From a virus, in IMG/VR virus record IMGVR_UViG_3300025127_000192, positions 1-28,442 of that record: 28,442 nt of DNA. One strand, written 5' to 3'. Made by a program: the position numbers and the translations under genes. The notes under the pieces were generated by a model. That model was not told the origin of the DNA, ran no database searches, and saw nothing but the letters and a program-made list of their open reading frames with translations. Below are positions 1-28,442 of this stretch, piece by piece (the first letter of the stretch is position 1; every line of letters begins with the position of its first letter).

Positions 1-634
1 TACATCGTTCCTGAGAGGGGTTGTGAGCGAGGAAAGTTATCGAACCTTAGTATCTAACCTTTACTTTGTTTACACTGCCTTAGAGGACGTTGCAGAGCAC
101 TTAAAAGACAACGATGAAGTGAGTCCAATATTGTTTGATGAACTAAAACGTCATAAAGCATTAGCAAAAGATTTAGATTACTTTTATGGAGAAGGGTGGC
201 ATGAAACAATATATCCTAGTGATGCTACCAAAAGATATATTGATAGGATAAGAGAGGTAGGTCGTCAAGAACCACATCTATTCATAGGACACCATTACAC
301 TAGGTACATGGGTGATCTATCTGGTGGTCAGATATTAAAAGGGATTGCAAAGAAGTCATTGAAATTAAGTGATGAAGCTTTTAATTTCTATGAGTTCAAA
401 GATATATGGAATCCAGTTAGTTTTAAAAATAACTATAGAGGTACACTAAATTGTTTGCCCTTGACACAAACGCAAGTTGATGGGATAATAACAGAAGCAA
501 ACTATGCTTTCCGATTAAACATGTATATGTTTGAGGAGTTAGCAGGTAGTGCACCCAGAACTATGCTTCAAATCATAGGCACACTATTCGGTGAGTTTAT
601 TGCCGAGATGATTATCTCTAAGAGGTTTAGGTAA
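1..634 (+). CDS. ho1: Heme oxygenase, 5' end outside window
   Basis: Cleaves heme to biliverdin IX-alpha, CO and iron with ferredoxin electrons, the first step of phycobilin synthesis; soluble enzyme in the infected cyanobacterium. The reading frame is open from base 2, and the residues before the first possible start (GTG at 23), TSFLRGVV, match the conserved heme oxygenase stretch leading into SYRTLVSNLYFVYTALE. The gene therefore begins upstream, and the N-terminal segment with the proximal heme-ligand histidine is not visible. The distal-helix signature YTRYMGDLSGGQ lies at about bases 296-331, with the conserved C-terminal helices after it. The stop overlaps the next start by one base (TAATG). 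Cyanophage heme oxygenases often sit with other bilin genes, which may lie just upstream. Identity is clear from the motifs; only the start is unresolved. Confidence 0.95.
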   Translation, partial: TSFLRGVVSEESYRTLVSNLYFVYTALEDVAEHLKDNDEVSPILFDELKRHKALAKDLDYFYGEGWHETIYPSDATKRYIDRIREVGRQEPHLFIGHHYTRYMGDLSGGQILKGIAKKSLKLSDEAFNFYEFKDIWNPVSFKNNYRGTLNCLPLTQTQVDGIITEANYAFRLNMYMFEELAGSAPRTMLQIIGTLFGEFIAEMIISKRFR

Positions 635-882
635 TGCCAACTTATGAATTTAGAAATAAAGAGACAGGAGAGATCACCGAAGAACGGATGTCCTTTACTG
701 TCCTCGATAAATATAAGGAGGATAACCCTCACTTAGAACAGTATCATTCCAGTTATCCTGGTTTGGTTGCTGATGCTCATGTAAGAGACAAGAGACCAGA
801 TGGTTTCAAAGATGTTCTTAAGAGTATTAAGAAAGCAAATCCTGGTTCAACTATCGACACCAACTTTACTAGCAACATTTAA
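634..882 (+). CDS. Small conserved phage protein of unknown function (MPTYEF start)
   Basis: 82-aa protein translated in step with the heme oxygenase (TAATG overlap) and followed immediately by phoH with no gap. It begins MPTYEF and then has short charged segments: KYKEDNPHL near residues 28-36 and DGFKDVLKSIKKAN near 56-69. The opening resembles FmdB-type zinc ribbon proteins, but there is not a single cysteine, so no zinc site is possible. From memory, short MPTYEF proteins with a DNPHL segment and a GFKDVLKKI-like helix recur in T4-like cyanophages. No function can be assigned. Its place between heme oxygenase and the replication genes suggests early or middle expression. Confidence 0.8.
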   Translation: MPTYEFRNKETGEITEERMSFTVLDKYKEDNPHLEQYHSSYPGLVADAHVRDKRPDGFKDVLKSIKKANPGSTIDTNFTSNI

Positions 883-1638
883 ATGCCACGTAATAGAAAA
901 AGAACTTCTGATTTCGATTTCGTAAACAGTTCCCCTAAGAAGATGAGACGTAAGAAACCCATTAACTCAGAGCAATTAACTGACATCAAACCTCTGACCG
1001 ACAATCAGAAGTTAGTTTTTGATGCTTACGAAAACAATAAGAACCTATTCTTATATGGTTGTGCAGGTACAGGTAAAACATTCATTGCAATGTACCTAGC
1101 ATTAAAAGAGATTCTATCTAACAAGACAGCGTACGAAAAACTTTATGTAGTACGTTCACTTGTACCAACCAGAGAGATTGGATTCTTACCAGGTGATCAC
1201 GAAGACAAAGCACATCTATATCAAATACCTTATCAGAATATGGTAAAGTATATGTTTAAGATGCCTGATGATCCTGCATTTGAAATGCTTTATGATAATC
1301 TAAAAGCACAAGAAACAATTTCATTCTGGAGTACATCTTTCTTACGTGGTACTACTTTAGACAATGCTATAGTACTTGTCGATGAGTGTCAGAATTTAAA
1401 CTTCCATGAGTTAGATTCAATTATGACTCGTGTTGGTAATGATTCTAAAATTATCTTTGCTGGTGACATAGCACAGACAGATTTAGTAAAGACCAATGAA
1501 AAGAATGGTATCCTTGACTTCATGAAGATACTTGAGATCATGGATGAGTTCGCTAACATTGAGTTCGATGTCAACGATATTGTTAGAAGTGGTTTAATTA
1601 GAAACTACATCATTACTAAATTACAAATAGGTCTTTAA
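883..1638 (+). CDS. phoH: PhoH-like P-loop ATPase
   Basis: 251-aa PhoH family NTPase, widespread in marine phages. In bacteria the family is phosphate-stress linked and related to the ATPase half of superfamily I helicases; its phage role is unsettled. Walker A is GCAGTGKT near residues 59-66, Walker B is AIVLVDECQN near 162-171, and a sensor-like FAGDIAQTDL follows near 192-201. The first 30 residues are lysine/arginine rich and may contact nucleic acid. It starts directly after the preceding stop, and its own stop overlaps the exonuclease start (TAATG). Length fits phage PhoH proteins, which consist of the ATPase domain without the KH or PIN extensions of some bacterial forms. Confidence 0.95.
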   Translation: MPRNRKRTSDFDFVNSSPKKMRRKKPINSEQLTDIKPLTDNQKLVFDAYENNKNLFLYGCAGTGKTFIAMYLALKEILSNKTAYEKLYVVRSLVPTREIGFLPGDHEDKAHLYQIPYQNMVKYMFKMPDDPAFEMLYDNLKAQETISFWSTSFLRGTTLDNAIVLVDECQNLNFHELDSIMTRVGNDSKIIFAGDIAQTDLVKTNEKNGILDFMKILEIMDEFANIEFDVNDIVRSGLIRNYIITKLQIGL

Positions 1639-2297
1639 TGTTTAATCATGTTATTATGGAGATGTCTCTTGAAGACATCTGTGCAAGAAATGTAGGAGGT
1701 AAGAGAGTATATGAGGTGGGGGATCAAAAGTATCCATCTATCTCTACTATCTGTTCCTTTAGAAATAGAAAATCTATTGCTGAATGGAGAGCACGAGTTG
1801 GTGCTGAGGAAGCAAACAAGATTTCTAAACGTGCTACTACTGCAGGTACTACAGTTCATAGTATGATTGAAGATTATCTTAACAATGAACTAGACCTTGA
1901 AAAGTATGATGGTAAACATCTTGCTAAGATACTTTTCACGCAAGCAAAGCCAATGCTTGCACGGATAAACAACATTCACTTTCAAGAAGCACCACTATAC
2001 AGTCACGAGTTTGCAATAGCAGGTAGAGTTGACTGCATAGCAGAGTTCGATGGTAAGTTATCAATCATCGACTTCAAGACATCCTCTAAAGAAAAGAAAG
2101 AGGAATGGATTGAGGGGTACTTGGTACAAGAGACAGGTTATGCTAAAATGTATGAGGAAAGATCTGGTATTAAAGTCGAACAGATCGTTACTCTTATAAC
2201 TTGTCAAACTGGGGACACACAGGTATTCATAAAGAATCCTGATGATTACGTGCCTTTATTGAGAGATTACATTCAAGAGTATAACGATGCCCAGTAA
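1638..2297 (+). CDS. PD-(D/E)XK exonuclease (RecB/MGME1-like)
   Basis: 219-aa nuclease of the PD-(D/E)XK superfamily, similar in layout to MGME1/RecB-type single-strand exonucleases. Visible motifs: GTTVH with histidine about 74; GRVD at 129-132; the catalytic IIDFKTS at 143-149 (D145, K147); and QETGYAKMY at 164-172, the usual helix glutamine/tyrosine motif. Probably acts in phage recombination, replication-end processing or host DNA breakdown. The start overlaps the phoH stop (TAATG) and the 3' end overlaps gp33 by 11 bases, so translation is likely coupled. In-frame ATGs a few codons downstream (1656, 1662) are possible alternative starts. Superfamily assignment is firm; polarity and substrate are not. 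Confidence 0.88.
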   Translation: MFNHVIMEMSLEDICARNVGGKRVYEVGDQKYPSISTICSFRNRKSIAEWRARVGAEEANKISKRATTAGTTVHSMIEDYLNNELDLEKYDGKHLAKILFTQAKPMLARINNIHFQEAPLYSHEFAIAGRVDCIAEFDGKLSIIDFKTSSKEKKEEWIEGYLVQETGYAKMYEERSGIKVEQIVTLITCQTGDTQVFIKNPDDYVPLLRDYIQEYNDAQ

Positions 2298-2556
2298 ATC
2301 TAAAAACATTAATGAATTAATTGACGACACCTTTATGGATAAGAACAAATTCTCCATGACGATTGAGAACATCGTTAAAGATAGTAACAGAACCTTGAGT
2401 TACATTGATGCTATCGTTGACTTCTGTGAGTCGAAAGACATAGAAGTTGATTCAGTTACTAAGTTGATAGCACCAACTTTAAAGGAAAAGATTAAAGCAG
2501 AAGCAATAAAATTAAACTTCATAAAGAAAACTACTAAAGCAGTTCTTCCTATATGA
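2287..2556 (+). CDS. 33: Late transcription co-activator gp33
   Basis: 89-aa protein matching T4 gp33, which binds the RNA polymerase beta flap and the sliding clamp to activate late promoters together with the late sigma factor gp55. The central stretch VDFCESKDIEVDSVTKLIAP and the following KEKIKAEAIKLNFIK align well with the T4 gp33 core (FLEENSIPETQFAKFIP, then EKIQSEAIDENLL). The N-terminus differs and is shorter. It overlaps the exonuclease by 11 bases and gp59 by four (ATGA). The gp33-gp59-gp32 order is the conserved T4 order. Its presence agrees with the TATAAATA late promoters found elsewhere in the window. Confidence 0.88.
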   Translation: MPSKSKNINELIDDTFMDKNKFSMTIENIVKDSNRTLSYIDAIVDFCESKDIEVDSVTKLIAPTLKEKIKAEAIKLNFIKKTTKAVLPI

Positions 2557-3125
2557 GTTCCTTTGATTGTTATGTAATTTACTTGGCAATAAAGGCACAC
2601 TTCTCCAGAAAGACATACGATTACTTTAAGTATAATGGTCACATAAAAGCATCACAAGAGAAGTTTAATGAAAGACCAGACGTATACTTCTTTGAGAAAC
2701 TTGCCAAGAAATATAATAAAAAAGAATTAGAATCATACTTTGTATCTAACTTCTTATCTAACTCTAACCTATGGGTAGGAGAAATGAATGATAAGAACTT
2801 CCTTGATTGGAAGAAAAAGATACAGAGTATTTCTTATTTGTATGAGAATGATTTAAAAACTATTGTTGATAGATGTGGTAGCTTAAATGATGCAATGAAG
2901 TGTAAGAATTTCTCACACTCTATACTAATTAAACTATATCTTGGTGATCATATCATGCCAGAAACTATGGTAATGTTAAATAAAATAACAGGTTTCATAG
3001 AAAGATATGATACACTACTCAGTGATTCTATCTGGATAAAAGTATCAAACCTCTTGCAAAAATACGATCCATTTGTTATAGTGGATCACAACAAGATCAA
3101 ATCTATTACAGTACAGAATTTATGA
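2553..3125 (+). CDS. 59: gp59 helicase loader
   Basis: 190-aa homologue of T4 gp59, which binds fork DNA and gp32 and loads the gp41 helicase. Shared features: the N-terminal YLAIKAHF...YDYFKYNG segment, the RPDVYFFEKLAKKYNKKELESY stretch read in two parts (about residues 41-61) matching T4 KYFFQKLSEKYKLKEL, then FLSNSNLWVGEM (T4 NLVANQDAWIGDI). It is slightly shorter than T4 gp59 (about 217 aa). It sits between gp33 (ATGA overlap) and a small gene just before gp32, its physical partner, as in T4. Basic and all-helical in appearance, as expected. Confidence 0.92.
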   Translation: MSSFDCYVIYLAIKAHFSRKTYDYFKYNGHIKASQEKFNERPDVYFFEKLAKKYNKKELESYFVSNFLSNSNLWVGEMNDKNFLDWKKKIQSISYLYENDLKTIVDRCGSLNDAMKCKNFSHSILIKLYLGDHIMPETMVMLNKITGFIERYDTLLSDSIWIKVSNLLQKYDPFVIVDHNKIKSITVQNL

Positions 3126-3460
3126 GCAAGTTATTCGACTCGGAAATAGTTCAGAAAGAGATGGACGAAATGACCTCCACTTATATGGATCTCATGATGA
3201 AAGTTCCATACTTTGCTATGATGACTAGAGAGCAAAGAGAAGAGGTAATAGATGGTCTAGAACTACTAGTCGATAAACAAGAGACCCTATATAGTAGGGC
3301 ATACCTTATGAATGATGAGGACAGTGAACTTGTTAAACAAAACTTTAGAAATGCTGCCAAGGAGTTAGGTGTACCAGAAGAAATGGTAGGTCTACCTATT
3401 TTTAAAAAGGCGAGAAAGGTACTGCATGAGATGAGAGATAACCTTGACAATCTCTTATGA
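3122..3460 (+). CDS. DUF1825-like cyanobacterial-type protein
   Basis: 112-aa, acidic, apparently all-helical protein beginning MSKLFDSEIVQ, the typical opening of DUF1825 proteins that are near-universal in cyanobacteria (usually M-x-F-F-D-S-E-I-V-Q). Related genes occur in cyanophages, so transfer from a host is plausible. Function is unknown in both. It overlaps gp59 by four bases (ATGA). Its last codons contain the -35 and -10 elements of the gp32 promoter, so the 3' end of this gene is under double constraint. DUF1825 assignment rests on recognition of the N-terminus and length; a profile search would settle it. Confidence 0.75.
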   Translation: MSKLFDSEIVQKEMDEMTSTYMDLMMKVPYFAMMTREQREEVIDGLELLVDKQETLYSRAYLMNDEDSELVKQNFRNAAKELGVPEEMVGLPIFKKARKVLHEMRDNLDNLL

Positions 3461-3472
3461 ATACTGTATAAT
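3444..3472 (+). promoter_or_regulatory. Consensus sigma-70 promoter for gp32
   Basis: TTGACA (3444-3449), a 17-base spacer and TATAAT (3467-3472): a perfect consensus bacterial promoter, lying over the 3' end of the DUF1825-like gene. Predicted transcription start is near 3479, giving a 33-base leader. The -10 sits in a 13-base inverted repeat, CTGTATAATACAG (3464-3476). It would let the host polymerase express gp32 separately from the upstream genes. Confidence 0.85.
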
Positions 3473-3500
3473 ACAGACAATCCTACAATACAACTAATAC

Positions 3501-3504
3501 GGAG
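3501..3504 (+). promoter_or_regulatory. Ribosome binding site of gp32
   Basis: GGAG seven bases before the gp32 ATG. It confirms the start at 3512. The leader around it is rich in A and C with no evident hairpin. Confidence 0.75.
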
Positions 3505-3511
3505 AATACAC

Positions 3512-4411
3512 ATGTCATTTGCTGCATTAAAAAAGCAAGGTTCTTTGCTTGATAAACTCAACAAAGAAATTAATAAGACCGAAGTTACTTCTGGTTTTAT
3601 AGATGATCGCCTTTGGAAACCACAAATGGGTAAAGAAGGTATCGGCAGTGCTGTCATCAGGTTTCTACCACCTGCTAAAGGTAACGAATTACCTTGGGCA
3701 AAGGTATGGAGTCATGCATTCCAAGGACCAGGTGGATGGTACATCGAGAACTCATTAACTACAGTAGGTCAGAATGATCCTGTTGGTGAGTTAAATAGAT
3801 CACTATGGAACAGTGGTTTAGATTCGGACAAAGAAATAGCACGTAAACAAAAGCGTAAGTTATCATACTACAGCAACATCTATGTTATCAAAGATGCTGC
3901 ATCTCCAGAGAACGAAGGAAGAGTATTCCTTTACAAGTATGGTAAGAAGATACATGATAAGATTATTGCAGCAATGCAACCAGAGTTTGAAGGTGAAGAA
4001 CCAATCAATCCTTTTGATTTCTGGCAAGGTGCTGACTTTAATTTAAGAATCAAAAAGGTTGCAGGTTTTTGGAACTATGATAGTTCTACTTTCGGTAGTG
4101 TCTCTCCACTAGGTGGATTTGATGATGCTAAACTAGAGAGTATCTACAATCAAATTCATGATCTTAATGAGTTCACAGGTGCATCTAACTTCAAGACATA
4201 CGATGAACTTAAGGCAAGATTAGATCTAGTTCTTAAGGGCACTGCTACTAGAAGAGTAGATGAAGAGGAACTAGAGAATGAGATCGCTGCAAAGATGGAA
4301 TCAAAACCAAGTCCTTCTGTTGCATCACCTTCTATAGCAACACCTGCATCAGTTAACACTGATGAAGATGCCTTCAGTTACTTCGATCAATTAGCGAACG
4401 AAGAGTTTTAG
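3512..4411 (+). CDS. 32: gp32 single-stranded DNA-binding protein (zinc ligands missing)
   Basis: 299-aa T4 gp32 homologue that coats single-stranded DNA at the fork and organises gp59, polymerase and recombination proteins. The OB core is clear: AVIRFLPPAKGNELPWAKVW (about 47-66), GGWYIEN, then SYYSNIYVIKDAASPENEGR and VFLYKYGKKIHDKI, all matching T4. The acidic C-terminal tail (NTDEDAFSYFDQLANEEF) is the usual protein-contact tail. In T4 zinc is held by H64, C77, C87 and C90. Here H68 remains, but the cysteines align with S81, D89 and G92 (DPVG in place of CPVC), and no cysteine lies nearby. It has its own promoter and ribosome site and is followed by a terminator, so it can be a monocistronic transcript. 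Confidence 0.96.
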   Translation: MSFAALKKQGSLLDKLNKEINKTEVTSGFIDDRLWKPQMGKEGIGSAVIRFLPPAKGNELPWAKVWSHAFQGPGGWYIENSLTTVGQNDPVGELNRSLWNSGLDSDKEIARKQKRKLSYYSNIYVIKDAASPENEGRVFLYKYGKKIHDKIIAAMQPEFEGEEPINPFDFWQGADFNLRIKKVAGFWNYDSSTFGSVSPLGGFDDAKLESIYNQIHDLNEFTGASNFKTYDELKARLDLVLKGTATRRVDEEELENEIAAKMESKPSPSVASPSIATPASVNTDEDAFSYFDQLANEEF

Positions 4412-4430
4412 GTACATAGTGATACACATT

Positions 4431-4463
4431 AAAAAGACCCTACTATTAATAGGGTCTTTTTTT
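4431..4463 (+). terminator. Rho-independent terminator after gp32
   Basis: Stem GACCCTA (4436-4442) pairs with TAGGGTC (4450-4456) over a 7-base loop, followed by seven T (4457-4463). The run of A at 4431-4435 extends the stem against the T tract. It starts 20 bases after the gp32 stop. Confidence 0.9.
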
Positions 4464-4511
4464 ATTGTTAAGATTTCTAACATTATAGATAATGTCAGGA
4501 GGTAAAGACAA

Positions 4512-4694
4512 ATGTTACGTATCAATGTATCTTTCAATAGACCAGAAGTTCCAGAATATGATGAAGAAATCCATAATCCAGAGAAGGTCTTTGCTCTCCT
4601 GTGTTATAGAGGTGTATACTATGCTAAGTGGGTCATGTTGAACCCCTTTGGTATAATAGATTGGAATCTAAAGAATCCCCGAAAACGAAATTGA
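4512..4694 (+). CDS. Small hypothetical protein, 60 aa
   Basis: 60-aa protein not recognised. It has a hydrophobic aromatic core (KVFALLCYRGVYYAKWVML, about 25-43) and a basic end (NLKNPRKRN). The reason to believe it is a strong ribosome site, AGGAGGT (4497-4503), eight bases before the ATG. It stands alone between the gp32 terminator and the two-way terminator that separates it from the minus-strand block. No convincing promoter was found directly upstream, so it may rely on read-through past the gp32 terminator. Confidence 0.65.
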   Translation: MLRINVSFNRPEVPEYDEEIHNPEKVFALLCYRGVYYAKWVMLNPFGIIDWNLKNPRKRN

Positions 4695-4743
4695 CCTTTT
4701 AGTTTCAAAAAACAGGGGAAAAAAATCTGGGCAATTTTTAGCC

Positions 4744-4782
4744 AAAAGGGTCGATTAGGTATTTATACCTATTGACCCTTTT
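4744..4782. terminator. Two-way terminator between convergent genes
   Basis: Long inverted repeat: AAAAGGGTC (4744-4752) pairs with GACCCTTTT (4774-4782), then after a small internal bulge TAGGTA (4756-4761) pairs with TACCTA (4766-4771) around a four-base loop. Read either way, the hairpin ends in a T run. The minus-strand 59-aa gene stops inside the hairpin (4771-4769), so its last codons form part of the stem. Confidence 0.82.
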
Positions 4783-4948
4783 CTTGTATATCGTACTCTA
4801 TTTGAATTACTTTAGAAGATCTACCCATACTATCACGTTTAGATATTTTTTGAAAACTACCACGTAGTTGTGTACTGATACCTTTTAGTTCAGCAATTAA
4901 TTCTGCTTCAAGGTCATCAGCGATGTCTCTGTGTCTGTCTACTCTCAT
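4769..4948 (-). CDS. Small hypothetical protein, 59 aa, end of the gp53 operon
   Basis: 59-aa charged protein (begins MRVDRHRDIADDLEAELIAE, ends DIQEKGQ), probably helical in its first half with a heptad-like DDLEAELIAELKGI segment. Not recognised. Its ATG (4948-4946) overlaps the gp53 stop by one base (TAATG), the same coupling used throughout this operon, and it runs to the two-way terminator. Both points favour a real gene. Its place suggests a structural or assembly role, but nothing in the sequence proves it. Confidence 0.7.
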   Translation of the reverse strand: MRVDRHRDIADDLEAELIAELKGISTQLRGSFQKISKRDSMGRSSKVIQIEYDIQEKGQ

Positions 4949-5571
4949 TAGTTATTTGATAAACGAAGTGATTCTGTTCTAAATTCAGTACTTGGTGAAT
5001 ATCTCATTTCTTCTACAAACAGTTGATTAAACTGTGGTATTAAATCTGGTCTTAATAGTAGAATATCTCTTTTCTTTTCATTCTTATCTATTTCATATTC
5101 ATAGTTTGATACAGATACTCTAGATTGTAATTTAGGTAAGGTTAATCCCTCTGGAGTAATAAACTGGTATTGCTCTGGTACTTTAGTTCCCTTTTCTAGT
5201 ATTATATTACCATTATGACTTTGTTCTATAGTTTCATAGTGATGAATACCCTCAGGATTTTGATACTTATAGTTAACGTAGTTATCTAATGCCATTTTTG
5301 ATTTTGGCCAATCTTCATAGAAATTCACCATATTATTCAATAATAGTATAGTCCAATCATAACCAGGATCACCATATAAGTCAAATGATATAGTATCTGG
5401 TCTATCACCATCTTCTACAGTAAAGTCATCAAATACAGTTACGTTAGATTTAACATTATCTACTAGTTTGATTCTAGAGAATATATTCTTAATAGTAATC
5501 CACTGCCCATCATATGGGTTTTTTGTGTATTTAAGGTATAGTAAATTTGGTATTTTAGAAAAATATGCCAT
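4948..5571 (-). CDS. 53: gp53-like baseplate wedge subunit
   Basis: 207-aa protein resembling T4 gp53, a baseplate wedge component that joins wedges around the hub. The clearest shared block is SFDLYGDPGYDWTILLLNNM (about residues 61-80), equivalent to T4 ANAIYGNPQLYWVLLMCND, followed by a short acidic/aromatic YEDWPKS segment. The N-terminus (YFSKIPNLLYLK) is typical of cyanophage versions. It lies in a minus-strand operon with gp4 and gp48-like genes, linked at both ends by TAATG overlaps. Assigned by the motif block and context; overall identity to T4 is low. Confidence 0.85.
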   Translation of the reverse strand: MAYFSKIPNLLYLKYTKNPYDGQWITIKNIFSRIKLVDNVKSNVTVFDDFTVEDGDRPDTISFDLYGDPGYDWTILLLNNMVNFYEDWPKSKMALDNYVNYKYQNPEGIHHYETIEQSHNGNIILEKGTKVPEQYQFITPEGLTLPKLQSRVSVSNYEYEIDKNEKKRDILLLRPDLIPQFNQLFVEEMRYSPSTEFRTESLRLSNN

Positions 5572-6683
5572 TATCTTCTTCTCCTCCTCCTACCTGTAAT
5601 TGGTTTTGTTTTTAAGAAATTAAAGTCGTCTTTTTGATTTTGTACGTTTGTTTCACCACTTTGTCTTCTAAGATTTCGTTGTCTCCTTCTATTAAATTCA
5701 GAATTTTGAACAACCGATGCTTTTTGTGTTTCTATCCATGCAAATTCTTCTGGAGTTGCAGTATCTTCAATTTCATGAATATCCTGTCTTGTGAGTGTTG
5801 TCATCTCAGAGAAGGTTAATTGTAATGATACTGCTGATACAAAATTATTAGGAGTTAGTGATAGAACGTTATCTGGAGTATAATTTACAGTAACGTTAGT
5901 TAATGCACAATATTTAGTTTGTGGTAAGAATTGTGATACATCTTTTTTACCTGACTGTATTACTCTAAAAATATAAGGATATTCTAAGAATAAACTATTA
6001 TTTGTACCACTTCTTCTACTACCAGGATGCATTCCCATTTTAAAGAACTTAATTATATTTTTAATATCTTGCTCTTCTGAAGGATTTCTTGCTGCCATTA
6101 TATAATTAAAACTAAATTCACGAATATTCATTTTATTGAATGTTTGCATTGTATTATCATTAAATGTAACTCCAAATGCACCACCCAAAATAGCATTTGC
6201 ATCTACATTTTCTGATTTTGGTGCCATAGCTAATTTATCTTTTACAAATTTATCAAATGCAACATTAACACCAGTTGCAAGACCAGCACCTATTGCATTA
6301 CCGCCACCACCTAACGCAGAACCAAGAGCACCAAATGATACTGAATTCCAGTTAGCACTATACTTATATTCTAATGTAGATGGTATATAGAGTTTAACAC
6401 AACCTAAAGAACTATTTGCTGGTATATCACTATTTCTATCAAAAGTTTTATTACTTAAACCATAAGTTTCTTCAGAATTTTGAACTCTTTCTCTTTGTTC
6501 TACTGATAGGTTTTGCATAAAATCAGCATTATTTCCTGCTAAATCTGTCGTTGCACCAGAAAGCATATCCCTGATACTTTTGACACCTAGAGATTGTGCT
6601 TTGTTATAATCGTATGCATAGAAATTGAGATAATATCCAGTTTTCTCAACTGATCTAGGATATGATAATTTTGCGTATGCCAT
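5571..6683 (-). CDS. 48: gp48-like baseplate tail-tube cap protein
   Basis: 370-aa protein of the gp48/gp54 family, which forms the rings between the baseplate hub and the tail tube. The middle has a glycine/alanine-rich stretch (ALGSALGGGGNAIGAGLATG, about 123-142). The C-terminal half has the tube-like fold signature: REFSFNYIMAARNPSEEQDI, then CALTNVTVNYTPDN and VSLQLTFSEMTTLTRQDI (T4 gp48 ends ...TLEITMREIITLNRASL). Length matches T4 gp48 (364 aa). It ends in an arginine-rich tail (TGRRRRRR). Both junctions are TAATG overlaps. gp48 is preferred over gp54 on length and because a shorter gp54-like gene starts the divergent operon. Confidence 0.8.
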   Translation of the reverse strand: MAYAKLSYPRSVEKTGYYLNFYAYDYNKAQSLGVKSIRDMLSGATTDLAGNNADFMQNLSVEQRERVQNSEETYGLSNKTFDRNSDIPANSSLGCVKLYIPSTLEYKYSANWNSVSFGALGSALGGGGNAIGAGLATGVNVAFDKFVKDKLAMAPKSENVDANAILGGAFGVTFNDNTMQTFNKMNIREFSFNYIMAARNPSEEQDIKNIIKFFKMGMHPGSRRSGTNNSLFLEYPYIFRVIQSGKKDVSQFLPQTKYCALTNVTVNYTPDNVLSLTPNNFVSAVSLQLTFSEMTTLTRQDIHEIEDTATPEEFAWIETQKASVVQNSEFNRRRQRNLRRQSGETNVQNQKDDFNFLKTKPITGRRRRRR

Positions 6684-7135
6684 TAGGTTTGTACTTTTTT
6701 AGCACTGACGAATTTATTACGACTATCATAAAATTGTTCCAAAGGTAATGTTACCATTTCTAGTACATCTTCTTCTGGAATCTTAAAGAATAGGTTGTCT
6801 GCCTTTTCCATAATATATCTATGCCATATAAATTTAGGTATAGTAACACCTTCTTTATTTATTATCTTTTCTGCTAAGTTTATTCTATCAATTGGTTTCA
6901 TGTAATGTAAATTTGCACCATAAAACCCATCAGAGGTAGAATCACCCATTATTACCAGTGGATATCTATCCCAATGCTTTAATCTTTTACGAAATTTTGG
7001 TTTATATTCAAAAAAGTAAAACTCACCTCCAGAAACGTCATCTACTGCTTCATCAAAGAGGTAGTTAAATGCTTCCGTTCTCTGTCTTGCTCTATTTGTT
7101 ATTCTTTTTTCTTTTATTGTAGTAAGAATACTCAT
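6683..7135 (-). CDS. Conserved T4-like phage protein, probably virion or baseplate associated
   Basis: 150-aa protein between gp4 (ATGA overlap) and the gp48-like gene (TAATG overlap). The first 25 residues are basic and helical (TIKEKRITNRARQRTEAF). The core contains FYFFEYKPKFRKRLKHWDRY and LVIMGDSTSDGFYGANLHYM, a pattern (aromatic PK...Y/W-D-R-F/Y-P-L-V...DGF-G-N-L-H-Y) that I recall from short structural-cluster proteins of many T4-like phages, sometimes annotated as DNA end protector or baseplate proteins. I cannot choose among those. The order within a head/baseplate operon argues for a late virion or assembly role. Confidence 0.75.
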   Translation of the reverse strand: MSILTTIKEKRITNRARQRTEAFNYLFDEAVDDVSGGEFYFFEYKPKFRKRLKHWDRYPLVIMGDSTSDGFYGANLHYMKPIDRINLAEKIINKEGVTIPKFIWHRYIMEKADNLFFKIPEEDVLEMVTLPLEQFYDSRNKFVSAKKVQT

Positions 7136-7566
7136 ACCTTTAGTTCTTTCTCTGTTAGTATTTTAAACTGCATATTTCTTGATTTGCAGTATTTCTCTGC
7201 TGCTATCCACTTTGCTTCATTAATTGCATAGCGAGTAACCTCTGTAAGGTACTTTTTAGTCACTCTTGACTTCTTAACGGGAGGTTCTGTCTGTTTTGCT
7301 GGTTTTACCTCAATAACATACTTTGCTGTAGTACCAATTGTGGTACGACACTTTACATAAAAGTCAGGAAAGTACCTATGAACTCTTTTATCAACGGGAG
7401 ACCGATATGGTATAAAGAACTCTTCAGAACCCCATTCTATTATATTTGAGTTCAAATCACACCATTGCATGAACTTTCTTTCCCATAATGACCTATAAAT
7501 TACATTAGTTGGATCACCTTTGTACTTTCTAGGGTTAGTTGGTCTATACTTTCCAGAATATGCCAT
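7132..7566 (-). CDS. 4: gp4 head completion protein
   Basis: 144-aa homologue of T4 gp4 (gp50), needed to finish filled heads before tails attach. Motifs in order: GKYRPTNPRKYKGDP, IYRSLWERKFMQWCD (T4 FYRSSWELKFMMFCD), EEFFIPYRSPVDKRVHRYFP-D-F, then KYVIEVKPAKQT and the C-terminal FKILTEKEL. The ERKF...D-F...EVKP arrangement resembles a PD-(D/E)XK/endonuclease-like core; glutamate and lysine of EVK and the preceding aspartate are present. First gene of the minus-strand operon, just downstream of a late promoter motif on the minus strand. Length and motif order match T4 closely. Confidence 0.92.
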   Translation of the reverse strand: MAYSGKYRPTNPRKYKGDPTNVIYRSLWERKFMQWCDLNSNIIEWGSEEFFIPYRSPVDKRVHRYFPDFYVKCRTTIGTTAKYVIEVKPAKQTEPPVKKSRVTKKYLTEVTRYAINEAKWIAAEKYCKSRNMQFKILTEKELKV

Positions 7567-7579
7567 ATAAATATAAATA
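7566..7579 (+). promoter_or_regulatory. Two overlapping T4-type late promoters
   Basis: TATAAATATAAATA holds two overlapping copies of the late consensus TATAAATA, at 7566-7573 and 7572-7579. They face the tube/hub operon starting at 7602. Predicted starts fall near 7580-7586, giving a leader of about 16-22 bases. Confidence 0.82.
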
Positions 7580-7593
7580 AACCGTCTATAGAC

Positions 7594-7601
7594 CTATTTA
7601 G
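7594..7601 (-). promoter_or_regulatory. Late promoter motif for the gp4-gp53 operon
   Basis: On the minus strand CTAAATAG (7601 to 7594) matches the CTAAATA variant of the T4-like late motif and points to the gp4 start at 7566 with a leader of about 20 bases. With the plus-strand pair it forms a compact divergent late control region. Confidence 0.6.
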
Positions 7602-8294
7602 ATGAAAATACGAGATATTAGAACACACGTAATAGGAAAGTATGGTATTGCTAATTCCAATAGGTATCAAATATCATTTATTCCTGGTAACGATCTTAGT
7701 GAGTGGTTAGAGTATTCACCATCAGCAACACCATTAGAATATGATAAACAGTGGAATACTAGTAGTAAAAAAGCACAGTTAGTCAGTTGGTTAGCAGATG
7801 ATGTACAATTACCAGGTTACAATGTTGCTACTGGAGATTTAAAAGGATATGTTCCTGGTATTAATATGAAGTATGCACATACTAAAACGTTTCAAGAATG
7901 TCAAATAAGTTTCATATTAGATAGAGAGCATACTCCATTTAAAATAATGCAGAGATGGGGTGAATATATCTTTCAACATCAAGATGAACCTAGTATATCA
8001 GGTATAAGGGGACGTGCAGCACCTGATTCTTTTATTAGAACTGCTTATTATGATGATTATACTGCAGATTTAATAGTAGATAAGATTGAAACTAAAGATA
8101 AGAACGGAATTGAAGTAGTATCTAGGTATAGGTTGGTTAATGCATTCCCATTTACGATATCTGCTATAACTTATGCAAATGGTCCTAATCAACCATTAAG
8201 GTTCATGGCTAACTTTCACTTTGAGTATATGAGAGAGATTGATAATATAGTAGACCCTGAGGAAGAGATACTTTTCACTAACACCACTATATAA
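7602..8294 (+). CDS. 54: gp54-like tail tube initiator / tube-fold protein
   Basis: 230-aa protein with the tail-tube fold pattern shared by gp19, gp48 and gp54: an early SRYQISF-like strand (NRYQISFIPGNDL), SWLADDVQLPGYNVATGDLK in the position of the tube beta-hairpin, CQISFILDREHTPFKIMQRW (helix after the second sheet), and the terminal VNAFPFTISAITYANGPNQ plus FMANFHFEYM typical of tube subunits. The length is smaller than T4 gp54 (320 aa). Since the gp48-like gene is the divergent neighbour, gp54 is the best call; a second tail-tube protein is the alternative. First gene behind the overlapping late promoters. Shape of the family is clear, exact paralogue less so. Confidence 0.72.
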   Translation: MKIRDIRTHVIGKYGIANSNRYQISFIPGNDLSEWLEYSPSATPLEYDKQWNTSSKKAQLVSWLADDVQLPGYNVATGDLKGYVPGINMKYAHTKTFQECQISFILDREHTPFKIMQRWGEYIFQHQDEPSISGIRGRAAPDSFIRTAYYDDYTADLIVDKIETKDKNGIEVVSRYRLVNAFPFTISAITYANGPNQPLRFMANFHFEYMREIDNIVDPEEEILFTNTTI

Positions 8295-8313
8295 TATACC
8301 TATATCATAACTT

Positions 8314-9015
8314 ATGGCATTACCTACATTAAGTACACCAACATATGAATTGACAGTACCCTCTACTAAGAAGAAAATAAAATATAGACCATTCTTGGTT
8401 AAGGAAGAGAAAGTTCTTCTATTAGCACTAGAATCTGAAGATGATAAAGAAATTGCAGATGCAATGAAAGGATTGATAAAGGCATGTGTCTTAACTAAAG
8501 GTATTGATCCTGATGAACTTGCTACATTTGATGTTGAATACATCTTTTTAAATATCAGAGGTAAATCTATTGGTGAGGATATTGATGTTAAAATGGTTTG
8601 CCCAGATGATGGGAAAACTGAAATAACTACAAAGATACCAATAGATAAAATTAAAGTTAGATTTACTAAAGGACATACTAATCAAATACAAATTAGTGAT
8701 GACCTTTGGGTTGAAATGAAATATCCAAATATTGATTCTCTTGCTATACAAGAGGAAACTGTTGAGGATACATTTAAATTAGTGTCTAAATCTATTAAAA
8801 AGATCTACAATGCAGAAGATGTGTGGGATTCATCTACTACAACAGAAGCTGAATTTATGACATTTATTGAATCAATGAATAGTAAGCAATTTGCTAAAAT
8901 TCAAGAGTTCTTTACTACCATGCCATCATTGAAGCATACCGTTAAAATAATAAACCCTACTACAAGAGTTAAAAGCGAATACACAATTGAGGGATTATCC
9001 AATTTTTTCATATAG
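8314..9015 (+). CDS. 26: gp26-like baseplate hub assembly protein / tail chaperone (zero-frame product)
   Basis: 233-aa member of the T4 gp26 baseplate family (T4_baseplate). N-terminus TYELTVPSTKKKIKYRPFLV followed by KEEKVLLLALES is the recognisable part; a VCPDDG segment sits near 91-96. In T4, gp26 and gp51 act in hub assembly. The last codons are TCC AAT TTT TTC ATA TAG. Within them T TTT TTC (9003-9009) is a canonical -1 slippery heptamer in the right phase, and the -1 frame stays open into the small ORF ending at 9203. A frameshifted product of 296 aa (232 plus 64) is therefore predicted. It lies directly before tape-measure-like genes, the usual position of tail assembly chaperones. 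No clear ribosome site at the start. Confidence 0.85.
   Translation: MALPTLSTPTYELTVPSTKKKIKYRPFLVKEEKVLLLALESEDDKEIADAMKGLIKACVLTKGIDPDELATFDVEYIFLNIRGKSIGEDIDVKMVCPDDGKTEITTKIPIDKIKVRFTKGHTNQIQISDDLWVEMKYPNIDSLAIQEETVEDTFKLVSKSIKKIYNAEDVWDSSTTTEAEFMTFIESMNSKQFAKIQEFFTTMPSLKHTVKIINPTTRVKSEYTIEGLSNFFI
9003..9009 (+). promoter_or_regulatory. Probable -1 programmed frameshift slippery site (U_UUU_UUC)
   Basis: TTTTTTC, read in the gp26 frame as T TTT TTC, fits the X_XXY_YYZ rule exactly and lies six bases before the gp26 stop codon (9013-9015). After a one-base backward slip the frame reads without a stop through 9200. No strong stem was found at the usual 5-9 base distance; a 7-base-pair hairpin exists further on (9062-9078). 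Confidence 0.65.
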
Positions 9016-9062
9016 CCCTCTTCCATACCTCACTTGAGACCCATATAAGAATCAATTTTGGT

Positions 9063-9203
9063 ATGATGCAACATCATAAGTATGGTTTTGATGATATCAA
9101 TAATATGCTTCCTTGGGAAAGGGACATATACGTTGAATTATTAAGACAACACTTGGAAGAGGAGAAAAAGAAAATCGAGGAACAAAGACAACGTAACCGA
9201 TGA
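9063..9203 (+). CDS. Small gp51-like ORF, likely made as a gp26 frameshift extension
   Basis: 46-aa ORF (MMQHHKYGFDDINNMLPWER, then a helical DIYVELLRQHLEEEKKKIEE). The D-I/L-NN-L-P-W/F-E-R-x-I-Y pattern is what I recall from short ORFs downstream of gp26 in T4-like marine phages and from the second half of tail chaperones. No ribosome site precedes the two adjacent ATGs, and the start lies inside a small hairpin (TATGATG CAA CATCATA). The frame is open upstream all the way to the gp26 slippery site, so it is more likely translated as the C-terminal part of a gp26 fusion, adding 18 linker residues before the first Met. The stop overlaps the next gene (ATGA). Independent initiation remains possible. 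Confidence 0.75.
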   Translation: MMQHHKYGFDDINNMLPWERDIYVELLRQHLEEEKKKIEEQRQRNR

Positions 9204-10870
9204 CTGCACTACTGTCAAAGTCAAAAGATGCATCAATGCGAGGTTTTAACAAACTAACGCAATCAATTTTTGATGTCAAGACGGCAGTATTTGGTAAGAA
9301 AATGCCAGAAAAGGTAAGTGAGGCAGAAGAACCATCAAATAATATAGTTGATTTTAAAGTATTAAATAAACCATCTACAAGATTAAATACTACTTCTATA
9401 CTTGTTAAGAAACAAGCATTATTGGAGTTTAAATATGAGCGAGAGAGATTTGGTGGATTAAAAATAGGTAAACCTTCTCCAGTACCTAAATTTGCTTCAT
9501 CTCCTGAGATGAGAAAAAGATTACAGTTAAAGAAAAGTAAAGATAGTGGTATAGATTTTAGTAGTTTTAAGAATATGATTGATGATCTTTTAAAAAAGAT
9601 CATGCAGAAGGTTTGGTTTAGAATAAAGAGAGGTATAAAGAGATTAATAGGTAAGAAGGGTATTAAATTTATACGAAGTATAAAGAAGATATTCAGAAAG
9701 ATTAAGATTAATTTTAAACTGTTCAGAAGATTTGCATTTAAACCTTTTAGACAGGCAAGAAGGTTTGTTCAAAGTTTACCAAAGAAAGCATGGAATTTGA
9801 CTAAGAACATAGTAAAGAAAGGTGCTATGTTTGTAAAGAAAAAGTTTGCAAAGACAGCTGGTAAGAAGTTAGTAAAGCAAAGTGGAAAGAGTATGGTAAA
9901 GAATGTGGGTAAGTTCTTACTAAAGAAACTTAAAGTATTTTATAAGGCAGGACCAGGTAAATTTATTACTAAAATTCCTATAATTGGTGCTCTAATTGAT
10001 TTTGCTATAAACTATTTCATTTTTAAAGAATCTTTAGGTGCATCAGTAATGAAGGCAGTTGGTGCAGGTCTTGGTACATGGTTAGGAGGTATAATAGGTA
10101 CCAGTGTTGGTACTGCTGCAGGTAGTGTAGTTCCAATTGTTGGTAACTTAATTGGTGCTACTGCTGGTGGTGCTATAGGTTCTCTTCTTGGTGGTATAGT
10201 TGGTGATATGTTAGGTGGATTTTTATACAAACTTATTACAGGTGGGGGTGCTAAAGAAGGTGCTAAAGTTAAGAAACCTCAGTTTATACTTGTTGGTGAG
10301 GGTGGAGAAGATGAATGGATTGTACCTAAGAGTAAATTAGGATGGTGGGTTGCACCATTAGTAGGAGATATTATTGAAGAATCAGTTGACGAAGAACAAC
10401 AAGAAAATGCAAAATTAAAGAGAGAAACTGATAAGATCTCTGAGGAGAGTGTTGAAACTGTAGAAGAAACAGAGAATAAAGAGGAATCTAAGACATGGAA
10501 ACCTGGTAAGATGTTTAATCCTGTCATTCAGTTAAGTAAGTTATTTGATAAGAAATCAACTAATGTCAAGGAAATGATGTCTATCATTCAATCACAAGAA
10601 CGTATTATTGAGCAATTAAAACCAGCTGATAAACCTGATTCTCCTATCACTCCAGTTAAAACTCCAGAACCTGCTAGAACTACTCTAAATAATATTGATC
10701 CAGATCCAGAACCTGATTATGCTGAAGTGATACCATCTTTATTACAATCAACAAATACTACAGTGACATCAGAAGGAGGACAAATGATACCATTCCCTAT
10801 ACCTGTAGGTGCTGATGGTGGATCTTCTGAAGCATATGCAGTATGGGGAAGAAAGGTAGTAGGTAACTAA
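9200..10870 (+). CDS. Tape-measure-like tail protein, first part
   Basis: 556-aa protein with four zones. An N-terminal 125 residues; a very basic amphipathic zone (about 130-245) packed with lysine and arginine, such as IKRGIKRLIGKKGIKFIRSI; a glycine-zipper hydrophobic zone (about 254-350), for example GLGTWLGGIIGTSVGTAAGS; and an acidic/proline-rich tail. Right after the hydrophobic zone comes LVGEGGEDEWIVPKSKL, matching the VGE-x-GPEAVIP-type motif common near the C-terminus of phage tape measure proteins. It follows the gp26 chaperone pair with an ATGA overlap, the expected tape-measure position. T4 gp29 is 590 aa, so the size fits. Role inferred: sets tail length and may enter the host membrane during DNA delivery. 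Confidence 0.72.
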   Translation: MTALLSKSKDASMRGFNKLTQSIFDVKTAVFGKKMPEKVSEAEEPSNNIVDFKVLNKPSTRLNTTSILVKKQALLEFKYERERFGGLKIGKPSPVPKFASSPEMRKRLQLKKSKDSGIDFSSFKNMIDDLLKKIMQKVWFRIKRGIKRLIGKKGIKFIRSIKKIFRKIKINFKLFRRFAFKPFRQARRFVQSLPKKAWNLTKNIVKKGAMFVKKKFAKTAGKKLVKQSGKSMVKNVGKFLLKKLKVFYKAGPGKFITKIPIIGALIDFAINYFIFKESLGASVMKAVGAGLGTWLGGIIGTSVGTAAGSVVPIVGNLIGATAGGAIGSLLGGIVGDMLGGFLYKLITGGGAKEGAKVKKPQFILVGEGGEDEWIVPKSKLGWWVAPLVGDIIEESVDEEQQENAKLKRETDKISEESVETVEETENKEESKTWKPGKMFNPVIQLSKLFDKKSTNVKEMMSIIQSQERIIEQLKPADKPDSPITPVKTPEPARTTLNNIDPDPEPDYAEVIPSLLQSTNTTVTSEGGQMIPFPIPVGADGGSSEAYAVWGRKVVGN

Positions 10871-13008
10871 TGAAATTACCAGGCGATTCAGACAAACAAG
10901 ATAAGGGCGTATCACATGAGATGATGCAGAGATCTCTGCAGTCACAACGTCGTGTGGTAAAACGTGTTGGGATGTTGGAAGATAGGGTTGAAGCAATAGA
11001 TCTTAAGTTAGCGACACCTACTGAAACACCATTAGCATTACCACCATCACCACGTCAACTAGCATTACCACCATCAAAAGAAGAACCTCCCAAACCTACT
11101 CCTGTAGAATCAGATGAGGATTGGGAAGGTGATCCAATGGATCATCGTGATCTTCCATGGGCTAAAAGAGGTATAGATGATTTAAGAGATCAAATAGATA
11201 AAGATCCTAATATACCTTTTGGTGATGATAAGATTCCTTATGAGGATGACATTACTCAAATCATGAAAGACCGTGATGAGTCAATGGAAAAAGATAAGGA
11301 AGAAGACGTTGAAGATGAAATTGAAAAAGAAAGAGCAATACAACCTGAGGTATTATTAGATGGTGATCCTAGGGGTCAAGATGCCAAACAATTACCAACT
11401 GCTGATGGTAAAACACAAAGAAGAAAAACTAAAGGTAAAGGTAAAATAGGACTTCCTAAACTTCTTCCAGCTGCAGGTGGAGTAGCAGGTGGTGCAATGA
11501 TTGGTGGTTTAAAACAAATAGCAAAGAATGTAAATGAAGCAAGGCAAGCATTATTTGATTTCTATAAAATTCAAAAAGATAGATTTAAATTAAGAAAGAA
11601 ACTTGATAAAACAATGCAAACTAAGATGGATGCTCAAAAGGATGAAGCATCATTAGAGGGAGATCCTAAAGGTGATGATGAAGGTGCAAAGAAAGATCCT
11701 AAAACAGGAGTACCTCAAAAGAAACAAAGTGATCTTGAAAAAGGTTTGATGGCAGCATTTTGGGGTAGTATAGCAACAATGTTCTTCCCATTGTTAATAA
11801 AAGGACTTGGAACATTTTTTAATGATCAAGCAGATGAAATAGAAAATACAGAACCTGAAGATCCTGGTGTTGAGGAAGAACAAAAATTAGCTGATGATTT
11901 AGAAAAGGATACTAATAAGTTAAATCAAGAAGAAAAACAAGCAAAACAAGGTGAAGAAGGAGAAGAAAGAACTGAAGTACAAAACGAAGAACAAACACAG
12001 GTAACAGACGTACAATCTGCTGAAACTCAAGATACTAATCTAGAGTCAAATACTTCTATGATGCAGAGTAATGTCTCTAATCAAGAACAGTCAGAACAAG
12101 AAGAAGTACAAAGTTTTGCTGAAGGTGGTAAAATAACAACTACATCGGCATCTACTAATAAACCTAAACCACGTGGTGGTGCTGACGGTGTTAAACCTCC
12201 AAAAGTAGATACTAATAAAAAACAAGGACTTCAGCAGTTAAGAAAGTCAGATCTTTCTGGTAAAGGTGCAAAAGCACTTAGTAAGTTTGTAGCACCTATA
12301 AAGAGTGTATTTAAACTACCAAATATTGTTGCTAAGAATACATTAAAATTAGGTAAGAAGATCCTAAGTCCAGTAGGTAAATTAGCAGGTGCAGCAATTA
12401 GTAAACACCCTCTTGCAATGATGGGTAAGGGTATAATGAATATGGTAAAAGGTGATAAGGGTGATAAAGGTGATGGTGGAGATAAGCTTATAGAAAAAGG
12501 TGTTAATCCTGACTATTGGAATAAGGGTGATACTATGAAGGGATATAGTAGTTTAAAGAATTTCAGTTATAGTAATAACTATTCAAATGAAAAAATAGTT
12601 GATGGAAAAGTAGTAGAAGGTGCACCACAAACTCCTATTGTTAAAGAAGCTAAAACAGATAAACTAACAGAAATAGCATCTTCATTTGGTAGTAACATAA
12701 TGAGTGATATTAAAGAACGTGGTGTGACTGGTATAGTGGGTGGTATTGCTGATAAATTTACTGGTAATTTATTTGATTTTGATGGTAAGAATTTAAAACC
12801 AGATCAAATGAAAAATGCTCAGATAGATAAAGGTGAGAGTGTAACTTCTAAAATGATTGCAGCTTTAGATGGTGCAAGATCTGTACAAAATCAACAAGTA
12901 ATGTCTAAGCAAAATTCTGGTCCTGGTAAAACGATGAAAATACCATCTCGACCTAGTTCTAAGTCATCTCCATCATCAATTAATAAGTCATTACAACCTG
13001 GATTATGA
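10870..13008 (+). CDS. Large tail protein with tape-measure-like features, second part
   Basis: 712-aa, low-complexity, strongly charged protein joined to the preceding gene by TAATG. In order: a short coiled coil (RVEAIDLKLA, about 36-45); a proline segment with LALPPS written twice (about 53-72); an acidic stretch; a glycine/alanine helix region; a hydrophobic segment MAAFWGSIATMFFPLLIKGL (about 292-311); a glutamate/glutamine-rich linker; FAEGGKI (about 416-422), a phrase common in phage tape-measure tails; a basic amphipathic zone (about 460-520); and a small collagen-like GDKGDKGDGGD (about 527-537). It mirrors the layout of its neighbour, so the two may form a divided ruler. Alternative: a separate hub-associated structural protein. 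I recognise no catalytic domain. Confidence 0.65.
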   Translation: MKLPGDSDKQDKGVSHEMMQRSLQSQRRVVKRVGMLEDRVEAIDLKLATPTETPLALPPSPRQLALPPSKEEPPKPTPVESDEDWEGDPMDHRDLPWAKRGIDDLRDQIDKDPNIPFGDDKIPYEDDITQIMKDRDESMEKDKEEDVEDEIEKERAIQPEVLLDGDPRGQDAKQLPTADGKTQRRKTKGKGKIGLPKLLPAAGGVAGGAMIGGLKQIAKNVNEARQALFDFYKIQKDRFKLRKKLDKTMQTKMDAQKDEASLEGDPKGDDEGAKKDPKTGVPQKKQSDLEKGLMAAFWGSIATMFFPLLIKGLGTFFNDQADEIENTEPEDPGVEEEQKLADDLEKDTNKLNQEEKQAKQGEEGEERTEVQNEEQTQVTDVQSAETQDTNLESNTSMMQSNVSNQEQSEQEEVQSFAEGGKITTTSASTNKPKPRGGADGVKPPKVDTNKKQGLQQLRKSDLSGKGAKALSKFVAPIKSVFKLPNIVAKNTLKLGKKILSPVGKLAGAAISKHPLAMMGKGIMNMVKGDKGDKGDGGDKLIEKGVNPDYWNKGDTMKGYSSLKNFSYSNNYSNEKIVDGKVVEGAPQTPIVKEAKTDKLTEIASSFGSNIMSDIKERGVTGIVGGIADKFTGNLFDFDGKNLKPDQMKNAQIDKGESVTSKMIAALDGARSVQNQQVMSKQNSGPGKTMKIPSRPSSKSSPSSINKSLQPGL

Positions 13009-14291
13009 ACATCTCCGATCCATTACAAACTGATAGTTTTGAAATAGAATCTGCTTTTATTCACCCACATGAGGGTCAAAAAGAGAAGGTTGCTATAGAT
13101 GCTGGTGCCATAACACAGTTTGAGTATTCTGAAGGATTAATGCAGAAATATGTAACTGTTACTCTTGAGATTGAGGATAGTACTTCTAGTTTATTTGAAT
13201 CAATCTTTGGTATGGAAGAGATTGAAATTGTTGTATTTGATAAGTTTAGTGATAAAAGATTAGAGTTTACAAGAGAATCTGCAAATGGATCTTTATTCAT
13301 ATATGAAGTTCACAGTAAAGATGTAAATGATACTGTAAAATCATTTGTACTTGAATTGTGTAGAGAAGATGCTTTAAATAATGCAGTTACTAGGATAGGT
13401 AAAAAGTATACTTCTATTAGTGCTCAAGAATTAGTAAAAGATGTTATAGAAAAAGAATTAAAATCAAAGAAACCTATTGCTTTAGAAAATATATCAGATA
13501 GTTATAACAAGATAACATTTATACCGCCAAACTCAAAACCATATGAGGTGTTGGTTTGGACAAGAAACAAATTTATATCTGTGGATCAAAAATCTACTAA
13601 AACTGGTGGTGCTAATTGTAGTGCAGGTTATTTCTTCTGGGAAGGATACGATACATATAATTTTCAATCATTTGATTCTATTGCACAACAAAAAGGACAG
13701 GCAGCAGCATACAGTACTGGAGATGGATCTGGAGGAATGGATGAAGCATTTAGATTACAAGGAATAAATTTCCCTAAAACATTAAATATAATGGAGAATT
13801 TTGATCAAGGATTCTATTCTGGAGAGATAGATTTCTTTGACATTACTGACTGTGAGGTGGATACTTATCGCTATAATATTAAGGATAATTATGCAAAATG
13901 GGAGAAAGTCGCTGCACAAAAGGACTTACCTGTTCTATATAAAGAAGCACTGTCTGACGTATCAACACGTACTATGACAGTAGCATACACTAAAGATTTG
14001 TTTCTTGGGTCTGATGAGGACAACACTAACGACAAGTTAATGTTCCTTGAGACCGTTGGGCAAGCTGTTAGTAGATTTGGTGTTTTTACCAGTCAAGTAC
14101 TAACTGCTAGTTGTATGTCAAACCTTGAACTTCGTGCTGGCAACATAATTTCAGTAGAGATATATGGTGCCGATGGAGAGGTTGACAAAAACCAATCTGG
14201 ACGTTATATACTCTTTGAGTTGCGTCATATTGGAACTGGTGCTAATATGAGAACAAATCTCACACTCGTACGAGATTCTTTCGGAGTTTAA
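13005..14291 (+). CDS. 27: gp27-like baseplate hub protein
   Basis: 428-aa protein in the position and size range of T4 gp27 (391 aa), the trimeric hub ring that holds gp5. The first half has alternating short strands (QFEYSEGLMQKYVTVTLEIE, EIEIVVFDKF) expected of the gp27 tube domains. The middle has TFIPPNSKPYEVLVWTRNKF and then SAGYFFWEGYDTYNFQSFDS, a block conserved in cyanophage and other myophage hub proteins. The C-terminus (NLELRAGNIISVEIYG, then RYILFELRHI) closes with the second barrel-like domain. The start overlaps the previous stop (ATGA). Assigned from these blocks and from gp5 lying just downstream. Confidence 0.82.
   Translation: MNISDPLQTDSFEIESAFIHPHEGQKEKVAIDAGAITQFEYSEGLMQKYVTVTLEIEDSTSSLFESIFGMEEIEIVVFDKFSDKRLEFTRESANGSLFIYEVHSKDVNDTVKSFVLELCREDALNNAVTRIGKKYTSISAQELVKDVIEKELKSKKPIALENISDSYNKITFIPPNSKPYEVLVWTRNKFISVDQKSTKTGGANCSAGYFFWEGYDTYNFQSFDSIAQQKGQAAAYSTGDGSGGMDEAFRLQGINFPKTLNIMENFDQGFYSGEIDFFDITDCEVDTYRYNIKDNYAKWEKVAAQKDLPVLYKEALSDVSTRTMTVAYTKDLFLGSDEDNTNDKLMFLETVGQAVSRFGVFTSQVLTASCMSNLELRAGNIISVEIYGADGEVDKNQSGRYILFELRHIGTGANMRTNLTLVRDSFGV
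14283..14286 (+). promoter_or_regulatory. Ribosome binding site of the CP12 gene
   Basis: GGAG within the last codons of gp27, nine bases before the ATG at 14296. One of the clearer ribosome sites in this operon, where most genes rely on stop/start overlap. Confidence 0.65.
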
Positions 14292-14295
14292 ACTT

Positions 14296-14523
14296 ATGAA
14301 AACTATAGAAGATCACATTCAACATGATAAAGAGATCGTTAACGATCCACTAGCAAATCCTGCTGCAAGAAGACATGCAAAAGAAGAGTTGCATGATCTT
14401 GAGGAATATGCAGAACATCACAAAGCAGAGATCGAAGCAGGTGATCACCATGATCCTAATGCTTTAGAATTATTCTGCGATATGCACCCTGATGAACCTG
14501 AGTGCCTGGTATACGATGATTGA
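14296..14523 (+). CDS. cp12: CP12-domain protein (Calvin cycle inhibitor homologue)
   Basis: 75-aa acidic, histidine-rich protein whose C-terminus, LELFCDMHPDEPECLVYDD, is the CP12 C-terminal loop: C-x8-C with a proline in the middle, then an aromatic and a DD ending. CP12 is a largely disordered redox switch that binds GAPDH and phosphoribulokinase and shuts the Calvin cycle when its cysteines are oxidised. Only this C-terminal cysteine pair is present; the N-terminal pair of plant CP12 is absent, as in some cyanobacterial and phage forms. The ARRHAKEELHDLEEY helix holds a weak echo of the AWD-VEEL core. It lies between gp27 and gp5, four bases after gp27, with a GGAG ribosome site and a TGATG overlap with gp5. 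Domain is clear; in vivo activity is inferred. Confidence 0.85.
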   Translation: MKTIEDHIQHDKEIVNDPLANPAARRHAKEELHDLEEYAEHHKAEIEAGDHHDPNALELFCDMHPDEPECLVYDD

Positions 14524-16652
14524 TGGCAGTTGCTAATACACTAGAATCTAATTATTGGTTTGGAGCACAAGGCAATCGTCTTTGGGTTGGTCAAGTCGAG
14601 GGTGATGGTGCCATTGATATAGATCATGAAGAACTGATTGATAAGCAAGAAAATAACAGAGTCAAAGTAAGAATCATGGGTTATCATGCTCGTGATCGAC
14701 AAACTTTACCACCTGAGGATTTACCTTGGGCAACTGTTATGATGCCTACTAGTGCTCCACAATGGCACAAGAGTCAAGGTGCTATTCATGGACTAGGAAT
14801 TGGTGCATGGGTGATTGGTACATTTATGGATGGAGAAAGTGCCCAACAACCTTTGGTTTTTGGGTCTCTTGGTGTGGTTGAAAAGGGTAATACATATACT
14901 GATGTAGCAGGTAATTTAGGATTAAGTAATAACTATGAACCAACACGTGCAGACACTGCTGCTAATAATAAACCTGCAGAAGGTCAAGGAACTGTAGGAC
15001 CCTCAGGTAGAGGAGAAAGAACAGGTAAAAATAGTACTAATGATAAACAACAATTAGATGTAGAAAAGATTACATTTTCAGTATCAAATGGAAAATGTGG
15101 TCATAGACCAGAAGCTGAGTTTCAACGAATACTTGGTGAGTTATTTACCAAGAAACGTCGTAATGATGTAGTTGGAGATCTATTGATTGATAAGGTAACT
15201 GGTAAGATAACCAATAAGGATGAACTAACAAGATCCTACGTATCAAGATTACAACAAGTTTCTAATGGTATTTTAGGTGATGCTAAACAAGTAATACTAT
15301 ATGAATTAAAGAAGTTCTTTCAAGAGAATGTTCTCACACCGTTAACTAAAGCACTAAATCTAACTCCTGATAAAGATCCTACTGTTGTATTCAATGCTAG
15401 TGAAATATTTGACACATTTATGGATATTGTTAAGTGTCTTTTTGATAATCTTGCCAAACAGTTATTAGGAACTCTTTCTGATATGGTAAATGATTTATTT
15501 GATAATATACTTAATGCTGGTTTCTGTGTTGCTAGAGATTTAACTGAATTATTAGTATCATTAATTGGTGATGGTATTCAATCTGCATTAGATGCAATCA
15601 GCAATGCAGCATCAATTATAGAATCAAAAGGAAGTTATGAAAATGGATTCTTAGATAAGTTAGGAGATACATTGCAACAGTTCTGTAATGTAGATATTTC
15701 TTGTTCTACAGGAACTGGAGAGTATACAACTAAAGAAGGAGATAGACCAGATAATTTTGTTGATTCATTATTTAATAGAGTAGAAGCATTTGGTGAAGAT
15801 GTTGTACCATCATTATTTGGTGATGCTTCTTTCTTCAAGGATATGGATAGTACTAGAATTAAAAATGGTGCTAAAGCAACTGATAGAGTTATAAACTGTT
15901 CTAAAGCAAATGATACATTAATACCTGCATTTCCTAATACATTCTTTACTGGTTGGCAAGGAACGCCAGGATCTACAATAACTCAACCAAAAGCAATACC
16001 TGCAATTAATCATCTTGGACAAGTTGTTGGTATTAACGTTATTAATGGTGGTAGTGGTTTAAAAACACCACCAAGTGTTTCTGTAATATCTTATGCAGGT
16101 TATGGTGATGGTGCTACAGCAATATCAAGAATAAAAGATGGAAAAGTAGTAGATGTAGTTATTACTAAAAATGGTGGTGGTTATCCATACTTTGATGGAT
16201 CTGTATCTAACAATCCTTTAAAACTTGACGATAATGGAGATCCATTGTATGATCAAATGTATGGTATAGATGTAGAAAATCCATACTGGATTGGTATTAT
16301 GACTTTTGCTCAACCACCTGCAATATTCAATGCAGGATATGGTTTAACTGCTGGCACCAAAGTTTGTGTCAAGAAAGGTAAGAAAGAAACTGCTAATCCT
16401 GTTTTACCAGAGTTCCATCCTATAATGGATAATGGTAGATTAGTATCATTAAAAATTATTAAAGAAGGATTTGGGTTTACTGCTCAACCTGAGATATATC
16501 TTTGTGGTGAAGGTGACGTTGGTGGATTACGATCTGCTGTAATAGTACCAGTAATTAACTATGTTCCTAGAAAAGATGTTGAAAATTACATCACAGATTA
16601 TGCTAAGTATCAAACAATCATTGATTGTGTCGGTCATCCTGGAGATCAATAA
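14523..16652 (+). CDS. 5: gp5-like central hub protein without lysozyme domain
   Basis: 709 aa from the ATG at 14523, which overlaps the CP12 stop (TGATG); a TTG one codon earlier is less likely. Residues 1-120 form the gp5/VgrG-type OB domain: NRLWVGQVEGDG, NRVKVRIMGYHARDRQTLPP, WATVMMPTSAPQW, GLGIGAWVIGTFMDGESAQQ, PLVFGSLG. No T4-type lysozyme catalytic motif follows. Instead there is a helical, partly hydrophobic middle (about 180-400) of unknown role. Then come at least three beta repeats near residues 498, 538 and 637, of the form G-x-V-V-x-x-x-V-x-x-G-x-G, for example GQVVGINVINGGSGL and GKVVDVVITKNGGGY. The needle part of T4 gp5 is on the next gene. Likely forms the hub stalk at the baseplate centre. 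Confidence 0.85.
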   Translation: MAVANTLESNYWFGAQGNRLWVGQVEGDGAIDIDHEELIDKQENNRVKVRIMGYHARDRQTLPPEDLPWATVMMPTSAPQWHKSQGAIHGLGIGAWVIGTFMDGESAQQPLVFGSLGVVEKGNTYTDVAGNLGLSNNYEPTRADTAANNKPAEGQGTVGPSGRGERTGKNSTNDKQQLDVEKITFSVSNGKCGHRPEAEFQRILGELFTKKRRNDVVGDLLIDKVTGKITNKDELTRSYVSRLQQVSNGILGDAKQVILYELKKFFQENVLTPLTKALNLTPDKDPTVVFNASEIFDTFMDIVKCLFDNLAKQLLGTLSDMVNDLFDNILNAGFCVARDLTELLVSLIGDGIQSALDAISNAASIIESKGSYENGFLDKLGDTLQQFCNVDISCSTGTGEYTTKEGDRPDNFVDSLFNRVEAFGEDVVPSLFGDASFFKDMDSTRIKNGAKATDRVINCSKANDTLIPAFPNTFFTGWQGTPGSTITQPKAIPAINHLGQVVGINVINGGSGLKTPPSVSVISYAGYGDGATAISRIKDGKVVDVVITKNGGGYPYFDGSVSNNPLKLDDNGDPLYDQMYGIDVENPYWIGIMTFAQPPAIFNAGYGLTAGTKVCVKKGKKETANPVLPEFHPIMDNGRLVSLKIIKEGFGFTAQPEIYLCGEGDVGGLRSAVIVPVINYVPRKDVENYITDYAKYQTIIDCVGHPGDQ

Positions 16653-17572
16653 TGGCAATAGATCCTAAGACACAAGAAGTATTAAATTTTCTCGCTGAAA
16701 ATAATGACGGTGGGGAAAAGAAGTATCCATACAACAGAGTAACCCAATATTCATGTGGTCATAAGATAGAGTTCTATGAAGAAAAGGGTGAGGAACATAT
16801 TCAGATAAGACATGGGACTACTGGGTCTTATATTAAGATGTATCCTACTGGTGATATACAAATTCATTCACCTGCAAGAGATATAAACATTGTTGCTGCT
16901 AGAAATATTCATGTCAAAACTGGTGAGAAAGTAGATACAGAACAAAAGGATGCTAGTGATAGATTTGTATTACATGTAGTTGGTAATGCTCACCTTGACG
17001 TTGAAGGTGATATGCACACTCATGTACGTGGTAATAGACATGATAAGGTAGATGGTTTATACACACTTGATGTTGGTGATAAGTATATCATTAACATGGC
17101 AGAGGGTGGTGTAAATGCTAGAGGAACATATCAGGTAGATGTAAACAAATACAATTTAGATGGTGCTTATTTATTTCGTAATTTAAAGAAAGGTGGAGTT
17201 ATGAAAGATTCCTTTGATGGAACATATATCATTGAACAAACAAGTAAAGGAGGAGTTCTTCAACTTAAGAGTGAAGGTGATATGCAAATAGATGTTAGGG
17301 GTCATATGAGAACAACTGTTAAGAGTAATTCAATAAATGACATAACTGGTAAAGTTGAGTGGAACGTAGGTGGTAAAAGGGTTATTGGTGCTCCAACTGG
17401 TCAAGCTATTGGTAAATTAGGGGCATCCACACCTTCATTTAATATTACTACCTCATCTGGTAAAATAAATATATCAGCAGCAGGACAATTCGGGATGGAT
17501 TGTGGAAGCACCTCCTTATTCGATTCTGGAGGAAAGATGAAGCATAAAGCACCACGTATTGACCTCAACTAA
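16652..17572 (+). CDS. gp5 C-terminal-like beta-helical spike (needle) protein
   Basis: 306 aa from the ATG at 16652 (TAATG overlap with the hub gene); upstream in-frame starts would extend it into the hub gene and are unlikely. Residues 55-90 (GSYIKMYPTGDIQIHSPARD, INIVAARNIHVKTG) and 104-143 carry the V-x-G eight-residue periodicity of the T4 gp5 C-terminal triple-stranded beta-helix and of VgrG needles: HVVGNAHL, DVEGDMHT, HVRGNRHD, KVDGLYTL. More beta repeats follow (GDMQIDVRGHMRTTVKSNS, GKINISAAGQFGMDCG). Histidines are frequent in the needle part, which could bind metal, as seen in some phage spike tips. With the OB hub protein upstream it makes up a two-gene gp5. Confidence 0.82.
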   Translation: MAIDPKTQEVLNFLAENNDGGEKKYPYNRVTQYSCGHKIEFYEEKGEEHIQIRHGTTGSYIKMYPTGDIQIHSPARDINIVAARNIHVKTGEKVDTEQKDASDRFVLHVVGNAHLDVEGDMHTHVRGNRHDKVDGLYTLDVGDKYIINMAEGGVNARGTYQVDVNKYNLDGAYLFRNLKKGGVMKDSFDGTYIIEQTSKGGVLQLKSEGDMQIDVRGHMRTTVKSNSINDITGKVEWNVGGKRVIGAPTGQAIGKLGASTPSFNITTSSGKINISAAGQFGMDCGSTSLFDSGGKMKHKAPRIDLN

Positions 17573-17587
17573 ACTTTATAGTATAAT
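17559..17587 (+). promoter_or_regulatory. Sigma-70 promoter opening the accessory island
   Basis: TTGACC (17559-17564), 17-base spacer, TATAAT (17582-17587), over the 3' end of the spike gene. The -10 is centred in the 13-base inverted repeat TAGTATAATACTA (17579-17591). The predicted start, about 17594, is at the ATG of the next gene. Confidence 0.8.
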
Positions 17588-17594
17588 ACTAATC

Positions 17595-17774
17595 ATGGAA
17601 ACCGAAGATTGCGTATCACGAGTAATCTGTAGCATACCTGCTAGAGAATTTACTATCTTCTCTGATGAAGGTAGAGTAACTAAAGTCCAATGTGACACCC
17701 CTGAGGAATTTCAAAATGTTCTTAATGTCTGTAAGGAGACACAAGAATTTATTAATTTAGAATTTAAATACTAA
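17595..17774 (+). CDS. Small hypothetical protein, 59 aa (possibly leaderless)
   Basis: 59-aa protein (METEDCVSRVICSIPAREFT at the start) with a regular pattern of short strands and a final helix; cysteines at 6, 12, 33 and 46. Not recognised. An upstream in-frame start at 17559 would read through the promoter, so the ATG at 17595 is preferred. It falls 7 bases after the -10 box, so the mRNA would carry almost no leader. Followed by two further tiny genes, each joined by TAATG, forming a three-gene early-type operon. Confidence 0.7.
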   Translation: METEDCVSRVICSIPAREFTIFSDEGRVTKVQCDTPEEFQNVLNVCKETQEFINLEFKY

Positions 17775-17974
17775 TGAAAGTCAACACTCAGTTTACTGTT
17801 CCAGAAAAAGAAAAGGAAATTCCATGGAGGGCAGCATTAACAGAATTTCTTGAAGAAGAAGATTTGGAAGTTATTGCTTTAGCACTATGGGCAAAGAGAA
17901 AAACAGAACAGAAATATGATGATACCTATCAAAGGTTTAAAAACATAAAAGATTTGAATCTCACAGAATATTAA
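17774..17974 (+). CDS. Small hypothetical protein, 66 aa
   Basis: 66-aa charged, mostly helical protein: IPWRAALTEFLEEEDLEVIA (about 16-35), then LALWAKRKTEQKYDD. Not recognised. It shares one base with the stop of the previous gene and one with the start of the next (TAATG at both ends), so the three are almost certainly translated as a unit from the sigma-70 promoter at 17559. Confidence 0.7.
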   Translation: MKVNTQFTVPEKEKEIPWRAALTEFLEEEDLEVIALALWAKRKTEQKYDDTYQRFKNIKDLNLTEY

Positions 17975-18075
17975 TGAAAACTGATTTATTATTGAAGATT
18001 TACCTTGCTGCAAAGAAGGTAAAGGTGAAGTATCCTCCTAGTAGAAAAGTACACAACGTACATTTGTATGGTTGA
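17974..18075 (+). CDS. Tiny hypothetical protein, 33 aa
   Basis: 33-aa basic protein (MKTDLLLKIYLAAKKVKVKY, ending HNVHLYG) with an amphipathic start. It overlaps the preceding stop (TAATG) and ends inside the -35 element of the next candidate promoter (18072-18077). Short length makes it uncertain, but the coupling and the lack of an earlier stop favour translation. No function suggested. Confidence 0.5.
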   Translation: MKTDLLLKIYLAAKKVKVKYPPSRKVHNVHLYG

Positions 18076-18102
18076 CTAGGCATAAATTTTTGTTACTATA
18101 AC
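18072..18102 (+). promoter_or_regulatory. Candidate sigma-70 promoter for the cysteine-rich miniprotein
   Basis: TTGACT (18072-18077) followed by TATAAC (18097-18102) at a long 19-base spacing, or by TACTAT (18094-18099) at 16 bases. Weaker than the other sigma-70 promoters here. Confidence 0.4.
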
Positions 18103-18124
18103 ACCGTTTATTAGCGTATCAGAA

Positions 18125-18132
18125 CATAAATA
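18125..18132 (+). promoter_or_regulatory. Late promoter motif upstream of the cysteine-rich miniprotein
   Basis: CATAAATA fits the NATAAATA form of the T4-like late motif. A start near 18139 would give a leader of about 17 bases holding the GGAGG ribosome site (18146-18150). Confidence 0.55.
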
Positions 18133-18155
18133 GTGGTGTAGAATTGGAGGAAAGT

Positions 18156-18305
18156 ATGCATCATAACTTGGTGTCTTACAATCAACTTGCAGGTTCTTAC
18201 AGAGATAAACATGATAACATGCTAACTGAATACTACGAGTGTCTGATCGAATGTAATGACGACCAACACACATGTAAACGTATATGCAGAGAGGTGTTAA
18301 CTTAA
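18156..18305 (+). CDS. Cysteine-rich miniprotein, 49 aa, CX3C-X6-CX3C
   Basis: 49-aa protein with a strong ribosome site (TTGGAGG ending at 18150, six bases before the ATG), its own promoter motifs and its own terminator, so it is very likely real. The C-terminal half, YECLIECNDDQHTCKRICRE, has four cysteines at 29, 33, 40 and 44 in a CX3C-X6-CX3C pattern, which suits a disulfide-pinned helical hairpin or a small metal site. The N-terminal half is polar with four histidines in the first 38 residues. I recognise no family name; similar short proteins may exist in other cyanophages. Monocistronic. Confidence 0.75.
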   Translation: MHHNLVSYNQLAGSYRDKHDNMLTEYYECLIECNDDQHTCKRICREVLT

Positions 18306-18307
18306 AC

Positions 18308-18332
18308 AGGGGGTTGCCAAACCCTCTTTTTT
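18308..18332 (+). terminator. Terminator of the miniprotein gene, overlapping the next promoter
   Basis: AGGGGGTT (18308-18315) pairs with AACCCTCT (18320-18327, one G-U pair) over the loop GCCA, ending in a run of six T (18327-18332). The loop and stem contain the -35 box of the lipoprotein promoter. Confidence 0.8.
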
Positions 18333-18342
18333 AGTGTATAAT
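18314..18342 (+). promoter_or_regulatory. Sigma-70 promoter for the lipoprotein gene
   Basis: TTGCCA (18314-18319), 17-base spacer, TATAAT (18337-18342). The -35 box lies inside the preceding terminator hairpin. Predicted start near 18349. Confidence 0.75.
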
Positions 18343-18368
18343 GAACGTAATTGAACCCTTATGAGCTC

Positions 18369-18794
18369 TTGAAAAAAGTATTATCTATTGCTACTTTAGT
18401 TGGACTTGTTGGATGTACAGCACCAATAACTCCTCCAACAGAAGCATCAGAACAACAACCAGGTTATTCTAGAACTAAAACTTGTTATAGATCAGAATAC
18501 CGAGAAGAATATGTACCAGGCACTGAAGAAGATCCTGGTTTTGTTCATTCATGGAAAGAAACTATTGAGTTTCCTTGTGAACCACAAAGTCGTGCTACTG
18601 GAACACCAAGAAGACAAGTAGTAGAAGAATATAGACAAGTAGATGATAACGATTGTACCGATGGTAAGATAGCAGGTGCATTAATCGGTGGTGGTGCAGG
18701 TGCAGCAATGTCAAGAGGAGACGGAAGATGGTGGGCAATACCTTTAGGTGCAGTTGTAGGTGGAACTATTGGATGTGATCTTAACGGTGGTTAA
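18369..18794 (+). CDS. Predicted lipoprotein with glycine-zipper domain
   Basis: 141 aa from a TTG at 18369, chosen because it gives a textbook lipoprotein signal: MKKVLSIATLVGLVGCTAP with lipobox L-V-G-C (C16). A TTG at 18351 would add six residues (MNPYEL) and still keep the lipobox; no in-frame ATG is available. The mature part has four more cysteines (39, 70, 96, 136), a polar strand-rich middle (YRSEYREEYVPG), and a C-terminal glycine-zipper pair, IAGALIGGGAGAAMS and AIPLGAVVGGTIGCD, like the 17-kDa surface antigen/glycine-zipper 2TM family. Expected in the periplasm anchored to a membrane. Phage lipoproteins commonly block superinfection, which is inferred here, not shown. Served by its own sigma-70 promoter; the methyltransferase follows directly. 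Confidence 0.8.
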   Translation: MKKVLSIATLVGLVGCTAPITPPTEASEQQPGYSRTKTCYRSEYREEYVPGTEEDPGFVHSWKETIEFPCEPQSRATGTPRRQVVEEYRQVDDNDCTDGKIAGALIGGGAGAAMSRGDGRWWAIPLGAVVGGTIGCDLNGG

Positions 18795-19739
18795 ATGAAA
18801 GATTTAGTTCTTTTTGGGGATTGTAGAAAGACATTACCTGCTTTTATTGATGAAGCAAGAATGTGTGTTACATCCCCACCTTATTATGGACTTCGTGACT
18901 ATGGTGGAGAGGATTCACAAATTGGTATGGAACAATCTCCAGAAGAATACATTCAACAGTTAGTTGAGGTATTCAGATTAGTTAGAGATAATCTAACTGA
19001 TGATGGAACTCTATGGGTAAATATAGGAGATTCTTATTACAATTACAGAAGTGATGGCAACTATCCTAAACAAACAGTAAGTAAAACTAGACAAGATCTA
19101 CCTACTAAAACACCTGTTAGAGGAAATAAATTAAAAGGATTAAAGAGTAAAGATCTTATTGGTATTCCTTGGATGCTTGCATTTGCATTACGTGCTGATG
19201 GATGGTATCTACGTCAGGATATTATATGGCATAAACCAAATCCTATGCCTGAGTCAGTACAAGATAGATGTACCAAAGCACATGAGTATATTTTTCTACT
19301 CAGTAAAAACAAGAATTATTATTTTAACAATGAAGCAATCAAAGAACCAGCAAAAGATTGGGGGACAAGAGACCGCAGCAACGGTAAGTATCATAATCCT
19401 GGCAGTGGCTTGGTTCCTCATAGTGGTCTTACTAAGTCATATGAACGGAAAAATAAGCGGTCTGTTTGGTCAGTAATAAAGAAACCATATAAGGGAGCAC
19501 ACTTTGCTGTATTTCCACCAGAGTTAATAGAACCATGTATACTAGCAGGTTCTGAACCTGGTGATATTATTCTTGATCCATTTATGGGATCTGGTACAAC
19601 TGCTATGGTAGCAAAACAACAGGGTAGATATTATATGGGATGTGAACTTCATGAAGATTATGGTGAGTTAATAAAAAGTAGACAAGAAGAAGCAAAGGGT
19701 GTATCTCAGGCAAATGGATTGACAGATCTTTTCTATTAA
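18795..19739 (+). CDS. Site-specific DNA methyltransferase (N4-cytosine or N6-adenine), orphan
   Basis: 314-aa amino-methyltransferase of the beta-type layout. Motif IV (TSPPYYGLRDYG, about 27-38) comes first with the catalytic SPPY. Then come DGTLWVNIGDSYY, the IIWHKPNPMPESVQDR segment, and last the AdoMet-binding motif I, ILDPFMGSGTTA (about 255-266), followed by YYMGCELHEDY. SPPY is common in N4-cytosine enzymes but also occurs in N6-adenine ones, so the modified base is undecided. The variable region about 95-120 and 190-235 should set the target. No restriction gene is adjacent, so it probably protects phage DNA or alters gene expression. It starts immediately after the lipoprotein stop (TAA then ATG) and is likely co-transcribed. 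Confidence 0.92.
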   Translation: MKDLVLFGDCRKTLPAFIDEARMCVTSPPYYGLRDYGGEDSQIGMEQSPEEYIQQLVEVFRLVRDNLTDDGTLWVNIGDSYYNYRSDGNYPKQTVSKTRQDLPTKTPVRGNKLKGLKSKDLIGIPWMLAFALRADGWYLRQDIIWHKPNPMPESVQDRCTKAHEYIFLLSKNKNYYFNNEAIKEPAKDWGTRDRSNGKYHNPGSGLVPHSGLTKSYERKNKRSVWSVIKKPYKGAHFAVFPPELIEPCILAGSEPGDIILDPFMGSGTTAMVAKQQGRYYMGCELHEDYGELIKSRQEEAKGVSQANGLTDLFY

Positions 19740-19747
19740 TTTTGTCG

Positions 19748-19755
19748 TATAAATA
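19748..19755 (+). promoter_or_regulatory. T4-type late promoter for the giant structural gene
   Basis: Perfect TATAAATA, 41 bases before the ATG at 19797. Predicted start near 19762. An AGGA ribosome site (19786-19789) lies seven bases before the ATG. Confidence 0.85.
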
Positions 19756-19796
19756 CTTTCAAGGAATATAATCACGTGTCATAATAGGATTACTCG

Positions 19797-22700
19797 ATGG
19801 CATTAACACGCTTACAAAATATTATATCGTCCGTAGAAGGAAGGATTCTCTATGTAAATCCAGATGACTTTGACGCTACAGATGCAATTGACAATAAAGG
19901 AAATTCACCGATAAGACCATTTAAAACCATAGCAAGGGCAGTCCTTGAAGTGGCAAGGTATTCTTATGTCAGTGCAGGTAACGCTGATGATAAGTTCGAT
20001 CAATTTACTATACTTCTATATCCAGGCGATCATATTGTAGACAATAGACCTGGTGCTGAAGCATATGCAATTCAAGGAGGCAACTATGTTGCAGGTGTTG
20101 GAACGTTCACAGATACACCACAAGCAGGTAATTATGCTTGGAATGCAGCAACAAAGCAATACGATGATTTATATAAGATAACAAACGGACCTAGAGGTGG
20201 ACTAATCATACCTAGAGGTACTTCTATTATTGGTTTAGATTTAAGAAAGACAAAGATAAGACCAAAGTATGTTCCTTCTGGCGGTACAAACACTGCACCT
20301 ACTGAAGTAACACTTAATTATACTGCAGATCCAAACAACCTTAGTCAACTTACTATAGATCAAGTTGGTGTTGGTGGTGTACCTACAGATATAAATGATC
20401 TGATATTAGAATCAGCATTTGAGAAAGGTGTATTAGGTCCTAAGTATTTTACACCAACTGCTTCTACATACACTGCATCAAGTGGTGATTTAGTTCTTGA
20501 TATTGGTGCAGGTCATGGATTAACTATTAATGACTATGTTAAGATAAACACTAATTCATTGAAATTTGAGTGTTCAATGGATGGTAATAGTCAGAGAAAG
20601 ACATATCCAAGACCAACTGACCCGTACGCTAACACTCAGATTCCCGTTGATTCAGTCACAAACAACACTATTACAGTCAATGTTGGTGCATCTCCAAACG
20701 TACAACATAATGTAACTAATGCCACATATTCTCCTACTACAGGTATTATGCAAGTTACTGTTGGTAGTGGGCATGGTATTTCTGCTGGTGAAACTGTTAA
20801 GATTGCAGATAATGCAATGAGATTTACCTGTGATATGGATAACACAGGCGATGTAAAAACATATCCAAGAAATTTAATTAAAACATTTACAGCAACTGAT
20901 GCTGCATACAATCCTAATACAGGTATAGTAACAATAACTGTTGCAGGTCATGGTATGGATGATGGATCATGGGTTAAGATTGCTGATGATTCATTAACAT
21001 TTAGTTGTGGATTTGGTGGTGCTGTAGGTGCTGCTGCAGAGAAAACATATCCACGTTCTACTGACCCTATTAGTGGACATTGGATTCCAGTTTCTAACAC
21101 TACAACAGATACTTTTGATATTCAGTGTTTACATGATGTTCCATCTACAAACTTAGATGTACATACATTCGTATCTGCTGTAACAGGTGGTATTACACAT
21201 AAGGTAGATAAAGCATTTGATGCTCCAGTCGAAGTTGTTGCTGCTGATGACGCTGCAGGTACTATTGATCTTCAAGTTGGTAGATCACCTATAGTTAACT
21301 TTGATGTAACTAACGCTGCATATGCTCCTGTTACTGGTATATTAGAACTTACTATTGGTGCTCATGCTTTCGTAGTTGGTCAACATATAAAACTAGCAGC
21401 AAACTCATTACAGTTTACTTGTACTTTAGATGGTAACACTGTAACTAAATCATATCCTCGTGCATCTGGAGAAGGTGCTAATGCAGGTAATCCTGACTAT
21501 GCATATGAGAGATCATTAGAAATTACTGCAGTAACTGCAACGACTATTACTATCAATGTTAACTCTGGTGGTAATCCTATTAGTGACACTTCTGCCCACA
21601 CATATGTCGGTGGTACTGCTACTAATGCTGTTATTGCAGGTGGTAATTATAATCATACATGGCAAGTTGGATATACAGCAACTGCTGGTATTACAAGTGG
21701 TGGTGACTATGTACATACCTTTATTTCTGCCCTTGCTGACTCAGTTGTAGCAGAGACAGGAGTTGTTGTTATTGAACCAGGTACAAAGATCAGTAGTATT
21801 GATACTCAACTAGGTTCTTCAACTATCAAAGTTAATCTATCTAAACCTCACGCTTATACCTCTGCAAATGGTTATTCGTCAAATACCTCAGAAACAGGTA
21901 AGATCGTTAAAGTACCTTATGAGGATGATAATTCACGAGCTGCATTGTTTAGAATTACTGGTGGTTGTTACTTCTGGCAATTTACTATGTTGGATGGTGA
22001 CCCTGTTGGTATTTACAACACAGCAACTGTAGAACCACAAGCATCGTGGCCAGGTTTAGTCAGTCCAATAAGATCACATACTAAACTTACTATCTTTGAA
22101 TTTGCATCACAGCATGACCTGTTCCATTTCTACAGGAAAGTTGCTGATTCAATTACATTAATAAATGCTGAGAAGATTGAACCTAAGATACAAGAGAACA
22201 GAATTGTTGGTGCTCTTGGAGATCAAGTTAATATCGTATCTGTATCAAGAAATTCAAATATTGTTACTGTTCAATTAGAAGAAGAATTAAATCTGACTGC
22301 TAATAACTACGTTGTTATTGCAGGTGATGTTACTGGAAATGCAGGTATTAATCCATATTACGTTGGAGAGAAACAAGTAAGTTCTGTAATAACTAAAACT
22401 CAATTCACATTCCAGTTAAGTCCATCTGATGAAACTGGTCTAAACTCACTAGAAGTAGACCAAGATGTTAACACTGCTAACTGGCAAGTTACCTATACAC
22501 CTAGTGGATGTACTGCACAGGTAGAGATTGATACTGTTGAATCAGCATCACCATACATCTTTAATATATCTCTACGTTCTACCTATGGTACTTGTGGTAT
22601 GCACGCTGATGGTTCACGTGCATCTGGATTTAAATCTATGGTGGTTGCACAGTACACAGGTATATCACTACAGAAAGATGACGGTGCATTCTTAAAGTAT

Positions 22701-25700
22701 AGTACAGGTAGTGGTATCTATTCTAATGATGGTGTAACTGCATATCACACAGATATTAATGCAGTATATAATCCATTACAAAGAAGTTACCATGTAAAAT
22801 GCTCTAATCGTGCTGTTATACAGGCGGTATCAGTGTTTGCTGTTGGTTATGCTGATCACTTCATTGCTGAAGATGGTGGTGATATGTCAGTTACTAACTC
22901 TAACTCTAACTTCGGTTCTAACGCTATGCGTTCTATCGGATTTAGTGATACATCATTCACTAAAGATGCATTAGGAGAAATAACACATATCATTCCTCCT
23001 AGAAATATTGAGTCAACTGACACTAACTTCTATTGGGAAGCGATTGATACACAAAATACAACAAACTCTAAAATATTTTTAACAGGAAGAACAGAACCTG
23101 CAGTTATTACCTCAGGTGGTAGTAAGTTCCAATCAGGAAACATTAGTCAAACTATAGGTGGTGTTACATGGGTATTGGGAACAACTAATGGTGTAGTTAC
23201 AAGCATAGTAAGTTACAGTGGATTAGAAACATCAAACTTCCAACCAGGTGATATAGTTACTATTGATGCTGCTGGTCTTTATCCTAATGCAATAGGTCTT
23301 CCTTGTACACTGACTATTGGTGGATCATTAACTACTAAAGCAGGTAAGTTTACTGTTGGTGGTAGAAATAAGAATAAAGATGGTACTACAGTAAAAGATA
23401 AGATATATGTTCCACTATATGTGAGTGGTTCAGCATCTACCTCTGAACAATATGCAGAGATTGATCCTGCTAACTCACCTCAGGGTAATATATTTGATTG
23501 GGATACTACTGCTAATCAGTGGTATGTCAACGTTGCAGTTGGTTCTAACACTATTTTCAACACTATAAATGGTAACCAAGCTAAGTATAGTGCTAGTGGT
23601 ATTCTATCAACACCTAGTTCTTATCTTAAGAGAATTGTAGATGAAAGAGTTGATAATGATAAGATATACAGATTACGCTATACAACTAAGAGAAATCCAA
23701 CTACAGGAATCTTACCATCATATCCACAAACAGGTTATGTTCTTCAAATTAAGAAGGGAAGTGGTATTGCAGGTGTAGGTGATAGATTCACTGATGGTTC
23801 TAACTTACTATTACTTAACAAGAGATTCCTTGCATGGGAAACAGTTGCAAGATATAAGGCAGCAAACCCATCATATACTGTACCTGATATAGGTGGTAAT
23901 GGTGGTGATTGGAATTGTCAGGATGATATTATCAGTATAGTAGATGCTGTGGCTTATAACTTACGATACGGTGGTAATGATGAGGTATGGGATGCAGCAA
24001 ATTTATATAATAACCTACCAGCTGGACAGTACCTAGGATCAAGAGATGTCATCGTTGCAATGATTGACACATACTTGAGACCCCTTATGCAGAGTGTGAT
24101 TTACAACACTGCAGTCACAGGTGCTATATTGAACAGAGACCCAGCAAACTCTGCTAATATATTCTATGATCAAGTTACCATAAACAATCCTGCAAACCTT
24201 AACTATGCTCAGGGTACTTGTGCTAACGTAAGAAACTCTTCTTATACATTACTGAATATTATCACAACTGCATTAGGAACCGATGCATCACCAGGTAACT
24301 TAGGTGGTGTTAGTAGAACTCCTCCTAGTGCTACTTACACTAGAAGATCTGGATTTGAGTTTGATGATGTGTATTATGTCTATGATGTTGAAGAGATCAC
24401 ACCATATGCATTTGATGGAACTAATGAAACACCAGGTGTTTACTACTTAACTATTGTTAAAGCATCTGTGGGTGTAGATACTTCAGTGTTACCAGGTAAT
24501 ACATTTAAGTTCAGTCAAGACACTGATACATTAATACCTACAATTGATATTGATAACCCAGTTAGTGATCCTATCATTGCAAGAAGTAGTGCTGATCCAG
24601 TACTGATAGGTAGTGTTAAAACTTCTACAGGTTTAAATGCTGCTACAACTGATCCTGCAGACCCATCATTCAGTATTACTAAAGAAGCAATCTCATGTTA
24701 CTTCTATGAATACTTTAATAATGAATTAGAATGGTCATGGACTGGTAAGAACTCTCCTACAAGTCAGTTATCACATACTGTTAACCTTAATAATCTTGAT
24801 GGTACACATGGTGCTACCACAGTTCTTCTTCAATCTGGAGATGGTGGTGGTGAGATAAGAAAGATTGATATTAATCCAACCAGAACTGGTGATACTTATG
24901 AAATAGAACTTAGAAGACCATCAACGATACGTTCTGGTAACCATACATTTGAATACGTTGGTTTCGGTCCAGGTAACTATTCAACTGCATTCCCAATCAA
25001 ACAGACCAAGATTCTTTCTCCTGAGGAGCAAAAGTATGCTCAGTCACTCAAAGAGCAAGGTGGTATTGCATTCTACTCAGGTCTTAATAGTAATGGTGAC
25101 TTGTATATTGGTAACACAGTTATTAACGCTGTTACTGGTAAGACAACAGAGAACCAAATTACTGAACTTGATAGTTTAACAATCAAAGATACCTTAACTG
25201 TTATTGGTGGATCTGGTAACATATTAAATAGTAATTTCCAAGGACCTGTAACATTCCTTAAATCAATTACAGGTGAAGGTGATAACATATTCTCAAGTAT
25301 AAGTTTGAGGAACCCTGATGGTATAATTAGTAAACTTATTAACAATGATGCTATACCTACAGGTGGTGCTACAGGTGACTTCCAATTTAACACTGATCCA
25401 CAACATGGTGGATACTTTGGATGGTCTAAGGGTGCTGATGGAGTATGGAGGACTTCTGGTTTAACAGAGTTAGATAAGATACATTCATATAAAGATGGTA
25501 GTAACTATTGTTTAAATATTGGATCTGACATAGTAGATCTCAGCAGTGATACAACGATAAATACTAATTATGCATTAGATATTACAACCAATCAAAGAAT
25601 TGGTGGATATCTTGATATTGGAAGTCCTTCTAATAAAGGAACATCAATATCTTCTAACACTGCAAGTAAGGATACTCAGTTGAGTGTATTCCAAAATTGG

Positions 25701-26243
25701 ACTAACAACACAAGTGTATTCAAACCAATAGAAGTTACAATTCAACCTGGTGCATTCTCTGGTGCTGCTGGCTCATCTCTCATAGATTTGAGAAATGGAT
25801 CTGATAGCGTCTTTAATGTAGATAAGGATGGTAACGTTGCTATTAAAGAAGGATCTACATATGGTATATCTGATAATGCATTCTTCTTGACATTGACTGC
25901 TGCCTCTAGTTCTAACACATCAACTGGAGAAATGCAATTTGTAGCAGAGGTCAATACATCTGCTGGTTTATATGAATATACAGGTGCAGCAAAAGGTGGT
26001 GTTAAAACTGGAGTATCCTTTGGTTATAAAACTGCTACTGATATAAACTCATTTAAAACTATTGGAGGTGCTACTGGAGGTGGAATGTATTGGAGTTCAT
26101 TCAATGCAAGATCTATATTATTATTCGTTAACGGTGTTCTACAAGAACCATACAATGAGTATGATTTTGATGGATCAACATTATATTTAAATTTTGATCC
26201 AGCAAATGGCACTAAGTTTTTCATTCGTGCTTTAGCAAACTAA
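19797..26243 (+). CDS. Giant virion structural protein, fibre/adhesin-like (2148 aa)
   Basis: 2148-aa beta-rich protein of the large structural type found in T4-like cyanophages (some annotated as tail fibre or VrlC-like). N-terminus MALTRLQNIISSVEG, then NPDDFDATDAIDNKGNSPIR and PFKTIARAVLEVARYSY (about 21-55), a conserved opening that resembles a parallel beta-helix entry (PFKTI...ILLYPGDH). Residues about 218-560 hold four related repeats ending in a YPR phrase (consensus TGI-x-x-x-TVG-GHG-x5-VKIA-N-SL-F-C-MD...KTYPR). A long beta-helix-like middle follows. The C-terminus includes GGSGNILNSNFQGPVTFLKS and LLFVNGVLQEPYNEYDF, typical of phage fibre ends. Preceded by a late promoter. Probably a host-contact fibre or baseplate-attached appendage; no depolymerase site identified. 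Confidence 0.82.
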   Translation: MALTRLQNIISSVEGRILYVNPDDFDATDAIDNKGNSPIRPFKTIARAVLEVARYSYVSAGNADDKFDQFTILLYPGDHIVDNRPGAEAYAIQGGNYVAGVGTFTDTPQAGNYAWNAATKQYDDLYKITNGPRGGLIIPRGTSIIGLDLRKTKIRPKYVPSGGTNTAPTEVTLNYTADPNNLSQLTIDQVGVGGVPTDINDLILESAFEKGVLGPKYFTPTASTYTASSGDLVLDIGAGHGLTINDYVKINTNSLKFECSMDGNSQRKTYPRPTDPYANTQIPVDSVTNNTITVNVGASPNVQHNVTNATYSPTTGIMQVTVGSGHGISAGETVKIADNAMRFTCDMDNTGDVKTYPRNLIKTFTATDAAYNPNTGIVTITVAGHGMDDGSWVKIADDSLTFSCGFGGAVGAAAEKTYPRSTDPISGHWIPVSNTTTDTFDIQCLHDVPSTNLDVHTFVSAVTGGITHKVDKAFDAPVEVVAADDAAGTIDLQVGRSPIVNFDVTNAAYAPVTGILELTIGAHAFVVGQHIKLAANSLQFTCTLDGNTVTKSYPRASGEGANAGNPDYAYERSLEITAVTATTITINVNSGGNPISDTSAHTYVGGTATNAVIAGGNYNHTWQVGYTATAGITSGGDYVHTFISALADSVVAETGVVVIEPGTKISSIDTQLGSSTIKVNLSKPHAYTSANGYSSNTSETGKIVKVPYEDDNSRAALFRITGGCYFWQFTMLDGDPVGIYNTATVEPQASWPGLVSPIRSHTKLTIFEFASQHDLFHFYRKVADSITLINAEKIEPKIQENRIVGALGDQVNIVSVSRNSNIVTVQLEEELNLTANNYVVIAGDVTGNAGINPYYVGEKQVSSVITKTQFTFQLSPSDETGLNSLEVDQDVNTANWQVTYTPSGCTAQVEIDTVESASPYIFNISLRSTYGTCGMHADGSRASGFKSMVVAQYTGISLQKDDGAFLKYSTGSGIYSNDGVTAYHTDINAVYNPLQRSYHVKCSNRAVIQAVSVFAVGYADHFIAEDGGDMSVTNSNSNFGSNAMRSIGFSDTSFTKDALGEITHIIPPRNIESTDTNFYWEAIDTQNTTNSKIFLTGRTEPAVITSGGSKFQSGNISQTIGGVTWVLGTTNGVVTSIVSYSGLETSNFQPGDIVTIDAAGLYPNAIGLPCTLTIGGSLTTKAGKFTVGGRNKNKDGTTVKDKIYVPLYVSGSASTSEQYAEIDPANSPQGNIFDWDTTANQWYVNVAVGSNTIFNTINGNQAKYSASGILSTPSSYLKRIVDERVDNDKIYRLRYTTKRNPTTGILPSYPQTGYVLQIKKGSGIAGVGDRFTDGSNLLLLNKRFLAWETVARYKAANPSYTVPDIGGNGGDWNCQDDIISIVDAVAYNLRYGGNDEVWDAANLYNNLPAGQYLGSRDVIVAMIDTYLRPLMQSVIYNTAVTGAILNRDPANSANIFYDQVTINNPANLNYAQGTCANVRNSSYTLLNIITTALGTDASPGNLGGVSRTPPSATYTRRSGFEFDDVYYVYDVEEITPYAFDGTNETPGVYYLTIVKASVGVDTSVLPGNTFKFSQDTDTLIPTIDIDNPVSDPIIARSSADPVLIGSVKTSTGLNAATTDPADPSFSITKEAISCYFYEYFNNELEWSWTGKNSPTSQLSHTVNLNNLDGTHGATTVLLQSGDGGGEIRKIDINPTRTGDTYEIELRRPSTIRSGNHTFEYVGFGPGNYSTAFPIKQTKILSPEEQKYAQSLKEQGGIAFYSGLNSNGDLYIGNTVINAVTGKTTENQITELDSLTIKDTLTVIGGSGNILNSNFQGPVTFLKSITGEGDNIFSSISLRNPDGIISKLINNDAIPTGGATGDFQFNTDPQHGGYFGWSKGADGVWRTSGLTELDKIHSYKDGSNYCLNIGSDIVDLSSDTTINTNYALDITTNQRIGGYLDIGSPSNKGTSISSNTASKDTQLSVFQNWTNNTSVFKPIEVTIQPGAFSGAAGSSLIDLRNGSDSVFNVDKDGNVAIKEGSTYGISDNAFFLTLTAASSSNTSTGEMQFVAEVNTSAGLYEYTGAAKGGVKTGVSFGYKTATDINSFKTIGGATGGGMYWSSFNARSILLFVNGVLQEPYNEYDFDGSTLYLNFDPANGTKFFIRALAN

Positions 26244-26244
26244 T

Positions 26245-26251
26245 CTAAATA
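26245..26251 (+). promoter_or_regulatory. Late promoter motif (CTAAATA) for the second fibre gene
   Basis: CTAAATA two bases after the stop of the giant gene and 24 bases before the next ATG; AGGAA at about 26258-26262 may serve as ribosome site. Same variant as the minus-strand motif at 7601. Confidence 0.6.
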
Positions 26252-26274
26252 TAGTATAGGAAACTGCAAAATAA

Positions 26275-28442
26275 ATGGCATTAACCAGGATTACATCCAA
26301 TGTTATTAAGGATCAAACTATCCAAGAGGGTAAGTTTGATAAAACCTATTTGGACGCTACTCAAGCGGATATAGCAACGCAAAAGATTACCTTTCAATCT
26401 GATCTAGAGATCAAGGTTGGAAGTACTGGTGCTACTTACTTTAATGCTTCTTCAAATTTAGTAACAATAACAGCAACTCAACCACAAGATCCAGCATTAA
26501 CAATCGGGCAAGGAAATATAACACTTGATAATGGTAGTATTACTTTAGTTGGTACAAACAGTGTTAACACTCCATTTTTAAATTTAAACAATGACGGTAC
26601 TTTTGCTTCACCTGCATTATATTTTAATAATTCTTTAAGTACTGGTATATTTCGTAGTGATACTCCTGATACATTTGGAATAACTGTTGGTGGTGTAAGT
26701 CAACTTGAATTGACTGCAACAGATATAACATTTAAAAATAGAAATTTAAAGATTCTTTCAGAAATATCTTCATTTGATACAGCAATAAGATATGATTTAG
26801 CAAGTTCCACAATGAGATTTGGTGGAACAACTAATGTATTAGAAATATACACTGGTTCTGATGCAGTAATTAATGTAAGAAGTATCAATACACTTGGTCA
26901 AGCATTTGCAGGTGATGAGAATAGAGTTGGTATAAACACTAATGATCCTGGTGCAACTCTCGATGTTAATGGTACTATAAAAGCAACCAGTTATCAAAAC
27001 TTAACTCTAACAGATTTCCCAGTAGTAACTCCAATAAAGGGTGGTACTGGATTAACACAACTTGGTCAACCAGAACAGTTATTAAGAGTTAATCAAGCAG
27101 GTAACTCATTAGAATACTTTACAGATAATCCTGGTGACGTTAGTAACCTTGCTGGTTTTGGTGTAACAGGTGATCCTCATGTATATAATGTGACTGCTAG
27201 AGGTACATCTGGTGGTAATCTAACACTAACAATAGATACACCTGGCGTTGCTTCATTCTCAGTACACACTGAAGACGTACCACAGTATGTTAAAGTATTT
27301 GGTATAAACACAAAAGATATTGATCAGTATGATGCAGACACTGCAGGTACTACAGTATTCAGTAACTGGGCAAACAGTATTGATGAACTATCTGCAGCAA
27401 ATGCTTCACCACAAGGTTCTAGTAATAGTGCAGCAGTAAACTACACATATTATGCTGCATTAATGAATGTAAAAACTGGTGTTGTTTCTTCATTAAAGAA
27501 ACTAAAACATAGTGCTAATAATACACAGGATTATATTACTAACGATGCATTGAGTTCATTTAACGAACAAAGATATAATAGTGTTGCTATCTACAGACCT
27601 GATTCTTCACATGGTATTTTATTATATCGTTATACAAGTGATGTTGCAGGTGTCATTGACAGAGATGGAAATTCATTACCAGGTCATTTACAATCTAAAC
27701 TAAATCTAATAGCAATAATAGGTCAAAGAGATATTGGTTCATCAACTACAACTCTATTTACATATAGAGATTATGGTCCTTATGATAAAACTACTTGGGG
27801 TGATTTTAATAGTGACAAATCATATAATCCTAATTACCAAAAGATTAAAACTGTACCATGTCAGTTAACAACATCTGAAGTTTCAACATATGGTCCTTAT
27901 CCTGGTTTCTCAGAAAGAAAAGTTACTGCTGTAGATAGAAATAATAATGTTATTACAATAAGTGATGCTGAAACTGTTAATGCAACTTTTGATGCAACTG
28001 ATACAGCATCAGCATATATCAGCAACAGTTACCTCCAAGTAACACATGATGATACTGCATCACTTGAGAAAGTTATAGCAAGTGCTATAGCAAAAGGTTT
28101 GAACTCATTGTTATTATTAGGTGGAACTTATCACGTTAAATATCTTACTATACCTGATAACTTCTCCCTAAACGGATCTGGTAAAGCAACTATAATTAAG
28201 AAACAATATTTTGACACATCATATCAAGGAACTTCAAACCCAGAGTATTCGAGATTTTACTCTGCTATATGGATGAGAAATCCATGGGGAGCAAATGGTA
28301 GTTATGGAGATCGTACTGAAGGTGCTAATCTTTATAGTGATAATACATCTCTTGCTATTAAAGACAGTAGTATTAAATCATTAGTTGTTGATGGTAACTA
28401 TAACTCTAATTTGAGATTAGGAGATAGTACAAGACCTGAAGG
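26275..28442 (+). CDS. Tail fibre / pectate-lyase-like beta-helix protein, 3' end outside window
   Basis: Open frame of 722 codons running off the window with no stop. N-terminus MALTRITSNVIKDQTIQEGK begins like the neighbour (MALTR), hinting at a shared attachment segment. Residues about 50-220 are shallow beta repeats; then GINTNDPGATLDVNGTIKAT (about 221-240), a phrase frequent in phage fibres, and PIKGGTGLTQLGQPEQLLRV. At bases 28081-28200, AIAKGLNSLLLLGGTYHVKY and LTIPDNFSLNGSGKATII match the start of a right-handed beta-helix of the pectate lyase-like fold. The helix itself lies mostly outside the window. Likely a receptor-binding or polysaccharide-contacting fibre; enzymatic activity cannot be judged. 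Confidence 0.85.
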   Translation, partial: MALTRITSNVIKDQTIQEGKFDKTYLDATQADIATQKITFQSDLEIKVGSTGATYFNASSNLVTITATQPQDPALTIGQGNITLDNGSITLVGTNSVNTPFLNLNNDGTFASPALYFNNSLSTGIFRSDTPDTFGITVGGVSQLELTATDITFKNRNLKILSEISSFDTAIRYDLASSTMRFGGTTNVLEIYTGSDAVINVRSINTLGQAFAGDENRVGINTNDPGATLDVNGTIKATSYQNLTLTDFPVVTPIKGGTGLTQLGQPEQLLRVNQAGNSLEYFTDNPGDVSNLAGFGVTGDPHVYNVTARGTSGGNLTLTIDTPGVASFSVHTEDVPQYVKVFGINTKDIDQYDADTAGTTVFSNWANSIDELSAANASPQGSSNSAAVNYTYYAALMNVKTGVVSSLKKLKHSANNTQDYITNDALSSFNEQRYNSVAIYRPDSSHGILLYRYTSDVAGVIDRDGNSLPGHLQSKLNLIAIIGQRDIGSSTTTLFTYRDYGPYDKTTWGDFNSDKSYNPNYQKIKTVPCQLTTSEVSTYGPYPGFSERKVTAVDRNNNVITISDAETVNATFDATDTASAYISNSYLQVTHDDTASLEKVIASAIAKGLNSLLLLGGTYHVKYLTIPDNFSLNGSGKATIIKKQYFDTSYQGTSNPEYSRFYSAIWMRNPWGANGSYGDRTEGANLYSDNTSLAIKDSSIKSLVVDGNYNSNLRLGDSTRPE

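Follow-up and report, generated by a model that had tools for sequence, protein, structure and literature searches.

The window analysed here, from a marine T4-like phage, is a virus record of IMG/VR with a length of 28,442 bases, in which the gene order of tail tube, chaperone and tape measure is found at positions 7602-10870 as judged by family matches, with the features given in Table 1. The start of the tape-measure-like gene overlaps with the stop codon of the fusion that is considered below (ATGA). Counted from the ATG at 8314, the 3' end of gp26 is read as AAT (9001-9003), TTT (9004-9006), TTC (9007-9009), ATA (9010-9012) and TAG (9013-9015). The original prediction had put a T TTT TTC heptamer at 9003-9009 in the gp26 phase, which is right, and six bases before the gp26 stop, which is not, the actual gap being three bases (one codon).

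Table 1. Features at the gp26 locus of the window, in order of position.
Feature	Position	Strand	Evidence or remark
Tail-tube-family gene, upstream of gp26	7602..8294	+	PF23849 Phage_TTP_2, 5.5e-22; phrog_45 tail tube, 2e-29
gp26, 233 aa, putative short tail assembly chaperone form (TAC-N / G-like)	8314..9015	+	PF12322 T4_baseplate, 2e-67; phrog_150, 6e-70
GAGGGA, Shine-Dalgarno-like element, probable stimulator	8989..8994	+	Upstream, with 8 bases between it and the slip heptamer
Slippery heptamer T_TTT_TTC, gp26 phase	9003..9009	+	In-phase T_TTT_TTY in 49/52 clusters; wobbles of xxT and TTT 100% invariant
-1 frame C-terminal domain, 64 aa, gp51 family (putative TAC-C / T-like)	9009..9203	+	phrog_634, 6e-25, residues 2-63
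gp26 stop codon TAG	9013..9015	+	One sense codon past the slip heptamer
46-aa ORF called mechanically, the one commonly annotated as 'gp51'	9063..9203	+	Met at its own column in 12/49 clusters
Tape-measure-like gene	9200..10870	+	phrog_794 tail length tape measure, 1.3e-6; phrog_1047 tail associated lysin, 9e-15

Within the listed plus-strand genes of the window, an in-phase X_XXY_YYZ of any kind occurs at 27 of 6,889 codon positions, and T_TTT_TTC occurs once, at the position in Table 1. It is noted that U_UUU_UUC is a member of an efficient class of -1 motifs in E. coli (PMC4066793). The sequence xxT TTT TTC is in phase in all of the first 85 sequences compared. After adding loci from scans of viral contigs and chosen phage records, and with one locus (L104) omitted, the set comprises 127 placed loci, spanning Kyanoviridae, the pelagiphages HTVC008M and Mosig, Vibrio KVP40, Aeromonas CC2, Citrobacter Ci1, Delftia phiW-14, Stenotrophomonas Mendera and Ochrobactrum OC. 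An in-phase T_TTT_TT[C/T] lies near the gp26 stop in 124 of them (110 with TTC and 14 with TTT), and the spacing from heptamer to stop is 0-1 sense codons in 48 of the 49 heptamer-bearing clusters, where clusters of gp26 were cut at <92% amino-acid identity (n = 52) and neither the locus nor the cluster counts are phylogenetically independent.

When the codons of the 49 heptamer-bearing clusters are aligned, xxT and TTT are the only non-initiator columns of gp26 with an invariant wobble base, while the median wobble conservation in gp26 is 51% and the next best columns reach 88% and 86%, the 88% belonging to the TTC of the same heptamer. The residue encoded by xxT varies (N, S, D, A, G, T) although its wobble T is invariant. 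Note also that these 49 clusters were picked for having the heptamer, and that without this condition the figure is 49 of 52.

Upstream of the heptamer, at a distance of 7-9 nt, a Shine-Dalgarno-like GAGGG is conserved. Five codons before the slip TTT the ratio of GAG to GAA is 27:8, as compared with 307:847 elsewhere in the same gp26 genes (Fisher p 1e-9, uncorrected for relatedness). At a gap of 7 bases to the heptamer, pairing with the 3' end of 16S rRNA has a mean energy of -6.6 kcal/mol, versus +0.3 for control 8-mers, and 86% of the clusters reach -4 kcal/mol of anti-SD pairing, versus 16% of control stretches. The stimulation of frameshifting by SD-like elements is an established bacterial mechanism that acts on ribosomes (PMC4066793). 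Of the two kinds of stimulator looked for, an upstream SD-like element or a downstream structure, it is the SD-like element that is present; downstream of the heptamer no RNA structure is seen to be conserved, the single-sequence folds lying near the shuffled mean and the consensus fold being weak. A 7-bp hairpin at 9062-9078 over the ATG of the 46-aa ORF, which had been pointed out before, is present in the window as described, while its conservation does not hold: at least one pair is broken in 5 of 9 distinct close relatives, with compensation in none. The hairpin was thus rejected as a signal.

The phase of the heptamer and the SD-like element also bear on whether the -1 frame might be reached by slippage of the RNA polymerase on the T run, giving an extra T in the mRNA, rather than by the ribosome. 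Polymerase slippage needs no codon phase and usually needs longer runs. The site is indeed a T run, and the heptamer is all T in 14 of the 127 loci; but TTTTTTC is kept in codon phase in 110 of the 127, the run in the window has only 6 T, and the SD-like element is of a kind that acts on ribosomes (PMC4066793), so that we consider slippage by the polymerase extremely unlikely.

In the -1 frame, positions 9009-9200 are free of stop codons and the frame is closed by TGA at 9201-9203, with the translation HIALFHTSLETHIRINFGMMQHHKYGFDDINNMLPWERDIYVELLRQHLEEEKKKIEEQRQRNR. This is as had been predicted, with an 18-codon linker running into the 46-aa helical ORF, and in the structure model the C-terminal part is predicted to be helical with a pLDDT of 83.5. 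The peptide matches phrog_634, the family of the baseplate hub assembly catalyst (gp51). A further match is to phrog_150 at its C-terminal end (238-281 of 282), a family that gp26 matches at 5-232, and because both match phrog_150 in consecutive stretches, gp26 and the -1 peptide are colinear parts of one family. The predicted fusion of 296 aa consists of gp26 residues 1-232 followed by the 64-aa domain. The homology in the -1 frame begins at most one residue from the heptamer, not at the annotated start of the 46-aa ORF. The ungapped linkers are open in the -1 frame in 46 of 46 clusters, while the other two frames are open in 0 and 3. Between moderately similar pairs, the linker substitutions at the -1 codon positions 1/2/3 number 507/402/984; as read from the sequences, the -1 linker is under coding selection at the protein level. 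The alignment of the junction across relatives, proposed beforehand as a check, shows heptamer, phase and open -1 linker retained in nearly all of them.

Most public records annotate the downstream ORF differently, namely as a separate 46-aa gp51 with an ATG of its own (at 9063 or 9066), where translation would begin either directly or by re-initiation once gp26 has ended. Annotations of cyanophages use an internal start for such a gp51, and in KVP40, S-CRM01, phiW-14, Mendera and K474 the annotated gp51 starts at the gp26 stop, which fits with coupling. Against this, no start codon is universal: Met stands at the column of the 46-aa ORF start in the minority of clusters given in Table 1 and one column later in 31 of 49, and in Aeromonas CC2 the first 25 -1 codons include neither ATG nor GTG nor TTG. 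The linker 5' of the ATG shows conservation of its protein sequence, the wobble invariance of the heptamer would require another explanation, and in T4 gp51 is fused to a gp26-like part. The 46-aa ORF starts in the window are also weakly paired to the anti-SD, which is by itself poor evidence against a separate gp51 because many gp26 starts are weak as well. An independent gp51 start was therefore rejected for lack of a universal start, a separate gp51 is in our judgement very unlikely, and, on the sequences compared, the 46-aa ORF call is probably an annotation artefact.

Stop codons in the linker and synonymous changes destroying the heptamer, which had been named in advance as findings that would speak against a frameshift, are absent from nearly every relative, the exceptions being S-SCSM1, Ackermannviridae and Vibrio phage K474. 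In Ackermannviridae (L093 and L097, GAG ATT TTC) and in Vibrio phage K474 (L098, ACG CTT TTT GCG TAATG, with a stop-start overlap) the -1 gp51-like ORF is kept without the full heptamer, and both retain the tetramer U_UUY. In E. coli the U_UUY class ranks second among the tetramers (PMC4066793). In S-SCSM1 (L134, 880-910) the heptamer is kept, a stop is present in the -1 frame and gp51 lies in the +1 frame; the frame change apparently arises from an 11-nt insertion after the gp26 stop, and is either a real loss or a sequence error. The phage ACG-2014f, for which BLAST coordinates had suggested a different frame, proved on inspection to have the -1 frame. Separately, it is observed that in the omitted locus L104, at about 3245-3260, the slip run is one T shorter than in the near-identical L103, where the missing T is possibly a homopolymer sequencing error.

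We now turn to T4, in which gp51 has its PF12322 match at 1-201 and runs on, with no change of frame, into the phrog_634 part, while gp26 has the PF12322 match only. The gp51 of Aeromonas ZHF likewise has PF12322 and the C-terminal part in one frame, and T4 gp51 is aligned over the whole junction by a profile built from the predicted fusions. T4 is thus like the window in having a short PF12322 protein plus a protein with PF12322 and the C-terminal domain, and unlike it in that these are two separate, oppositely oriented genes, genes 26 and 51 lying on different strands. Since the two genes are separate, there is no frameshift between them; and since gp51 is a one-frame fusion and gp26 is PF12322 only, T4 and its near relatives appear to encode both forms as separate genes. 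Short and long forms sharing an N-terminal domain, predicted here to be of 233 and 296 aa, are the same two forms as T4 gp26 and gp51.

In E. coli dnaX a slippery heptamer is accompanied by an upstream Shine-Dalgarno-like stimulator, and the window is alike in this respect; unlike the window, dnaX also uses a downstream hairpin and its frameshift product is the shorter one. In phage lambda, gpGT is a minor -1 fusion that shares its N-terminal part with the short product gpG, the two acting on the tape measure protein and neither being present in the virion (PMC5009743). The window has the same arrangement of a short product and a minor -1 fusion with a common N-terminal part, which is here predicted from sequence, while the phage is contractile-tailed and the likeness is one of architecture. 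The slip heptamer of lambda gpG/gpGT also differs from T_TTT_TTC.

The AlphaFold2 model of gp26 is confident (mean pLDDT 86.5). Compared with the PDB, it gives a weak match to the HK97 tail assembly chaperone 2ob9 (E 2.2, probability 0.47); the phrog chaperone families are matched weakly (E 0.03-0.06), and the closest viral structure matches are other baseplate hub proteins. The search of solved structures with the gp26 sequence gave chance-level matches only, and 18 distant gp26 proteins were too divergent for a usable search profile. For T4, a list of hub assembly chaperones includes both gp26 and gp51 (PMC3004832). Since the fold matches are weak, the chaperone role thus rests on the architecture, the gene order, the work on T4 (PMC3004832) and the analogy with lambda, by which gp26 and the fusion would act as chaperones. 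That gp26 and the fusion are the G-like and GT-like products, as the original prediction had it, is supported by the invariant in-phase slip site, the selected -1 linker, the lack of a universal downstream start, the position between the tube and tape measure genes and T4 gp51 being a one-frame fusion. It is therefore very probable that a -1 ribosomal frameshift yields gp26 as TAC-N and the 296-aa fusion as TAC-NC, next to the tape measure gene.

We propose a model in which most ribosomes would read gp26 to the stop at 9013-9015, giving the 233-aa short chaperone, while a minority would slip back by one base on U_UUU_UUC, bypassing the stop and giving the 296-aa protein, the slippage in vivo and its rate being inferred. 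The pairing of GAGGG with 16S rRNA probably helps the slippage. By analogy with lambda gpG/gpGT, the part common to both forms would bind the tape measure protein, the extra (gp51) domain would recruit the tail tube subunits, and both chaperone forms would leave before the tail is completed. T4 would make the equivalent short and long forms from genes 26 and 51. A broader proposal is that frameshifting at U_UUU_UUC is driven throughout the T4-like phages by the SD-like element and not by a structure downstream, and that lineages have repeatedly left the system (T4 with separate short and fused genes, Ackermannviridae with the U_UUY tetramer, K474 with the stop-start overlap and S-SCSM1 with the shifted frame); this we put forward tentatively, giving it somewhat less than an even chance.

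A review of 2016 held T4 to be the exception among long-tailed phages, in which G-T frameshifting is otherwise conserved (PMC5009743). Vladimirov, Gautam & Davidson (Virology 2022) have since been credited with identifying the tail assembly chaperone genes of T4-like phages (PMC12846349, PMC10885494), with poly-T frameshift signals in T4-like TAC-N genes (PMC12846349) and with T4-like phages carrying a short gene and a longer fused gene (PMC10885494). The original prediction knew of no such description for T4-type gp26; going by these two citing papers, it was already in print. As far as that study is represented in them, it precedes the present analysis, so that the present observation, though real, is of a kind already known, the window being one more instance. 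The reading of T4 gp26 and gp51, long described as hub proteins, as tail assembly chaperones is supported here, the idea itself being already in print, and on this reading two genes replace frameshifting in the T4 lineage. The abstract of the 2022 study reportedly names T4 genes 26 and 51, in agreement with the present result. What is added is the conservation at the codon level and the SD-like element, which together make the stimulator directly testable; the SD-like stimulator and the lineages without the heptamer were possibly not reported before. The annotation is also corrected, in that 'gp51' of cyanophages is often a truncated ORF or is missed, the real product probably being the gp26-gp51 fusion.

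Finally, we note as an observation on a single record that in S-CAM4 (L083, 2504-2683) gp51 is unannotated though the -1 ORF is intact, while other records start gp51 internally.
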